A stretch of 64,000 bases of DNA, taken from the NCBI RefSeq assembly GCF_900112255.1, contig NZ_FOLE01000006.1, positions 186,001 to 250,000 on the forward strand, in the 5' to 3' direction. The position numbers and the translations under genes are program-made. Positions 1-64,000 of this stretch are shown in pieces; the stretch's first letter is position 1, and each line of letters opens with the position of its first letter. This DNA comes from Flexibacter flexilis DSM 6793 (GTDB lineage Bacteria > Bacteroidota > Bacteroidia > Cytophagales > Flexibacteraceae). A model generated the notes under the pieces. The model was not told the origin of the DNA and did not search any database. It saw only the letters and a program-made list of their open reading frames with translations.

Positions 1-1
1 T

Positions 2-3000
2 GCCTCAATTGCAAGCCAACTGGTTCGCCTTAATTGGAATGGAGAATCATTATCTAGCAACACGCCTCAGTTTTCGATGATTTCGGGTAGAGGCCAACTC
101 AATATGCCTGATGGGATAGAGCTTGCAGAAGAAAATGGCCAGAAATATTTATTGGTGGTGAATAATAGTGCCTCTCGTACCATAGCGGTTTATAATTTTG
201 GCAATTCGTATCTTAATAGTCCTTCAGTTTCTTCTTTTGTTGTAGATTCTGCGGTGTCTATTCAGCGTATTTCTATGATAAAAGACTGTAATCGCTGGTA
301 TGCATTGGTATCTGACCAGCAAGGAGGGGCGGTCGTAAGATTAGATTTCAGTAAAGGATTGCATCAAAAACCATCTTTTAAACGTATCTCAATTGGCACG
401 AATAAGTTTCCTACTGGCCTTAAGTTATGGCGTGATAATGGCAAATATTATGCTGTTGTGGTTTCTTTTTCCAATGATATAAATAATCACTTTAAGATTA
501 GCTTCGGTGATAAGATGGCAAATAATGCGATTTCTGTTACGGACATGGGAAATAATGGTGGATTGGCAAATAATATGGTTGGTTTTGATATGCTGACAAC
601 CAATAGCTCAGAAACCAAACTTATTGGTGTTTCAGCTGCTGTGCCTATCTTTGTGTATAAGTTTAAGTTTCCTAATCCTTGTAACGTTGCCAGTCCAATT
701 GTTGCAGGAGGGGATTCTGCTAATGTAATTTACACCCAAAATGGCAACTATAATATTGCCGTAACCGTTACGGATACCAATGGCAATAGTTATAGTATGT
801 CTCAGCCCATACAAGTAAAAAACCCCGTTACGGCTGATTTTATACAATCGGGAGGGTTTTGTAATGGTCAGACAGTTGTGTTTACTCACACGTCTGTTGT
901 AGATCCTAATACACAAGGACTTACCTACTCTTGGAACTTTGATGACCCAAGTTCTAGTGCTAATACCGCCACAACTCAGGATGCCAGCCACATATTTGCC
1001 CAAGCTGGCACTTATAACGTAACTTATAATGTTGGCTCTGGTTCAGGCTGTAATAGTCTCAAACAAAAAACTATTAAGATTTATAATCCTCCGCAAGCCA
1101 ATTTTTCATTCCAAAACTCAAGTATTGGGCTTTGTGCCAATGATTCCATTGCTTTTACCGATGCAAGTACCACCGATGTTGGCGACCAAATCAATGTTTA
1201 TCAATGGGTCATAAAAGATGCAAGCCAAGCGATCTTGTTCACGTCCTCCCGAAAGAATCCCAAATTCTTATTTACGGAAGTGGGTAGTTATACGGCAACC
1301 CTAACGGTTTGGGCAAATGGAGGCTGTGAAAATGTTGTAACCAAAACAGTAGATGTTACGAACTTGGGAGCCGCTGTTAGTATTGGGGTGAGTAATGATT
1401 TTTGCGAAGGATCGTCCGTGCATTTTACCACCAATAGCAATAGTGCTAACATTATAGATGTATTGTGGCATTTAGGCGATAACCAAACTTCTACCGAACT
1501 GAACCCTACTATAACTTATAGCAGTGCTGGGCAGCGTCAAATCACATTACAGGTAACCAATTCTGTTGGTTGTGTTAGTACTGTATCACAATCTATTACT
1601 ATTTATTCACGCCCAGAAGCAGTTATCAACACCAACACAGCCGCTTGCCGTAATAGCCCACTGATTTTAAGCGCGACATCATCTATTTCGGAAGGTCTGA
1701 TTACTAACTACGATTGGAGCTTTGGAGACGGCACGCCGACTCAAAATGCAGCAACCGTTTCGCATACTTATACTAATGTGGGGCTTTATAATGTAAAACT
1801 TATCATCACGACACAATATGGCTGTAAAGATACCGCTGATATTGTCATTTCGGTTGCACCATCGCCAACGGCTGCATTTTCGGCTCAGAGCATTTGTATG
1901 GGCAAACCAGTTACTTTTACCAATCAAAGTAGCAGTATTGGCGGTAGCCTCACGTATTTATGGCAGTTCCGCAATGCAACCAATACCGCCGATTTGGGAA
2001 CTTCTACACTTGCCAATCCAACATTTACCTTCGCAAACGCTGGGGTTTATCCTGTGATCCTTACAGTACAAGACGGACAATGCTCTAACACAACTTCTCA
2101 AAATATCGTGATTTCGGGCATACCACAGGCCAGTATTTCCATCGAAGAAGGCTGTGTGGGCACGCCGTTTACTTTCCATGACAATAGCACTTATCCAACC
2201 CCTTCGGATGTGCCTGTGGCTTGGTTCTGGACTATTACCCAAAACAGCCAAATCATTCAGACCATGACCACCCAAAACCCGCAAGTATTGTTGCCTGCCG
2301 GTACGGGTTATAGTGTACAACTCAAAATTTTCACCGAAAAAGGTTGCGAAGCGGCTTCTCCGATTTTCTCGTTCCCAGTAGCTGCGCCGCCAGTGGCTGC
2401 CTTTAATGTCCTAACTACTACGTTTACGGGTGCACCGTTTAATGTCAGTTTCCAAAATACGTCCAGCAATGCCGTTAATTATTTGTGGGATTTTGGCGAC
2501 GGACAAACCAGCACCGAAACCAGCCCGACGCATACTTATGCCGCTGAAGGTTTGTATATGGTTACACTCAAAGCCATACGCAATGCTTGTAGCGATACGG
2601 CAACGCATTCGGCTGGGGTTTTTGTCAATATCACCAAAGGTGTAAAATTGTCGAATTTGTCGGTGTCGGGTAGTGGTTCACTGACCATCGCCGCCCGCAT
2701 CCAAAACGAAAGTAATGTAGAGCTAAACACACTTACCATGAAGGCACAAACCAGCGACGGACTGACCATTCAGGAAACTTGGACGGGTAGTATTCTGCCA
2801 AATGCCGCGTTGGTTTATACGTTTGGGGCAAAACTTAATGTCCGTAACAATAATGTAGTGCCGTTTGTCTGTGCCGAAACGCAGCTACCAAATCCCGCAC
2901 AAGAAATTACGCCAGATAATAACAGTGCTTGCCAAGTGATAAGTAACAATTCGTTTTTGTTGGCTGTTAGCCCTGTGCCCGCCAATCAAACATTGAACAT

Positions 3001-3208
3001 TCGTTATTTGGTGGCGCAGGCCGACGAAGTAACGATTGAGCTAATAGATATGCTCGGCAAAAGGGTTTTTGTGGAAGAAAAAGGCACAATGGCCGCAGGC
3101 AAATACGAACAAGACATCGACTTGCAGCAAATGACGGCAGGAATGTATTATTTGCGCCTTATCGTCGGCAAACAAAAAGTTGGCGAAAAAGTCAGCGTGC
3201 AGCACTAA
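2..3208 (+). CDS. PKD-repeat surface protein with T9SS sorting domain (5' end outside window)
   Basis: The frame is open from base 2, so the first internal ATG at position 77 is not the true start and the gene is cut by the window edge. The visible part is about 1068 residues. The first ~200 residues look like propeller-type repeats (short hydrophobic strands, with phrases such as YVTN-like NNSASRTIAVYNFG). From about residue 225 to 880 there are some seven or eight PKD-type Ig domains, recognisable by repeated YxWxFGDG-like cores (YSWNFDD, YDWSFGDG, YLWDFGDG) followed by a Y-ASGxY-type strand. The last ~80 residues are a type A T9SS C-terminal domain (SPVPANQTLNIRY, then IDMLGK and AGMYYLRL). 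Known for the family: such proteins are exported by the type IX system and held on or released from the cell surface. The ligand or substrate is unknown; no enzymatic domain is visible. Confidence 0.88.
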   Translation, partial: ASIASQLVRLNWNGESLSSNTPQFSMISGRGQLNMPDGIELAEENGQKYLLVVNNSASRTIAVYNFGNSYLNSPSVSSFVVDSAVSIQRISMIKDCNRWYALVSDQQGGAVVRLDFSKGLHQKPSFKRISIGTNKFPTGLKLWRDNGKYYAVVVSFSNDINNHFKISFGDKMANNAISVTDMGNNGGLANNMVGFDMLTTNSSETKLIGVSAAVPIFVYKFKFPNPCNVASPIVAGGDSANVIYTQNGNYNIAVTVTDTNGNSYSMSQPIQVKNPVTADFIQSGGFCNGQTVVFTHTSVVDPNTQGLTYSWNFDDPSSSANTATTQDASHIFAQAGTYNVTYNVGSGSGCNSLKQKTIKIYNPPQANFSFQNSSIGLCANDSIAFTDASTTDVGDQINVYQWVIKDASQAILFTSSRKNPKFLFTEVGSYTATLTVWANGGCENVVTKTVDVTNLGAAVSIGVSNDFCEGSSVHFTTNSNSANIIDVLWHLGDNQTSTELNPTITYSSAGQRQITLQVTNSVGCVSTVSQSITIYSRPEAVINTNTAACRNSPLILSATSSISEGLITNYDWSFGDGTPTQNAATVSHTYTNVGLYNVKLIITTQYGCKDTADIVISVAPSPTAAFSAQSICMGKPVTFTNQSSSIGGSLTYLWQFRNATNTADLGTSTLANPTFTFANAGVYPVILTVQDGQCSNTTSQNIVISGIPQASISIEEGCVGTPFTFHDNSTYPTPSDVPVAWFWTITQNSQIIQTMTTQNPQVLLPAGTGYSVQLKIFTEKGCEAASPIFSFPVAAPPVAAFNVLTTTFTGAPFNVSFQNTSSNAVNYLWDFGDGQTSTETSPTHTYAAEGLYMVTLKAIRNACSDTATHSAGVFVNITKGVKLSNLSVSGSGSLTIAARIQNESNVELNTLTMKAQTSDGLTIQETWTGSILPNAALVYTFGAKLNVRNNNVVPFVCAETQLPNPAQEITPDNNSACQVISNNSFLLAVSPVPANQTLNIRYLVAQADEVTIELIDMLGKRVFVEEKGTMAAGKYEQDIDLQQMTAGMYYLRLIVGKQKVGEKVSVQH

Positions 3209-3232
3209 CATTATTTTCAATAACACAACTTG

Positions 3233-3267
3233 CCAGCCTTCGCCACCAACGCGAGGGCTGGTTTGTT
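3233..3267 (+). terminator. Intrinsic terminator after the PKD protein
   Basis: CCAGCC (3233-3238) pairs with GGCTGG (3256-3261), with a second CGC/GCG pairing inside, followed by a T-rich run. It lies 25 bases after the stop codon. Confidence 0.6.
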
Positions 3268-3431
3268 TTTGGGGAATTAAAAAGGTGCGTTGCGGTGTTG
3301 ATCCCAAAGCATTAACTTTTCTTTAACACAGCATTTCTACCCATTTTTGGAAAGATTGCATTAGTTTTGTTTTTGAAAAAGAATTTTATACCCAACATTC
3401 ATTTCTTTTACTCATAACTTTAGGATTTATC

Positions 3432-4607
3432 ATGAAAAAATGGATTGTACTGATTTGCCAATATTTCGTAGGCATTTTGTTTATTTTTTCGGGGCTAATC
3501 AAGCTCAACGACCCCGTAGGCACAGCCATCAAGCTCGAAGAATACTTTGACGTTTTTGCCGAAGACCACACGCTTGGCCTTTCGGTAATGTCTGGCCTTT
3601 GGCACTTTTTCGCTAGTTACGCCCTTACGCTTTCCGTGTTGGTGTGTGTGCTGGAAGTGGTGTTGGGGATTGCATTGTTGGCTTTGTATAAACCCAAAGC
3701 AACGGTTTGGAGCTTGTTCGGGCTGATTGCTTTTTTCTCGTTCCTGACGTTTTATTCTGCTTTTTTCAATAAAGTAACGGATTGCGGTTGCTTCGGCGAT
3801 GCCATCAAACTCACGCCTTGGGGTTCGTTTACCAAAGATATTGTATTGCTGGTGCTCATTTTGGTTTTGCTTTGGGGCAAAGAACATTTGCAGGCCAGTT
3901 GGTCAGAAAAAATTGCGATGAGTATCACGGTTGCGGGCACGGCAGCGGCATTTTTTGTGTCAATTTGGGCGATTCGTCATTTGCCTTTTATTGATTTCCG
4001 CCCTTACAAAGTAGGTGCCAATATTCCCGAATCCATGACCTTGCCGCCAGGTGTAGAGGGCGACAAATACGAATATGTGTTCAAACTTAAAAACTCCAAA
4101 TCGGGCGAAGAAAAGGAAATGAGCGATAAACTCTACACCGATTCGGGCATTTGGAAAGATACTACTTGGAAATATGTGGACAGAGTGGAAAAGCTCGTGA
4201 AAGCTGGCGCGAAACCCAAAATCACGGATTATAGCGTTTGGAACGACGAAGGCGACTTCACGAAACAGACTTTTGAAGGCAATAAATTTTGCATCATTAT
4301 CACCAACGTAGCCAAAACCAACCCAAGTGTATATCCGCAAATCAATGCGTTGGTAAAGCAACTGGAAAGTGTTTCGTCTGTTAAAATCGAACCGATTGTC
4401 CTGACGGCCTCCGACCACGCGACCTTTGAGGCGTTCCGCCACGAAGTGCAATTGGCTGTTCCGTACTATTACGCCGACGGCAAAGTTTTGAAAACCATCA
4501 TGCGTTCCGACCCAGGTTTCTGGTTGCTGCAAAATGGTGTAGTGAAAGGCAAATGGCATTACAACGACGTGCCAACCGCCGAAAAAGTCGCAGAAGCTTT
4601 GCACTAA
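3432..4607 (+). CDS. DoxX/MauE-like membrane protein with C-terminal soluble domain (BT_3928 type)
   Basis: This is a 391-residue protein. The N-terminal ~190 residues hold five hydrophobic segments and the sequence KLNDPVG near residue 25, with a DCGCFGDAIKLTPWG motif near residue 118; this cysteine-containing motif is typical of the DoxX-like/MauE group. The rest (about 200-391) is soluble and probably periplasmic, and its C-terminal half has a thioredoxin-like look without an obvious CxxC. The family is common in Bacteroidota and linked to redox or thiol handling in the envelope, but its exact role is not established. Start: ATG with a charged then hydrophobic N-terminus. The gene stands alone, closed by a hairpin. 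Confidence 0.75.
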   Translation: MKKWIVLICQYFVGILFIFSGLIKLNDPVGTAIKLEEYFDVFAEDHTLGLSVMSGLWHFFASYALTLSVLVCVLEVVLGIALLALYKPKATVWSLFGLIAFFSFLTFYSAFFNKVTDCGCFGDAIKLTPWGSFTKDIVLLVLILVLLWGKEHLQASWSEKIAMSITVAGTAAAFFVSIWAIRHLPFIDFRPYKVGANIPESMTLPPGVEGDKYEYVFKLKNSKSGEEKEMSDKLYTDSGIWKDTTWKYVDRVEKLVKAGAKPKITDYSVWNDEGDFTKQTFEGNKFCIIITNVAKTNPSVYPQINALVKQLESVSSVKIEPIVLTASDHATFEAFRHEVQLAVPYYYADGKVLKTIMRSDPGFWLLQNGVVKGKWHYNDVPTAEKVAEALH

Positions 4608-4616
4608 AGAGAATTG

Positions 4617-4656
4617 AAAAACCGATAAGTTACTTGTTTTCTTATCGGTTTTTTTG
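4617..4656 (+). terminator. Intrinsic terminator
   Basis: AAAACCGATAAG (4617-4629 region) pairs with CTTATCGGTTTT (4641-4652), followed by more T residues. It sits directly after the DoxX-like gene and 25 bases before the MFS gene, so the two are probably separate transcripts. Confidence 0.8.
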
Positions 4657-4682
4657 TTTGTATAAAATCGCATTTTAAATAA

Positions 4683-5888
4683 ATGACCAGCAATCAAATT
4701 CGTTTGGGACTAAAGGAAAACTGGCAACAATTCACGTTGTTGGTGGTGATAAATGCTTTTGTCGGGGGCATGGTGGGGCTGGAACGCAGTATTTTTCCGC
4801 AATTCGCCGCCACTGTTTTTGGGGTTACGTCCCGCACTGCCGTTCTTTCGTTTATCATGGCTTTTGGTTTGTCCAAAGCCATGACCAATTATTTTACGGG
4901 CAAGTTGGCAAGCCGATTCGGTCGCAAAAAATTGTTAGTAACAGGCTGGGTATTGGCCGTGCCGATACCGATTATTTTATTGTACGCGCCTCACTGGAAT
5001 TGGGTTGTTTTGGCAAATGTCTTGCTGGGTGTCAGTCAGGGACTTACGTGGAGTAGCACCGTCGTAATGAAAATTGACCTTGTCGGCGAAAAAGACAGAG
5101 GTTTGGCCATGGGACTCAATGAGTTTGCGGGTTATCTGGCCGTCGGCCTGATGGCTTTTGTGACGGGATATTTGGCCAGCCACTTTGGTATAAAACCGTA
5201 TCCGTTTTACGTGGGTTTGGGGATTGCATTGGCGGGTTTGGGCTTGTCGTGGGTTTTGGTGAAAGATACACAACATTTTGTAAATCAAGAAATTAAACAA
5301 ACTATTCGCCCAGCGTTAGATAATGTTTTTCTGCAAACTTCTTTCCAAAACAAAACGCTTAGTGCCATTACGCAAGCGGGTTTTGTTAATAACCTTAACG
5401 ATGGCATGATGTGGGGTTTGTTCCCGATGCTGCTACAAACACAGGCTTTCGACACGGCACAAATAGGCATTTTGGCGGCTGCATATCCTGTAGTTTGGGG
5501 TTCTGGGCAACTGTTCACAGGCAAGATGTCGGATATTTATTCCAAAAAGAAAATGCTTTTTTGGGGAATGTTGGCGCAAGGTTTCGCGATTTTGGCGATA
5601 GCTCGCACCCAAGATTTTGGCTTATTACTGGCTTTGGCCGCAGTGTTGGGCTTGGGAACGGCCTTGGTTTATCCTACGTTTTTGGCAGCTATCGCGGCTT
5701 TTACGCACCCCCAACAACGCGCAGAAAGTTTAGGTGCATTCAGATTTTGGCGCGATTTGGGCTATGCCGTCGGCGCGTTGGTGTCGGGACTGGTGGCCGA
5801 TGCGTTTGGACTAATGGCTTCCGTCTTGCTGATTGGCGCGGTTACGGTGCTCTCGGCGATAGTCGTGGCGTACCGAATGGAAAAATAA
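4683..5888 (+). CDS. Major facilitator superfamily transporter
   Basis: The 401-residue length and about twelve hydrophobic segments fit a single MFS permease of the inner membrane. The loop after the second and third segments reads GKLASRFGRKKLLVTG, which matches the family motif GxxxDRxGRR/K; a second copy, GKMSDIYSKKKMLFWG, occurs near residue 280, as expected from the internal two-fold repeat. The substrate cannot be told from sequence; drug or small metabolite export is usual for this type. The ATG at 4683 follows a terminator closely, so the promoter must overlap that hairpin or be very compact. Confidence 0.85.
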   Translation: MTSNQIRLGLKENWQQFTLLVVINAFVGGMVGLERSIFPQFAATVFGVTSRTAVLSFIMAFGLSKAMTNYFTGKLASRFGRKKLLVTGWVLAVPIPIILLYAPHWNWVVLANVLLGVSQGLTWSSTVVMKIDLVGEKDRGLAMGLNEFAGYLAVGLMAFVTGYLASHFGIKPYPFYVGLGIALAGLGLSWVLVKDTQHFVNQEIKQTIRPALDNVFLQTSFQNKTLSAITQAGFVNNLNDGMMWGLFPMLLQTQAFDTAQIGILAAAYPVVWGSGQLFTGKMSDIYSKKKMLFWGMLAQGFAILAIARTQDFGLLLALAAVLGLGTALVYPTFLAAIAAFTHPQQRAESLGAFRFWRDLGYAVGALVSGLVADAFGLMASVLLIGAVTVLSAIVVAYRMEK

Positions 5889-5918
5889 ATTGATTATAGA
5901 GTTAAAATTAAGTGTATA

Positions 5919-5959
5919 AAAAACCCGCAACCCCGTTGGTATTGGGATTGCGGGTTTTT
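5919..5959. terminator. Bidirectional terminator between convergent genes
   Basis: AAAAACCCGCAA (5919-5930) and TTGCGGGTTTTT (5948-5959) form a 12-bp stem with T runs in both directions. It separates the MFS gene from the convergent E1 gene. Confidence 0.85.
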
Positions 5960-5984
5960 GTTGATTTATGAAATTTAATTTTCT

Positions 5985-8393
5985 CTAAAATATCGCTGGA
6001 AAATCCGTTGGCGAAACCTCGTGCATAATCGCGTAAGCCGTTTCTACCACGTCGTCGGCGGAAGGTTTGGAGAAATAATCCCCGTCCGAAGAATAGGCTG
6101 GGCGGTGCGGCTTGGCCGTAATGGTTACAGGCGCAGAATCCAACCAACGATAACCGTTTTGAATTTCTAATACTTGTTGCATCATATAAGCCGTTGCGCC
6201 ACCTTCTACGTCTTCGTCCGCAAAAATTACGCGGTTGGTTTTTTTCAAAGATTCTACAATGCTATGGTTTACGTCAAAAGGTAAAAGAGTCTGTACGTCA
6301 ATTACTTCTACACTAATTCCCAACGTTTCGAGTGTAGCGGCAGCTTCCATCACGATGCGGCACATAGAGCCATACGTTACGATAGTAATGTCCGAACCTT
6401 CGCGCAAAGTTTCTGGTACGCCCAACGGCACAGTCATTTCACCGATGTTGGTAGGCATTTTTTCTTTGAGGCGGTAACCGTTCAAACATTCGATAATCAA
6501 AGCGGGTTCGTCAGACAGCAACATGGTATTATAGAAACCTGCGGCCTGTGTCATGTTACGCGGAACAAGTATGTTCATGCCGCGCAACGAATGCAGAATC
6601 ATGCCAATTGGCGAACCCGAATGCCAAACGCCTTCCAAACGGTGGCCGCGTGTGCGCACGATGAGCGGAGCTTTTTGGCCGCCTTTGGTGCGGTATTGCA
6701 AACACGCCAAATCGTCGGAAAGAATTTGTAAACCGTAAAGCAAATAATCCAGATACTGAATTTCGGTAATGGGGCGCAAGCCGCGCAAAGCTGCGCCAAT
6801 GCCTTGTCCCATAATCGTACATTCGCGAATACCCGTATCCGTGATGCGGATTTCATTATATTTTTCTTGCAAACCTGCAAAACCTTGATTCACGTCGCCA
6901 ATTTTGCCCACGTCTTCGCCGATAGCGAACACACGCGCATCACGTGCAAACATGGCATCAAAACAAGCCTGCATTACTTCGCGGCCATCTACCAACGGTG
7001 CCTCTTCGGCATATTCTGCGGGAACTGTGGCCACGCGCAAAGCCGCTTCCGCCGACTCGCTGTGCAAATGCGAGCTATAACGGTCGTGTGCTTTTTCTTT
7101 GGCCAATTCGTACCACGCTTGCAAGGCTTGGCGCGAAAGTGTATTTTCTTGGCGCGTGATTAGCAATGCTTTACGAACTGCTTTGTAGTGGTCGGAAAGA
7201 ATCGGGTTAGATGTTGCCGCTAAGGCTTCGCGCAATTGCCCAACGGCTTGGCTTTGTACCGATTCGGCGGCCAAGGCATCCAACAAGGCCAACACTTCGG
7301 CTTGTTCGGCTTTGATGCTTTGGGCAAAAGCATTCCATGCGGCACTACGTGCGTCTTTGGCTTCGTTAGCAGCTTGTTTTTCTATTTCGTCCAACTCGTC
7401 GGCGGTCGCAATTTCGTTTTCCAAAATCCACTCACGCATTTTTTTGAGGCAATCAAAATCAGCTTCCCATTCCAAACGCTCTTTGGATTTGTAACGCTCA
7501 TGGCTGCCCGACGTTGAGTGTCCTTGCGGCTGCGTCATTTCTTGCACGTGTACCAATACGGGTACGTGTTGCGTGCGGCAAAGTTCGGCAGCTTGTTGGT
7601 ACGTCTCGCAAAGCGCGGCGTAATCCCAACCACGAACCGTAAAAATTTCGAGGCCTTTTTCTTTGTTATTTCGCTGAAAACCAGCCAAAACTTTCGAGAT
7701 GTTGCCTTTGGTGGTGTGGTATTCTTTCGGAACAGAAATGCCGTATTCGTCGTCCCACACAGACATTAGCATTGGTACTTGCAACACGCCTGCGGCGTTG
7801 ATGGCTTCATAAAACATTCCTTCGGAAGTGGAAGCGTTGCCGATAGTGCCAAAAGCGATTTCGTTGCCGTTGTCCGAAAACGACGTATATTGATGTAAGG
7901 CGGGGTTTTGTCTGTACAATTTGGATGCGTAGGCCATGCCCAACAAACGCGGCATTTGGCCAGCGGTAGGGGAGATGTCTGACGAAGAGTTTTTGTGTTG
8001 GGTCAAGTTTTTCCAACTACCATCTTCGTTGAGCATACGCGTAGCAAAGTGGCCATTCATAAGCCTACCAGCCGAAGCGGGTTCGGCCTCTACGTCGGTG
8101 TGGGCGTAGAGTTGGGCAAAATATTGCTGAATAGTCAGCTCGCCAATCGCAAACATAAATGTTTGGTCGCGGTAATAGCCTGCACGAAAATCGCCATTGC
8201 GGAAGGCTTTGGCCATCGCCAATTGCGCTAATTCTTTCCCGTCACCGAAAATACCGAATTTAGCTTTGCCCATAAAAACTTCTTTGCGGCCTAGCAAACT
8301 GGCTTGGCGGCTGGCTTGACCCAAACGATAGTCGGCCAAAACACTTGCTTTGTCAATGGCAAGTAGCGTGTCTGAATGCTGTTTTTTTCCCAC
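5985..8393 (-). CDS. 2-oxoacid dehydrogenase E1, fused alpha and beta subunits
   Basis: The 802-residue protein joins an E1-alpha-like half (about 1-440) to an E1-beta half (about 460-802, starting near GREVMQACFDAMFARD and holding FAIGEDVGKIGDVNQGF). It belongs to the thiamine-diphosphate E1 enzymes of branched-chain or pyruvate-type dehydrogenase complexes, which oxidatively decarboxylate a 2-oxoacid and pass the acyl group to a lipoyl E2. Fused forms are common in Bacteroidota. Oddity: the cofactor motif, usually GDG followed ~25-30 residues later by NN, reads GNAS (about residue 181) and then WDDEYGIS, so acid and amide appear exchanged. The active-site STSEG and HSTSGSHERY segments are present. 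No E2 or E3 gene is adjacent, so the substrate is unassigned. Start: ATG, MGKKQHSD. Confidence 0.87.
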   Translation of the reverse strand: MGKKQHSDTLLAIDKASVLADYRLGQASRQASLLGRKEVFMGKAKFGIFGDGKELAQLAMAKAFRNGDFRAGYYRDQTFMFAIGELTIQQYFAQLYAHTDVEAEPASAGRLMNGHFATRMLNEDGSWKNLTQHKNSSSDISPTAGQMPRLLGMAYASKLYRQNPALHQYTSFSDNGNEIAFGTIGNASTSEGMFYEAINAAGVLQVPMLMSVWDDEYGISVPKEYHTTKGNISKVLAGFQRNNKEKGLEIFTVRGWDYAALCETYQQAAELCRTQHVPVLVHVQEMTQPQGHSTSGSHERYKSKERLEWEADFDCLKKMREWILENEIATADELDEIEKQAANEAKDARSAAWNAFAQSIKAEQAEVLALLDALAAESVQSQAVGQLREALAATSNPILSDHYKAVRKALLITRQENTLSRQALQAWYELAKEKAHDRYSSHLHSESAEAALRVATVPAEYAEEAPLVDGREVMQACFDAMFARDARVFAIGEDVGKIGDVNQGFAGLQEKYNEIRITDTGIRECTIMGQGIGAALRGLRPITEIQYLDYLLYGLQILSDDLACLQYRTKGGQKAPLIVRTRGHRLEGVWHSGSPIGMILHSLRGMNILVPRNMTQAAGFYNTMLLSDEPALIIECLNGYRLKEKMPTNIGEMTVPLGVPETLREGSDITIVTYGSMCRIVMEAAATLETLGISVEVIDVQTLLPFDVNHSIVESLKKTNRVIFADEDVEGGATAYMMQQVLEIQNGYRWLDSAPVTITAKPHRPAYSSDGDYFSKPSADDVVETAYAIMHEVSPTDFPAIF

Positions 8394-8849
8394 TTTGCTC
8401 TAATATGTTGTGAAAAGGTGTAATAATTTTTTGGCTGTGATTTTTGGCTATCAAAACTTTGGGGTAAATGGTAGCCTTGTAAAATTTTATTTGGTGTAAA
8501 TGCAATATTAGTCTTTCTGGTAAAATAAATAACAAACAAAAGACTGTTTAGCACCCAAAAATAATGGTTTTCTGTGTATTCGCAAACTTTTTTGAGCCCG
8601 ATTATATTGACGAATATTTGCGGATAAAAAATGTAAGAGATTGTTCTTTTAAAACAAATGCTTGCTTTTTTTAAATCGATATATAGGTACTTTTGTTTTT
8701 GTGTAAGTAAAAGAAATAATGATTCGTCATTTACTTGCTATGTGTGCAATAAAATACACGCCCTATTCATAACTTTAAGACCATTTCATGCCATATTTAA
8801 CTTCTAATTACTATTTTTGAACCAAACAGTTATCTAACATCTTTATTGA
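8394..8849. other. Divergent intergenic region, no gene seen
   Basis: This 456-base AT-rich stretch separates the divergent E1 and thrC genes. It holds one good Bacteroidota-type promoter toward thrC (separate entry) and a second isolated -7-like TATTTTTG at 8812-8819. I see no convincing small gene, RNA or repeat. Confidence 0.5.
8662..8695 (+). promoter_or_regulatory. Putative Bacteroidota promoter for thrC-nuoA
   Basis: TTG at 8662-8664 and TACTTTTG at 8688-8695 are 23 bases apart, at the upper limit of the TTG-N(17-23)-TAnnTTTG pattern. The implied leader is about 150 bases. Confidence 0.4.
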
Positions 8850-10196
8850 GTGAAATACTTTAGTACCAACAGACATTTGGCGGGCGGCTATATACCAACG
8901 CATACATTTTCGGAGGCATTGCTTATGGGCATCGCCCCAGATGCGGGTTTGTTTATGCCCGAAACACTGCCGCACTTTTCGGCGGAGCAGCTACAAACCA
9001 TGCGCGGCAAAACCTACGCCCAAATCGCTACAGAAGTGCTTTTTCCTTTTGTGGAAGGACAAATGAGCAAGGACGATTTGGCCGCTATCGCCGCAGATGC
9101 TTACGGTTTTGATATTCCTTTGGAAAACATAGATAAAAATTTCTGGGTGGCGCGTCTCGACCAAGGCGCGACGGCTTCTTTCAAAGATTTTGCGGCGCGT
9201 TTTATGGCGCGTGCGACGCGTTATTTTCTGCCTGCCCAACAAAAACTTACGGTGTTGGTGGCCACTTCTGGCGACACGGGCAGCGCAATCGGCGCAGCGT
9301 TTCAGGGCATCGAAGGCGTGAAAGTTTATATTCTGTATCCGCAACGCGAAGTGAGTTTTGTACAAGAACAGCAACTTATCCGCATCGGCGGCAACGTGCA
9401 GGCTCTGGCCATCGACGGGAAGTTTGACGATTGCCAAAATATTGTAAAACAGGCTTTTGCAGACAAAGAACTAACCAGTCTCAATCTTTCTTCGGCCAAC
9501 TCCATCAACGTTGGCCGCGTATTGCCGCAGGCCGTTTATTATTTTTATTTGTGGCAAAAATTAACCGAACACACAGACGAAGCCATCAATTTTGTAGTTC
9601 CGTCGGGCAATTTGGGCAACTCGCTGGGCGCAGAATTGGCGCGTCGGATGGGTTTGCCTGTGGAGCGTTTGGTTATCGCGACGAATGCCAACCGTGCCGT
9701 ACCTGATTTTCTGAAAAATGGTATTTATAAAAAAATTAGTCCGTCGGTGGCGGCTGTTTCCAACGCCATGAACGTAGGCAATCCGAGCAATTTGGCCAGA
9801 TATTTTGAGCTTTACGGCGGCACGCTGGACAAAGACGGCTACACGCACCAAGCCCCAGACATCGCCCAAATGCGCGAACATTTGCTTTCGGTGGCCATTT
9901 CTGACACCGAAACCGTAGAGACCATCAAATATTTTTACAAAAAATACGCTTGCGTACTCGAACCGCACGGCGCAGTTGGCGCGGCAGCTTACCGTAAGTT
10001 TCAGGATAAATTAGCCGCCCGCAAAACGATATTGTTGGAAACGGCACACCCTGCCAAATTCCCCGAAATCGTGATGCAGGAATTAGGTTTTGCACCACCC
10101 GTACCGAAAGCATTGCAAGCATTTTTGCAAAATCCTGCGCACAAAATTGAGCTTGCCAATGAGTATAAAGCATTGAAAAACATTTTATTAGCCTAA
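8850..10196 (+). CDS. thrC: Threonine synthase
   Basis: The 448-residue product starts at GTG (MKYFSTNRHLAGGYIPTHTF after initiator conversion), which fits the family N-terminus; no better ATG exists nearby. Threonine synthase converts O-phosphohomoserine to threonine with pyridoxal phosphate in the cytoplasm. The PLP lysine lies in TASFKDFAARFM at about residue 112, and the phosphate-binding glycine-rich stretch PSGNLGNSLGAEL is near 250. SGDTGSAIGAAF near 140 is the other family landmark. It is followed after five bases by nuoA, so the two probably share a transcript despite unrelated roles. No hom or thrB neighbour is present. Confidence 0.93.
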   Translation: MKYFSTNRHLAGGYIPTHTFSEALLMGIAPDAGLFMPETLPHFSAEQLQTMRGKTYAQIATEVLFPFVEGQMSKDDLAAIAADAYGFDIPLENIDKNFWVARLDQGATASFKDFAARFMARATRYFLPAQQKLTVLVATSGDTGSAIGAAFQGIEGVKVYILYPQREVSFVQEQQLIRIGGNVQALAIDGKFDDCQNIVKQAFADKELTSLNLSSANSINVGRVLPQAVYYFYLWQKLTEHTDEAINFVVPSGNLGNSLGAELARRMGLPVERLVIATNANRAVPDFLKNGIYKKISPSVAAVSNAMNVGNPSNLARYFELYGGTLDKDGYTHQAPDIAQMREHLLSVAISDTETVETIKYFYKKYACVLEPHGAVGAAAYRKFQDKLAARKTILLETAHPAKFPEIVMQELGFAPPVPKALQAFLQNPAHKIELANEYKALKNILLA

Positions 10197-10201
10197 CGAA
10201 A

Positions 10202-10672
10202 ATGCAAACAGATTTTCAAATTTCGGGTTTTGGATTAGTGTTGCTTTTCATGTTGGGAGCAGCGGCTTTTTTGGGAATTAATTTACTTATTTCAAAAGTT
10301 TTGCGCCCCGATGCACCCAATCCCGAAAAGAATTTGCCTTACGAATGTGGCGAAGAAGCCATCGGTTCGGTTTGGGGACAATTCAATATTCGGTTTTATG
10401 TAATTGCCCTGATTTTCATTTTGTTTGATGTGGAACTTGCTTTTATGTTTCCGTGGGCGACGGTTTTCGGCAACGAGCAATTGCAAGCCGCTTCGGGCGG
10501 TTCGTGGGGTTGGTTTGCGTTGGCCGAAATGGGATTTTTTGTGTTAATCTTGGCCGTTGGATTGGCGTATGCTTGGCAGCGCGGCCACTTGGATTGGGCA
10601 AAACCAAAACCACAATTGCCGACGGCCGCCGAGCCACTACCCGAACAAATTTACGAACGCTTTTTAAAGTGA
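10202..10672 (+). CDS. nuoA: NADH-quinone oxidoreductase subunit A
   Basis: The 156-residue protein has three transmembrane segments and the subunit A landmarks NLPYECGEEAIG (about 38-50) and LIFILFDVELAFMFPWA (about 69-85), which hold the conserved loop cysteine and the acidic membrane residues of complex I. The family is usually ~120-130 residues; this one has a hydrophilic tail of about 25 residues (KPKPQLPTAAEPLPEQ). It is a membrane subunit next to the quinone site. nuoB to nuoN are not downstream: the next gene is a PH-domain protein. The gene lies five bases after thrC and is probably co-transcribed with it. Confidence 0.9.
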   Translation: MQTDFQISGFGLVLLFMLGAAAFLGINLLISKVLRPDAPNPEKNLPYECGEEAIGSVWGQFNIRFYVIALIFILFDVELAFMFPWATVFGNEQLQAASGGSWGWFALAEMGFFVLILAVGLAYAWQRGHLDWAKPKPQLPTAAEPLPEQIYERFLK

Positions 10673-10722
10673 TTTTATCTAATCAAATTGCCGTATTATT
10701 CTAAAACAATTCAAAAAAAACG

Positions 10723-11103
10723 ATGGGATTATTTTCTGGAATTATGGGGAATGCAGGAGCTGTAAACCCCGACGACTTACAAAAAGATTTTGGTAAACTT
10801 TTGATTGAAGATGAAAGTATCGAAATGGGTTTCAAACTTATCAGAGACACTTTTATTTTTACAAACAAACGCCTGATTCTGGTTGATGTACAAGGACTTA
10901 CGGGCAGCAAAGTAGAATATTTATCTATTGCCTACAAAGCCATTACGCGTTTTAGCGTAGAAACTACAGGTACTTTTGACCTTGACGCGGAGCTAAAAAT
11001 CTGGATTTCGAGTGAGGCTCTACCAAGCATTTCCAAAAGATTTAATAAATCTGTAAACGTTTATGATGTGCAAGCTCTTTTGGCGCGCCACGTCCTGAAA
11101 TAG
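10723..11103 (+). CDS. Bacterial PH-domain protein
   Basis: The 126-residue product matches the small bacterial pleckstrin-homology-like family (bPH type): a short amphipathic N-terminus (MGLFSGIMGNAGAVNP), then alternating strands such as IEMGFKLIRDTFIFTNKRLILVD and the family's SKVEYLSIAYKAITRFSVET, with a C-terminal helix. It is cytoplasmic with no signal peptide. Function in this family is not known; some members are linked to membrane stress. The 50-base gap from nuoA leaves open whether it belongs to the thrC transcript; a hairpin follows it. Confidence 0.75.
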   Translation: MGLFSGIMGNAGAVNPDDLQKDFGKLLIEDESIEMGFKLIRDTFIFTNKRLILVDVQGLTGSKVEYLSIAYKAITRFSVETTGTFDLDAELKIWISSEALPSISKRFNKSVNVYDVQALLARHVLK

Positions 11104-11125
11104 TTTATTTACATTTTGAGACAAT

Positions 11126-11165
11126 AAAAAAAAACTCTCCGACATGACTCAGAGAGGTTTTTTTA
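11126..11165. terminator. Probable bidirectional terminator
   Basis: An A-run plus CTCTC (11135-11139) pairs with GAGAG (11152-11156) followed by a T-run at 11158-11164. The G+C stem is short and has a bulge. It lies between the convergent PH-domain gene and nrdA. Confidence 0.5.
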
Positions 11166-11185
11166 TTTTATTGATAAACAGTAGG

Positions 11186-13555
11186 TTAACCGCTGCAAGA
11201 CTCGCAAGCGTCTGGGTTGTCCAGCGAACAAGCCATGTCAGAGGCTTTTTGCTCGATGGTTACCACCGTGTTGCTGAGTTGTGGCTTTTGGGCTTCTATC
11301 GTAAACTTGATAGCGTCGGCAGCCGACTTGGTACGCAAATAATACATACCTGTTTTTAAGCCTTTTTTCCATGCGTAGAAGTGCATAGACGTTAGTTTGC
11401 CGAAGTTCGGGTCTAACAAGTGAATGTTAAGGCTTTGGCTTTGACAAATAAACGCGCCTCTGTCGGCGGCCATGTCGATAATGGCTTTTTGGCTAATTTC
11501 CCAAACCGTTTTGTAAATGTCTTTGATGTTTTGAGGAATATCCGCAATGTTTTGTACCGAACCGTTGGCTTCGATAAGTTTATTTTTCATGCGGTCGTTC
11601 CATAAGCCCAACGAAACCAAGTCTTTAAGTAAATGTTTATTTACCACAGGGAACTCACCTGACAATACGCGGCGGTTGTAAATGTTGGAAGTATAAGGCT
11701 CAAAACATTCGTTATTACCCAAAATCTGTGAAGTAGAAGCCGTCGGCATTGGCGCAAGCATCAAAGAGTTACGCACACCGTGTTGCATTACTTCTTTACG
11801 CAAACTTTCCCAATCCCAGCGACCAGAATCTGGCGTAACGTTCCACATATCAAACTGGAAAATACCTTGCGAAATCGGCGAACCCGCAAACGTTTCGTAA
11901 GCACCATCGCGTTTGGCAAGCTCCATAGAAGCTGTTACGGCTGCAAAATATATTGTTTCGAAAATATCTTTGTTTAGGCCGCGAGCCTCTGGCGAATCGA
12001 ATGGCATACGCAAACGAATAAACGCATCGGCCAAGCCTTGCACACCAATACCAATTGGGCGGTGACGCATATTAGACTTACGCGCTTCGTCCACTGGATA
12101 ATAATTGATGTCAATGATACGGTTCAAGTTTTTGGTAATTACTTTCGTTACCTCAAACAAACGTTGGTGGTCAAAATAACCGTCAGCCGTAATGTATTTT
12201 GGCAAAGCCAACGAAGCCAAGTTACATACCGCAATCTCATCTGGTGCAGTATATTCCATGATTTCGGTACAAAGGTTAGACGATTTAATTGTACCAATAT
12301 TCTTTTGGTTCGACTTACGGTTGGCGTGGTCTTTATAAAGCATGTACGGCGTACCTGTTTCGGTCTGCGACTCCAGTATTTCAAACCAAAGTTCTTGGGC
12401 TTTTACGGTACGGCGTGCGCGGCCTTCGGCTTCGTAACGCGTGTAAAGTTCCTCAAATTCATCGCCATACGTTTCCGACAAATTCGGGGCTTCGTGCGGA
12501 CAGAAAAGCGACCATTCGCCATTTTCTTCTACACGCTTCATGAACAAATCAGGAATCCAAAGAGCATAGAACAAATCGCGTGCGCGTAATTCTTCTTTCC
12601 CATGATTTTTCTTGAGTTGCAAGAAGTCGAACACGTCGGCGTGCCAAGGCTCAAGGTAAATCGCAAACGCGCCTTTACGCTTTCCGCCACCTTGGTCCAC
12701 GTAACGAGCCGTATCGTTAAACACACGTAGCATCGGGATAATACCGTTTGAGTTGCCATTCGTTCCTTTGATATACGAGCCTGTAGCTCTGATGTTATGA
12801 ATAGACAAACCAATACCACCCGCCGACTGCGAAATTTTCGCGCAATCTTTCAGCGTGTCATAAATGCCTTCAATACTATCTTCTTTGGCTGTAAGCAAAA
12901 AGCAGCTCGAAAGCTGTGGTTTTGGCGTACCCGCGTTGAAAAGTGTTGGTGTTGCGTGTGTAAACCAACGTTCCGACATCAAATTATAGGTTTCGATAGC
13001 CGCTTCGATGTTGTCTTGGTGAATGCCTACGGCCACACGCATCAACATTTGTTGCGGACGCTCTACAATTTTGCCATCTATTTTGAGCAAATACGAACGC
13101 TCTAATGTTTTGAAACCAAAGTAATCATAGCCAAAATCGCGGTCATAAATAATGGACGAATCCAACAAAGCCGCGTGCTTTTTCACTGCCTCATACACTT
13201 CTTTAGAAATGAGGGCGGCATTTTCTCCCGTTTTGGGGTCTATGTATTGGTAAAGTCGCTTAATCGTGTTAGAAAAGGACTTATTAGTTGTTTTATGCAA
13301 ATTAGAAACTGCAATACGAGCAGCCAACACGGCATAATCGGGGTGCTTTACAGTGAGGGCAGCAGCAGTTTCGGCGGCCAAATTGTCCAACTCGGCAGTA
13401 GTTACACCGTCATAGAGACCATCAATTACTTTTTTGGCTACATCTATCGAATCCACAAAACGCTCTTCGAGGCCGTAGCACAATTTTTGTATTCTGGCCG
13501 TGATTTTATCAAATTTCACGCTCTCGCGACGCCCATCTCGTTTAATTACTTGCAT
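11186..13555 (-). CDS. nrdA: Ribonucleoside-diphosphate reductase, alpha chain (class I)
   Basis: The 789-residue catalytic subunit reduces ribonucleotides to deoxyribonucleotides. An ATP-cone (about 1-90, [19 protein letters not shown]) provides allosteric activity control. The barrel shows the expected residues: LSSCFLL for the first redox cysteine, NLCTEIMEY for the Asn-Cys-Glu radical triad, [11 protein letters not shown] for the second redox cysteine, and [22 protein letters not shown]. The C-terminal swinging tail ends with CESCSG, giving the CxxC that accepts electrons from thioredoxin or glutaredoxin. No nrdB is adjacent on either side, so the radical-generating subunit is encoded elsewhere. 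A long 572-base region lies upstream and carries several candidate control sites. Confidence 0.95.
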
Positions 13556-13641
13556 AGTTTATTGATAATGTATTTGTATTGGGAAACAAAAATTTTTGGG
13601 TTAAGAATGAGATTAATTTTGGTGTAAAAAATATTGCTAAT

Positions 13642-13657
13642 ACACTGTGATAAGTGT
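13642..13657. promoter_or_regulatory. Weak NrdR-box-like palindrome
   Basis: ACACTGTGATAAGTGT has the ACAC/GTGT arms and eight-base spacing of an NrdR box but a poor central match, and only one copy is seen where NrdR usually needs two. It lies ~87 bases before nrdA. Confidence 0.2.
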
Positions 13658-13780
13658 GTAAGTTTTTTGCTTAACAGTAAAGCAAGAAGCAATAGTTCCG
13701 TTTATGTATTGAACCCTTGCTTAGATTCATTCTACAAAAATATGGGTAGTTTTGAGAAAAAGAAAAATAACTTTAAAAAC

Positions 13781-13789
13781 TTATCCACA
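13781..13789 (+). promoter_or_regulatory. Consensus DnaA box upstream of nrdA
   Basis: TTATCCACA is a perfect match to the classical DnaA nonamer and abuts a TACTGATTATCAGTA palindrome. Only one copy is seen in the gap, so it is not an origin by itself. DnaA is known to regulate ribonucleotide reductase genes in other bacteria. Confidence 0.35.
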
Positions 13790-13804
13790 TACTGATTATC
13801 AGTA
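13790..13804. repeat. 15-base palindrome TACTGATTATCAGTA
   Basis: This is a perfect inverted repeat around a single central base, with core TGATTATCA. Related cores occur at 13842-13850, 16477-16485, 18960-18968 and 25865-25873, all intergenic. It may be an operator. Confidence 0.5.
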
Positions 13805-13839
13805 ATTTACATTTACCAAACGATTGCAGTATATAAAAT

Positions 13840-13852
13840 ACTGATTATCAGT
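13840..13852. repeat. 13-base palindrome ACTGATTATCAGT
   Basis: This is the second copy upstream of nrdA. Its centre is 49 bases from that of the copy at 13790-13804. Confidence 0.5.
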
Positions 13853-14038
13853 TTTATGAGAACAAACTCTGTTTATATCAAAATTTAATTTGACAAAACG
13901 GAACTTTTTCTTAAAAAGACTACTGCTTTTAGGTACTAAGAATAGTGTAAGTTTTGGCCTTTTTTGTGAATTATTGTATTACAAAAAGAACGCGTAAACA
14001 TTGTTAGTGTTATTGAAGCGCAAGGGCATAGAATCAAA

Positions 14039-14084
14039 AAACGCCAATCCGTGCAGCTATGCGGCTTTATTCGGATTGGCGTTT
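14039..14084 (-). terminator. Strong terminator of the OmpA-type gene
   Basis: AAACGCCAATCCG (14039-14051) pairs perfectly with CGGATTGGCGTTT (14072-14084). Read on the minus strand the stem is followed by a run of T, as expected after the OmpA gene that stops at 14128. Confidence 0.85.
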
Positions 14085-14127
14085 GATGTTCGGACCGATG
14101 TACGGCCTGTGTATGATAAAACGGTTA

Positions 14128-15147
14128 TTAGTTCGATAAAATTTTGAACAACTCGTCGAGTTTTGGTGTCAAAATAATTTCGGTACGACGATTTTTTTGG
14201 CGAGCTTCTGCACTTGTTCCGTCATAAACTGGCAAAAACTTACCATGACCTGCCGCCGTCAGTGAACTACCGCGCACGCCTTCGTTGGTCAGCACGCGCA
14301 CGATAGACGTGGCACGCAACACACTCAAATCCCAGTTGTCGGTCATGCCTGCCGTCGATTTGGCCAAAGGCACGTCGTCGGTGTGGCCTTCTACGGTTAC
14401 GTTAATATCCGAATTGTCGCGCAACACCGAAGCCAACTTTTTGAGGGCTTCTACACCTTTGCTGTCCACTGCAAAACTACCCGATTTGAACAAAAGTTGC
14501 TCAGAAAGAGATACATACACTTTGCCATTTTTAATAGAAACCGTCAAATCTTTTTCCTTGAAATTAAGCAATGCACCGCTTACTTTGGCTTTGAGGTCGT
14601 TTACGGCTTTGTCTTTGTCGGCCAAAATTTTCTCTAATTCTTGTACGCGTTTTTCGCGTTCTTTCAAATTGTCGCTCAACAAATTAAGTTGGCGTTGATT
14701 TTCTTCGAGTTTAGTGCGGTTGGCTGAAAGATTCTGATCCATCGCATAAAGTTCTTTTTCGCGGCGCGAAAGCTCTTTCGACAAATTGCCAGTTTCTGCC
14801 ATAGTGCTATTAAGCAGTTGAGTATAAGACTTTTCTAACTTGTCATATTTGTCCGAAACGTCGTTGAGAAGGGCTTGTGTACGGCGCAAAATGCCACCAG
14901 CGTGTGTCGAATCGCGTTTTATTTTGTCGTTAGACTCCGCTAATTCTTTCATTTGTTTGTCCAAAGCCAATTTGTCTTGTTGCAAAGCCGTGAGTTTGGT
15001 TTCGCAATCGGCTTTATCTTGTTGCAAACGCGCACTTTGTGCCGTTACTTCATCGTATTTTTTGCGTGTAACACAGGCACTCATCAGGCCTACAAACAGC
15101 AAGGCATAACCCGCTTTGTGGATAAATTCTTTGCCTATTCCTTTCAT
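14128..15147 (-). CDS. OmpA-family lipoprotein with long coiled coil
   Basis: This is a 339-residue protein. The N-terminus (KAGYALLFVGLMSACVTRKKYDEV) is a lipoprotein signal with the lipid-modified cysteine at about residue 25. Residues 30-190 are rich in heptads of Lys/Glu/Leu (KLTALQQDKLALDKQMKEL), predicting a long coiled coil. The C-terminal ~130 residues form an OmpA peptidoglycan-binding domain: TVEGHTDDVPL, the helix NWDLSVLRATSIVRVL and GHGKFLPVYDG then RQKNRRTEIIL. It probably anchors the outer membrane to the cell wall from the periplasm. The architecture also resembles MotB-like C-termini, but no motor genes are nearby. Confidence 0.85.
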   Translation of the reverse strand: MKGIGKEFIHKAGYALLFVGLMSACVTRKKYDEVTAQSARLQQDKADCETKLTALQQDKLALDKQMKELAESNDKIKRDSTHAGGILRRTQALLNDVSDKYDKLEKSYTQLLNSTMAETGNLSKELSRREKELYAMDQNLSANRTKLEENQRQLNLLSDNLKEREKRVQELEKILADKDKAVNDLKAKVSGALLNFKEKDLTVSIKNGKVYVSLSEQLLFKSGSFAVDSKGVEALKKLASVLRDNSDINVTVEGHTDDVPLAKSTAGMTDNWDLSVLRATSIVRVLTNEGVRGSSLTAAGHGKFLPVYDGTSAEARQKNRRTEIILTPKLDELFKILSN

Positions 15148-15300
15148 AAATACAATAATACAGGGTTAATGTTAAATTTTAGAATAAAAAATGGGATTTG
15201 CTGGGCAGATTTTGTGCTAAAGTACAGTTATTTTCAAAAAGAAATGGCAGGTTCTTACTAAAAATGCTTAAAATTGAGCCTATTCAATCCCCAAAACAGT

Positions 15301-16026
15301 ATGCAAACCATCAAAGTACAGACAACTCAAAACGTAACCATCGAATATCCCATTGCTGATTTAGGAAAACGCATTGCCGCTAAAATTATTGATTCTCTGG
15401 TGCTTACGGCTATTGCTTTTTTATTTATCACCATAGCCCTAACGATTCAACCAGGCGAAGATGCGGTCATAGGGCTGATTTTGACATTTCTACTTATTTA
15501 TTTTGTGTATCCTTTGGTGTTGGAACTGCAAATGGACGGGCAGACTTTCGGTAAAAAAATAATGAAAATTAAAGTCATTAGCCTTGACGGGCGTAGCGCA
15601 GGTTTTTTGCAATATTTTTTGCGTTGGATTTTAAATTTAGCGGATATGCAAATGGGCGGTGCTGTGGGGCTGGTGGTCATTGCTGTCAACGGAAAAGGCC
15701 AACGAATCGGTGACCTTGCCGCAGGTACTACCGTTATTGACCTCAAAACCAAGATTCAGGATTTGGAAAAAGTAATTAATTTACATAAAATCGAAGAAAA
15801 CTATGTGGCCACTTACGCCAATGTTTATTTGCTTTCCGACCACGACGTACAAGTAATTCAGAAGATTGTTTTGGTATATAGACAGACTGGCAACGAAGAG
15901 ATTTTGCAAAAAACCGCCGACAAAGTCAAAGAACAATTAGGTCTTCTTTACACCCAAACAGGGTCTAATTTACATTTTTTGGAAACCGTACTTAAAGACT
16001 ATAAGGCCTTGACAATGAACAACTAA
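15301..16026 (+). CDS. RDD-family membrane protein
   Basis: I chose the ATG at 15301 (MQTIKVQTTQNVTIEYPIAD), giving 241 residues; an upstream TTG at 15274 in frame is less likely. Residues ~15-150 are an RDD domain with three hydrophobic segments, an Arg/Asp-bearing opening (LGKRIAAKIIDSLVL) and the family phrase GQTFGKKIMKIKVISLDG, ending with RIGDLAAGTTVI. The last ~80 residues are soluble helices. RDD proteins are inner-membrane proteins, some of them proposed ion transporters; the role here is unknown. It is divergent from the OmpA gene and followed by a small lipoprotein with its own promoter. Confidence 0.8.
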   Translation: MQTIKVQTTQNVTIEYPIADLGKRIAAKIIDSLVLTAIAFLFITIALTIQPGEDAVIGLILTFLLIYFVYPLVLELQMDGQTFGKKIMKIKVISLDGRSAGFLQYFLRWILNLADMQMGGAVGLVVIAVNGKGQRIGDLAAGTTVIDLKTKIQDLEKVINLHKIEENYVATYANVYLLSDHDVQVIQKIVLVYRQTGNEEILQKTADKVKEQLGLLYTQTGSNLHFLETVLKDYKALTMNN

Positions 16027-16046
16027 AATATTTTTCGGGAAAAATA

Positions 16047-16076
16047 TTGCACAATCTTACGTTTTATATACATTTG
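16047..16076 (+). promoter_or_regulatory. Bacteroidota-type promoter for small lipoprotein
   Basis: TTG (16047-16049) and TACATTTG (16069-16076) are separated by 19 bases, an ideal fit to TTG-N(17-23)-TAnnTTTG. The predicted start of transcription is about 65 bases before the ATG at 16147. Confidence 0.6.
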
Positions 16077-16146
16077 TGTCAGATAGATGCGTTAGCTAAA
16101 ATAAGCTAAGAGCTTCTATCCTCAAAATCCCCAATTATTTCAGACC

Positions 16147-16368
16147 ATGAAAAACAAGGTTTTCGCCTTTTTGTTACTCGCTGCGATGACAATGGGCTTT
16201 GCGTCTTGCTCCAATTCCCAACAACAATTAGCTGGTAATAAGGAAGATAAAGAGCAGGAGCATGAAGCAGAAAAAGAAAACAAATATTATAAGCAATATC
16301 CGTTGCTTATCATGACAAGTCTGTCGGCACTGGAGGCTATTTACAAAGAGTCGGACAGTAAGGACTAA
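16147..16368 (+). CDS. Small lipoprotein of unknown function
   Basis: This is a 73-residue protein. The first 21 residues (MKNKVFAFLLLAAMTMGFASC) are a clear lipoprotein signal, with the cysteine in FASC as the acylation site. The mature ~53 residues start with a low-complexity charged linker rich in Glu, Lys and Gln (residues ~25-47), followed by a short hydrophobic helix (YPLLIMTSLSALEAIY) and an acidic end. It resembles no family I can name. A good promoter precedes it and a perfect hairpin follows it, so it is an independent single-gene unit, which supports it being real. Confidence 0.75.
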   Translation: MKNKVFAFLLLAAMTMGFASCSNSQQQLAGNKEDKEQEHEAEKENKYYKQYPLLIMTSLSALEAIYKESDSKD

Positions 16369-16391
16369 GATAAATTAACAACAACACAACG

Positions 16392-16417
16392 AAAGGGACA
16401 TTTATGTCCCTTTTTTA
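16392..16417 (+). terminator. Intrinsic terminator
   Basis: AAAGGGACA (16392-16400) pairs with TGTCCCTTT (16405-16413) around a four-base loop and is followed by T residues. It is a textbook hairpin 24 bases after the small lipoprotein gene. Confidence 0.9.
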
Positions 16418-16475
16418 TTTGCCCAAAACTATGTTAATTGCTCGCCGAAATAAACTTGTGATTGATTTTTAAATT

Positions 16476-16486
16476 TTGATTATCAA
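16476..16486. repeat. Palindrome TTGATTATCAA upstream of alkaline phosphatase
   Basis: This is a member of the TGATWATCA-core palindromes seen in this window. It lies 70 bases before the alkaline phosphatase start, a position suitable for an operator. Confidence 0.35.
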
Positions 16487-16555
16487 TTACATATAACTTT
16501 TATATCTATTATTGTTTGCACCGAATAATATTAAATTGAGTATTTATAAATTGCT

Positions 16556-17956
16556 ATGGAAAGAAAAGATTTTTTGCGATTAGGTGGGCTTGCGGCGGCA
16601 GGTACAATGTTAGGATTTAATGGGCAAGCCGCAGCAATTGACGAGCTGAAAGCCAAACAAAAAGCGAAAAACGTTATTATTTTGGTCAGCGACGGCATGA
16701 GCATCGGCACGTTGAATATGGCTGATTTGTTTTTGCAACGCAAAGAAGGACGCGGAAGTTATTGGCTGGATTTGTACCGCGACCGTAACCGCAAAATTAC
16801 GCGTGCGCTGATGGATACGGCTTCGGCCAGTTCTTTGGTAACTGACTCAGCCGCAGCGAGTTCTTCGTGGGGCGGTGGCGTGCGCGTCAAAAATGGTTCG
16901 CTGAACGTGGGCGCAAATGGCGAATTTTATAAACCTATTTGGCAAAAAATGAAAGCCGCAGGCAAAGCCGTAGGTTGTGTTACGACTGTACCCATTACAC
17001 ACGCCACGCCAGCAGGTTTTTGTGTGAACAACAAAAGCCGCAAAGGACAACCCGAAATTGCGGAAAAATATCTGGAACTACGTTTTGACGTAATGATGGG
17101 TGGCGGCTTGGAACATTTCACACCCGAAGGCCGCGAAGACAAAAAAGATATGTTTTCGGCCTTTACGGCCAAAGATTTCGCGGTAGTGCGCGATCGTTCG
17201 CAAATGCTGAATCTCAATACTTCTAAGCCTATTTTGGGTGTTTTTCATGAAGATGGTTTGCCTTACAGCATCGACCGCAACAGCAGCGCAGAACTGCAAG
17301 CCAAAATCCCGACGTTGGCCGAAATGACCCAAACCGCCATCAAACACCTCAAAGGCAATCCGAAAGGATTTGCGCTGCAAGTGGAAGGCGGCAAAGTGGA
17401 TTGGGCGGCACACGGCAACGACATTGGCGCGTTACTTTACGATCAAATCGCTTTTGATGAAGCAGTAAAAGTGGCATTGGATTTTGCCGAAAAAGACAAA
17501 GAAACGCTGGTAATCATCACCACCGATCACGGAAACGCCAATCCAGGGCTTATTTATGGCGAAAAAGCCAACCAAATGTTTGATTCTATTCAGAAATACA
17601 AACAATCTAACGACTGGATTTTGAGCGGAGTAAATAAATTTATGACTGCTGCGCAAGTGATTGAGCGTGTGGAAGCTGGTAGCGGTTTTGCCATCACCAC
17701 CGAGCAGGCCAACGATTTGTTGGGGCAATATCAGCACTTAGACGAAGACGGGCTTTATAACCCTCGCAAAATGCCGTTTAAGAAACTGGCCGAAATACAA
17801 GGCAAATACAATTCGGTGGGCTGGATAAGCATGGATCATTCTGCTGATTTCGTGGAATTGGCCATGTATGGCGTAGGAAGCGAGTTGCTACCGTCATTTA
17901 TCAAAAACACAGATTTACATTATCTTATGCTCAATGCCACGCACGTAGAAGCGTAA
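16556..17956 (+). CDS. phoA: Alkaline phosphatase
   Basis: This is a 466-residue enzyme hydrolysing phosphomonoesters outside the cytoplasm. The N-terminus (MERKDFLRLGGLAAAGTMLGF) looks like a Tat-type signal with RK in place of RR, followed by AAA. Metal and catalytic residues are visible: the aspartate of VSDGMSIG (about 46), the nucleophilic serine of VTDSAAASSSW (about 96), HATPAGF (~150), the aspartate-histidine pair of TTDHGNANPG (~322) and the histidine of SMDHSADFVEL (~425). There is no upstream Pho-box that I can recognise; a TTGATTATCAA palindrome lies 70 bases upstream. The gene is alone between two terminators. Confidence 0.9.
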   Translation: MERKDFLRLGGLAAAGTMLGFNGQAAAIDELKAKQKAKNVIILVSDGMSIGTLNMADLFLQRKEGRGSYWLDLYRDRNRKITRALMDTASASSLVTDSAAASSSWGGGVRVKNGSLNVGANGEFYKPIWQKMKAAGKAVGCVTTVPITHATPAGFCVNNKSRKGQPEIAEKYLELRFDVMMGGGLEHFTPEGREDKKDMFSAFTAKDFAVVRDRSQMLNLNTSKPILGVFHEDGLPYSIDRNSSAELQAKIPTLAEMTQTAIKHLKGNPKGFALQVEGGKVDWAAHGNDIGALLYDQIAFDEAVKVALDFAEKDKETLVIITTDHGNANPGLIYGEKANQMFDSIQKYKQSNDWILSGVNKFMTAAQVIERVEAGSGFAITTEQANDLLGQYQHLDEDGLYNPRKMPFKKLAEIQGKYNSVGWISMDHSADFVELAMYGVGSELLPSFIKNTDLHYLMLNATHVEA

Positions 17957-17983
17957 TTTTAGGCGAGATAAATATTCTTCGAG

Positions 17984-18016
17984 AGCCGCCGCATTAATTT
18001 CGTGGCGGCTTTTTTC
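17984..18016 (+). terminator. Intrinsic terminator
   Basis: AGCCGCC (17984-17990) pairs with GGCGGCT (18004-18010), followed by TTTTTT. It lies 28 bases after the alkaline phosphatase stop. Confidence 0.85.
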
Positions 18017-18109
18017 TTCTAAAAAATACGTGGTTGTTTTTCTGTTTATTTCTCAAAACTTTAAACACCGTTTAGGCGTTTAGGAGACAGAAACTAACGT
18101 AGTTTTGGC

Positions 18110-18613
18110 ATGAAACATTTAATTTTTGTGTTAATCTTGTTGCCTACATTGAGCTGGGCAGCGATTGGTTGTAATAGCATTATGAAAACAGAAGAAGACA
18201 GCACTCAAAAAGTTCGTAAATCCGAACAAGAATGGCAACAGCAATTGAGCCCGCTTTCGTGCGGCGTGTTGCGCGGTAAAGAAACGGAACGCCCTTTTAC
18301 GGGTAAATATCTGAATAACAAGGAAAAAGGCTCGTATCACTGCGCTGGTTGCGGGCAATTACTTTTTTCGTCGGATACCAAATACGATTCGGGGTCGGGT
18401 TGGCCGAGTTTTTTTCAGCCTGCCGTCAAAACCAACATTGGCGAGCATCTGGACAAAAGTTATGGCATGATTCGCCGCGAAATTGTGTGTAGCCGTTGCG
18501 AGGGGCATTTGGGGCACGTTTTTGAAGACGGCCCGCAGCCGACAGGTTTGCGCTATTGCGTTAATTCAGCAGCATTGGAGTTTAAGCCCGCAGAAAGCAA
18601 AGCAGAAAAATAG
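18110..18613 (+). CDS. msrB: Peptide-methionine (R)-S-oxide reductase, exported
   Basis: This is a 167-residue protein. The first ~22 residues (LIFVLILLPTLSWAAIGC) form a signal peptide ending in a possible lipobox, so the enzyme is probably periplasmic, perhaps as a lipoprotein. The MsrB domain follows: zinc cysteine pairs CAGC (about 83) and CSRC (about 126), the substrate segment SGSGWPSFFQP, GHLGHVFEDGP and the catalytic cysteine in RYCVNSAALEF near the C-terminus. MsrB repairs the R form of methionine sulfoxide in oxidised proteins. No msrA is adjacent. The gene ends in a hairpin shared with the tRNA genes on the other strand. Confidence 0.92.
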   Translation: MKHLIFVLILLPTLSWAAIGCNSIMKTEEDSTQKVRKSEQEWQQQLSPLSCGVLRGKETERPFTGKYLNNKEKGSYHCAGCGQLLFSSDTKYDSGSGWPSFFQPAVKTNIGEHLDKSYGMIRREIVCSRCEGHLGHVFEDGPQPTGLRYCVNSAALEFKPAESKAEK

Positions 18614-18620
18614 TAAAACA

Positions 18621-18650
18621 AAAAACGCAACCCGTAAGAGTTGCGTTTTT
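18621..18650. terminator. Bidirectional terminator between msrB and tRNA-Val genes
   Basis: AAAAACGCAAC (18621-18631) and GTTGCGTTTTT (18640-18650) form an 11-bp stem with T runs on both strands, ending msrB and the tRNA transcript. Confidence 0.85.
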
Positions 18651-18661
18651 TGTTTTTGTAG

Positions 18662-18736
18662 TGGGAGCAACAGGATTCGAACCTGTGACCCTCTGCTTGT
18701 AAGGCAGATGCTCTGAACCAACTGAGCTATGCTCCC
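18662..18736 (-). tRNA. tRNA-Val (anticodon UAC), copy 2
   Basis: A complete 75-base cloverleaf on the minus strand: acceptor GGGAGCA/TGCTCCC, D arm GCTC/GAGC, anticodon arm TCTGC-CTTACAA-GCAGA giving anticodon UAC, T arm ACAGG-TTCGAAT-CCTGT, discriminator A. The CCA end is not encoded. It is identical to the copy at 18773-18847. Confidence 0.95.
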
Positions 18737-18772
18737 TTCGTAGGGTTATTATTGTGTATTGTTACTTGTTTG

Positions 18773-18847
18773 TGGGAGCAACAGGATTCGAACCTGTGAC
18801 CCTCTGCTTGTAAGGCAGATGCTCTGAACCAACTGAGCTATGCTCCC
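18773..18847 (-). tRNA. tRNA-Val (anticodon UAC), copy 1
   Basis: This is a 75-base cloverleaf identical at every position to the other copy, separated from it by 36 bases. It is first in the transcript and has a Bacteroidota-type promoter 30 bases upstream. CCA is not encoded. Confidence 0.95.
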
Positions 18848-18878
18848 CTTTGCTTGACTCTGTTATCAAACGGGACTG

Positions 18879-18908
18879 CAAAGGTAGCAGTCGTTTTTTA
18901 AATTCCAA
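18879..18908 (-). promoter_or_regulatory. Promoter for the tRNA-Val pair
   Basis: On the minus strand TTTG (18906-18909) and TACCTTTG (18879-18886) are separated by 19 bases, an excellent match, and transcription would begin just before the first tRNA. Confidence 0.65.
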
Positions 18909-18958
18909 ATTTTCTGAAATAAAAAAATAAAATAAATGTGGATGTTTTTGATATAAAT

Positions 18959-18969
18959 CTGATTATCAG
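18959..18969. repeat. Palindrome CTGATTATCAG
   Basis: This is an 11-base odd-centred palindrome of the TGATWATCA group. It lies upstream of the tRNA promoter on one side and of tsaE on the other. Confidence 0.35.
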
Positions 18970-19087
18970 TAAATTATTTTTATTGAAAAAGTTATAATCA
19001 CAACCTGCATTCTTAGCCCAATACCAGCAATATAGAGTTTTGTGATATTGCCTTTGTTTTATGTGGCATTGTGCGTATTTTTACCCA

Positions 19088-19522
19088 ATGAATTTAACGC
19101 TAACATACACCTATTCCTTAGATGAGATAGAGCAAGCAGCTCAGTGGGTATGTACGCAAGCCAATGCCTCCAAAGTTTGGCTTTTGGAAGGAAATATGGG
19201 AGCAGGAAAAACCACCCTCGCCAAAGCAATTTGTTTGGCTTTAGGCGTAACAGACACGGTGAGCAGCCCTACTTTTTCGTTGGTAAACGAGTACCGAACA
19301 CGGGCACAAGAGCCTATCTATCATTTTGACTTTTATAGAATTAACTCCCTTAGAGAGGCCGAAGACATCGGTACGGAAGACTATTTGTATAGCGGACATT
19401 TGTGTTTGGTGGAATGGAGCGAACGCATTGCCCCGTTGCTGCCTGACCATTGTCTTATTATCCGTATCGAAACGCTGCCCGATGGCCGCCGAAACCTATT
19501 GCTAATTCAAACAAACCCATGA
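19088..19522 (+). CDS. tsaE: tRNA threonylcarbamoyladenosine synthesis ATPase TsaE
   Basis: I chose the ATG at 19088 (MNLTLTYTYSLDEIEQAA), giving 144 residues, the usual length; an ATG nine codons upstream gives an unlikely N-terminus. The Walker A sequence is LLEGNMGAGKTTLAKAI at about residue 36-50, followed by TVSSPTFSLVNEY and the family motif HFDFYRI, with LVEWSER near 110. TsaE works with TsaB and TsaD to form t6A37 on ANN-decoding tRNAs in the cytoplasm. Its stop overlaps the start of ald by four bases (ATGA), indicating translational coupling. Confidence 0.93.
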   Translation: MNLTLTYTYSLDEIEQAAQWVCTQANASKVWLLEGNMGAGKTTLAKAICLALGVTDTVSSPTFSLVNEYRTRAQEPIYHFDFYRINSLREAEDIGTEDYLYSGHLCLVEWSERIAPLLPDHCLIIRIETLPDGRRNLLLIQTNP

Positions 19523-20748
19523 AAACGCCCTTTGATGCAGAAGTAAAGGCATTGGCTAAAGAGTCGGCCTTGTACCCGCAAGAACTTTTATTGAAAGTTC
19601 GCGAAAATACCCAACGTTTAGCCATTGTTGTACCCAAAGAAACCGAAGGCCAAGAAAAACGCCTTGCCCTTACGCCTGATGCGGTGGCATTGCTCGTGAA
19701 CAACGGCCATGAGGTAATCGTACAAGCAGGTGCGGGCAACCCCTCCAAATTTGCTGATAACGAGTACAGCGAAGCAGGCGCACGCATTGCCTATTCGGCT
19801 AAAGAGGCCTACGAAAGTGGCAATGTTGTGTTGAAAGTGTATCCGCCATCGGTGGAAGAAATTGGCTTGATGCAAAAAGGTTCGATTTTGTTTTCGGCCT
19901 TGCAAATGACGCAACTTTCAGAAGACTATATTCTGGCTCTCAATAACAAAAATATTACGGGCGTAGCTTTTGAACTGCTCGAAGACGAAGTGGGCGGAAT
20001 GCCTATCGTACGCGCCATGAGCGAAATTGCGGGTAGTACCGTAATGCTTATTGCCGCCGAATACCTGAACAGCAACAACAACGGACGCGGTATTATTTTG
20101 GGTGGAATCACGGGCGTACCGCCTACCAAAGTAGTGATTTTGGGTGCTGGCACAGTGGCCGAATACGCAGCTCGCACGGCTTTGGGGCTTGGCGCAGAAG
20201 TGAAAATATTTGACAATCAGATATATAAACTTCGTCGTATCAAAGAAAATTTAGGCCAACAAATTTTTACTTCTACCATAGACCTGACCAACCTCAACGA
20301 CGCGTTGCGCCGCGCCGATGTTGTAATCGGGGCGTTGAGAGCCGAAGAAGGCCGCAGTCCATGCGTAGTGTCGGAAGATATGGTGGCTTCTATGAAACCT
20401 AATTCGGTGATTGTAGATGTGAGCATCGATCAAGGCGGTTGCTTTGAAACTTCGCAAATGACGTCTCATAACTCGCCTACATTCAAGCGTTATGATGTGA
20501 TACACTATTGCGTGCCTAATATCGCCTCGCGCGTGGCACACACTGGCACGACGGCCATCAGCAATATTTTAGCTCCACTTATCGTAATGGCGCACGAGTT
20601 GGGAGGCTTCGAGGAAATGATTTTTAATAAAGTTTGGTTTATGAAAGGTGTGTATTGTTACAGAGGCGGACTCACCAGCAAACAAATTGCCAAACGCCTG
20701 AATATGAGACATAAAGATTTGAGTTTGTTGCGTCTGCCGCGCTATTAG
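19519..20748 (+). CDS. ald: Alanine dehydrogenase
   Basis: I chose the ATG at 19519, which overlaps the tsaE stop as ATGA; this gives 409 residues. The enzyme interconverts L-alanine and pyruvate plus ammonia with NAD. Visible features are the substrate-side IVVPKETEGQEKRLALTPDAV near residue 40, and the NAD-binding VVILGAGTVAEYAARTALGLGAEV at about 205-228 followed by an acidic residue in KIFDN. The C-terminus KQIAKRLNMRHKDLSLLRLP is typical of the Bacteroidota form, which is longer at the N-terminus than the classical ~370-residue enzyme. It is probably co-transcribed with tsaE and the NUDIX gene 16 bases downstream. Confidence 0.9.
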   Translation: MKTPFDAEVKALAKESALYPQELLLKVRENTQRLAIVVPKETEGQEKRLALTPDAVALLVNNGHEVIVQAGAGNPSKFADNEYSEAGARIAYSAKEAYESGNVVLKVYPPSVEEIGLMQKGSILFSALQMTQLSEDYILALNNKNITGVAFELLEDEVGGMPIVRAMSEIAGSTVMLIAAEYLNSNNNGRGIILGGITGVPPTKVVILGAGTVAEYAARTALGLGAEVKIFDNQIYKLRRIKENLGQQIFTSTIDLTNLNDALRRADVVIGALRAEEGRSPCVVSEDMVASMKPNSVIVDVSIDQGGCFETSQMTSHNSPTFKRYDVIHYCVPNIASRVAHTGTTAISNILAPLIVMAHELGGFEEMIFNKVWFMKGVYCYRGGLTSKQIAKRLNMRHKDLSLLRLPRY

Positions 20749-20764
20749 TTGGCCTGTTTTTTTT

Positions 20765-21325
20765 ATGGAAGAAAAAGAAGATTTGAATAAAAACCCTTGG
20801 ACTACGCTTTCCTCACAAGACATTTACGACAATCCGTGGATTCATGTGCGCGAAGACAAAGTGCTGAATCCCAGTGGTGGAAAAGGCATTTACGGCGTGG
20901 TTCAATTCAAAAATAAAGCCATTGGCATTATTCCCATAGATGCCGAAGGTTACACGTATTTGGTTGGTCAATATCGTTATTCTCTCAATGAATATTCTTG
21001 GGAAATCCCGATGGGTGGCGGCAGACTGGACACGGATATTTTGGTTTCGGCGCAGCGCGAACTGAAAGAAGAAACAGGTTTTACGGCCAAGCAGTGGACG
21101 AACATTGCGCGTATTCATACGTCCAACTCCGTAACCGACGAAGAAGGTTTTATTTTCTTGGCCGAAGATTTGGAAGCGGGAGAAGACGAACCCGAAGAAA
21201 CCGAACAATTGCGCGTTTGGCGTTTGCCATTGGCCGAAGCCGTACAAATGGCCATGGACAACCGCATCACAGACGCGATTAGCGTGGCGGGTTTGCTCAA
21301 AGCGGCACGCATCAAAGGGATTTAG
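20765..21325 (+). CDS. NUDIX hydrolase, ADP-ribose pyrophosphatase type
   Basis: The 186-residue protein carries the NUDIX box: GGGRLDTDILVSAQRELKEETGF at about 80-102, matching GX5EX7REUXEEXGU with an aspartate-rich start. VVQFKNKAIGIIPI precedes it and a hydrophobic strand with YLVGQYRYSLNEYSWEIPMG leads into the box, the arrangement of ADP-ribose pyrophosphatases. The likely reaction is hydrolysis of ADP-ribose or a related nucleoside diphosphate sugar in the cytoplasm; exact specificity cannot be read from sequence. It is third in the tsaE-ald unit. Confidence 0.85.
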   Translation: MEEKEDLNKNPWTTLSSQDIYDNPWIHVREDKVLNPSGGKGIYGVVQFKNKAIGIIPIDAEGYTYLVGQYRYSLNEYSWEIPMGGGRLDTDILVSAQRELKEETGFTAKQWTNIARIHTSNSVTDEEGFIFLAEDLEAGEDEPEETEQLRVWRLPLAEAVQMAMDNRITDAISVAGLLKAARIKGI

Positions 21326-21533
21326 ATTTTTACCCAAAAAAGAAGATGCCACGCTTACGGCATTAAAAATTGATTGAGAATTGATTTTTTGCTACCAATA
21401 TTTCAATCCTAACGGATTTATGTTGAAGTCGAAAAAACCTTTAGGCTTGGGTATCTTTGTAGTAAGCAATCTATTGAAAATGAACGCTATCTGCGTGAAA
21501 TTATTAACAGAAATCATCAATATTTTTTCTAAT

Positions 21534-21570
21534 AAAAAAGGCTGCCTCCCAGAAAGAAGCAGCCTTTTTT
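21534..21570. terminator. Terminator of the sdh operon (bidirectional)
   Basis: AAAAAAGGCTGC (21534-21545) pairs with GCAGCCTTTTTT (21559-21570), a 12-bp perfect stem with T runs on both strands. It ends sdhB (minus) and any read-through from the NUDIX gene. Confidence 0.9.
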
Positions 21571-21590
21571 GTATCAAACAGTTTCTAAAA

Positions 21591-22358
<768 letters not shown>

Positions 22359-22396
22359 AGTCGTAAATGCTTTTTAGTAAGAAAAAATAAATCGGC

Positions 22397-24376
22397 TTAT
22401 TTGTAAGAGCGTTGAGAAATCTTGATGTTTTCGTAAGCAAGCTCCTCTTTGTGAAGTTCGAATAAGCTATCGCCTTTGTATTCCCAAGCGGCTACGTAAG
22501 CGTAGTTTTCGTCGTCGCGTTGTGCTTCGCCTTCTTCTGTTTGGAACTCCTCGCGGAAGTGACCACCACAAGACTCGTTGCGTTGCAATGCGTCGATACA
22601 CATTAGTTCGCCCAACTCCAAGAAATCAGCCACGCGACCTGCTTTGTCAAGCTCTGGGTTGAAAGCGTTCGCTTCGCCCAATACGCGCACGTCTGACCAG
22701 AACTCTTTGCGAAGTGCTTGAATTTCTACAATCGCTTGTTTCAAACCTTCCGCATTACGCGCCATACCGCATTTATCCCACATGATTTTGCCTAAGCGTT
22801 TGTGGAAAGATTCTGGAGATTGTTGGCCTTGGATGCTCATCAATTTGTTGATGCGATCTTGGGCTGTTTTCTCTGCTTCCACGAAAGCAGGGTGGTCTGT
22901 TGGAACGGCTTTGTTACGAATTTCGCCAGACAAGTAAGCTCCGATTGTGTAAGGAATTACGAAATAACCATCGGCCAAACCTTGCATCAAGGCAGAAGCA
23001 CCCAAGCGGTTCGCGCCGTGGTCTGAGAAGTTAGCTTCGCCCAAAGCGTAAAGACCCGGAACGGTTGTCATCAGGTTGTAATCTACCCAAAGGCCGCCCA
23101 TCGTGTAGTGTACTGCTGGGTAAATACGCATTGGCACTTCGTAAGGGTTTTCGCCAGTGATTTGCTCGTACATATCGAACAAGTTACCGTATTTTTCTTT
23201 TACTACTGCTTTGCCCAAATCGCGGATTTGTGCGGCAGAAGGATTATGAACGCCTTGTTTGAGGGCTTCGGCTTTACCGTAACGCTCAATCGCTGAAGCG
23301 TAATCCAAGTAAACGGCCATTTTGGAAGTACCTACACCGTAACCAGCATCGCAACGCTCTTTGGCAGCACGCGAAGCAATATCGCGAGGCACGAGGTTAC
23401 CGAAAGCAGGATAACGACGCTCCAAATAATAATCTCTTTCGTCTTCAGGGATTTGGTTGGCAGCGCGTGTGTCGTTTTGTTTTTTAGGTACCCAAATACG
23501 ACCGTCATTACGCAACGACTCCGACATCAAAGTAAGTTTTGATTGGTGGTCGCCCGAAACAGGGATACAAGTAGGGTGAATTTGTGTAAAACATGGGTTG
23601 CCGAAGAACGCACCTTTTTTGTGTGCTTTCCAAGCGGCTGTTACGTTGCTACCCATCGCGTTGGTAGAAAGGTAGAACACGTTGCCATAACCACCTGTAC
23701 AAAGCAATACGGCGTGGCCTGAATGACGCTCTAATTCGCCCGTAATCAAGTTGCGAGCAATGATGCCTTTACATTTGCCATCAATCGTTACTACTTCAAT
23801 CATTTCGTGACGAGTGTACATGGCCACGTTGCCCATACCTACTTGGCGTTGAAGGGCAGAGTAAGCACCCAACAACAACTGTTGGCCAGTCTGACCCGCA
23901 GCGTAAAAAGTACGTTGTACTTGCGTACCACCAAACGAACGGTTGCTCAACAACCCGCCATATTCGCGAGCGAAAGGTACACCTTGTGCCACGCATTGGT
24001 CGATGATGCTGCCCGACACTTCGGCCAAACGATAAACGTTGCCTTCGCGTGCGCGGTAGTCACCACCTTTAATTGTATCATAAAACAAACGGTAAACCGA
24101 GTCACCGTCATTTTGGTAGTTTTTAGCAGCATTGATACCACCTTGCGCGGCGATACTGTGCGCACGGCGAGGTGAATCTTGGAAGCAAAATGCTTTTACT
24201 TTATAACCCAACTCAGCAAGTGTAGCGGCAGCAGAAGCACCAGCCAAACCTGTACCCACTACGATTACTTCCAAACTACGTTTGTTTGCAGGGTTTACCA
24301 ACGAAACAGTAGAACGGTATTTTGTCCACTTGGTCTCTAATGGCCCTGCGGGTATTTTAGCATCTAATTTTGACAT
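22397..24376 (-). CDS. sdhA: Succinate dehydrogenase/fumarate reductase flavoprotein subunit
   Basis: The 659-residue FAD subunit oxidises succinate or reduces fumarate. The FAD-binding start is [22 protein letters not shown] (about 37-58), followed by [14 protein letters not shown] with the histidine that usually carries FAD in AHSIAAQGG. Active-site stretches [32 protein letters not shown] and [12 protein letters not shown] are present, and [25 protein letters not shown] closes the flavin site. The size and sequence fit the long Bacteroidota/epsilon-type subunit. It lies between sdhC and sdhB with 33- and 38-base gaps. Confidence 0.95.
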
Positions 24377-24409
24377 ATATATTAGCTGTTTTTAGAAATG
24401 TGAAGAAAC

Positions 24410-25195
24410 TTAACCCTTTAAGAAGAAATAAACAGGCATCGCGGCAAAAGCCAACGGAATCAAAACGCCAAATACGACAATGCCAACCGTTTGGATAGCA
24501 CCGTTGTATTTTGGGTGATTAACGCCCAACGTTTGGAACGCACTCTTAAAGCCGTGAATCAAGTGGAAAGAAACAGCAGCCATTGCAAGCAAATAGAATG
24601 CTACTAAAGCAATGTTTTTGAATTCTTCTTCTACTTCCTCGTAAAGGTCTTTTACGATAACAACACGTGTTTGGTTGTCGTTGGTCAAATACTCTTGTTT
24701 TTTGCCGTGCATCACAAAATCAGCACCCAATGAAGTAGCTTTTACTTCACCAGTTTTTAGGTCTTGCTCAAATTGTGTGTAAGGCACATGACCGAATTTG
24801 TATTCAGCCCAGAAATCGCCCATGTGAACGGCAATGAACACCAACAACACTGTGCCAAGCAACGCCATGTTGCGAGAAGCAGCAGAGCTATTAGCCGAAC
24901 CTTTAGACACTGCATAAGCCACAGGACGCGCCTTTTTGTTTTTCAACGTAAGGGCAAAACCTTGAAACGCGTGCAATAAGATGAAGAAATACAAACCATA
25001 CGAAACCGTTTTGATTAGTGGGTTTGTCGTCATCAACACAGCATACTCATTGAATGCCAAGCCGTGATCAGCCTTGAAAAGTTGTAAGTTGCCTATCATG
25101 TGAACCGCCAAAAAGGTACACAAAAACAAGCCTGTCAGTGCCATCACCAGTTTTCGGCCAATGGAACTCGATAATGTTTGTGAAATCCAACTCAT
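24410..25195 (-). CDS. sdhC: Succinate dehydrogenase cytochrome b subunit (single-subunit, B type)
   Basis: The 261-residue membrane anchor has five hydrophobic segments in one chain, in contrast to the two small anchors of the enterobacterial enzyme. Histidines that could bind two haems b occur within membrane segments (FLAVHMIGNLQLF, ILLHAFQGFAL, FIAVHMGDFWAEY and FHLIHGFKSAF). It carries electrons between the iron-sulfur subunit and menaquinone. The N-terminus MSWISQTLSSSIGRKLVMALTG supports this start. It is the first gene of the operon, with a promoter 60 bases upstream. Confidence 0.92.
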   Translation of the reverse strand: MSWISQTLSSSIGRKLVMALTGLFLCTFLAVHMIGNLQLFKADHGLAFNEYAVLMTTNPLIKTVSYGLYFFILLHAFQGFALTLKNKKARPVAYAVSKGSANSSAASRNMALLGTVLLVFIAVHMGDFWAEYKFGHVPYTQFEQDLKTGEVKATSLGADFVMHGKKQEYLTNDNQTRVVIVKDLYEEVEEEFKNIALVAFYLLAMAAVSFHLIHGFKSAFQTLGVNHPKYNGAIQTVGIVVFGVLIPLAFAAMPVYFFLKG

Positions 25196-25254
25196 TGTTT
25201 AATTATGTGTTTAAAAGTTTTTTTGAATAAAAATGTTACTAAAACGATTTTGCT

Positions 25255-25285
25255 CAAAATTACAGTCCGAACCAATACAATACAA
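25255..25285 (-). promoter_or_regulatory. Promoter for sdhCAB
   Basis: On the minus strand TTG (25283-25285) and TAATTTTG (25255-25262) are separated by 20 bases, an excellent Bacteroidota promoter match. The predicted leader before sdhC is about 50 bases. Confidence 0.65.
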
Positions 25286-25410
25286 TGACATTTGTGTTAT
25301 TTCAAATAATTCTAAATAAGCATCACAAACGTTTGCAATAGATATGTATTGTTACTGTCATTTTTGCAGAATACAATTTGTTTTGATTTAAATTTATTAT
25401 GTCCCATAAA

Positions 25411-25454
25411 AAAAGCCTCTATACAGAAGCTATTATGCTTGTATAGAGGCTTTT
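25411..25454 (-). terminator. Terminator of the HxlR regulator gene
   Basis: AAAAGCCTCTATACA (25411-25425) pairs with TGTATAGAGGCTTTT (25440-25454), a 15-bp perfect stem six bases after the stop. Confidence 0.9.
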
Positions 25455-25459
25455 AACTT

Positions 25460-25855
25460 TTAGGCACTTGCGGGCACTTCTGCCGAGTGCGTGGCGGTCA
25501 TTTCTCCAAAAATGCGTTTTCGGTGCAAAAAGCCCCAGTCACGCATCGCAATAATTACAATATCTAAAGAGCGGCCATACTCTGTAATTTCGTATTCGAC
25601 AGTAGGCGGAAGTGTGTCGTGTACCGTGCGGCTGACCATTTGGTTCAGTTCCAAATCGCGCAATTCTTTGGAAAGCATCTTCGGCGTAATGCCTGTTACG
25701 GCGCGTTCCAGTTCCTTAAAGCGTTTTTTGCCGCCTAACAAAGCTCCCATAATCGGAAGTTTCCATTTGCCATTGAGCAAGTCGAGCGTGTCGCGAATGG
25801 CTAATGCGTCTTGAATCGAACATTTTCCAGCCTGAATATTATAATCTCTTTCCAT
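25460..25855 (-). CDS. HxlR-family transcriptional regulator
   Basis: The 131-residue protein is a single winged-helix domain of the HxlR (DUF24) family: DLLNGKWKLPIMGALLGGKKRFKEL, then GITPKMLSKELRDLE as recognition helix and a wing around PPTVEYEITEYG. It has one cysteine, at residue 12 in GKCSIQDAL; a conserved N-terminal cysteine is the redox sensor in family members YodB and QorR, which repress quinone-detoxifying enzymes until oxidised. The gene is divergent from an NmrA/QorB-like oxidoreductase, the usual target of such regulators. Three GTATAG repeats lie in the shared promoter region. Redox sensing is inference from family and context. Confidence 0.88.
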   Translation of the reverse strand: MERDYNIQAGKCSIQDALAIRDTLDLLNGKWKLPIMGALLGGKKRFKELERAVTGITPKMLSKELRDLELNQMVSRTVHDTLPPTVEYEITEYGRSLDIVIIAMRDWGFLHRKRIFGEMTATHSAEVPASA

Positions 25856-25864
25856 ATTTTATGC

Positions 25865-25873
25865 TGATAATCA
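25865..25873. repeat. Odd-centred palindrome TGATAATCA
   Basis: This is a further member of the TGATWATCA set, in the leader of the HxlR gene just upstream of its start codon. Confidence 0.3.
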
Positions 25874-25888
25874 ATATAGTTTATTGTT

Positions 25889-25929
25889 GTATAGTGCTAT
25901 ACTTTAGTATAGTAGTTACGAATGTATAG
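25889..25929. promoter_or_regulatory. Operator-like array of GTATAG repeats
   Basis: GTATAG occurs at 25889, 25907 and 25924, spacings of 18 and 17 bases; the first is part of the perfect 14-base palindrome GTATAGTGCTATAC (25889-25902). The array lies between divergent regulator and oxidoreductase genes and next to their promoters, so it is the probable binding site of the HxlR protein. Confidence 0.55.
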
Positions 25930-25947
25930 CAAAGGTATGTAATTTTG
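25930..25947. promoter_or_regulatory. Overlapping divergent -7 elements
   Basis: On the plus strand TAATTTTG (25940-25947) faces the oxidoreductase. On the minus strand TACCTTTG (25930-25937) faces the regulator. Both match TAnnTTTG and they sit back to back beside the GTATAG array. The -33 partners are weak, as is common for regulated promoters. Confidence 0.45.
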
Positions 25948-25995
25948 ATTCATCAAAAACAAATTCAGATTCAAAATTTTTTAAACACAATAAAT

Positions 25996-26865
25996 ATGAT
26001 ACTTGTAACAGGCGCAACTGGCCATTTGGGCGGCCTTGCCATCGAATTTTTGCTTAAAAAAGTTCCAGCCAATCAAATCGCAGCGTTGGCGCGTACACCC
26101 GAAAAAGCCGCAGATTTGGCCGCTAAAGGCGTAGAAATCCGTCAGGGTGATTACCACGATTACGCGTCGTTGGTGGCTGCATTTAGAGGCGTGGACAAAT
26201 TGTTATTGGTGTCGTCAAGCGACTTCAACGACCGCGCAGGCCAACAAATCAACGCCATCAACGCCGCCAAAGAAGCTGGCGTAAAACACATTGTTTATAC
26301 GAGTGTGGCGGCCAATAAAAATGTTTCGTCGCAATCCGTGAAACTTATCACAGATAGCCACTTGGCCACAGACGCGCATCTAAAAGCATCTGGCGTAGCT
26401 TATACTTTGCTTAACAACACGCTTTACGCCGACGTATTGCCGATGTTCGTGGGTGAAAAAGTAGCCGAAACAGGTGTATTTTTCCCAGCAGGCAATGGCC
26501 GCGTAGCTTACGCCACACGCGAAAATATGGCCGAAGCTGCCGCCAATGTGTTGGCAGGTACTGGTCACGAAAACAAAGAATACGACATTACAGGCCTTGA
26601 AGCTCTTTCGTATGGCGATGTGGCGGCTCTTTTGTCGGAGATTTTTGGTAAAACAATCAGCTACACCGATGCGCCATTGGAAGTTTATGTGGACGTGTTG
26701 AAAGGTGCAGGCGTACCAGATGTATTTGTAGAAATGCTTTCGGGTTTTGCTACGGCCATCAAAAAAGATGAGTTAGATGTAGTTAGCTCAGATTTGGAAA
26801 ATCTTTTGGGTAAAAAACCAACAACTGTAGCAGATTATTTGCGTGGTGTTTACGGCGCGAAATAA
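25996..26865 (+). CDS. NAD(P)-dependent oxidoreductase, NmrA/QorB type
   Basis: I chose the ATG at 25996 (MILVTGATGHLGGLAIEFLLKK), which puts the dinucleotide motif GATGHLG at residues 6-12; the upstream TTG in frame is unlikely. The product is 289 residues with a Rossmann fold and a later variable substrate lobe. KEAGVKHIVYTSVAAN near 100 and TLLNNTLYADVL near 145 are typical of NAD(P)H:quinone oxidoreductase 2 (QorB) and NmrA-like proteins. With the divergent HxlR regulator it probably forms a quinone or electrophile defence switch in the cytoplasm. The substrate is not proven. Confidence 0.85.
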   Translation: MILVTGATGHLGGLAIEFLLKKVPANQIAALARTPEKAADLAAKGVEIRQGDYHDYASLVAAFRGVDKLLLVSSSDFNDRAGQQINAINAAKEAGVKHIVYTSVAANKNVSSQSVKLITDSHLATDAHLKASGVAYTLLNNTLYADVLPMFVGEKVAETGVFFPAGNGRVAYATRENMAEAAANVLAGTGHENKEYDITGLEALSYGDVAALLSEIFGKTISYTDAPLEVYVDVLKGAGVPDVFVEMLSGFATAIKKDELDVVSSDLENLLGKKPTTVADYLRGVYGAK

Positions 26866-26892
26866 TAGCTGTTTTGGTTTTCTCTATAAAAA

Positions 26893-26934
26893 AAGCCCTC
26901 GCAAAATCAATGTTTGCGAGGGCTTCGTATTTTT
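26893..26934. terminator. Bidirectional terminator
   Basis: AAGCCCTCGCAAA (26893-26905) pairs with TTTGCGAGGGCTT (26913-26925). T runs follow on both strands. It separates the oxidoreductase from the convergent odhB. Confidence 0.85.
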
Positions 26935-26949
26935 TAAATAATCAGAAGA

Positions 26950-28470
26950 TTACACTTCCAAAAGCAAACGAGTTGGGTCTTCGAGGAGTTGTTTTACACG
27001 TACCAAGAAACCAACCGATTCGCGACCGTCGATAATGCGGTGGTCGTAAGACAATGCCACGTACATAATCGGACGGATAACTACTTGACCACCAACAGCC
27101 ACAGGGCGTTCTACGATATTGTGCATACCCAAAATAGCCGATTGAGGCGAGTTGATGATTGGCGTAGAAAGCATCGAACCGAAAATACCACCGTTAGTGA
27201 TTGTGAAGGTTCCGCCTGTCATTTCTTCGATAGTCAATTTGTTGTCGCGTGCGCGAGTAGCCAAACGAACTACTTCTTTTTCCAGTTGAGCAAAGCTCAT
27301 ATCTTCCGCATTGCGAATTACTGGCACTACCAACCCTTTTGGCGCAGATACAGCGATAGAAATATCTGCGAAGTCGTTATAAACGATTTCGTCGCCATCA
27401 ATGTAAGCATTTACAGCAGGGAATTCTTTAAGAGCTACGGCGCAAGCTTTCGTGAAGAACGACATAAAGCCCAAACCTACTGAGTGTACTTCTTTGAATT
27501 TGTCTTTGTATTTGTTACGCAAATCCATGATTGGCTTCATATCTACTTCGTTGAAAGTAGTAAGCATCGCCGTTTCATTTTTCACAGCTACCAAGCGGCG
27601 CGAAACTGTTTTACGCAAAGGCGTAAGTTTTTGGCGACGTTGGTTGCGGCTTCCGCCAAATGCACCAGAAGTAACTTGTGCAGGCGCAGCGGCAGCAGGT
27701 GCAGCAGCTGGTTTGGTTGGAGCTGGCGTAGCTTTAAGCGCATCTTCTTTCGTGATGCGGCCACCCACACCCGAACCGATTACTTGTGCGGCTTCCATGC
27801 CTTTTTCGGCCAAAATTTTGCCAGCAGCTGGCGAGGCATGACCCGAAGCATACGACGAAGAAGCAGCACTTCCCGCAGCGGCAGCAGGTGCAGAAGGCGT
27901 AGCGGCAGGAGCAGCAACCGACGCGCCAGCACCTTCGATGCGACAAATCACATCGCCGATGGCAAGCGTAGTGCCCGACTGAGCCACGATGCGCAACACG
28001 CCCGAAGCCTCAGCATTCAATTCAAAAGTTGCTTTGTCTGATTCTATTTCGCAGATTACCTCGTCTTGATTAACGAAATCGCCATCTTTTTTAGACCAAG
28101 TACCTACCGTAACTTCAGCGATAGATTCGCCTACCGCAGGAACTTTCATTTCTATTGTTTTGGCAGCAGCTGCAGCTGGAGCAGCAGCGGCTGGCGTTTC
28201 GGCAGGAGCTGCTGCTCCAGCTGCAGCACTTGCGCCAACATTTTCAAGTTTTGCAATAAGCGCACCGATAGGTAGAGTTTCGCCTGCTTGCGCTACGATG
28301 CGTAGTACGCCTTCGGCTGGAGAATTGAGTTCAAAAGTTGCTTTGTCAGATTCAAGTTCGCAAAGAACCTCGTCTAATTTTACTACATCGCCATCTTTTT
28401 TGTTCCAAGTGGCAATTGTTACTTCCGTGATAGATTCGCCTACTGTAGGCACTTTAATTTCTAAGCTCAT
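26950..28470 (-). CDS. odhB: 2-oxoglutarate dehydrogenase E2 (dihydrolipoyl succinyltransferase) with two lipoyl domains
   Basis: The 506-residue protein has two N-terminal lipoyl domains, with lipoylated lysines in ESDKATFEL at about residues 43 and 146, joined by Ala/Pro-rich linkers. A peripheral subunit-binding domain follows ([31 protein letters not shown]) and then the catalytic domain from about 270, with the active histidine in [11 protein letters not shown] near the end. It transfers the succinyl group to CoA in the citric acid cycle. Two lipoyl domains are more than the single one of the classical SucB. The E1 partner lies 1.2 kb upstream, separated by an Rpn-type gene. A decayed Rpn tail lies 60 bases before its start. 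Confidence 0.9.
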
Positions 28471-28531
28471 CGGTGTTATATTTTGTGATAATTGAAGAAA
28501 TTTATTGATAAATAAACCCCAACCTGAAACA

Positions 28532-28645
28532 TTAGCGCAAATCGTTTATTTCCGCTTCCGAAAGATTGGTGTAAAGTGTAATTTTCGTAATTGTTTCGCC
28601 CGCCGCCAACATTTTCTTGGCCATGTAGAGGGCTTTTTGCAATTG
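28532..28645 (-). pseudogene. Orphan C-terminal tail of an Rpn-family gene
   Basis: Read on the minus strand, 28645 to 28532 encodes 37 codons ending in a stop, including ALYMAKKMLAAGET and [13 protein letters not shown]. This matches the last ~33 residues of the intact Rpn gene just upstream (LLEVAKSMKADGEP and YTGLSENEINNL). A stop codon (28646-28648) precedes the stretch and no start codon or body is attached. It therefore looks like the residue of a second, mostly lost Rpn gene or a displaced tail cassette. Confidence 0.75.
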
Positions 28646-28702
28646 TTAAAAGTTTATTCTTAACGTATTTTTATGAGTCCAGAAATTGACAATACTTGTT
28701 GT

Positions 28703-29530
28703 TTACAAATTATTTATCTCATTTTCGGATAATCCCGTGTATCTTTTAATTTTTTCGATAGGCTCGCCGTCGGCTTTCATTGATTTGGCAACTTCCAGAA
28801 GCCCTTCTAACTTTCCTTCATCAAAAGCCGTATCAATTACGCCTTTTAAGTCGCGGTAGGTTTTCAAACTTTGTTCGTACTCGTCTTTTTCCGCGCTGCT
28901 GTATTGCGCTATTTCGGCTTTGTTAAAAGCCCGCGCAAAAACATCATCTTTGAAAATTTCGGGAATACTCTGGAAATCTTCTAAGTGTTTGATAAAATAC
29001 AACCATTTGTCCAAGCGCGTAACAAGTGCCTGCTCTGGTTTGTCAAAATGCGGCATTTCCAGATAGACAAACTTTAGTTTATCATAGAAAACCTGATTGT
29101 TTTGGTCTTTCAATTGCACGGTATGAACTACCTCGTTTTTCTGTTGCTTGGCTTCGTCAAACGTAAAATCCAAAATGCCGATGCAATAAACGGCCTTTAG
29201 TTGATAATTCCATTTGCCTTGCTCGGCTTGCTCCTGAATCGGAAACGAAGCGTAATAAATGGTTCTGTCTTTAAAATAATTCTGTTTTGCTTTCTGTAAT
29301 TCTACTATAATTTTTTCACCGTTTTTGTTTTCGCAATAAATATCGTAAACGGCTTTTCGGTCGTCTTGGCTCAAACCCAACCTTTCTTTGTCGTTGAAAG
29401 TCAGGTCTGTAATGTAACTGTCGGGCAACAAACTCGTCAGGAAATCAATAAGAATGTCCTTACTGGCTTCCTCTCCAAAGATTTTCTTAAATCCAAAATC
29501 CGTAAATGGATTGACGTATTTGGCTTTCAT
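28703..29530 (-). CDS. Rpn-family recombination-promoting nuclease (PD-(D/E)XK, transposase-like)
   Basis: The 275-residue protein starts with MKAKYVNPFTDFGFKKIFG, the hallmark of the Rpn/PDDEXK nuclease 'putative transposase' family. The nuclease core is visible as KAVYDIYCENKNGEKIIVELQKAKQNYFKDRTIYYAS (in parts): the aspartate, the E-x-Q pair and following lysine fit the catalytic motif. The tail (EVAKSMKADGEP, YTGLSENEINNL) is the usual helical end. Family members in E. coli raise RecA-independent recombination and cut DNA; many behave as mobile or selfish genes. It sits between odhA and odhB, where an operon would be expected, and an orphan copy of its tail lies 58 bases downstream. Confidence 0.85.
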   Translation of the reverse strand: MKAKYVNPFTDFGFKKIFGEEASKDILIDFLTSLLPDSYITDLTFNDKERLGLSQDDRKAVYDIYCENKNGEKIIVELQKAKQNYFKDRTIYYASFPIQEQAEQGKWNYQLKAVYCIGILDFTFDEAKQQKNEVVHTVQLKDQNNQVFYDKLKFVYLEMPHFDKPEQALVTRLDKWLYFIKHLEDFQSIPEIFKDDVFARAFNKAEIAQYSSAEKDEYEQSLKTYRDLKGVIDTAFDEGKLEGLLEVAKSMKADGEPIEKIKRYTGLSENEINNL

Positions 29531-29582
29531 TGTGTTATAACTTTTATTAAAAAGTCATTTCAATATTTACATAAAAAATTGA

Positions 29583-29632
29583 GAATCAACTTCCCGAAAG
29601 TATTTAAGCTTTCGGGAAGTTGATTCTTTTTT
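29583..29632. terminator. Very long perfect hairpin after odhA
   Basis: GAATCAACTTCCCGAAAG (29583-29600) pairs perfectly with CTTTCGGGAAGTTGATTC (29609-29626), an 18-bp stem with an eight-base loop. T runs are present on the plus strand at once and on the minus strand after four bases. It lies directly after the odhA stop and separates odhA from the Rpn gene. Confidence 0.85.
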
Positions 29633-29637
29633 ATTGA

Positions 29638-32367
29638 TTAGATAGTAAACGCTTTTTTCAAGATTTCCTCTTGCTCTTTGGCGTGTACTTTGCCATAACC
29701 AGTTGCAGGCGAAGCACTTGGCTTACGCGATACGATGTCTAATTGTACATAACGATATTGGCGTAACACGTAGCTCCACGCGCCCATGTTTTCAGGCTCT
29801 TCTTGTACCCAAGATACTTTCGGATTTTTGTATTTGTTGAGTAAGTCGTACACCTGTTTGGTTGGGAATGGGTGCAATTGCTCCACGCGAATAATGGCCA
29901 CGTCGTTGCGTTTCTCGGCTTGTTGTTTTTCGTACAAATCGTAATACACTTTGCCTGAGCACAAAAGCACTTTTTTCACTGCTTTAGGGTCTGCGTCTGC
30001 GTAAGCATCGCCGATTACCTCGCGGAAATGACCTTGTGTAAACTCCGACAACGGCGACACAGCCAACGGATGACGCAACATAGATTTTGGCGACATCACG
30101 ATACAAGGCTTACGGAACGGCCATGTAAGTTGGCGACGCAACAAGTGGAAGAAGTTTGAAGGAACTGTAATGTTCGCTACTACCACGTTGTATTCGGCGC
30201 ACAATTGCAAGAAACGTTCAGGACGCGCGTTTGAGTGTTCTGGGCCTTGGCCTTCGTAGCCGTGTGGTAACAACATTACCAAACCGTTCATACGTTGCCA
30301 TTTCGTTTCCGAACAAACTACGAATTGGTCAATCATTACTTGCGCACCGTTCGCGAAATCACCGAATTGTGCTTCCCACAATACCAAAGCGTTAGGGTTG
30401 GCCATTGCATAACCAAACTCAAAGCCTAACACGCCGTACTCAGAAAGTAATGAGTTATAAATATGGAATTTACCTTGATTTTCAGATAAATGCGCCAAGC
30501 TGTTGTGCGGCACGTTGGTAACCGAATCGTTTACTACGGCATGACGGTGCGAGAAAGTACCGCGTTGTACGTCTTGGCCGCTCAAACGAACCGTTTTGCC
30601 TTCCGACAAAATAGAACCGTAAGCCAACAATTCGGCCGCTGCCCAGTTGAGTTGTTTTGTCTCGAAGAACATTTCTTGACGGTCTTTCAACAATTTCTCA
30701 ACTTGTTTGATTGGCTTAAATGTTTCAGGAACAGTCGTAAGTGCTTTGGCTACTTGTACCACAGTTTCTTCCGAAATGCCTGTTTCTGGCGATTTGTCGA
30801 AGTCGCTTTGTGTCGAGCGACGCAACTCTTGCCATTCTTTTTCCATTGGTTGGTAAGCGTACGGCAATGGTTTTTGTTTTACCAAATTCAGGCGGTCTTG
30901 CAACAAATCACGGAATTCTTTGTCCATGTTTTCGGCCAATTGTGCATCTACATCGCCACGCTCAATCAATTTTTTGTTATAAACTTCGCGCGGATTTGGG
31001 TGCTTGGCAATGATGTTGTAAAGAGCTGGTTGCGTGAATTTTGGTTCATCGCTTTCGTTGTGTCCATGACGACGGTAACAAACCATATCTACGAAAATAT
31101 CGCCTTTGAATTTTTGGCGGTATTCGCTGGCCAATTGTACGGCGTAAATTACAGCTTCTGGGTCGTCGCCATTTACGTGAATAACTGGCGCGTCAATGAT
31201 TTTGGCAACGTCTGTGCTATAAATCGCCGAACGAGCGTCTGTAAAGTCTGTTGTAAAACCAACTTGGTTGTTGATTACAAAATGAAGCGTACCGCCAGTG
31301 TAGTAACCTGCCAATTTCGCCATTTGTGTCACTTCGTACACAATGCCTTGACCCGCTACGGCAGCATCACCATGAATCAAGATTGGCAATACTTTAGAAG
31401 CGTCTCCGCCGTATTGTGCATCTACTTTAGAACGTGCAAAACCTTCTACTACAGGGTTTACCGCTTCAAGGTGAGAAGGGTTTGGCGCAAGTTTAAGGTC
31501 AACTTTTTTACCAGTTGGCGTAACTACTTGGCTCGAATAACCCATGTGATATTTTACGTCGCCGTCACCCATCGTAAGGTCTGGCGTTGCTGTACCTTCA
31601 AATTCGTTGAAGATGTTTTCATACGTTTTGCCCATAATGTTGGCCAATACGTTGAGGCGGCCACGGTGTGCCATGCCAATAATCACTTCTTCTACGCCCA
31701 AATCGGCACTGCGCGAAATGATGGCATCAAGTGCGGCGATGGTTGTTTCGCCACCTTCCAAAGAGAAACGTTTTTGGCCGATGTATTTGGTATGCAAGAA
31801 GTTCTCGAATACTACGGCTTCGTTTAGTTTGGAAAGAATGCGTTTTTTTGTATCCAAAGAAGGCTTAAATTCTAAGGCTTCTTTCTCAATTTTGGCACGC
31901 AACCACTGCAATACTTCTGGTTCGCGAATGTACGTGTATTCAAAACCAACCGTACCAGTATAAATGTATTTGAGCGATTCTACGATTTTGCGAAGCGGAG
32001 CTGTTCCGATGCCAATTTCTGCACCTGCCGCAAAAGGCGTATCAAGGTCGGCATCGCTTAGGCCAAAATCAGCCAAAGACAAAAATGCGTGACGATCTTT
32101 ACGAGGGCGAACAGGGTTTGTTTTTGATTCGAGGTGTCCGCGTGTGCGGTAGGCGTTAATAAGTGCCAAAACCTTAATTTCTTTGTCAGAAACACCGCCA
32201 GAAACAGGGGCAGCTTGTCCATTTTCGCTGAATTGTTGCGAAAACTCGAAACCTTCAAAGAATTTTTGCCAGCTAATATCTACAGAGCTGGGGTCTTGCT
32301 TGTACGCAGCGTATAGCTCATCAAAAAAAGAGCCATGACCGTTTGCGATATAGGAATATTTATCCAT
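29638..32367 (-). CDS. odhA: 2-oxoglutarate dehydrogenase E1 component
   Basis: The 909-residue thiamine-diphosphate enzyme decarboxylates 2-oxoglutarate in the citric acid cycle. The N-terminus (YIANGHGSFFDELYAAYKQD, then DISWQKFFEGF) is the E2-binding segment. The cofactor motif is IHGDAAVAGQGIVYEV followed by FVINNQVGFTT near residues 325-370. GMAHRGRLNVLANIMGK and RRHGHNESDEP are further E1 landmarks. The C-terminal pyrimidine-binding domain includes HAVVNDSVT and FGYAMANPNALVLWEAQFGDF. It is closed by its own strong hairpin, so it is probably not transcribed with odhB, 1.2 kb away on the same strand. Confidence 0.95.
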   Translation of the reverse strand: MDKYSYIANGHGSFFDELYAAYKQDPSSVDISWQKFFEGFEFSQQFSENGQAAPVSGGVSDKEIKVLALINAYRTRGHLESKTNPVRPRKDRHAFLSLADFGLSDADLDTPFAAGAEIGIGTAPLRKIVESLKYIYTGTVGFEYTYIREPEVLQWLRAKIEKEALEFKPSLDTKKRILSKLNEAVVFENFLHTKYIGQKRFSLEGGETTIAALDAIISRSADLGVEEVIIGMAHRGRLNVLANIMGKTYENIFNEFEGTATPDLTMGDGDVKYHMGYSSQVVTPTGKKVDLKLAPNPSHLEAVNPVVEGFARSKVDAQYGGDASKVLPILIHGDAAVAGQGIVYEVTQMAKLAGYYTGGTLHFVINNQVGFTTDFTDARSAIYSTDVAKIIDAPVIHVNGDDPEAVIYAVQLASEYRQKFKGDIFVDMVCYRRHGHNESDEPKFTQPALYNIIAKHPNPREVYNKKLIERGDVDAQLAENMDKEFRDLLQDRLNLVKQKPLPYAYQPMEKEWQELRRSTQSDFDKSPETGISEETVVQVAKALTTVPETFKPIKQVEKLLKDRQEMFFETKQLNWAAAELLAYGSILSEGKTVRLSGQDVQRGTFSHRHAVVNDSVTNVPHNSLAHLSENQGKFHIYNSLLSEYGVLGFEFGYAMANPNALVLWEAQFGDFANGAQVMIDQFVVCSETKWQRMNGLVMLLPHGYEGQGPEHSNARPERFLQLCAEYNVVVANITVPSNFFHLLRRQLTWPFRKPCIVMSPKSMLRHPLAVSPLSEFTQGHFREVIGDAYADADPKAVKKVLLCSGKVYYDLYEKQQAEKRNDVAIIRVEQLHPFPTKQVYDLLNKYKNPKVSWVQEEPENMGAWSYVLRQYRYVQLDIVSRKPSASPATGYGKVHAKEQEEILKKAFTI

Positions 32368-33011
32368 AAGGTGTTCTCAGTTATTGGGATTTGAGGCAAA
32401 TGTAAAAGAACAATTTTATTATTTAAAAACCGCATATTCGTTTGCGCAAATATTCTTGATTTTCAGCTGTTTAATATTTGATAAAAGTTGTTTATGTACT
32501 AATATTTTAATATTTATTGACTTAAATCAAGAAATACGCTATTCATGTTTAGCAGAAATTTACTACTAATTAGGTCGGCAATATATTATTTATCTTTAAA
32601 ATAGCTAATGCAAAAAGTCATACAACGCTTTTTTTGTTGTAAGAGCGGTGTTATTTACCGAAATGTGCCATATAATATTTGGGAAAAGAATAAAAATGTA
32701 AGGTAATCTGTTTTTGAGGAAATATCGTGTATTGTTTTTGGAAAAGTAATTCATAATATTTTAATTTTATATGCTATAATTAAAATAGATGTTATTTTAC
32801 GGTATTTATATTATATTACCTTTGTAATCAGGTTATTATATGGTGTTTTGACTTGTTGTATTTTTTCTTGCCAATAACAATTGCATAAACTTTTTAAAAA
32901 CACAGTATAAATTATACGCACTATTCATTATTATTGCAGGAAATTTGGGCGTTACGACCACAAATAATAAAAACAATAAGACAATAAGCCACAACAGGTG
33001 TAATATATAAC
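32368..33011. other. AT-rich divergent intergenic region, 644 bases
   Basis: No ORF that resembles a gene is visible. A minus-strand -7 element TACATTTG (32397-32404) could serve odhA and a plus-strand TACCTTTG (32817-32824) could begin a ~190-base leader for the next gene, both lacking good -33 partners. The rest is very AT-rich with no clear repeats or RNA folds. Confidence 0.4.
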
Positions 33012-33947
33012 GTGAACAAACAGGAATTTTTACATATTATAACACACCCTTCCGACATTTCTCCTAAAGAAGCAGAGGCTCTTGAAGAAATGACGGTAAA
33101 TTTCCCGTATTGCCAACTAGCTCATGTGCTATTGGCCAAGAACGCGCACGACAAAAATAATATGATGGCTTTGCAGCGTTTGAAAACTGCAGCGGTTTAT
33201 TCTGCTAGTCGAACGGCTCTCAAAAATTTAATTTATTCAGAAAATCAATGGCATTCTTCACCTTCGCGTGTGTTAGAATCTATGTTCGCGCTTGTTCCCG
33301 AAAATAATGAGGAGGCTGCCGCCGAGCCGATGCCTTTGCCATATACTGAACCGAATGATTCGTTTACACCACTTTCTTTGGAGCAAGAAATTTCGGAAGT
33401 TGCTTCTAAGTGGTCGTCTAATATTGCTGAAAATGAACCAGTTGTGCCTGTTGCTAACACGACAGAGGCCGTACCAGAAACCAATAAACCTGTAGAAAAT
33501 TCGGTAATCAATGAGCTAAAAGCGACAATTGAAGAATTGCAACGCACCAAACGCGAGTTAGCAGCCCAAAAGCAGCAAAACGAGCAAGCTCATCAAGAGC
33601 AAGAAACGCCTACGCCTTCAACTGACGACACAGCGGGAAAAGGAGTTGCTTTTAGCGAAAAACCAGACCGTAAGGCGCAGATTGAATTGATAGATAAATT
33701 TATTGTCTCTAATCCGCGTATGCCGCAGGCAAATGATATGGTGCAGTCTGGCTCTAGTTTAGGCGATTTGGCTTCGGATAGTTCTCGTATAGATGAAACG
33801 CTAGTTTCTGAAAATTTTGCTGTTATTCTTACGCGTCAGGGCAAAATAAATAAAGCCATCGAAATTTATCGCAAGTTAATCTTGAAATATCCCGAAAAAT
33901 CAAGTTACTTTGCGTCCCGAATCGAGAGTCTTGAAAAAATGGACTAA
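33012..33947 (+). CDS. Conserved Bacteroidota protein with C-terminal TPR-like helices
   Basis: This 311-residue protein starts at GTG (VNKQEFLHIITHPSDISPKEA); no ATG fits. Residues 1-90 are helical (EALEEMTVNFPYCQLAHVLLAKNAHD), a pattern often seen in Bacteroidota TPR-type proteins. Residues ~95-205 are low-complexity, rich in Glu, Pro and Thr, including a predicted coiled coil (IEELQRTKRELAAQKQQNEQA). The last ~90 residues hold a helical pair with VSENFAVILTRQGKINKAIEIYRKLILKYPEKS, a clear tetratricopeptide motif. It has no signal peptide. The function is not known; a scaffold or binding role is the family expectation. It is followed by secG after 53 bases. Confidence 0.75.
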   Translation: MNKQEFLHIITHPSDISPKEAEALEEMTVNFPYCQLAHVLLAKNAHDKNNMMALQRLKTAAVYSASRTALKNLIYSENQWHSSPSRVLESMFALVPENNEEAAAEPMPLPYTEPNDSFTPLSLEQEISEVASKWSSNIAENEPVVPVANTTEAVPETNKPVENSVINELKATIEELQRTKRELAAQKQQNEQAHQEQETPTPSTDDTAGKGVAFSEKPDRKAQIELIDKFIVSNPRMPQANDMVQSGSSLGDLASDSSRIDETLVSENFAVILTRQGKINKAIEIYRKLILKYPEKSSYFASRIESLEKMD

Positions 33948-34000
33948 CATTCTTATCGTCAGAATTTTATAAACATAAATATTCTTTACCCAATTAGACA

Positions 34001-34360
34001 ATGATTGCAGTTGCCATAGGTTTGATAATTGTACTGGCCGTAATGTTGGTACTTGTTGTATTAGCTCAAGACTCTAAAAGTGGAGCTATGAGTTCTAATT
34101 TCGGTGCTACCCAACTAATGGGCGTAAAACGCACTGGTGATATTTTGGAAAAATTAACGTGGGGCTTTATGATTGCCATTATGGTAATTAGTGTAGGCTC
34201 ACACTTTTTGTTAGGTACTGGTGCAACATCTGCGGAAACGCCACGCAGTGCCAACGTACAAAAAGCAATGGAGTTTTCGCAACCTGCACCTAAGCAAAAC
34301 GCTGCTCCTGCTGCACAAGGTACGCAACCTGCTGCCGCTACGGATTCTGCTCAAAAGTAA
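34001..34360 (+). CDS. secG: Preprotein translocase subunit SecG
   Basis: The 119-residue protein has two transmembrane segments (IAVAIGLIIVLAVMLVLVVLAQ in part, about 2-22, and WGFMIAIMVISVGSHFLL, about 50-68) separated by a conserved loop with SKSGAMSSNFGATQLMGVKRTGD, the SecG signature of glycine and small residues. The C-terminal ~40 residues are Ala/Pro/Gln-rich and extend past the usual ~75-100 residues. SecG assists SecYE in protein export; secY is 10 kb downstream in this window. A hairpin follows the gene. Confidence 0.9.
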   Translation: MIAVAIGLIIVLAVMLVLVVLAQDSKSGAMSSNFGATQLMGVKRTGDILEKLTWGFMIAIMVISVGSHFLLGTGATSAETPRSANVQKAMEFSQPAPKQNAAPAAQGTQPAAATDSAQK

Positions 34361-34386
34361 TATTTATCACCGTTGAAAATATTCAA

Positions 34387-34430
34387 GAAAAAGACCTTCG
34401 TTGCTTGTGCCACGAGGGTCTTTTTCTTTT
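34387..34430 (+). terminator. Intrinsic terminator after secG
   Basis: GAAAAAGACC (34387-34396) pairs with GGTCTTTTTC (34417-34426), with four more pairs inside (TCGT/ACGA). Confidence 0.8.
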
Positions 34431-34498
34431 AGCACAAAATTTGGAAAGCATTTCTTGTAGAATTTCGAGCGAATCGGTGCAGGGACTCATGTTGCTGG

Positions 34499-34529
34499 TT
34501 GGATAGTTTTGGGAATCTACCTAATTTTG
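34499..34529 (+). promoter_or_regulatory. Promoter for yebC
   Basis: TTG (34499-34501) and TAATTTTG (34522-34529) are separated by 20 bases. The implied transcript starts near 34536, about 70 bases before the ATG. Confidence 0.6.
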
Positions 34530-34543
34530 CTTTTTTAAAGGAC

Positions 34544-34564
34544 GCTGCACCTGTAAGGTGCGGC
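34544..34564 (+). promoter_or_regulatory. Stable hairpin in the yebC leader
   Basis: GCTGCACCT (34544-34552) pairs with AGGTGCGGC (34556-34564) around a three-base loop, with one G-T pair. No T run follows, so it is a leader structure and not a terminator. It begins about eight bases after the predicted transcript start. Confidence 0.5.
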
Positions 34565-34608
34565 CGTATGGTTATCAGATTTCTAACTATAATTGAAAAA
34601 ATATACTT

Positions 34609-35328
34609 ATGGGAAGAGCATTTGAATTTCGGAAAGAAAGAAAAATGAAACGTTGGGGACGCATGGCGCGTCAGTTTACCGTATTGGGTAAACAATTGAC
34701 AATGGCCTCTAAACAAGGCGGTCCTGATCCAGAAACAAACTCGCGTTTGCGCGTACTTATCCAAAACGCCAAAAACGCTGGTATGTTGAAGGATAAAGTA
34801 GAAGCGGCCATCAAACGTGCGCATTCCAAAGACGAAAAAGATTTTGAAGAAGTGGTATATGAAGGCTACGGCCCTCACGGTATCGCTATTTTGGTGGAAT
34901 GTGCGACCGACAACATCAACCGCACGGTAGCCAGCGTACGTAGCTATTTTACCAGAGCGGGCGGCACACTTGGCAAAACGGGTTCGTTGGATTTTATCTT
35001 TGAGCGTAAATCTGTGTTTAAAATTCCTGCCGAAGGTAACAACGTAGAGGATTTGGAATTAGAACTCATTGATTTTGGTGCGGAAGAAATGTTTGAAGAC
35101 GAAGGTTCTATCTTTATTTACACGGGTTTCTCGGATTTTGGCGCGATGCAAAAAGCCCTTGAAGAACGCAATATTGAGATTCAAAGTGCTGAAGTTCAAC
35201 GCTTCCCGACTAACACAACGGAGCTTACGCCCGACCAGCAAAAAGAGATTCACACCCTGTTAGAAAAGTTTGAAGAAGACGACGACGTTCAGGCTGTGTA
35301 TCACAACATGAAAGAAGACGAAGAATAA
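34609..35328 (+). CDS. yebC: YebC/PmpR/TACO1 family protein
   Basis: The 239-residue protein shows the family start MGRAFEFRKERKMKRWGRMA and then KQLTMASKQGGPDPETNSRLRVLIQNAKNAGMLKD (in parts), the SRL..I..A..A.MPKD-like signature. The middle has YEGYGPHGIAILVECATDN and TRAGGTLGKTGSLDF. It is a cytoplasmic three-domain protein annotated as a transcriptional regulator; recent work on the family links it instead to relief of ribosome stalling, as in mitochondrial TACO1. It sits upstream of rpmH, but the latter has its own promoter. Confidence 0.9.
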   Translation: MGRAFEFRKERKMKRWGRMARQFTVLGKQLTMASKQGGPDPETNSRLRVLIQNAKNAGMLKDKVEAAIKRAHSKDEKDFEEVVYEGYGPHGIAILVECATDNINRTVASVRSYFTRAGGTLGKTGSLDFIFERKSVFKIPAEGNNVEDLELELIDFGAEEMFEDEGSIFIYTGFSDFGAMQKALEERNIEIQSAEVQRFPTNTTELTPDQQKEIHTLLEKFEEDDDVQAVYHNMKEDEE

Positions 35329-35421
35329 TTTTTTCGGACAAAATCTTTCCCAAAAATCAAAATTAGGCCGTTGCTTTGGCAATGGTTTTATATAAAATGC
35401 TATAAAAAAGACTGTTAGTAT

Positions 35422-35451
35422 TTGTTACTTTCAGAAAAATTTGTAGTTTTG
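35422..35451 (+). promoter_or_regulatory. Strong promoter for rpmH
   Basis: TTTG ending at 35424 and TAGTTTTG (35444-35451) are separated by 19 bases, a near-perfect Bacteroidota promoter. The start codon is ~25 bases after the predicted transcript start. Confidence 0.7.
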
Positions 35452-35481
35452 CAACCCGTATTTTAAAAGTGGTATAAGACG

Positions 35482-35640
35482 ATGAAAAGAACATTCCAAC
35501 CCTCTTTGCGCAAGAGAAAAAATAAGCACGGATTCCGCGAGCGTATGGCTACAGCTAATGGCCGTCGTGTAGTAGCTGCTCGTCGCGCACGTGGCCGCAA
35601 GAAACTTACTGTTTCAAGCGAAAAAAGCCATAAAGCATAA
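35482..35640 (+). CDS. rpmH: 50S ribosomal protein L34
   Basis: This is a 52-residue, very basic protein beginning [20 protein letters not shown], followed by [22 protein letters not shown], the unmistakable L34 pattern with a short extra tail (VSSEKSHKA). It is a late-assembled protein of the large subunit. In many bacteria rpmH adjoins rnpA and dnaA; here neither follows, and the gene stands alone between yebC and a glycosyltransferase. It has its own strong promoter. Confidence 0.96.
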
Positions 35641-35761
35641 TTTTAGCGCAATTTATTTGTACGCTATATGCCTTCAAAAGAGCTTGCAATGTTTTGTGAG
35701 CTCTTTTGTCGTTTCATAGCATCTGCTTTTTTGTTAATAATCTTCTCAAAATCAATAAGAT

Positions 35762-36787
35762 ATGGAATTTGTTGCGCCTCGTGTCTCGGTCGTGATTCTC
35801 AACTGGAACGGACGTAAGCATTTGCAAGAGTTTATGCCTTCGGTGGTGGCGCATAGCCCAGAAGCGGCCATTGTGGTAGCCGACAACGCCTCCACAGACG
35901 ATTCTGTCGCATTTTTGCAAAGCCATTATCCGCAGGTGCACATTATCCAAAACAGCACCAACGGGGGCTTTAGCAAAGGTTATAACGACGCGTTGGCACA
36001 TATCGACACAGAATATGCGGTTTTGCTCAATTCGGACGTTGCCGTAACGCAAGGCTGGCTCGCGCCGCTTTTGGCTCTGATGGATTCTAACACGCAGATT
36101 GCGGCCTGTCAGCCCAAAATTAGGGCTTATTTGGCGCAAGAATCTTTTGAGTATGCAGGCGCGGCAGGCGGTTTTGTGGACAAATACGGTTATCCGTTTT
36201 GTAGAGGTCGCCTTTTTGATACGCTCGAAACTGACAATCACCAATATGACGATACAACGCCCGTATTTTGGGCAACTGGCGCGTGTATGTTTGTGCGTTT
36301 GGAGGTTTATAAAAAATTAGGCGGCCTGGACGAAGCATTTTTTGCGCACATGGAAGAAATTGACTTGTGTTGGCGTATGCAAAACGCAGGTTATCAGGTG
36401 TTTGCTTGTGGTGGAAGTGTCGTGTTTCATTTAGGAGGTGGTACATTGCCCAAAAACAATCCGCGCAAAACATTCCTCAATTTCCGCAACGGCATTGTAT
36501 TGTTATTCAAAAATTTGCCGACGGCTTCTCTTTTCCCGATTATTTTTACGCGCTTGGTACTGGACGGCGTGGCTGGCGCAAAGATGTTTTTTTCGGGACA
36601 AACCAAAGATACTTGGGCTATCATTAAGGCGCATTTTGCGTTTTATGGCGGCCTTCCGCACTGGATAAAAGCACGCCGACACGCACGCCAATTTGCCAAG
36701 CAAGAAGCCAAACGCACGGCGTATAGCATTGTGTTTGAATATTTTGTGAAGAATAAAAAAACGTATTCGGATTTAATGCGCAGCTAA
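35762..36787 (+). CDS. Family 2 glycosyltransferase
   Basis: The 341-residue protein has a GT-A fold: VSVVILNWNGRKHLQEFMPSV at the start, VADNASTDDSVAFLQ, then LLNSDVAVTQGWLAPL with the metal-binding DxD equivalent (NSDV), and WATGACMFVRLEVYKKLGGLDEAFFAHMEEIDLCWRM (in parts), where the ED motif is the catalytic base region. This matches rhamnosyltransferase-like enzymes that extend surface polysaccharides. It is cytoplasmic, with a hydrophobic C-terminal segment that may attach to the membrane. The next gene follows after 16 bases. Confidence 0.87.
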   Translation: MEFVAPRVSVVILNWNGRKHLQEFMPSVVAHSPEAAIVVADNASTDDSVAFLQSHYPQVHIIQNSTNGGFSKGYNDALAHIDTEYAVLLNSDVAVTQGWLAPLLALMDSNTQIAACQPKIRAYLAQESFEYAGAAGGFVDKYGYPFCRGRLFDTLETDNHQYDDTTPVFWATGACMFVRLEVYKKLGGLDEAFFAHMEEIDLCWRMQNAGYQVFACGGSVVFHLGGGTLPKNNPRKTFLNFRNGIVLLFKNLPTASLFPIIFTRLVLDGVAGAKMFFSGQTKDTWAIIKAHFAFYGGLPHWIKARRHARQFAKQEAKRTAYSIVFEYFVKNKKTYSDLMRS

Positions 36788-36803
36788 AAAAAACTGAACG
36801 GCT

Positions 36804-37271
36804 ATGCAATGGAGCAAACTCAAACAAAAAATGGAAGAAAACTTTGCGCCGAGCGTGCAAGGCAGGGTTCATGTTTTTGCAACGCGCTACACGACAGGCA
36901 GTTATTATATGGTTCGGGCTTGGCTTACGCTCGACAAAGTCGAAATCGTTAATTTTTCGACACCCGACAACGGTAACCGTTTCGGCTGGGATACGCCCGC
37001 CATACATGAGCGCATCGCTCCCGAAGAACGCCATACAGACCAAGCCGCCGAAAAAGGGGAGTTTTCCAGAGAAGATTTTTTTGATGCTTGTTGGGAATAT
37101 ACCAACACGAGTATAGAGGCCGCACACGAAAGCCAAAATCCTATTATTCAGGCATTTGCCATGCTCGACAGGCGCACAGGCAAACGCCGTTTGCAAAAAG
37201 TAGTTCCCGAAACATTGCACCCTTTGCCGCTCCAATTGTGGAAGCTGCGTTGTGAGTGCGAAGGGCTTTAG
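36804..37271 (+). CDS. SF0329-like protein of unknown function
   Basis: The 155-residue protein starts MQWSKLKQKMEENFAPSVQGRVHVFATRY, which resembles the SF0329 family found in scattered bacteria (W-S-K-L-K..E....P...GRV.....Y). It is soluble, rich in charged residues, with HPLPLQLWKLRCECEGL at the end. No catalytic motif is visible. Family function is not known. It lies 16 bases after the glycosyltransferase and ends at a bidirectional hairpin, so it is probably in the same transcript. Confidence 0.65.
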   Translation: MQWSKLKQKMEENFAPSVQGRVHVFATRYTTGSYYMVRAWLTLDKVEIVNFSTPDNGNRFGWDTPAIHERIAPEERHTDQAAEKGEFSREDFFDACWEYTNTSIEAAHESQNPIIQAFAMLDRRTGKRRLQKVVPETLHPLPLQLWKLRCECEGL

Positions 37272-37290
37272 AATAGAATTAAAAAGAAAT

Positions 37291-37333
37291 AAAAAAGCCT
37301 CTCTTACTATACAGAAGTAAAAGAGGCTTTTTT
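37291..37333. terminator. Bidirectional terminator
   Basis: AAAAAAGCCTCT (37291-37302) pairs with AGAGGCTTTTTT (37322-37333), with further pairing inside. It lies between the convergent SF0329-like and receiver genes. Confidence 0.85.
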
Positions 37334-37345
37334 ATTTATGGAAAA

Positions 37346-37759
37346 CTAAACGCTCAGTTTGTCTAAAGCATCTTGCGTAAGAGGCTTATTCAAATATTTT
37401 TTGACGTAAGCACTTTTCTTCGCTTTATTCAGGTCTTGTGGGTTGATGGAAGAAGTAAGCATTACTATTCCACAGTGCTTTTTGATGTCATCAGAAAGTT
37501 TTTCAAATTCATCTAAAAATTGAAACCCATCCATTAGTGGCATATCCACATCCAAAAAAATGACTTCTGGCAACATATCCGTTTTGATGGAAGCCATTTT
37601 TTCTACGTTTCTTAAAAATTCAAGTGCGGCTTTTGCACCCGTGTGCGATAAAATATGCTCGGCAACATCAGATGCCTCAATGATTTTTTGGTTAATGAGG
37701 TTATCAATCTCATTGTCGTCGATGAGCATTACGGCTTTATATTTCTTTTTTATTGCCAT
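37346..37759 (-). CDS. Stand-alone response regulator (receiver domain only)
   Basis: The 137-residue protein is one CheY-like receiver: the acidic pair in VMLIDDNEIDN (about 11-17), the phosphorylated aspartate in VIFLDVDMPLMDGFQF (about 71), the threonine switch in IVMLTSS (about 100), and the lysine in YLNKPLT (about 123). It has no output domain. The phrase DNEIDNLINQKII is typical of Bacteroidota receiver proteins. No histidine kinase is adjacent, so the partner is unknown. Confidence 0.9.
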   Translation of the reverse strand: MAIKKKYKAVMLIDDNEIDNLINQKIIEASDVAEHILSHTGAKAALEFLRNVEKMASIKTDMLPEVIFLDVDMPLMDGFQFLDEFEKLSDDIKKHCGIVMLTSSINPQDLNKAKKSAYVKKYLNKPLTQDALDKLSV

Positions 37760-37912
37760 AAGAAATGAGGGTTTAAGATTTTATGTCTTTGTTTTTGGTT
37801 CTAAGTGTTGATTGTCTGCGTTCTATTGTCGTAGCAATATACACAAAACTCTTACGTGTGTAAAGTTTTTTTTGATAAAATTAAATCTTCACACAGAATC
37901 AGCGTTATAAGC

Positions 37913-38350
37913 TTATTTGCGCAGTGCATCGCGTATTTCCATCAATAATTTTTCTTGAGTAGTAGGCTCTGGCGGTGCTGGTGGAGCAGGTGGCGTTACT
38001 TCCGCCGCTTTTTCTTCTGCAGCACGTAGGCGATTGATTACTTTAACCAAAAAGAAAACGGCCATTGCCACTAACAGGAAGTTAATACTTACCTGAATAA
38101 AATTACCGTAACGAATGGCTACTTCTGGTTGGCTGATAGCACCAGCGGCATCTATTACTTCTTTCTGAATCACTACTTTTTGTCTTGTAAAATCCAGTCC
38201 AGAAGTGAGCATCCCCAATGGTGGCATCATCACATCTTCTACCAACGACGATACAATTTTACCAAAAGCTCCACCGATAATAATACCGATGGCCATGTCC
38301 ACTACGTTGCCTTTGACAGCGAAATCTTTAAACTCTTTTACAAATCCCAT
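37913..38350 (-). CDS. mscL: Large-conductance mechanosensitive channel
   Basis: The 145-residue protein begins GFVKEFKDFAVKGNVVDMAIGIIIGGAFGKIVSSLVEDVMMPPLG (in parts), the MscL N-terminal amphipathic helix and first membrane helix with its glycine-rich pore lining. The second helix is NFLLVAMAVFFLVKVINRL. The tail is an acidic, Pro-rich linker (AEEKAAEVTPPAPPAPPEP) and a bundle-forming end TQEKLLMEIRDALRK. It opens under membrane tension to release solutes on osmotic downshift. The gene is monocistronic. Confidence 0.95.
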   Translation of the reverse strand: MGFVKEFKDFAVKGNVVDMAIGIIIGGAFGKIVSSLVEDVMMPPLGMLTSGLDFTRQKVVIQKEVIDAAGAISQPEVAIRYGNFIQVSINFLLVAMAVFFLVKVINRLRAAEEKAAEVTPPAPPAPPEPTTQEKLLMEIRDALRK

Positions 38351-38419
38351 ATCCTAGTTTTTTATGTGTTTGATAATAAATAGCGATTGCAACCCGCCAA
38401 ACAATGCACTAAAGTAATA

Positions 38420-38464
38420 AAAAAGCTAACACAAACAATGTTAGTTTATGTTAGCTTTTTGAAT
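38420..38464 (-). terminator. Terminator of the M61 protease gene
   Basis: AAAAAGCTAACA (38420-38431) pairs with TGTTAGCTTTTT (38449-38460), perfect over 12 bases; a third TGTTAG inside the loop gives an alternative pairing. Confidence 0.8.
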
Positions 38465-38482
38465 AATATTGAGAATTGACTT

Positions 38483-40297
38483 TTATTTAATTCTTAGCCA
38501 TTTTTTGTAAATCGTTTCTTGTTGTGCTGTTGGGTTGCTCACACGAGAGATTTGGTAGCTAACCACAGGGTTACGCTCCAACGTAAGTTCTACGGTTTCC
38601 AATACGCCACCGCGCGAAACCAATACTTTCACTTTTTCGCCAATTTTGCGGTTGGCCAAGTTGCTGGCAAGGTCTGAACCTACGCGATATTTGTCGATGG
38701 CAATGATTTCATCATTTACATAAATACCTGATTTGTAGGCTGGACTATTGCGAACTACCGACGTAACCACCAATTTCCCGCCCTGATTGGAAGCGTTTGC
38801 TCCCAAATAGGCTTCTTGACGTGTGGCAAAACGGTCTGTCAGTTGCAAGCCTGCATAAGCCAAATACGAACCGTAGTTAATGGCATCTGTTCCCCAAATA
38901 TATTTTTTGAAAAACTCGTCCATGCTTTTGCCTGCCACCAACTCAACGGCTTTTTGCATTTCTTCGTCCGTAAAACCGCGTTGTTGTTTTTTGTAATATT
39001 CTTGGTAAAGGTAACGCATCACATCGTCAAGGGATTTTGTGCCGCCAGTGCTTTGCAAAATTTCTAAATCCAAAATAGTAGCCACTACGCCGCCTTTGTT
39101 GTAGTACGAAATGCTCGCATTGTTAGAGTTTTCGGTTGGGCGATAATATTTAATCCAAGCGTCAAAGCTCGATTCGGTTGCCGACTGGTAGCGGCTTCCA
39201 GGTGTGTTTTCGATATAAGAAAAATTAGAACCTACCACATTCAAAAATGCTTCTGGCGTAGTAATGCCCGCACGACGTACCAAATAATCATCGTAGTAAG
39301 CCGTGAAGCCTTCCGATACCCAAAGCAAATGCGTATAATTTTCGTTTTCGTAATCGAATGGGCCTAAGGCTTTCGGACGAATGCGTTTTACGTTCCAAAG
39401 GTGGAAATATTCGTGCGCCACCAACGACAAAAATCCTTCGTAGCTGCTTGGGTTTTGATAACCAAATTTGCTGGTTACTAAGGTAGTAGAGTTGAGGTGC
39501 TCCAAACCGCCGCCGCCTGTCGGGGTGTTATGCACGATAAAAGTATAATCGGTGCAAGGGTGTTCGCCAACTACATCTTTGGCGGCTTCCGTTACGGCTT
39601 TCATGTCGGCCTGAAGGCGTGCGATGTCGTAATTTCCTTCGCCGCACATGGCTACTTTGTGGTCGATGCCCGAAGCCGTGAAGTTAAAAATGGTTTGGTT
39701 GCCCAACTGAATAGGAGAGTCGGCCAAGGTGTCGAAATTCGGAACATTCAACACCCACTTGTCTTTGCCAATAGGTTTGAGCGCGGTCGTGATTTCTTTC
39801 CAAGTCGCGTAAGGCTTTACGGTAAGCGTGGACGGAAGGTCTTGTTTTTTGTCCAAAAACATAAAAACACTTGCGCCGTTGAGGTAGCCTTGTGTGGCAT
39901 CCACGTAGCTGGTACGCACGGTAAGTTCGTAGGCATACACGCGATATTTTACCGAAAATTTATCGGCGTTTTGGGTTTGTACGCGCCACGTATTTTTGTT
40001 GATTTTGTCAAAACCTAAAGATTTGCCTGCGTTTTCGGCCTTAAAACCTTCCACTTGGCGAGCGTATTCGCGCACCAAATACGAACCAGGAGTCCAAACG
40101 GCCATTTTCAAATCTACATAATCTTGTTTGAGGCCGCTCACATTGATTTCCACATCAAAATAATGGGCGTGCGGCTCAGTTACAGAAAGCACATATTCGA
40201 GCTTTGGGGCTTGTGCGGATGTTTCGGCTTTGGCCAAAACGCTTGCTGCCAACGGAATAAGCATAAGCAAAGCTGTTTGATATAACGTTTTGAACAT
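38483..40297 (-). CDS. M61-family metalloprotease with PDZ domain
   Basis: This is a 604-residue exported protein. The signal peptide is MFKTLYQTALLMLIPLAASV, cut near AKAETSA. An N-terminal beta domain (~25-200) is followed by the thermolysin-like catalytic domain with GGGGLEHLNST and the zinc motif HEYFHLWNVKRIRP near residue 294-298, the glycyl aminopeptidase pattern. WVSEGFTAYYDDYLVRRAG supplies the third zinc ligand (Glu in SEG). A PDZ domain occupies about 505-590 (VVRNSPAYKSGIYVNDEIIAID). It probably trims peptides in the periplasm. It is a single gene, common in Bacteroidota. Confidence 0.9.
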   Translation of the reverse strand: MFKTLYQTALLMLIPLAASVLAKAETSAQAPKLEYVLSVTEPHAHYFDVEINVSGLKQDYVDLKMAVWTPGSYLVREYARQVEGFKAENAGKSLGFDKINKNTWRVQTQNADKFSVKYRVYAYELTVRTSYVDATQGYLNGASVFMFLDKKQDLPSTLTVKPYATWKEITTALKPIGKDKWVLNVPNFDTLADSPIQLGNQTIFNFTASGIDHKVAMCGEGNYDIARLQADMKAVTEAAKDVVGEHPCTDYTFIVHNTPTGGGGLEHLNSTTLVTSKFGYQNPSSYEGFLSLVAHEYFHLWNVKRIRPKALGPFDYENENYTHLLWVSEGFTAYYDDYLVRRAGITTPEAFLNVVGSNFSYIENTPGSRYQSATESSFDAWIKYYRPTENSNNASISYYNKGGVVATILDLEILQSTGGTKSLDDVMRYLYQEYYKKQQRGFTDEEMQKAVELVAGKSMDEFFKKYIWGTDAINYGSYLAYAGLQLTDRFATRQEAYLGANASNQGGKLVVTSVVRNSPAYKSGIYVNDEIIAIDKYRVGSDLASNLANRKIGEKVKVLVSRGGVLETVELTLERNPVVSYQISRVSNPTAQQETIYKKWLRIK

Positions 40298-40587
40298 AAA
40301 TAAAACGGATTAGTTGAAAGGCACAATATTAAGAAATTAAACACAGAACCTAAATTTAGACTTATTTTAAGCCTTGCGAAATGATTTTGGGAATTAAATG
40401 TGCTTTTGCCCGAAACTATAAGCGAATTTTATAAGTTTACGGCCTAATGCACGACAATTATTTGTAACTTGTGAACTTTTAGGTTTTCATGGCCGCCCCC
40501 ACACCTCCATTTGTTGTTGCATCATCAGGACACGATTTGTACTAAATAGCTCACTATGAGGCTATTTTCTAAAATATATTTAAAGTA

Positions 40588-42027
40588 ATGAAATTAACAT
40601 TTTGGGGAGCAGCCCGACAGGTAACTGGTAGTATGTTTTTGCTCGAACTCGACGACGACTACCGAATATTGATTGATTGCGGTACAGAAATGGCACGCGA
40701 CCGCGAAGAATCTGCTGAAATGAACTTCAGAGAAAGACAAGGGTTGTTGTTTCCGTTTGAGCCTTCTCTTATTAATTTGGTGTTGCTCACGCACGCGCAC
40801 ATCGACCATTCGGGCAATCTCCCGAACCTTATCCGCGAAGGTTACGAAGGTCAAATCCTTTGTACATCAGCTACTTATTCGCTTACAAAATTATTGTTGA
40901 TGGATTCGGCTTCTTTGCACCGCAACAAGCTGAAAGCCATTCATGGCAGCCGCCGCAGTTCCAAACGCAGCCATCAACCGCCGCCCGATACGTCGGATAT
41001 GTACTTGGAACGCCACGTGGACGAAGCCGTAGAGCGTTTTGTTACGATTGCTTTTCAGCAACGCTTCAAAGTGCGCCACAATATGTACGTTACTTTTATC
41101 CCGACGGGGCATTTGTTGGGTGCGGCCAATATTTTGGTAGAAATAATTGAGGAAAATGGCCAGACCAAACGAATAGGATTTTCGGGGGATATTGGTCGCC
41201 ATAATTATCCCTTGTTGCCAGACCCCGCGCCATTTCCGCCAGTTGATTATTTGATTTGCGAATCCACGTACGGCAACCGCCGCCACGAAGCCAAAGGCAA
41301 GCCAGAAGATATTTTGGCCGACGTGATTAAGCGTACTTGCATCGACATTCCAGGCCGTTTGATTATCCCTGCATTTAGTGTTGGGCGTACGCAAGCGTTG
41401 CTTTATACCTTGAATAAATTATATTCACAGGAAAGTATTGCACCAATCAAAGTGTTTTCGGATAGCCCAATGGCTTTGCAAAGCACCCAGATTCATCAAA
41501 AATATGTAAAACTGCTTAATGCCGACGCGCAAGAATTTCAGGAAGAACATGAGGAATTGTTTGATTTTGAGAACTTGCACTACGTGGAAAACATGGAGCA
41601 AAGTCGCGCCGTATCCAGTTATCACGAGCCTTGTATTATCATTTCTTCGTCGGGAATGATAAGCGGCGGAAGGGTAGAGGAGCATATTCGCAAGAATATT
41701 CAGAATCCATATTGTACTATTTTGATGATTGGTTTTGCGGCTGAGGGCACGCTGGGGTATCGCCTGACCAATGGCCAAAAAACATTGCGCATCGGAAACA
41801 AAGAAGTGCCTGTGTTGGCTAATGTGGAGCGCACGGACGTGTTTAGTGGCCATGCTGATTTGGACGACTTGTTAAGTTTTGTAAAACAGCAAAAACCGAC
41901 TCAGCTACAAAAACTTTTTGTGGTTCATGGCGAATATGATACGATGTTGGCTTTCAAACAGACGCTTGAGCAAGAAGGATTTGGGCAAGTAGAAATCCCG
42001 AAGAAGGGGCAGGCCTATATTTTATAG
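40588..42027 (+). CDS. Beta-CASP metallo-beta-lactamase fold hydrolase (RNA-processing type)
   Basis: This is a 479-residue protein. The metallo-beta-lactamase core has LLTHAHIDHSGNLP (about 67-80, zinc ligands), TGHLLGAANILVE (His), and FSGDIGRHNYPLLPDP (Asp). The beta-CASP insert covers about 230-400, with LIIPAFSVGRTQALLYTL, IIISSSGMISGGRVEEH and TDVFSGHADLDDL, giving motifs A, B and C. Such proteins cut RNA or process RNA ends, as in archaeal and bacterial CPSF73-like enzymes. It is cytoplasmic. It lies upstream of rpsH by 216 bases; a separate promoter drives the ribosomal genes. Confidence 0.88.
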   Translation: MKLTFWGAARQVTGSMFLLELDDDYRILIDCGTEMARDREESAEMNFRERQGLLFPFEPSLINLVLLTHAHIDHSGNLPNLIREGYEGQILCTSATYSLTKLLLMDSASLHRNKLKAIHGSRRSSKRSHQPPPDTSDMYLERHVDEAVERFVTIAFQQRFKVRHNMYVTFIPTGHLLGAANILVEIIEENGQTKRIGFSGDIGRHNYPLLPDPAPFPPVDYLICESTYGNRRHEAKGKPEDILADVIKRTCIDIPGRLIIPAFSVGRTQALLYTLNKLYSQESIAPIKVFSDSPMALQSTQIHQKYVKLLNADAQEFQEEHEELFDFENLHYVENMEQSRAVSSYHEPCIIISSSGMISGGRVEEHIRKNIQNPYCTILMIGFAAEGTLGYRLTNGQKTLRIGNKEVPVLANVERTDVFSGHADLDDLLSFVKQQKPTQLQKLFVVHGEYDTMLAFKQTLEQEGFGQVEIPKKGQAYIL

Positions 42028-42172
42028 TGTGTTGCGTAGATGCAATTGGAATTTTAAGCAGAATATCAAGGTTTTAGTGCCGCTATGAGAATAGCAAATA
42101 AAAAGGGGCGGTATTTGGAATGAATATTCTAAATGCCTGATAGATAGTGCGAAAAAAAAACGATAAAAATTT

Positions 42173-42200
42173 TTTGTTTGTAAATAAATTTCTACATTTG
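42173..42200 (+). promoter_or_regulatory. Promoter of the rpsH-rplQ cluster
   Basis: TTTG (42173-42176) and TACATTTG (42193-42200) are 16 bases apart, just under the usual spacing of 17-23. The implied transcript starts near 42207, ~37 bases before rpsH. It supports rpsH being the first gene of this operon. Confidence 0.55.
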
Positions 42201-42243
42201 CACTCCCAAAATAAAAATGTATCCAAACAGATATAAAAAATAA

Positions 42244-42642
42244 ATGACAACTGATCCGATAGCCGATTATCTTACAAGATTGAGGAATGCCATCAAGGCA
42301 AACCACAGAATTGTAGAAATACCTGCTTCTAGCATTAAGAAGGACATTACAAAGGTATTGTATGACCAAGGGTATATTCAAAGCTATAAATTTGAAGATA
42401 ATGCCGTGCAAGGTACTATCAAGATAGCTCTTAAGTATCACCCAGTAACGAAACAACCAGCCATCGTGAGCTTGGTTAGAGTAAGCAAGCCAGGCTTGCG
42501 TAAGTATGTAGGTACAGGAAACTTGCCACGTGTACTAAGTGGTTTGGGTGTGGCTGTGTTATCAACTTCTAAAGGAGTTGTTACAGACAAGCAAGCCCGC
42601 GATCTTAACGTAGGCGGAGAAGTATTGTGCTATATCTATTAA
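42244..42642 (+). CDS. rpsH: 30S ribosomal protein S8
   Basis: The 132-residue protein has the S8 start (TDPIADYLTRLRNAIKANH) and the C-terminal RNA-binding motif LSTSKGVVTDKQARDLNVGGEVLCYIY. S8 binds helix 21 of 16S rRNA and in E. coli represses its own operon. Here it is the first gene of the cluster: rplN, rplX, rplE and rpsN, which normally precede it, are not in the window. A promoter lies directly upstream. Confidence 0.97.
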   Translation: MTTDPIADYLTRLRNAIKANHRIVEIPASSIKKDITKVLYDQGYIQSYKFEDNAVQGTIKIALKYHPVTKQPAIVSLVRVSKPGLRKYVGTGNLPRVLSGLGVAVLSTSKGVVTDKQARDLNVGGEVLCYIY

Positions 42643-42648
42643 TCATTT

Positions 42649-42654
42649 AGGAGG
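42649..42654 (+). promoter_or_regulatory. Perfect Shine-Dalgarno AGGAGG before rplF
   Basis: AGGAGG ends nine bases before the rplF ATG, in the short rpsH-rplF spacer. No other gene start in this ribosomal cluster shows such a site, and Bacteroidota genes generally lack them. Confidence 0.7.
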
Positions 42655-42663
42655 AATACTCAA

Positions 42664-43218
42664 ATGTCAAGAATTGGAAAAAAGCCGATTGACCTTCCAA
42701 AAGGCGTAGAGGTATCGGTATCGGCTTCAAACGAGGTTACAGTAAAAGGACCTAAAGGTGCATTGTCGCAAGCGGTTGATTCTGATATTAAAGTAGAGGT
42801 AGAAGGTGGCCAATTGGTGCTTACTCGCCCTACTGAACAGAAAAGACACAAAGCCATGCACGGTCTATATCGCTCTTTGTTGGGAAACATGGTTAAGGGC
42901 GTAAGTGAAGGTTATACCATTAAGTTGGAATTGGTGGGTGTAGGTTTCAAAGCTGCGATGACAGGTGCAAACCTTGAAATGAGCTTAGGTTACTCTCACA
43001 ACATCGTAATGACACTTCCTCAAGAAATTAAGGCAGGTGCTGTTACTGAAAAAGGTAAAAACCCAGTAGTTACATTGGAAGGAATTGACAAGCAATTGAT
43101 TGGCCAAGTGGCTGCAAAAATCCGCTCGTTACGTCAAGTAGAGCCTTACAAAGGTAAAGGTGTTCGCTTCGTTGGTGAGGTGGTTAGAAGAAAAGCTGGT
43201 AAAACTTCCGCTAAATAA
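42664..43218 (+). CDS. rplF: 50S ribosomal protein L6
   Basis: The 184-residue protein has [17 protein letters not shown] and KGPKGALSQ at the start of its first fold, and [22 protein letters not shown], then [19 protein letters not shown] at its end, all L6 landmarks. It binds the 23S sarcin-ricin region. It follows rpsH after 21 bases and is the one gene of this cluster with a full AGGAGG in front. Confidence 0.97.
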
Positions 43219-43226
43219 TAAGCAAA

Positions 43227-43577
43227 ATGCCAAGTAAAAAAGAACTTAGAAGACTAAAAATAAAGGCCAGTATCCGTAAAAAAGTAAGTGGTACTGCTGT
43301 CAAGCCTAGACTATCTGTTTTCAGAAGTAACGTTCACATCTACGCGCAATTGATTGACGACGTAAGTGGCCGTACTTTGGTGAGTGCTTCCTCTTCAGAA
43401 TTGAAAGATGTGAAAGCACCTAAAGTGGAGCTATCAAAATCGGTAGGCCAGAAAATCGCTGAAAAAGCTGTAGCTGCTGGCGTTTCTGAAGTAGTATTTG
43501 ACCGTAATGGCTATTTGTATCACGGTAGAGTAAAAGCATTTGCTGAAGGTGCTCGCGAAGGTGGGCTTAAATTCTAA
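43227..43577 (+). CDS. rplR: 50S ribosomal protein L18
   Basis: The 116-residue protein has the L18 pattern: [46 protein letters not shown] (in parts), and [26 protein letters not shown] at the end. It binds 5S rRNA with L5. It lies 8 bases after rplF. Confidence 0.97.
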
Positions 43578-43582
43578 AAACA

Positions 43583-44101
43583 ATGTCTCAAATCAATCTG
43601 AAATCTGTAAAATCAAGCGATATTGAGCTGAAAGAAAAAGTTGTGGCTATCAACCGCGTTGCAAAAGTGGTAAAAGGTGGTCGCCGTTTCAGTTTCTCTG
43701 CTATTGTTGTTGTTGGCGATGGTCATGGCGTAGTAGGTTACGGTTTAGGTAAAGCTAACGAAGTAACAGACGCAATCACTAAAGGTATCGACGACGCAAA
43801 AAAGAACTTAATTAAAGTTCCTATTCTAAAAGACACAGTTCCACATGAAATGCACGGTAAGTACAGCGGTGGTTTTGTTCTTTTGAAACCAGCTGCTAAA
43901 GGTACTGGTATTATTGCTGGTGGTGCGATGCGTGCCGTATTGGAAAGTGCTGGTATTAAAGACGTTTTGGCGAAATCAAAAGGTTCTTCTAACCCACACA
44001 ACGTAGTAAAAGCTACTTTCGATGCACTTGCTCGTATGCGTGACCCACAAACAGTAGCACAGCATCGTGCAGTTTCCTTGACTAAAGTATTTAACGGGTA
44101 A
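43583..44101 (+). CDS. rpsE: 30S ribosomal protein S5
   Basis: The 172-residue protein shows the S5 double-stranded RNA-binding region [30 protein letters not shown], and the C-terminal part with [23 protein letters not shown] and [18 protein letters not shown]. It acts in decoding fidelity. It lies five bases after rplR. Confidence 0.97.
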
Positions 44102-44109
44102 TTTCAACG

Positions 44110-44289
44110 ATGGCAAAGGTAAAAATAACGCAAGTGCGTAGCACTATCGACAAATCCCACAAACAAAAAGCAACCATCGTTGCTTTGGGCTTGGGTAAAA
44201 TCAACAGAAGCGTAGAGGTAGAATATACTCCTCAAATCGCTGGTATGGTGAATAAAGTTAATCACTTAGTAACTGTAACAGAATTATAA
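44110..44289 (+). CDS. rpmD: 50S ribosomal protein L30
   Basis: This short gene encodes 59 residues beginning MAKVKITQVRSTIDKSHKQK, with the L30 core ATIVALGLGKINRSVEVEYT and end HLVTVTEL. It lies eight bases after rpsE and two before rplO, its expected place in the spc order. Confidence 0.96.
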   Translation: MAKVKITQVRSTIDKSHKQKATIVALGLGKINRSVEVEYTPQIAGMVNKVNHLVTVTEL

Positions 44290-44291
44290 TC

Positions 44292-44738
44292 ATGAATTTA
44301 CATACTATCAAACCAGCCGCTGGTTCTACAAAGAACATCAAACGTGTAGGACGTGGTTCTGGCTCAGGTAAGGGTGGAACTTCGACACGTGGTCATAAAG
44401 GTGCAAACTCACGCTCTGGTACAAAACAGAAAATGGGTTTTGAAGGTGGTCAAATGCCTTTGCAACGCCGTGTACCTAAGTTTGGTTTCACAAGCCCTAA
44501 CCGTGTAGAATACAAAGTTATCAACCTTGATGCTTTGCAAACACTTGCTGATACATATAGCCCATCTGTAATTGATACAGATTTCTTGAAAGAGCATGGC
44601 ATGATGTCTAAGAACGATTTAGTAAAAGTTCTTGGTCGCGGCGAATTCAAGGCTAATGTTGAAGTAAAAGCTCACGCTTTCTCAGCTACAGCTGTAGCTT
44701 CTATCGAGAAAGCTGGCGGCAAAGCTACTGTTCTCTAA
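44292..44738 (+). CDS. rplO: 50S ribosomal protein L15
   Basis: The 148-residue protein has the glycine-rich basic N-terminal arm of L15 (GSTKNIKRVGRGSGSGKGGTS, in parts, then TRGHKGANSRSG) and the globular C-terminal domain (KAHAFSATAVASIEKAGG). It is a late-assembly large subunit protein. It precedes secY by eight bases, the universal order. Confidence 0.97.
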   Translation: MNLHTIKPAAGSTKNIKRVGRGSGSGKGGTSTRGHKGANSRSGTKQKMGFEGGQMPLQRRVPKFGFTSPNRVEYKVINLDALQTLADTYSPSVIDTDFLKEHGMMSKNDLVKVLGRGEFKANVEVKAHAFSATAVASIEKAGGKATVL

Positions 44739-44746
44739 ATTTTTGT

Positions 44747-46069
44747 ATGAAAAAGTTTATCACAACGCTTAAAAATATCTTCTCTATTGAAGATCTAAGA
44801 GTCAGAATTATCAATACTCTGTTGTTTTTGGGTATCTTCCGTTTGGGTTCGTACATCGTGCTTCCTGGCGTAGATGCTAACAAACTCGAAGGCAATACCT
44901 CTGGTATTTTCGGGCTTTTGGACACGTTTTTAGGCGGTGCGTTTAGCAATGCGTCTGTTTTTGGTCTAGGTATTATGCCATATATCACTGCTTCGATTAT
45001 CGTGCAGTTGCTTACGGTGGCCGTGCCTCATTTCCAAAAACTACAGAAAGACGGTGAGTCTGGTAGAAAAAAACTCAACCAAATGACTCGCTTCCTGACT
45101 GTATTAGTAACATTAGGGCAGTCTGTTGGCTACGTTACAGCTACCATCCCTGCCGACGCTATTGACCCTTATTTTGGTAAAACCCTTTTCGTTGCCTCTT
45201 CCATGATTACGCTTACAGCAGGTACAATCTTCTGTATGTGGCTTGGAGAAAAAATCACCGAAAAAGGTATTGGTAACGGTATTTCGATGCTAATTATGAT
45301 TGGTATCATCTCTCGTTTGCCAGGTGCCATCATCAAAGAAGCTGCTTCTCGTAACATGGACGGTGCGTTAGTATTCGTTCTGGAGCTTGTAGTATTGTTC
45401 TTTGTGGTAATGGGCGTAGTAATGCTTACGCAAGCTACTCGCAGGATACCTGTTCAGTATGCCAAACAAGTAATTGGTAACAAAGTATATGGTGGCCAAC
45501 GCCAATTCATTCCTTTGAAGGTAAACTCAGCAGGTGTTATGCCTATCGTTTTCGCTCAATCCTTGATGTTTATTCCTGCGATTGTAGCGACTGCCTTCAG
45601 AGAAGAAAGCGAAGTTGCGGGCTACATTGGCTCTACTTTCGGCGATCCTTCGTCTTGGCAGTATAGCCTTACTTTTACCGTCTTGATTATTGTTTTCACA
45701 TTCTTCTATACGGCTATTTCGGTGAATCCAAACCAAATCGCTGAAGACATGAAACGTAATAACGGCTTTATCCCAGGTATAAAACCAGGAGAACAGACAT
45801 CCGATTATATTGCTAATGTGATAGACCGAATTACTTTGCCAGGTGCTTTTTTCTTGGCAGCAGTAGCCATCCTTCCTGCATTGGTAACGCAATTGGGCGT
45901 GAGCAGAGACTTCGCTCAGTTCTTTGGGGGAACATCTCTTTTGATTATGGTTGGTGTTGTACTTGATACTTTACAACAAATTGAAAGCTATCTACTCATG
46001 AAACACTATGAAGGATTGATGGAAAGCGGCCAATTCAAGGACAATGACCAAAACGTAATAGTAGCCTAA
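44747..46069 (+). CDS. secY: Protein translocase subunit SecY
   Basis: The 440-residue channel protein has ten hydrophobic segments. Landmarks are the plug and gate region near LRVRIINTLLFLGIFRLGSYIVLPG, GIMPYITASIIVQLL, KITEKGIGNGISMLI, and the cytoplasmic loop ending IPVQYAKQVIGNKVYGGQ, plus PGIKPGEQTSDYI near 345. It forms the export channel with SecE and SecG. It follows rplO and precedes map by five bases. Confidence 0.97.
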   Translation: MKKFITTLKNIFSIEDLRVRIINTLLFLGIFRLGSYIVLPGVDANKLEGNTSGIFGLLDTFLGGAFSNASVFGLGIMPYITASIIVQLLTVAVPHFQKLQKDGESGRKKLNQMTRFLTVLVTLGQSVGYVTATIPADAIDPYFGKTLFVASSMITLTAGTIFCMWLGEKITEKGIGNGISMLIMIGIISRLPGAIIKEAASRNMDGALVFVLELVVLFFVVMGVVMLTQATRRIPVQYAKQVIGNKVYGGQRQFIPLKVNSAGVMPIVFAQSLMFIPAIVATAFREESEVAGYIGSTFGDPSSWQYSLTFTVLIIVFTFFYTAISVNPNQIAEDMKRNNGFIPGIKPGEQTSDYIANVIDRITLPGAFFLAAVAILPALVTQLGVSRDFAQFFGGTSLLIMVGVVLDTLQQIESYLLMKHYEGLMESGQFKDNDQNVIVA

Positions 46070-46074
46070 GGTTT

Positions 46075-46866
46075 ATGTCGCAAGAAAAGCAAGGTATTAA
46101 ATACAAAACCTTAGAGGAAATAGAACTGATACGTTTAAGCGGTGATTTGTTAGGCCGCACGCAAGGTTTGGTTTCTAAGACAATAAAATCTGGAATCACG
46201 ACCAAGTCGCTTGACAAATTAGCTTACGAGTATATTTCGGATAACGGAGCTCATCCTTCTTTTAAAGGTTATAATGGCTTCCCTTATTCACTCTGTATCT
46301 CCGTTAATGATGTTGTAGTTCATGGAATGCCCAGCGATTATGAAATCAAGGACGGAGATATAGTTTCTGTAGATTGCGGTGTTTTGCTCAATGGCTTTCA
46401 TGCCGACAGTGCCTACACTTACCCTGTAGGGAATGTGAAGAAAGAAACAATGCAACTTCTTATTGACACGAAAGCCTCTTTATTTTTAGGAATAGAAGCG
46501 GCACAAGCGGGAAACCGTACGGGAGATATAGGAAGTGCAGTACAGCAATTCGTAGAAGCCAAAGGATATTCCGTTGTAAGGGAATTAGTTGGTCACGGAT
46601 TAGGACGCAGTTTGCACGAGAGTCCAGAAGTTCCCAACTATGGAAAGAAAGGCAAAGGTACTATGTTGAGCGAAGGCTTGGTGATTGCCATTGAGCCGAT
46701 GGTCAATTTAGGTAAAAAGCAAATATTTCAAGATAGAGATGGCTGGACAATTCGCACGGCAGACCGCAAACCATCAGCTCATTTTGAGCATACGATAGCG
46801 ATTGTCGAAGGCAAACCACAAATCCTAACCACATTTCAATACATAGACGAAGTATTCCAATTTTGA
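46075..46866 (+). CDS. map: Methionine aminopeptidase, type I
   Basis: The 263-residue enzyme removes the initiator methionine. The five metal ligands are visible in [23 protein letters not shown] (two aspartates), [18 protein letters not shown] (histidine), AIEPMVNLG (glutamate) and [13 protein letters not shown] (glutamate). [27 protein letters not shown] (in parts) provides the substrate-binding histidine. It is short-form, with no zinc-finger extension. It overlaps neither neighbour: 5 bases after secY and 1 base before infA. Confidence 0.96.
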
Positions 46867-46867
46867 T

Positions 46868-47086
46868 ATGGCAAAACAGACTTCTATCGAACAAGACGGC
46901 ACTATCGTGGAGGCTCTTTCTAACGCTATGTTTCGAGTAGAGTTAGAAAATGGACACCAAGTAATTGCCCACATTTCTGGCAAGATGCGCATGAACTACA
47001 TTAAGATTCTGCCTGGCGATAAAATCAAATTAGAGATGTCGCCTTACGATTTAACAAAAGGCAGAATCGTTTACAGATACAAGTAA
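46868..47086 (+). CDS. infA: Translation initiation factor IF-1
   Basis: The 72-residue single OB-fold protein reads [21 protein letters not shown], then [25 protein letters not shown] and [23 protein letters not shown], a full match to IF-1. It binds the A site of the 30S subunit during initiation. It starts one base after map. Confidence 0.97.
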
Positions 47087-47143
47087 AATCGTAGAGGTAC
47101 AGCTGTGAAGTTGTATCTTATTCCATTCAAATCAACTCAGGCA

Positions 47144-47260
47144 ATGAAAGTAAAAGCTTCAATTAAAAAACGCAGCGTGGACTGTAAAGTCATCAGACGC
47201 AAAGGCAAACTGTACGTTATTAACAAAAAAAATCCTCGCTATAAACAAAGACAAGGATAA
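47144..47260 (+). CDS. rpmJ: 50S ribosomal protein L36
   Basis: This short gene encodes 38 residues, [20 protein letters not shown] followed by [18 protein letters not shown]. The order infA-rpmJ-rpsM is the standard one. The zinc-binding form of L36 has three cysteines and a histidine; here only one cysteine (residue 14) remains and the histidine is a tyrosine, so this is the zinc-free type, as usual in Bacteroidota. Confidence 0.96.
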
Positions 47261-47272
47261 TCATTTTATACT

Positions 47273-47650
47273 ATGGCTAGAATTTCAGGAGTAGATATTC
47301 CAGATAACAAGCGCGGTGAAATCTCCTTAACCTATATTTTCGGTATAGGCCGCAGCTCTGCAAAGGCTATACTTGCTAAAGCAGGTGTAGATGCAAACAA
47401 AAAAGTAAGCACTTGGACTGAAGATGAGGCTAATGCCATTCGTGCTGTCATCGGTGCTGAGTATAAAACGGAAGGTGTGCTTAAATCTGAAGTTCAGATG
47501 AGCATCAAACGCCTGATGGACATCGGTTGCTACCGTGGCCTTCGTCACCGTAAAGGTTTGCCTTTGCGTGGACAACGTACTAAAAACAACTCACGTACTC
47601 GTAAGGGTAAACGTAAGACAGTAGCCAACAAGAAAAAAGCTACTAAGTAG
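47273..47650 (+). CDS. rpsM: 30S ribosomal protein S13
   Basis: The 125-residue protein has [34 protein letters not shown] (in parts) and the C-terminal tail [26 protein letters not shown] (in parts), all S13 features. It contacts the P-site tRNA and the L5 bridge. A 90-base spacer with a hairpin follows before rpsK, unlike the tight gaps elsewhere in the cluster. Confidence 0.97.
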
Positions 47651-47682
47651 TAAGTAATCATTGACCGATTATAGATGGCATG

Positions 47683-47707
47683 AGTGCTGGCTTTGCTGGC
47701 ACTTTTT
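47683..47707 (+). promoter_or_regulatory. Hairpin with T run between rpsM and rpsK (possible attenuator)
   Basis: The 21 bases from 47683 to 47703 fold as a nine-base stem with two G-T pairs around TTT, and a TTTTT run follows. It looks like a weak terminator or processing site inside the ribosomal operon. Confidence 0.45.
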
Positions 47708-47740
47708 GTCGGATTACCTCCGTTTAACATTTTATGTGAT

Positions 47741-48139
47741 ATGGCACAAGGAAATAAAAGAAAAGATAAAGCTAAAAAGCGTGTCGTAGTAGTGGAAGCT
47801 ACTGGTCAAGTGCACATTAAGGCTTCTTTCAACAACATTATCGTATCAATTACCAACAACGCAGGACAAGTAATTTCTTGGTCATCTGCTGGTAAAATGG
47901 GCTTCAAAGGCTCGAAAAAAAATACACCTTACGCTGCTCAAACAGCTGCCGCTAACTGCGCTCAAACAGCTTTTGAATTAGGTTTGCGTAAAGTGGAAGT
48001 ATTCGTAAAAGGCCCTGGTGCTGGACGCGAGTCAGCTATTCGTACATTACAAGCCGCTGGATTAGAAGTTACTATCATCCGCGATGTAACTCCGCTACCA
48101 CACAACGGTTGCCGCCCGCCTAAACGCAGAAGAGTATAG
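47741..48139 (+). CDS. rpsK: 30S ribosomal protein S11
   Basis: I chose the ATG at 47741 ([20 protein letters not shown]), giving 132 residues; an upstream start in frame is not needed. [46 protein letters not shown] (in parts) and [40 protein letters not shown] (in parts) are definitive for S11, with the NG site of isoaspartate formation present (PHNGC). It is followed by a 92-base gap before rpsD. Confidence 0.97.
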
Positions 48140-48231
48140 GTTTGGTTATCTTGTCGGGCGGGAAACCTTCTGAATTACGTTTTTGTTGCCTGACGCTTTA
48201 CTATCATATATAACAACAATCAACATAGAAA

Positions 48232-48837
48232 ATGGCTCGTTATACAGGACCAAAATCTAAAATTGCTCGTCGCTTCAATGAACCAATCTTGGGCGCAAGC
48301 AAAGCTTTACAAAAGAAAGCGTATCCTCCGGGACAACATGGCCGCGGAAAGAGAAGAAAACAATCTGAATACGCTGTTCAATTAGGCGAAAAACAAAAAG
48401 CAAAATATACTTACGGCGTTTTGGAACGTCAGTTCGCTAACCTTTTCGACAAAGCTGCTCGTAAGCATGGGGTTACAGGTGAGAACTTGCTTCGTTTCCT
48501 TGAGGCTCGCTTAGACAACGTAGTGTACCGTTTGGGTATTGCTCCTACACGTCGTGCGGCTCGCCAATTAGTTCTACATAAACACATCGTAGTAGGTGGT
48601 GAAGTAGTAAACGTTCCTTCATACTCTGTAAAACCAGGTCAAGTGATAGGTGTACGTGAGAAATCAAAATCTTTGGAGGCGATCACTACAAGTCTTTCTG
48701 CTCGCAGCGCAAAGAAATTCCCATGGTTGGAGTGGAATAGTGCTGAATTAAGCGGTACATTCGTGTCATACCCTGACAGAGATGCTATCCCTGAAAACAT
48801 TCAGGAGCAACTTATCGTCGAATTGTACTCTAAGTAA
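48232..48837 (+). CDS. rpsD: 30S ribosomal protein S4
   Basis: The 201-residue protein begins [20 protein letters not shown] and has the S4 RNA-binding domain at about 90-150 ([39 protein letters not shown], in parts). It nucleates assembly of the small subunit and in other bacteria represses its own operon. The N-terminal zinc-type cysteines are absent, giving the zinc-free form. It precedes rpoA by 33 bases. Confidence 0.97.
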
Positions 48838-48870
48838 TTTTAACTTTCTACTTACAAACCACATACGACT

Positions 48871-49860
48871 ATGTCAATATTAGCATTTCAAATGCCTGAA
48901 AAAGTGGTGATGGAAAAAGCCGACGATTTCAGAGGCTTGTTCGAATTTAAACCACTTGAAAAAGGGTACGGAGTTACGATTGGCAATGCTTTGAGACGAA
49001 TCCTTCTTTCTTCATTGGAAGGATATGCCATTACTTCTGTGAAAATAGAAGGCGTGTTGCATGAGTTCTCAACCATTGAAGGTGTGGTGGAAGACGTATC
49101 TGAAGTTATCTTGAACCTCAAAATGGTGCGTTTCAAGAAAGTATCTGACGTGCTTGACAACAAAATCCAGATTCATTTGCGTAATCAGGAAGTTTTCAAA
49201 GCAGGAGATATTGAGAAGTTTACCCCTTCGTTTCAGATTCTCAACCCTGACTTAGTGATTTGTAACATAGATTCTTCGCGTGAACTTGAAGTGGAAATCA
49301 CTTTGGAAAAAGGCAGAGGCTATGTACCTGCGGACGAAAACAAGCCAGCAGAACAACTCACAGGTGTTATTCCTATTGATGCCATCTTTACGCCTATCAA
49401 AAACGTAAAGTATAGTATTGAAAATACAAGGGTAGAACAAAAAACAGACTATGAGCGTTTGCTCCTCGATATAGAAACTGATGGTTCTATTCACCCTGAA
49501 GATGCACTGAAAGGTGCTGCCAATATATTGATTAAGCACTTTATGCTGTTCTCTGACCAGACGATGACCTTCGAAGTGGCCAAACCACAAGAAGATGAAG
49601 CGGTGGATGAGGAAATGCTACACATGCGTAAATTGCTTAAAACCTCGCTCGCTGACCTTGATTTGTCTGTTCGCGCTTACAATTGCTTGAAGGCCGCAGA
49701 CATCAAAACACTTGGCGACTTGGCCAGACTCGAAGTGTCGGACATGATGAAGTTCCGTAACTTCGGTAAAAAGTCCCTTACCGAATTGGAACAACTCATG
49801 GTTGAAAAACAATTGACGTTTGGTATGGACTTATCTAAGTATAAACTTGATGAAGATTAA
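48871..49860 (+). CDS. rpoA: RNA polymerase alpha subunit
   Basis: The 329-residue protein has the N-terminal dimerisation domain ([51 protein letters not shown], in parts) and the C-terminal helix-hairpin domain ([44 protein letters not shown], in parts) that binds UP elements and activators. It seeds polymerase assembly. Its stop is five bases before rplQ. Confidence 0.97.
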
Positions 49861-49865
49861 CTAAA

Positions 49866-50372
49866 ATGAGACACGGAAAAAGTTTTAATCACTTAGGTCG
49901 CACTGCATCTCACCGCAAAGCTATGCTTTCAAACATGGCTTCGTCGTTGATATTGCACAAGCGTATCGAAACAACACTTGCCAAAGCTAAAGAATTGCGC
50001 AAGTATATTGAGCCTTTGCTTACAAAGGCAAAAAACGATACTACACACTCTCGCCGTACTGTATTCTCTTATCTTCAAAATAAAGAGAGCGTAAAAGTAT
50101 TGTTTGGTGATGTAGCTGAGAAAATTGCTAGCCGTCCAGGTGGCTACACTCGCATCGTTAAATTAGGCAACCGTTTGGGTGATAACGCTGAAGTTTGCTT
50201 GATTGAGTTGGTGGACTATAACACAACTCTTTTGGCTGAAACTAAAGAAGCTGCTGCTACTAAAACTCGTCGTAGCCGTCGTAGCACTGCCCCTAAAGCT
50301 GCTGCTGAAAGCACAGAAACTCCTGCTGCTGAAGAAAGTTCAGAATCTTCAGAACCAACAACTGAAGCATAA
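49866..50372 (+). CDS. rplQ: 50S ribosomal protein L17 with extended tail
   Basis: The 168-residue protein has the L17 core ([50 protein letters not shown] in parts, and [28 protein letters not shown]). The core ends near residue 125; the last ~40 residues are a low-complexity tail, first basic ([14 protein letters not shown]) and then acidic with Ala, Ser and Glu. Such tails are common in Bacteroidota. It ends the operon, with a strong hairpin 23 bases later. Confidence 0.96.
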
Positions 50373-50394
50373 TCTGGATTTCATGCCATATACT

Positions 50395-50430
50395 AAGCCT
50401 CACTTCTCAAGGAAGTGGGGCTTATTTTTT
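50395..50430 (+). terminator. Terminator of the ribosomal cluster
   Basis: AAGCCTCACTTC (50395-50406) pairs with GAAGTGGGGCTT (50412-50423, one G-T pair) and is followed by ATTTTTT. Confidence 0.85.
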
Positions 50431-50532
50431 ATAGCTATACCTAATTTTTTGATAGGAAATAATAAAATTTAATCAATAAATTATTTAACATTGTAAATCT
50501 TTCTGCTATTAAATCAAAAACATAGAAACAGT

Positions 50533-51414
50533 ATGATTGAGCATAATTCTACTACTTGGATTGAAGTTGTTAAGCTATTTTTTTCAAGTAAAACGCTCCA
50601 TAATCTCACACCTGGTGTTCTTACGGCGGGGACTTATACGTTGGCGTTGGTGTATTTGAATAATAATTATATCAATGACAAAATGATAATTCCTTCGTTC
50701 ATTTACTCGTTGATGGGTATTGTGTTGGGTTTGTTGTTGGTATTTCGTACCAATACTTCGTATGATCGCTGGTGGGAAGGCCGCCGTTTGTTGGGTGCTT
50801 TGCTCAATACGAGCCGCAATTTGGCCTTGAAATTCAATGCGTATTTACCAAATGAGGACAAAGAAAACCGCGATTTTTTTGCTAAAACGATTATTAATTA
50901 TTCGTATGCACTCAAGGAACATTTGCGTAGCGGTGTGCGTGCCGACGAAATTTTGCCACTCGATAAGACTTATACCACCGAATTTTTGATGAATACATCC
51001 CATGTTCCTAATCGCATAGCATCTATTATGTATCAGAAAGTCAATGATTTGTACGAAAAGAAGACATTTACTGTAGAACAATTTATGATGTTGGATAAGC
51101 AAATGGAAGCTCTTACGGATATTTTAGGAGGCTGCGAACGTATCAAAAAATCTCCGATTCCGTCGGCCTACAAAATCCACCTAATGAAATTTATTTTCTT
51201 GTTTATTTTTATCTTGCCTTTTGGCTTTATCCACGAAATACATTATTGGTCTGTGCCCATTGTCATGATTATCTTCTACGCTTTCGTTGGTTTGGACTTT
51301 ATTGCGGGAGAAATTGAGGAGCCTTTTGGCTTGGATGCCAATGACTTACCAACTGATGCGATTTGTACATCAGTACGCACCAACGTGTTTGAGATTATGA
51401 AACATAAAATTTAA
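50533..51414 (+). CDS. Bestrophin-like (UPF0187) channel protein
   Basis: The 293-residue protein shows the bacterial bestrophin pattern: two early membrane segments with LLLVFRTNTSYDRWWEGRRLLGALLNTSRNLA (in parts, about 70-100), where the RWWEGR motif is diagnostic, a helical middle, and later segments MKFIFLFIFILPFGFIHEIHYWSVP. The tail GEIEEPFGLDANDLPTDAIC matches the conserved calcium-clasp-like region of the family. These proteins form pentameric ion channels in the inner membrane; ion selectivity cannot be read here. The gene is alone, with a terminator 26 bases after the stop. Confidence 0.88.
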   Translation: MIEHNSTTWIEVVKLFFSSKTLHNLTPGVLTAGTYTLALVYLNNNYINDKMIIPSFIYSLMGIVLGLLLVFRTNTSYDRWWEGRRLLGALLNTSRNLALKFNAYLPNEDKENRDFFAKTIINYSYALKEHLRSGVRADEILPLDKTYTTEFLMNTSHVPNRIASIMYQKVNDLYEKKTFTVEQFMMLDKQMEALTDILGGCERIKKSPIPSAYKIHLMKFIFLFIFILPFGFIHEIHYWSVPIVMIIFYAFVGLDFIAGEIEEPFGLDANDLPTDAICTSVRTNVFEIMKHKI

Positions 51415-51439
51415 TTTAGCATAAAATACATACAGTCAG

Positions 51440-51470
51440 AACCCAACTTCTTTGAGTTGGGTTTTATTTT
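51440..51470 (+). terminator. Intrinsic terminator after bestrophin gene
   Basis: AACCCAAC (51440-51447) pairs with GTTGGGTT (51456-51463), followed by a T-rich run. Confidence 0.8.
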
Positions 51471-51575
51471 TGCCCTGAAATAACGGCTAATTTTATAGCG
51501 TTATGGGCTATGATTTTGTGTAACTTTGTGGCCTTTGTTATGTTGGCCGATTTTTAATCTTTTCGCATCAAAAAA

Positions 51576-54089
51576 TTGAGAAAGTTTATTGTTCGCTTTG
51601 TGCTTTACACGTTCATTGCGCTGTTTAGTTTGCTGGCCGTGTCGGCAACGCTGGTTTATGTGTATCAAGACAAACTCATTGGGTTGTTTGTGGAAGAGGC
51701 TAACAAGAAACTTCGCACACCCGTTTCGGTGAGCAAAATTGAACTGACATTTTGGGATACTTTTCCGCGTGTGGCACTTACTTTTCACGACATTAGCGTA
51801 ACGGAAAGTATCAAAGGTAGCCAAACGCCATTGCTCAAAGCCAAGAAATTGTATTTTACGTTTGGTTTGCTTAAGTTGATAAATGGCCAATACGAAATTA
51901 ATAGAGTGGTGGCCGAAGAAGGTGAAATTAATATCCGAAAAGATGCCGACGGCAATCCCAATTATCTGATTTTAGCACCTGACACTACTGCGCCAACTAC
52001 TACGCAAGCCAAACCCATCAAATTCCATCTCAATCAAATAAAACTTGATGCGATGTTGGTGCGATACAGCCCCGACTCGTCGCAAACATTCGACTTGCTG
52101 GCACGCCAACTCAAAGCTTCTTTGCATCTGGACAGCGCGGCAGTACGCACTACTTTAGACGGCAAACTGTTGGTCAATCGCATCAAAAGCGGGCAAGAGA
52201 TTTTCTTCCAAGAAAAAAATATCAACTTCCTGACTGAATTAGTTTTTGATAAAATTCAGAATCAATTAACGATACAACCGACTGATATTCAGATAGAAAA
52301 AATGGAATTTGGCGTGCGTGGCACTGTAACCACTGCGCCAAAAACGCTTTTAGATTTGTCGTTTGAAGGAAAAAATACGACCATTCCAAGTCTGCTTTCT
52401 TTGTTGCCCAAATCGCTGTATCAGAAAGTAAGTGCTTACCAAAGCGAAGGCGAAATTTATTTTGAAGGCACAGCCAAAGGCGAAGTTTCTAAGAAAAAAC
52501 AACCTGCCATTTCGTTGGATTTTGGTTGTAAAAATGTGGCGTTCTATCACCCAGATTTCAAAAAACGCATTGAAAAAGTGGGCTTTAAAGGGCATTTCTC
52601 TAATGCGGGAGAAGGCACTTTTGCGATGCGCGAATTGCGTGGAAGCCTTGATGATAAACTTTTTGAAGCAAGTGTCGCTGTTCGTAATTTCAAAGACCCG
52701 TTTTTGGAACTTAGCTTTTCGGGGGATTTTGATGTAGAATCACTTTTTCAATTATTTCCGCAAAAAGCCATTGACTTTGCGCGTGGCCACTTGGATTTGA
52801 CGTTGGATTTTAAAGGCCGTTTGGCCGACCTCAAATCCGTTTCGACGATCAGCAACACGCAAACCGACGGCGAACTTTCGATTCAAAACCTTGATTTTAA
52901 GCTCAAAAACAAAGCTTATGAGTTTACGGGGCTGGAAGGCAATTTTATTTTTAACAAAAATGATATTGCTGTTTCGGGATTTCAGGGCAGAGCAGGCGGC
53001 AGCGATTTTGCTTTGGACGGTTATTTTAAAAATTCCATTGCATTTTTCTTGTTCCCTCATGCTGATTTGCGCCTTGATGCCAGTTTTAAATCTCGCAATT
53101 TAGATTTGGACGAATTGCTTTCTGCGTCAGGGCAATCAGCTGAAAATAAGGAGAATACAGCGAAAGAAGAGCCATATAAATTTGTGATTTCGCCTAAGTT
53201 GGCTTTGCGTTTGCAGTGCGACATCGACAATTTGGCTTTTCGTCAATTTCACCCCAAAAAAATCACGGGTTTGTTTACGTTGGCTTCGCAACAAGCCAAT
53301 GCCGAAACGTTTTCGATGCAATTGGCGGGCGGGAAAATTGGTTTAACGGGTACACTGAACGCCCAAAAACAAGACGATATGTTGGCCGATTTGCGCATAC
53401 AATTTCAGAAAATTGATGCAGATAGCGTGTTTTATTTGTTTGAAGATTTTAATCAAAAATTCCTGACGCACAAGCAAATACGCGGCAAACTGACGACCGA
53501 CACACGCGCCAAAGTGTATTTTAATGAAAAATTGGAGATTGATACGCGCCGACTCTGGGCGGAGGCCGTTACTTCCATTGCCAATGGGCAGTTGAATAAT
53601 TTTGAACCGATGCAACAACTTTCCAAATTTATTGACCGCGAGGAGTTAAGTAATTTGCGTTTTGCGGAACTGAAAAATACATTTAGGCTTGAAAATCAGA
53701 CGCTTTATATTCCTGAAATGGAAATAAAATCCAATGTGTTTGCCGTGTCGGTGATGGGAACGCAGACTTTCGACAAAAAAATGGATTATAAACTCAAAGT
53801 GCCGCTGAATAATTTTGCGCGTCCAGACCGCGACGCGGCTTTCGGGGCAATTCGAGAGGAGGGAGGCGGGAAAACTTCCGTGATGCTGACGGTAAAAGGC
53901 ACAACCGACGATTTTAAGATAGCTTATGACAAACAAGCCGTAAAAGAAAAAATCAAGCAGAGTTGGAAGCAGGAAAAAGAAGAATTTAAGAACTTGTTCC
54001 GCAAACAAGACAGGGAAAAAGAGGAGAAAAAGGCCGAGCCTGCCGCCAAAAAGCCCGCCAAGAAACCAACCGAATATTTTGATTTTTAG
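51576..54089 (+). CDS. AsmA-family envelope protein
   Basis: The 837-residue protein starts at a TTG (LRKFIVRFVLYTFIALFSLL, read as Met), the only start compatible with the N-terminal membrane anchor; a -7-like TAACTTTG lies 48 bases upstream. After the anchor comes the AsmA N-terminal signature (LRTPVSVSKIELTFWDTFPRVALTFHDI), then a very long beta-rich region with repeated strands and hydrophilic gaps, and a charged Lys/Glu-rich tail. Proteins of this family span the periplasm and are linked to lipid transfer or outer-membrane assembly. There is no enzymatic motif. It is a single gene, with a terminator right after the stop. Confidence 0.85.
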   Translation: MRKFIVRFVLYTFIALFSLLAVSATLVYVYQDKLIGLFVEEANKKLRTPVSVSKIELTFWDTFPRVALTFHDISVTESIKGSQTPLLKAKKLYFTFGLLKLINGQYEINRVVAEEGEINIRKDADGNPNYLILAPDTTAPTTTQAKPIKFHLNQIKLDAMLVRYSPDSSQTFDLLARQLKASLHLDSAAVRTTLDGKLLVNRIKSGQEIFFQEKNINFLTELVFDKIQNQLTIQPTDIQIEKMEFGVRGTVTTAPKTLLDLSFEGKNTTIPSLLSLLPKSLYQKVSAYQSEGEIYFEGTAKGEVSKKKQPAISLDFGCKNVAFYHPDFKKRIEKVGFKGHFSNAGEGTFAMRELRGSLDDKLFEASVAVRNFKDPFLELSFSGDFDVESLFQLFPQKAIDFARGHLDLTLDFKGRLADLKSVSTISNTQTDGELSIQNLDFKLKNKAYEFTGLEGNFIFNKNDIAVSGFQGRAGGSDFALDGYFKNSIAFFLFPHADLRLDASFKSRNLDLDELLSASGQSAENKENTAKEEPYKFVISPKLALRLQCDIDNLAFRQFHPKKITGLFTLASQQANAETFSMQLAGGKIGLTGTLNAQKQDDMLADLRIQFQKIDADSVFYLFEDFNQKFLTHKQIRGKLTTDTRAKVYFNEKLEIDTRRLWAEAVTSIANGQLNNFEPMQQLSKFIDREELSNLRFAELKNTFRLENQTLYIPEMEIKSNVFAVSVMGTQTFDKKMDYKLKVPLNNFARPDRDAAFGAIREEGGGKTSVMLTVKGTTDDFKIAYDKQAVKEKIKQSWKQEKEEFKNLFRKQDREKEEKKAEPAAKKPAKKPTEYFDF

Positions 54090-54096
54090 CAAAAAG

Positions 54097-54134
54097 AAAA
54101 CCCCACTTTGTCGGTGGGGGGGGCTTTGTTTTAT
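54097..54134 (+). terminator. Terminator after the AsmA-like gene
   Basis: AAAACCCCAC (54097-54106) pairs with GTGGGG near 54114. An unusual run of eight G residues and then a T-rich run follow. It also covers the 3' end of the convergent OmpA gene. Confidence 0.6.
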
Positions 54135-54895
54135 TAGAAGATTAAGAATTGTACACGGCGGTTTTTCTTTCTGTTGGCAGCTGAAGTGTTTGGAACGATT
54201 GGTTGGCGTTCGCCATACCCAACTGTTTGTATTCTATCGGCTGGTACGCCTACGATGGTCAGTTCATTTTGTACCTCATCAACACGCTTTTGCGAAAGTT
54301 TGTCGTTGGATTCTTCTGTTCCTACGTCGTCGGTATGGCCTTCTACCAAGATAATGTAACCGTCCAAACCGTATTGCATGGCATCACTAAACTGTGCTGT
54401 TTGTGTTACATCCACGACCCCGCTATTCGTCTCAAAATAAACAGGTTGTAGCACTACTTTAGGTTTTAAGCCTAATTTTTTATAGTTTTTTACTTGGTCT
54501 TTGGTAAGTGTTGGGTCTGGAGGTGGAATAGATTTGTCTATGCGTTCTTCGGGTACTGGCGTAGGGTTGGGTTGTTGGGTAACAACAGGTGGTGGTGTCT
54601 GTGGTAAAGGATTGCTATTGCTACTGGCATTAAAAATAGGAGGGCTTCCTGCCAGACTTTTCATACCGCCAGGGGGTTCGTAGCCTTTTACCTTTTTACG
54701 CTTAGCTTTTCCGCCGTACGCAGCCATTTTGTGGCAATTAGTGCCATTTTTTACCAACGGATTAAGGCGATAGACAAAAGACCAGCCTCTTGTTTTTGCG
54801 CCATAGTGATAAGTATTGCAACTAGTGTTCGTTAATAATAATATCAACGAACATAAAAGTATGATTCCCTTAGCATGTATGTAATATTTTAGCAT
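54134..54895 (-). CDS. OmpA-family lipoprotein
   Basis: I chose the ATG at 54895 (MLKYYIHAKGIILLCSLILLLTNTSC in parts), giving 253 residues and a proper lipoprotein signal with the cysteine in NTSC; an upstream ATG at 54928 adds eleven residues before the signal. After a basic segment (GGKAKRKKVKGYEPPGGM) and a Pro-rich linker (PPPVVTQQPNPTPVPEER), the last ~110 residues form an OmpA domain: VYFETNSGVVDV, VEGHTDDVGTEESNDKLSQKR and VGYGERQPIVPN then NRKKNRRVQFLIF. It probably links the outer membrane to peptidoglycan. It is not similar to the OmpA gene at 14 kb outside that domain. Confidence 0.82.
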   Translation of the reverse strand: MLKYYIHAKGIILLCSLILLLTNTSCNTYHYGAKTRGWSFVYRLNPLVKNGTNCHKMAAYGGKAKRKKVKGYEPPGGMKSLAGSPPIFNASSNSNPLPQTPPPVVTQQPNPTPVPEERIDKSIPPPDPTLTKDQVKNYKKLGLKPKVVLQPVYFETNSGVVDVTQTAQFSDAMQYGLDGYIILVEGHTDDVGTEESNDKLSQKRVDEVQNELTIVGVPADRIQTVGYGERQPIVPNTSAANRKKNRRVQFLIF

Positions 54896-55085
54896 AAGGT
54901 TAATTGTTTTTATGTAAGAACTATGCACCTGTTTTGAATAAAAGCACGACGATTGTGTCTGTTATTGAATTTAAACGATACTTTGTCGTTTGTAATTTAA
55001 GGTTAAAAATATAGCTTTAGAGGCATATTAGCAAATTTAAAAAAATAAATTTTATTCTTTATATGTATTAAAAAAATGAAATTTA

Positions 55086-56459
55086 TTAAATTGTAGCATC
55101 AGTTTTGGTTAAGTTTTGATTTTGTTGCATAAGTTTAGCTTGATGCGCCAAGCGGGAATTAATACGTTTTTTTCGGAGATTTTCAGCGTTAATATAGTTG
55201 GTATATCCTCGTAATAATAAAAATATGGGCCAATAGCTCATCCCCACAAAAGCAATGATGCCAGGCAAGTCCCCGCCTCGCATGAGCGGAATAGTGGAGG
55301 CCAAAATAACACCCTTTAGAAGATATTTTATATCTGAACTATATCTATCTGCATATTGAAATGCTTTTGCAAATAAATAACCATATAATATACAAAATAA
55401 GATAATGCCTATGATTGCTCCTTCCCCATAAAATGTTCCATACAGAGACTCTGAAATACCAACATAGTTTCCTTGCATATTGTCATTTAATCCTAATTTG
55501 TTGGCGTATCCTCCAGGTGGTTTGTCTGGCCATAAGGCACGAGGAATTGGGCGCATCAAAATTTCGAGATGTTGCATTCCATATTGATAATTAAGATGTT
55601 GTGGATAAACTTGTAATGTCATCATAAATCCATCAAGCATATTGGAATCTTCGGCATTACTCGATCTAGCCAATGCTTTATCCATAATCTCTGAAACAGA
55701 TAATTTGGATAAATTTTGAGAACGAGATACCCCTGCTATTGCAAATACAATTATGATTGCACTTCCACCTACCACATAATACATGAGTTTTTGTGTTATA
55801 CTTTTATTTTTTAGGAACACAATACCTGCAGCAATAGCCCATGACAAAAATTGAAATCGCAAGTAAGGGTCATAAGAATTGACAATGGCAAAAAGCATTA
55901 TCACAGTAAGTAGAATCTTTGAAAAAAAATTTTGCCTTAATGATAAACTTTGAATGGTAATATAAATAAGTACAATCATTCCGCCTAGTGCCATCCCGAA
56001 TAGCATTAGATATGAGCCTGCACCAGAAAGTAGACTACCGAAGGCTTTTGTTACCGTATTGACCACAAAAATGCCAATAAAACCAAAGATAATTGTTGGC
56101 TGATGTATATTTAGATATGCGTTTAGCTGCTGTGGGGTGTCTTTTTTTTTAACTTTTACGTTTTTTAGTTGGACTGAAAAATAAAAATAGCTTATGGAGA
56201 GCATGGTTGTACCAAATAAAAAGAGATTGAGTGCCTCTAAACCAAGTTCATCCGTCATTTTAAAAAAATCTACTCCTCTTGAGTAGGCAACTCTTACCCA
56301 GCTGGCTTTTTTGTCCATCACTACATTATAGCGATTTAGCCCCGACGAAATAAAGAAAAATACGATTAGCGCAATCCACTCATCATTATATTTTAAAAAC
56401 ACATATAACGCGAATAAGACCAATAAATAAGTAACAATGGTGATGCCCGTTATACCCAT
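55086..56459 (-). CDS. Oligosaccharide repeat-unit polymerase-like membrane protein
   Basis: The 457-residue protein has about ten to twelve hydrophobic segments and a large central loop (about 245-330, with RSSNAEDSNMLDGFMMTLQVYPQHLNYQYGMQHLEILMRPIPRALWPDKPPGG in parts). The loop phrase PRALWPDKP is typical of the O-antigen polymerase-like (Wzy-type) family in Bacteroidota. It probably joins lipid-linked repeat units on the periplasmic face of the inner membrane. It overlaps the upstream glycosyltransferase gene by ten bases, so the two are translationally coupled. No flippase or wzz gene is in view. Confidence 0.75.
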   Translation of the reverse strand: MGITGITIVTYLLVLFALYVFLKYNDEWIALIVFFFISSGLNRYNVVMDKKASWVRVAYSRGVDFFKMTDELGLEALNLFLFGTTMLSISYFYFSVQLKNVKVKKKDTPQQLNAYLNIHQPTIIFGFIGIFVVNTVTKAFGSLLSGAGSYLMLFGMALGGMIVLIYITIQSLSLRQNFFSKILLTVIMLFAIVNSYDPYLRFQFLSWAIAAGIVFLKNKSITQKLMYYVVGGSAIIIVFAIAGVSRSQNLSKLSVSEIMDKALARSSNAEDSNMLDGFMMTLQVYPQHLNYQYGMQHLEILMRPIPRALWPDKPPGGYANKLGLNDNMQGNYVGISESLYGTFYGEGAIIGIILFCILYGYLFAKAFQYADRYSSDIKYLLKGVILASTIPLMRGGDLPGIIAFVGMSYWPIFLLLRGYTNYINAENLRKKRINSRLAHQAKLMQQNQNLTKTDATI

Positions 56460-57694
56460 GCTTTTAGTTGATTTGCCAAAATACTTGATAATTTTTGTTC
56501 ATAGCTTTCCCATGAATACTGCAAAGCTGCGTTGCGAGCTGCAAGGCGCATTTGTGTGTAAGCCTGTGCATCTTTTCCGCGCAAAGTTTCGATAGCTTGC
56601 GCCAATGCCTTCGTATCCCGAACAGGCACAATGTAGCCGTTTTTATCGTTTTCTATCAATTCTGGGCCAATAGAATGAGGTGTTGTAATCACGGGCAAGC
56701 CTGCGGCCATTGCTTCCACTATTACCAACCCGAATCCCTCAAAAATCGTTGGCAGCACCAGCGCATCAAACTCTTGATACAAACCAAACATTTCCATTTG
56801 CGAAACGGCTGGCCTATACGAATACCAATCTTTTTCTTTGGCAAATGCCTCGCCTGCGCCTTGTATGCCGCCCACGATGTGCAATTCTGCCGCGCCTTTA
56901 GGCAAAAGTTTCATAGCATCAAGTAAATATTTCATGCCTTTGCGCTGCGTAACCGTGCCCGCATACAGTAATCTGAGCGGACGTTTTGTAATGTCTGCGC
57001 CTTTGGTGATTTCTGGATTTATATACGGCACATGGTCTATGGCCGCGCCCAATGGCAATACAATAATTTTGTTATCGCTTATGCCGTCGGCCAATAGCGT
57101 TTGGCGCGTAAACGACGAAGCCGCGATTACACGGTCGGCGCGATGTGGTTCTTCTGCCAATCTTTTTTCGTAATGTGCAGGAAAAACCAAATTGTCGATG
57201 CTGTCTGCCCACTCTGGGTGCAAACGCGCTTCTTCTCCCAAAATCTGTTGCGCGGACTTTACGTGTGCGGTGGCCAACTCACAAACAGCCAACTTGCCTG
57301 TTTGGGTCGCTGCCGCCAAACTTTCATAACAACTTCCCTGAAAACCCCAGTACACATCAGACTTGCGTTTGCGCAACAGACTTGCTACATAATTATCAAA
57401 ATCCATATCCCTTTGGTAAACAGCATTTTGAGTAACTGACGTTTTGCCGTACAAGCGGCGCAAGGCCAGTTCTTTTAGTTCAAAACGCCAATTAGCTTCT
57501 ACATATTTTCCGCCCAAGCCTTCTTCAAAGCGGCGCGTCCAATAGGTATTTCCTTTTTGTAGCAAATAATTTTGCAGTGCCGTGTTGGTAATGTACGAAC
57601 TGGTATAAAAGACATCTAAAGCCCCCAAATTGAGAAGGGCTTTGGCTACTTTATAAGAATGTTGCTTGCCAGAATGGGATAAGGTAATGTTCAT
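56450..57694 (-). CDS. Family 4 glycosyltransferase
   Basis: The 414-residue protein has a GT-B fold. The C-terminal nucleotide-sugar domain shows RLLYAGTVTQRKGMKYLLDAM, YQEFDALVLPTIFEGFGLVIVEAMAAGLPVITTPHSIGPELIENDKNGYIVP (in parts), with the EGFGLVIVEAMA motif of GT4 enzymes. The N-terminus starts MNITLSHSGKQHSYKVAKALL, with little secretion signal, so it is cytoplasmic. It likely adds a sugar to a lipid-linked surface glycan. It is first in a two-gene unit with the polymerase. A minus-strand -7 element TATCTTTG (57720-57727) precedes it. Confidence 0.88.
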   Translation of the reverse strand: MNITLSHSGKQHSYKVAKALLNLGALDVFYTSSYITNTALQNYLLQKGNTYWTRRFEEGLGGKYVEANWRFELKELALRRLYGKTSVTQNAVYQRDMDFDNYVASLLRKRKSDVYWGFQGSCYESLAAATQTGKLAVCELATAHVKSAQQILGEEARLHPEWADSIDNLVFPAHYEKRLAEEPHRADRVIAASSFTRQTLLADGISDNKIIVLPLGAAIDHVPYINPEITKGADITKRPLRLLYAGTVTQRKGMKYLLDAMKLLPKGAAELHIVGGIQGAGEAFAKEKDWYSYRPAVSQMEMFGLYQEFDALVLPTIFEGFGLVIVEAMAAGLPVITTPHSIGPELIENDKNGYIVPVRDTKALAQAIETLRGKDAQAYTQMRLAARNAALQYSWESYEQKLSSILANQLKAWV

Positions 57695-57719
57695 TTAGTC
57701 TTTTTTCCGAAACAAAAAA

Positions 57720-57745
57720 CAAAGATAATACTTTCGGCTATGCAA
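57720..57745 (-). promoter_or_regulatory. Candidate promoter for the glycosyltransferase/polymerase pair
   Basis: On the minus strand TTG (57743-57745) and TATCTTTG (57720-57727) are 15 bases apart, shorter than ideal. The element lies 26 bases before the start codon. Confidence 0.3.
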
Positions 57746-57753
57746 TGGTTGTT

Positions 57754-58335
57754 TTAATGAACTCTGTCGCCTCTGATGCTCATATCCGCGATGATTTTGG
57801 CTTCTGCTTCCAGTAGTTCGTTAAGGCGTTGCCTCACTTCTTCGGCGGGGCGATATTCTTTAGCCAAATCCACAAATGTAGTGTAATGGCCTGCTTCCGA
57901 AACCATTAGCTCATAATAAAACTTGCGTAGTTCCGTGTCGCTGATTTCTTGCGAAAGCAACCGAAATCGCTCACAACTCCGCGCCTCAATGATGGCGCAA
58001 ACCAATAATTTATCCAATAGTCGCCAATCGGCATCGCCGCCCTTGCGTTCGAGTTTGAGCAGCTCGGTTACATATACGTCGCGGCGTGCGTGTCCGAGTT
58101 GCAAGCCGCGTTTTTTGAGTTCGGCCAGCACGCGTTCAAAATGACTCCATTCTTCCGCTACAATTTCGGTGAGTGTGTCCACCAACTTTGCTTTTTCGGG
58201 ATATTGGATAATCAGGGAAATGGCACTGGAAGCGGCTTTTTGTTCGCAATAGGCGTGGTCTATCAATATTTCTTCAATATTTTTTTGCGCAATGTCCGTC
58301 CAACGTGGGTCTGTGGGAAGTTTGAGGCCAAGCAT
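57754..58335 (-). CDS. miaE: tRNA-(ms2io6A37)-hydroxylase-like di-iron protein
   Basis: The 193-residue protein begins MLGLKLPTDPRWTDIAQKNI, the pattern of MiaE-type hydroxylases in Bacteroidota. Di-iron carboxylate motifs are visible as ILIDHAYCEQKAASSAISL (Glu-x2-x), IVAEEWSHFERVLAEL (ExxH) and later CAIIEARSCERFRLL and MVSEAGHYTTFVDLA, giving two E/ExxH sets in a ferritin-like bundle. MiaE hydroxylates the isopentenyl group of 2-methylthio-A37 in tRNA with oxygen. Other ferritin-like oxidases share the fold, so the substrate is inferred. Single gene. Confidence 0.85.
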   Translation of the reverse strand: MLGLKLPTDPRWTDIAQKNIEEILIDHAYCEQKAASSAISLIIQYPEKAKLVDTLTEIVAEEWSHFERVLAELKKRGLQLGHARRDVYVTELLKLERKGGDADWRLLDKLLVCAIIEARSCERFRLLSQEISDTELRKFYYELMVSEAGHYTTFVDLAKEYRPAEEVRQRLNELLEAEAKIIADMSIRGDRVH

Positions 58336-58576
58336 ATTTTTTTATTCAATCAAAAGGAAAAAAATCTATCAGAAAGCGAAGGTAGCGTTTTCGGGGCGAA
58401 TGGAAAAGCAACCTTTTGAGCGTTCGTGTATCTTTTGTCCGTTGCTTGTGCCGTTGTTCCTGCATTTTGGGCGGTTGGTATAATCCGAACTGTTTTGTTT
58501 GCGGGAATCAATAGCTTTGTATCATGGCAGTTTATACATTGGCCAGCGTATTTTTTTACTTAACTTTTCTTTCCTT

Positions 58577-61500
58577 ATGAAAAAATCCTTACTGGGTGCG
58601 TTGCTGTTGCAGTGTGCCGTAGCGATGGGACAAGAAACCGCCGCCCCTTTGTGGTTGCGTTATCCAGCTATTTCGCCCAATGGCAAAGAAATTATTTTCA
58701 ACTACAAAGGTAGCTTGTTCAAAGTTTCTGCTGATGGCGGTGTTGCCGTTCCCCTTACCCTGAACAATTCCTACAACTACAAAGCGGTTTGGTCGCCCGA
58801 CGGCAAGCAAGTGGCTTTTGCCTCCGACCGCAATGGCAATTTTGATGTGTACGTGATGCCTTCGCAAGGTGGCACAGCGCAACGCCTCACCACGTTTTCG
58901 GGTGGTGAGTTGCCGACATCTTTTACGCCCGACGGCAAAAAAGTGTTGTACAATGCCGTAATTGCCGACTCGCCCGAAAACGTGATGTTTCCGAGTGGCG
59001 TGTTGCCTGAGCTTTACGCCGTGTCGGTAGCGGGTGGCCGTCCCGAACAAGTGCTAACCGTGCCCGCACAAGAAGCCGTTTACGACAAAGCTGCAAAGCG
59101 TTTACTTTACTACAACCGCAAAGGCTACGAGAACGAATGGCGCAAACACCATACTTCGGCGGTGGCGCGTGATGTGATGATGTACGATGTAGCCACACAA
59201 AAACACGAGTATATCACCTCGTTTATGGGCGAAGACCGCAATCCTGTTTTTGCTGCCGACGAGAAAAGTATTTATTATTTGAGCGAACAATCAGGCACTT
59301 TCAATGTGCATCAGTTGGATTTGGGAACGAAACAAAATACCCAAATTACGCGCTACGACAAACATCCTGTACGTTTCCTGACCGCTTCGCAAGACAACAA
59401 ACTTTGTTATTCGTTTGACGGTGAAATTTATGTGAAAGAAGCCAACGGCGAGCCACGTAAAATCAATGTTACGTTGCCTTATGAGTTTGCCAATTCGGAT
59501 AAAGAATTGCTTACGTCTGGTAATGGCGCGACGGAAATATCTGTTTCACCCGACGGCAAAGAAGTTGTGTTTGTGGAACGTGGCGAAGTGTTCGTAACGG
59601 CGGTAGAATACGGTACCACCAAACGCATTACCAACACGCCAGAGCAAGAACGCAATGTGAGTTTTAGCCCCGACGGAAAATCTATTTTGTACGCTGGCGA
59701 AAGAAACGGCAGTTGGAATTTGTACCAAACCAAATTGGTGAAAGCAGACGAAAAGCATTTCTATAACGCAACCGAAATCAAAGAAGAACCTTTGTTGGAA
59801 ACGGAAGCCGAAACTTTTCAGCCGATGTATTCGCCTGATGGAAAGGAAGTTGCCTTTTTGGAAGAACGCGTGATTTTGCGTGTAATTAATTTGGCTACCA
59901 AACAAGTTCGCACGATTTTGGGCAAAGAACACAACTATTCGTATTCGGACGGAGACCAATGGTACAACTGGTCGCCAGATAGCAAATGGTTTTTGGTGAA
60001 TTATGCTACTACGCATTTGTTTTTGCCTGAAGTTGGTCTCATTTCGGCAGACGGCAAAGGCAAAGTGAAAAATTTGACCAATAGCGGCTATTCGGATACC
60101 AACCCGATTTGGCAATTAGGCGGCAAAGCCATGCTTTGGTCTTCGGACAGACAAGGTATGCGCAGCCATGGCAGTTGGGGCGCACAAGACGATATGTACG
60201 CTTTGTTCTTTACGCAAGATGCTTACAATCAATTTGTAATGAGCAAAGAGGAGTACGAGGCTTGGAAAGAAACCAACAAAAAAGACGACAAGAAGGAGGA
60301 TAAAAAAGACGATAAAAAGAAAGATGACAAAAAAGGCAAGTCCGACGACAAAAAGGAGGAAAGCGTAAAGCCTATCGAAATAGATTTCGAGCATCTGGAA
60401 GATCGTCGCGTTCGCCTAACGATTCATTCTTCGCAACTCGGTGGCGCATTCCTCAACAAAGACGGCACGAAATTGTATTACATGAGCCGTTTTGAAAAAG
60501 GTTTTGATTTGTGGGTAAACGATTTTAAGGAACATGAAACCAAGTTGTTAGCCAAATTAGATGCTGGTTCGGTGGGTATGGAAATGAGCAAAGACGGCGA
60601 AAGTCTTTTTGTGGTGGCCGATGGTTCGCTTTCCAAAATTTCGTTGAGCGATGGCAAGAAAAAAGGCATTTCGTACAGAAGTGAAATGAATCTTGACCGC
60701 AGCGGCGAACGTGCCTATTTCTTTGAACACGCTTGGCGACAAGTGAAAAAGAAATTCTATGACCCTGCTTTGCATGGCGTGGACTGGGATTTTTACAAAA
60801 AAGCATACAACAAATTTTTGCCACACATCAACAACAACTACGATTTTGCGGAAATGCTAAGCGAGTTGTTGGGCGAGTTGAACGCTTCGCACACGGGTTC
60901 GGGCTACCGTCATAGCAGCAAACAAGCCGACCAAACGGCTTCTTTAGCGGCTTTTTATGATACAAAATACAAAGGCAATGGTTTGAAAATCGTGGAGATA
61001 ATGGACAAAAGCCCATTGCAACAAACCAAAAAAGCCGTGAAAGTGGGTGACGTAATCGAAAAAATAGACGGTGTACTTATTACCCCAGACATGGATTATT
61101 ACCCGTTACTGAATCGCAAAGCGGGCAAACCTGTAACGCTGACCATCGCCGAAGCGGGTGGCGCAACACGCCGCGACGAGACCATTAAACCTGTGTCTGT
61201 GGGTCGTGAAAACGAACTTTTGTACGAACGTTGGGTAAAACGCCGCCGCGAGCAAGTAGAAAAACTTTCGGGTGGCCGTTTGGGATATGTACACGTGCAA
61301 GGCATGAACAGTCAAAGTTTTAGAGAAGTTTACTCGGAGGTTTTGGGTAGATATTCGGACAAAGAAGCTATTGTAATTGATACGCGCTTTAATGGTGGCG
61401 GTTGGTTGCACGATGACTTGGCGACGCTTTTCACGGGTAAAGAATACGTTACGCTTTCGCCGCGCGGTCAGGATTTCGGCCACGACCCAATGTCGAAATG

Positions 61501-61834
61501 GACTAAGCCAAGTGCCTTGCTGGTAAGTGAAAGTAACTACTCTGATGCGCACGCTTTCCCGTATGTGTACCAGACGTTGGGTATTGGTAAAATTGTGGGT
61601 ATGCCCGTGCCAGGTACAATGACTGCCGTTTGGTGGGAAACGCTCCAAGATCCGACACTTTATTTTGGTATTCCTGAAGTTGGTGCGAAAGATACAAAAG
61701 GTAAATATCTTGAAAACCAACAACTTGAGCCAGATGTAAAAGTAAACAATGAATACGAGCAAGTAGTAAAAGGCCGCGACCAGCAATTGGAAAAAGCCGT
61801 AGAAACATTGCTCAATCAGTTGGGTAAAAAATAA
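58577..61834 (+). CDS. Tricorn-like S41 protease with beta-propellers
   Basis: I chose the ATG at 58577 (MKKSLLGALLLQCAVAMGQE), which gives a signal peptide and 1085 residues; an in-frame ATG at 58499 would put 26 extra residues before it. The N-terminal half (about 25-555) has WD/PD40-like propeller blades with repeated SPDGKxVxF (AISPNGKEIIF, SPDGKQVAFASD, SFSPDGKSILY). A low-complexity linker of Lys and Asp occupies about 558-605. A tricorn C1-type and PDZ region follow (about 700-880), then an S41 peptidase domain with IDTRFNGGGWLHDDLA and VSESNYSDAHAFPYVYQTLGIGKIVG (in parts); the nucleophile is probably the serine of NYSDAHAFP near 985. It likely degrades peptides in the periplasm. Confidence 0.88.
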   Translation: MKKSLLGALLLQCAVAMGQETAAPLWLRYPAISPNGKEIIFNYKGSLFKVSADGGVAVPLTLNNSYNYKAVWSPDGKQVAFASDRNGNFDVYVMPSQGGTAQRLTTFSGGELPTSFTPDGKKVLYNAVIADSPENVMFPSGVLPELYAVSVAGGRPEQVLTVPAQEAVYDKAAKRLLYYNRKGYENEWRKHHTSAVARDVMMYDVATQKHEYITSFMGEDRNPVFAADEKSIYYLSEQSGTFNVHQLDLGTKQNTQITRYDKHPVRFLTASQDNKLCYSFDGEIYVKEANGEPRKINVTLPYEFANSDKELLTSGNGATEISVSPDGKEVVFVERGEVFVTAVEYGTTKRITNTPEQERNVSFSPDGKSILYAGERNGSWNLYQTKLVKADEKHFYNATEIKEEPLLETEAETFQPMYSPDGKEVAFLEERVILRVINLATKQVRTILGKEHNYSYSDGDQWYNWSPDSKWFLVNYATTHLFLPEVGLISADGKGKVKNLTNSGYSDTNPIWQLGGKAMLWSSDRQGMRSHGSWGAQDDMYALFFTQDAYNQFVMSKEEYEAWKETNKKDDKKEDKKDDKKKDDKKGKSDDKKEESVKPIEIDFEHLEDRRVRLTIHSSQLGGAFLNKDGTKLYYMSRFEKGFDLWVNDFKEHETKLLAKLDAGSVGMEMSKDGESLFVVADGSLSKISLSDGKKKGISYRSEMNLDRSGERAYFFEHAWRQVKKKFYDPALHGVDWDFYKKAYNKFLPHINNNYDFAEMLSELLGELNASHTGSGYRHSSKQADQTASLAAFYDTKYKGNGLKIVEIMDKSPLQQTKKAVKVGDVIEKIDGVLITPDMDYYPLLNRKAGKPVTLTIAEAGGATRRDETIKPVSVGRENELLYERWVKRRREQVEKLSGGRLGYVHVQGMNSQSFREVYSEVLGRYSDKEAIVIDTRFNGGGWLHDDLATLFTGKEYVTLSPRGQDFGHDPMSKWTKPSALLVSESNYSDAHAFPYVYQTLGIGKIVGMPVPGTMTAVWWETLQDPTLYFGIPEVGAKDTKGKYLENQQLEPDVKVNNEYEQVVKGRDQQLEKAVETLLNQLGKK

Positions 61835-61857
61835 AATAACCTAACCTCGAATCCAAT

Positions 61858-61894
61858 AAAAAACCCGTACAGAGCCAGTCTATACGGGTTTTTT
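61858..61894 (+). terminator. Intrinsic terminator after the tricorn-like gene
   Basis: AAAAAACCCGTA (61858-61869) pairs with TACGGGTTTTTT (61883-61894). It also lies next to the convergent end of the secreted cassette. Confidence 0.85.
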
Positions 61895-61944
61895 ATTTGT
61901 GTAAATTTTGGTCAAATAAAAAGCTTTTTTGTTTGCCTAATTAT

Positions 61945-62391
61945 TTAGCGTTTGAAGCCCAATACACTACCACCACATTCGCCGCCGCCCTGATACGAGA
62001 ACGACAAATAATAAATACCTGTGGCAGAGCATTTGTAGCCAAACACGGGATAAAATGCCCCAGAGGCTTTGTCTAAGTTGCTACCTAATTCTTTACGGTT
62101 CGAATCGTAGAGCGTAACGATGAGTTTTTTAGCATCGCCATCTTTTCCACAAAGCGTAACCAAATAGTTACTGTCTTTACTGAAAACGTAAGAGTATTCT
62201 ACTTTTCCACCGTTGCCAGCTTTTGCGCCGTCTATGGAGAAACTTTTAAGGAAGTTATAACCGTTCACTAACTTGCCATTGCAGTGGTCGATGAAGCCAG
62301 CGGCATCGCATTGGGCATAAGACTTATTTGGAGCTAAAGTAGCTAATGCCATCACTACCAGAGACAAAAAGGCTGTTTTCAAATATTGCAT
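61945..62391 (-). CDS. Secreted protein of unknown function, paralogue 2
   Basis: The 148-residue protein has a signal peptide (LKTAFLSLVVMALATLAPNKSYA, in parts) followed directly by QCDAAGFIDHCNGKLVNGYNFLK. The mature part is a small beta-rich domain with six cysteines in the pattern C-C-C-C-C: DHCNGK, VTLCGK, GYKCSATGIYYLSFSY and GGECGGSVLGFKR. This is closely related to the next gene upstream; the two share a 48-base stretch of identical DNA. I know no characterised family. It is third in a probable operon with the paralogue and a lipoprotein, and may bind a ligand at the surface; no function is assigned. Confidence 0.8.
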   Translation of the reverse strand: MQYLKTAFLSLVVMALATLAPNKSYAQCDAAGFIDHCNGKLVNGYNFLKSFSIDGAKAGNGGKVEYSYVFSKDSNYLVTLCGKDGDAKKLIVTLYDSNRKELGSNLDKASGAFYPVFGYKCSATGIYYLSFSYQGGGECGGSVLGFKR

Positions 62392-62405
62392 TTTCTTGAC
62401 TTAAT

Positions 62406-62846
62406 TTATTGGCGTTTGAAACCTAATACACTACCCGCGCATTCGCCTTGTCCGTTAGGGTAAGAGAATGACAAGTAATAAATGCCTGTTGCAGAACACT
62501 TATAAGCAAAAGCAGGGAAAAACGAGTTTGATTTTGCATCAAAATTGCTGCCCAATTCTTTACGATTAGCATCGAAAAGCGTAACAACCAATTTCTTGGC
62601 ATCGCCTTCCTTGCTACAAAGCGTCATCAAATAGTTACTGTCTTTACTGAAAACGTAAGAGTATTCTACTTTTCCGCTGGTTGCTTTTCCACCATCAATC
62701 GAGAAACTTTTCAAGAAATTGTAACCGTTGGCAAGCTTGGCGTTACAATTATCCATAAACTTTTCGGCATCGCATTGCGCGAATGAAGCCTTCGGCAACA
62801 TGGCAAAGAAACAAAATGTTACAATTGCGATAAGGAGCTTTTTCAT
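62406..62846 (-). CDS. Secreted protein of unknown function, paralogue 1
   Basis: I chose the ATG at 62846 (MKKLLIAIVTFCFFAMLPKA), giving 146 residues with a typical signal peptide; the long upstream extension in the same frame overlaps the lipoprotein gene and is unlikely. After the cleavage near ASFAQ the mature protein reads QCDAEKFMDNCNAKLANGYN and ends with GECAGSVLGFKRQ. It keeps the same cysteines as its neighbour 14 bases downstream, and about two thirds of residues agree. The cysteines may form disulfides after export. Function unknown. Confidence 0.8.
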   Translation of the reverse strand: MKKLLIAIVTFCFFAMLPKASFAQCDAEKFMDNCNAKLANGYNFLKSFSIDGGKATSGKVEYSYVFSKDSNYLMTLCSKEGDAKKLVVTLFDANRKELGSNFDAKSNSFFPAFAYKCSATGIYYLSFSYPNGQGECAGSVLGFKRQ

Positions 62847-62868
62847 GTTGTGATTAATTTTGAAGGTT

Positions 62869-63789
62869 TTACTTTTTGTTGATAATTCTGTCCCGAATTT
62901 CAGCAGTGAGGCTGGTAATGGTTTTGATTTGCTCATCGCTAATGAATACGGTTGTCGTTTTGTTATCCACCAAAGTCGGAATACCATCTACAATTTCCAT
63001 GTGGGGTTCGCCCTCAATGCGCTCGTTAATGGTTACGTCTTTGTAGGCAGCAGAGAGTTTCTCGATGTCAGCCAAAAACGCTTTTGTTTGTTCGTCTTTA
63101 GCACTGTTGCGCATCAGCACCACCAAACGGCCTAAAATAATCTTTTGCTCGCCGATTTTTTCTTTGAGCTTGTCGTTTGGTTTTTGTTCTGCTACTTTAC
63201 AAATCAGATGCAGACCTTCCATCCAGCCGCCAGCTACGATAAGTAAACTCAAATTCGCTTGGCTTTTTTCTTGCAAATGCACATTGATTTTTTGCAAGTT
63301 GGAAGTTGTAATCAATAAAAGCGAATCCAAATTGTTGCTGTTCGTTGCCAAACGCTTGATAGTTGTAATGTCAAAAAACTGGCTGATATTCAGTCCTTTG
63401 GCCATTTCTTGCACTGCGTCCATGTAGAAAATTGCATCCTGACTTTGGCTGTACATATTCGTGTAACCAAGATCCGTGCCATAAATTCCCAGGTTCAGTG
63501 CTTTGTAGTAATTAGTAGTATAATTACCTGTATTTTTAGTCGGATTTAGGAACGTTTTGTCGTATTTGCCGCCCGATTCTTTGATAAGCGACGAGGTTTC
63601 GATAGGAGAAGGGATGGAGTTCAATACATCATTGAACACCGCGGGAGAAATAACCTCTGAGTTTGCATCTGTCGCAGTCTCTGTTTCAGCCAATGGGTCT
63701 TCTTCTGTTTCTTTTTTAGTTTCGCCTCCACAGCTATACAGTAGTAATGCGGTGCTTAGAATTGCAATGCTTAAAATATTCTTTTTCAT
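62869..63789 (-). CDS. Conserved Bacteroidota lipoprotein
   Basis: The 306-residue protein starts MKKNILSIAILSTALLLYSC, a lipoprotein signal with cysteine at residue 20, followed by an acidic Glu/Thr-rich linker (~22-50). The rest is mainly helical: NYTTNYYKALNLGIYGTDLGYTNMYSQSQDAIFYMDAVQ (in parts), a second helical part with LLIVAGGWMEGLHLICKVAE, and an end EIRDRIINKK. The phrase LGIYGTDLGYTNMYSQ is familiar from uncharacterised Bacteroidota lipoproteins. No catalytic motif is visible. It has a good promoter and leads the operon with two small secreted paralogues, 22 bases downstream. Confidence 0.8.
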   Translation of the reverse strand: MKKNILSIAILSTALLLYSCGGETKKETEEDPLAETETATDANSEVISPAVFNDVLNSIPSPIETSSLIKESGGKYDKTFLNPTKNTGNYTTNYYKALNLGIYGTDLGYTNMYSQSQDAIFYMDAVQEMAKGLNISQFFDITTIKRLATNSNNLDSLLLITTSNLQKINVHLQEKSQANLSLLIVAGGWMEGLHLICKVAEQKPNDKLKEKIGEQKIILGRLVVLMRNSAKDEQTKAFLADIEKLSAAYKDVTINERIEGEPHMEIVDGIPTLVDNKTTTVFISDEQIKTITSLTAEIRDRIINKK

Positions 63790-63853
63790 GGAGTATATAA
63801 AGGATTTATCTGTGAAGATAGATTTCTTAGGACTTTCTACCCGAATGTAGCTA

Positions 63854-63887
63854 CAAACCTAATAAAAAATATAGAATAAAAATACAA
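63854..63887 (-). promoter_or_regulatory. Promoter for the lipoprotein-paralogue cassette
   Basis: On the minus strand TTG (63885-63887) and TAGGTTTG (63854-63861) are 23 bases apart, at the upper limit of the pattern. It lies 65 bases before the lipoprotein start. Confidence 0.5.
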
Positions 63888-64000
63888 AAGGATTGACAAA
63901 AAGCATTATCCCACGAATAATTACAGTAAAAATGCCTGCTTCTTGCTTGTTTTATGTTAAGTTTATACTATATAGTTTATTTTTTATTTGAATATTTGTC

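Follow-up and report, generated by a model that had tools for sequence, protein, structure and literature searches.

Why are two odh genes on the same strand separated by a nuclease gene, and what is the short open frame behind this gene? The window, i.e. the whole stretch of 64,000 nt that was analysed, is part of a draft genome of 4.25 Mb, in which it spans bases 186001-250000 of contig C6. According to the list of open reading frames, its minus strand carries odhA, an Rpn gene, an orphan frame of 36 codons and odhB in this order, and odhA and odhB are 1167 nt apart. The flanking genes are, judged by their protein families, presumably odhA and odhB. The features are as follows (positions in the window):

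29638..32367, minus strand: odhA (2-oxoglutarate dehydrogenase E1), ORF of 909 aa that aligns with the like gene of relatives; upstream neighbour
29582..29627 (about), no strand given: hairpin, probable terminator after odhA (fold of 29570-29645)
28703..29530, minus strand: intact Rpn-type PD-(D/E)XK nuclease gene (RpnL), 275 aa, ATG start (PF12784, TIGR01784, 7TH0)
28706..28828, minus strand: C-terminal RpnS-like domain within RpnL, last 41 codons before the stop, boundary approximate (7TH0 match; match of profile A1 at C6:214706-214837)
28643..28702, minus strand: spacer of 60 nt from the Rpn stop codon to the orphan TTG (three-frame reading)
28532..28642, minus strand: second, orphan Rpn tail of 36 codons and a stop; probably what is left of a stand-alone RpnS copy (profile A1, TIGR01784, 7TH0)
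26950..28470, minus strand: odhB (dihydrolipoyl succinyltransferase E2), ORF of 506 aa that aligns with the like gene of relatives; downstream neighbour

A preliminary description of this DNA had expected odhA and odhB side by side, and relatives bear this out. The odhA-odhB gap was measured in 99 relative loci, 95 of which contain both genes. These 95 loci come from two collections, include some genomes twice and, judged by their titles, a few non-Cytophagales (e.g. Pedobacter); no genome of the same genus is among the matches listed. In 88 of the 95 loci, odhA and odhB are contiguous. The gap comprises 3-152 nt in 87 loci, and L105 is contiguous, too, its apparent gap of 409 being a duplicated lipoyl domain. 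Other inserts are present in the remaining seven loci: by Pfam, a PIN-domain gene (L108), a DUF3368/PIN-like gene (L111), a nucleotidyltransferase with an OLD-like ATPase (L126), a DUF2204 nucleotidyltransferase with an AbiEii match below the cut-off (L150) and a GNAT gene (L127); furthermore, a GNAT gene called by its similarity to the L127 insert (L133) and a 623-aa protein without Pfam match (L136). Four of the seven (L108, L111, L126, L150) are toxin- or defence-like. Among the same-family genomes with both odh genes in one stretch, seven of eight are contiguous (G004, G005 and G009 as well as G001, G002, G008 and G010, the last four with at most 172 nt); the exception, G003, has the same 623-aa protein as L136 at the junction.

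No Rpn gene was found at the odhA-odhB junction of the relative loci looked at, among them the seven with inserts. The Rpn gene of the window is an insertion that this junction shows in none of the relatives looked at; the junction occasionally hosts small genes, several of them of toxin or defence type, and may be a recurrent landing site. With regard to a target-site duplication or terminal repeats, one 9-base AT-rich word, TTTATTGAT, is shared by positions 28501 and 29630, which chance could give. The hairpin behind odhA is real: the fold of 29570-29645 has -32.4 kcal/mol (z -11.1), a value equalled by 0 of 200 shuffles. It comprises an inner stem of 19 perfect pairs, not the 18 bp claimed before, and an 8-nt loop, and would terminate transcription after odhA. 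A search with the pattern of the Bacteroidota-type promoter motif yielded 9 exact matches in the window versus 4.8 expected, none of them at the Rpn/orphan locus.

What does the inserted gene encode? It matches all 229 positions of PF12784 (PD-(D/E)XK nuclease-family transposase domain) with E 2.9e-69 and the Rpn model TIGR01784 with E 1.7e-33, both above cut-off. Its residues 236-272 match PDB 7TH0, the RpnA small protein, with E 0.026, the sole PDB hit up to E 10. PADLOC gave no match. By these sequence profiles, the gene product is a member of the RpnL nuclease family and a predicted nuclease.

Rpn proteins (COG5464) of E. coli and C. difficile have a C-terminal domain that is also made as a small protein, RpnS; in E. 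coli, RpnS was shown to block the full-length nuclease RpnL (PMC10327210). The same report describes RpnS also as a separate gene, e.g. ypaA behind rpnE in E. coli, as well as downstream rpnCS copies. The tagged ypaA small protein is reported as made, and RpnL itself might, as its authors speculate, trigger the recombination by which such copies arise (PMC10327210). The preliminary description missed that the tail is the antitoxin domain RpnS and that separate RpnS copies behind rpn genes have already been published. ypaA starts 12 nt behind rpnE; in RefSeq, ypaA is a pseudogene and rpnE inactive.

An internal start before the antitoxin domain, as for an intragenic RpnS, was considered for RpnL, too. 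No ATG, GTG or TTG is present within the 22 codons before SLKTYRD in the window gene. Likewise, start codons before the domain are not enriched in the 40 genes with this motif (of 80 distinct genes), with ATG in 10 of 40 versus a background of 25%. Therefore, intragenic RpnS translation is not evident here, and an internal start within these 22 codons was rejected.

The orphan frame has the strand and reading frame of the Rpn gene, which it follows directly. Profile A1, which was built from 13 intact Rpn tails of this genome (the tail of the window RpnL being one row) and from which the orphan was left out, picks up the orphan with E 9e-7 when the whole genome is searched. The orphan matches positions 242-272 of the 273 positions of TIGR01784 (E 1e-3, below the whole-protein cut-off) and covers residues 14-44 of the solved 49-residue RpnS chain 7TH0 (E 0.036, the sole PDB hit up to E 10). 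Pfam at E 1 assigns none of the isolated tails to an Rpn family. As sequence matches, the 7TH0 hits of the window Rpn and of the orphan are each weak alone and become convincing together with position and family profiles. The 37 codons (stop included) are a bodiless second Rpn tail, as had been proposed; they adjoin the Rpn gene, although at a distance of 60 nt instead of 58. A chance similarity might be conceived for a frame of only 36 codons. It was rejected as extremely improbable, both by the A1 score, to which the orphan itself did not contribute, and by position, strand and frame behind an Rpn gene.

Among the tails of 148 genomes, the local Rpn tail is closest to the orphan (58%, 24.4 bits; next 53%). 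The preliminary description had suggested looking for an Rpn tail elsewhere that matches the orphan better, and none was found in these genomes at E 0.01. The orphan and the local tail share 20 of 35 residues, synonymous sites are saturated and dN is 0.44. Due to this divergence, descent from the local Rpn gene is not proven.

How such a tail might have arisen is illustrated by the same genome, which has 21 PF12784 matches. Two further Rpn genes, C2 and C7, carry a complete second tail directly behind them. The ORF of the C2 copy begins 2 nt past the Rpn stop and is 94% identical to the gene's own end over 88 columns. The C7 ORF begins 15 nt past the stop and opens with ten residues identical in origin to the beginning of the nuclease gene, which lead into the antitoxin domain. 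In both cases, the end of the local gene itself has plainly been copied in tandem. At C2, gene end and copy differ by 9 synonymous changes and 1 nonsynonymous change (neutral expectation 16.8 nonsynonymous, P 9e-7), and at C7 by 18.5 synonymous and 11.5 nonsynonymous ones (neutral expectation 35.8, P 1e-6). These neutral expectations assume half of the synonymous changes per copy and ignore gene conversion. Both copies have the complete domain and an own ATG and are under purifying selection. Ten pairs of gene end and copy were tested altogether. Five are significant (C2, C7, G131 twice, G026) and five are not (G074, P 0.11; G125:C109, P 0.23; G130, P 0.052; G029, P 0.74; E. coli, P 0.054).

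This genome also contains two solitary tails, L066 (C5:202960-203046) and L067 (C6:151307-151414, which continues in another frame), neither of them with a visible body in the surrounding 1.5 kb or so, and an Rpn body that stops after 172 residues and is devoid of the antitoxin domain (L040, C14:40565-41047).

Is the orphan a relic or a working gene? It lacks the SLKxYRD segment and, compared to the complete domain, the first, repeat-bearing helix. When the 60-nt spacer was read by eye in three frames, none of them showed any remnant of the front half that the domain is missing. Only TTG 28642 (36 aa) or the inner ATG 28624 (30 aa) can serve as start. Because SLKxYRD is absent, the spacer is without trace and no other start is available, we consider the orphan most likely a relic, probably a worn duplicate of the antitoxin end of the local Rpn gene. 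SLKxYRD is kept in the copies at C2, C7, G131 (two), G074 and G125:C109. It is also missing from the stand-alone frames L177 and L181, partly from G130 and from the G026 copy, which belongs to another subfamily; therefore, its loss alone is no proof of decay. At C2, C7, G074, G125:C109, G130, G039:C82 and E. coli ypaA, the copy has a start codon that overlaps the nuclease stop codon or lies at most 15 nt behind it, and the G131 and G026 copies are, like the orphan, without such a close start.

A simulation shed light on the history of the frame. Neutral drift by at least 0.5 changes per site from the local tail rarely keeps a frame as open and as similar as the orphan (P 0.0035 or less); at 0.5 changes per site, 0.35% of the runs do so. 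This speaks against a simple relic of the local tail. According to this model, selection has probably acted on the orphan during a large part of its past, be it before or after it became an orphan. Such past selection would be compatible with a peptide that still works or with an origin from a different functional Rpn tail.

The first of these would be a minimal RpnS peptide of 30 aa (ATG 28624) or 36 aa (TTG 28642) that still binds the local or another Rpn. The frame is open, most of the near-invariant A1 positions are kept as judged by eye, the simulation speaks against long neutral drift, and the solitary tail at C5:202960-203046, which is also very short, has an ATG at about the same place. 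However, the first part of the domain including SLKxYRD is missing, N takes the place of the TGL-motif glycine that 12 of the 13 A1 rows share, and of the 49 residues of the solved chain the orphan covers 14-44. In addition, the frame is 60 nt away from the Rpn stop without a convincing start, and no exact match of the promoter pattern is available. A working peptide is accordingly considered unlikely.

Another rival reading is a displaced tail: by recombination, a new Rpn gene, or just a new tail, would have come to lie ahead of an old one, whose tail was thereby orphaned. Orphan tips of Rhs and CdiA genes, bodiless 3' modules behind a full gene, provide the analogy. The orphan has indeed diverged from the local tail much further than the C2 and C7 copies have from the tails in front of them, and two pairs of Rpn genes from this genome combine unlike bodies with like tails. 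These pairs emerged from a comparison of bodies and tails in 80 distinct genes, for which sequences with masked bases, cut-off sequences and duplicates had been dropped. The bodies of L044 and L050 are 27% identical over 89 aligned residues and their tails 76% (DNA 79% over 62 nt), and L039 and L045 have unlike bodies and tails with 60% identity. They are the two highest-scoring pairs of this type. Nevertheless, no significant excess of same-genome pairs was detected at three thresholds when genome labels were permuted within subfamilies (P 0.35, 0.49 and 0.59; in the first case, 10 pairs observed versus 8.5 expected). A cassette-like exchange of tails, as envisaged in the preliminary description, is thus not backed by a significant signal within genomes, even though two own pairs look exchanged. 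Furthermore, the tail most similar to the orphan remains the local one, and no body fragment was seen next to the orphan. A displaced tail is judged as improbable as a working peptide. Of the earlier proposal that the orphan is a scar of an older Rpn gene, the relic part probably holds, whereas overwriting of a different Rpn is less likely, given that the closest tail is the local one and that C2 and C7 are tandem copies.

We return to the worn duplicate and to the frequency of such copies. The survey comprised 89 fetched Rpn genes with downstream sequence, a subset of all existing ones: 68 from relatives and 21 from this genome including the window gene, the tail-less C14 gene and a C12 gene at a contig end. 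L196 and L222 are the same stretch, L218 was dropped since it had no downstream sequence, and L211 has only 97 nt downstream. A tail-only copy is located behind 6 of the 89 genes (window, C2, C7, G029:C1, G026:C678 and G039:C82, the last one cut by the contig end). Other downstream matches are a full or cut second Rpn (L196/L222, L241, L251, L255, L256) or a frameshift in the gene's own tail (L244, L259), and one weak opposite-strand hit at own_L033 was taken as spurious. The G029 gene is 69% identical to the window Rpn over its full length, and the second domain behind it is likewise of full length but interrupted by two stops. This decayed copy is a possible intermediate toward the state in the window.

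Subsequently, 292 genomes were searched with six stand-alone copies; cases were taken from the matches listed, and 20 stretches were chosen for short frames. Among the matches listed, copies behind full genes were found in at least G131 (two), G074, G125:C109 and G130:C159. Three copies have a start codon that shares bases with the nuclease stop codon (ATGA at G039:C82 and G130, TAATG at G074). In at least five short ORFs, the start of an Rpn protein is joined to the antitoxin domain and the nuclease core is missing. These core-deleted mini-genes are located at C7 in this genome and at G039:C29, G125:C109, G125:C267 and G086:C56, and their leader corresponds to the first 10-20 residues of the toxin. 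The G039:C29 mini-gene has its stop a few residues before the usual end, and that at G125:C267 has extra residues between leader and antitoxin domain. A matching start is present in the full gene next to the mini-gene at C7 and at G125:C109. Selection acts on the C7 mini-gene, and the test for G125:C109 is not significant (P 0.23). A comparison of the C7 mini-gene with plasmids gave 11 records, all below 60% identity.

Reading of the alignments disclosed that copy and neighbouring toxin differ by whole 4-residue repeats in 8 of 10 pairs. More repeats are present in the copy at C2 (+1), C7 (+2), G131:2666669 (+1), G074 (+1) and E. coli ypaA (+1), fewer at G131:2560395 (-2), G125:C109 (-2) and G130 (-5), and the number is equal at G026 and G029. 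In the published work, one extra 4-residue repeat in RpnCS or in RpnCLS abolished repression, and repression was restored when both had it (PMC10327210). Because 8 of 10 pairs differ by whole repeats, the copies may no longer match their neighbour toxin. The core-deleted mini-genes and the repeat-mismatched copies are new in this survey. It might be hypothesized, tentatively and with rather less than even confidence, that the Rpn antitoxin of Cytophagales was repeatedly split off, in several cases by deletion of the core, that some copies were kept by selection and may neutralise other, older or incoming Rpn variants, and that the orphan of the window represents an end stage. The split-off copies would be freed from the obligatory co-evolution of toxin and antitoxin in the intragenic layout.

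Two further arrangements were encountered. In L169 (G014:C1:69334-69459), an Rpn-type tail without nuclease body is joined to a DUF2281-like protein (E 1e-4, below cut-off). Among the matches listed, the 1.2 Mb genome G046 has tandem arrays of four to six Rpn genes on C1 (974845-979909, 495173-502272, 1035096-1040455).

For the window, the following course of events is considered the most likely one. In this lineage, odhA and odhB were separated by the insertion of an Rpn toxin-antitoxin gene. Its 3' end, the RpnS antitoxin domain, would then have been copied in tandem behind it, as at C2, C7 and rpnE-ypaA. Such copies can give rise to separately translated RpnS, which in E. coli binds and blocks the full-length nuclease, and the ancestor of the orphan may have had the same antitoxin role. 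The copy in the window appears to be old: it would have lost the front half of the domain and a clear start codon, so that a presumably functionless relic of 36 codons was left. An apparently meaningless scrap is in this way tied to a toxin-antitoxin and anti-phage family.

How does the locus compare to known systems? In contrast to the orphan tips of Rhs and CdiA, the complete analogues in this genome closely duplicate the local tail instead of being modules of another kind. With the RpnL/RpnS toxin-antitoxin family (TIGR01784, PF12784), the window gene shares the nuclease family and the C-terminal domain. An intragenic antitoxin as in this family is not evident here, since start codons before the domain are not enriched in the 40 genes mentioned above. 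The closest likeness is to E. coli rpnE-ypaA, where a tandem copy of the C-terminal domain likewise follows the rpn gene directly and with the same orientation; the window is a further case of the published separate RpnS copies. The window copy is shorter and more diverged than ypaA and lacks the start region, whereas ypaA keeps its start Met and the repeat helix. An antitoxin domain duplicated behind its toxin, as in E. coli, is also found in a distant phylum, with recent, maintained and apparently worn stages in one genome.
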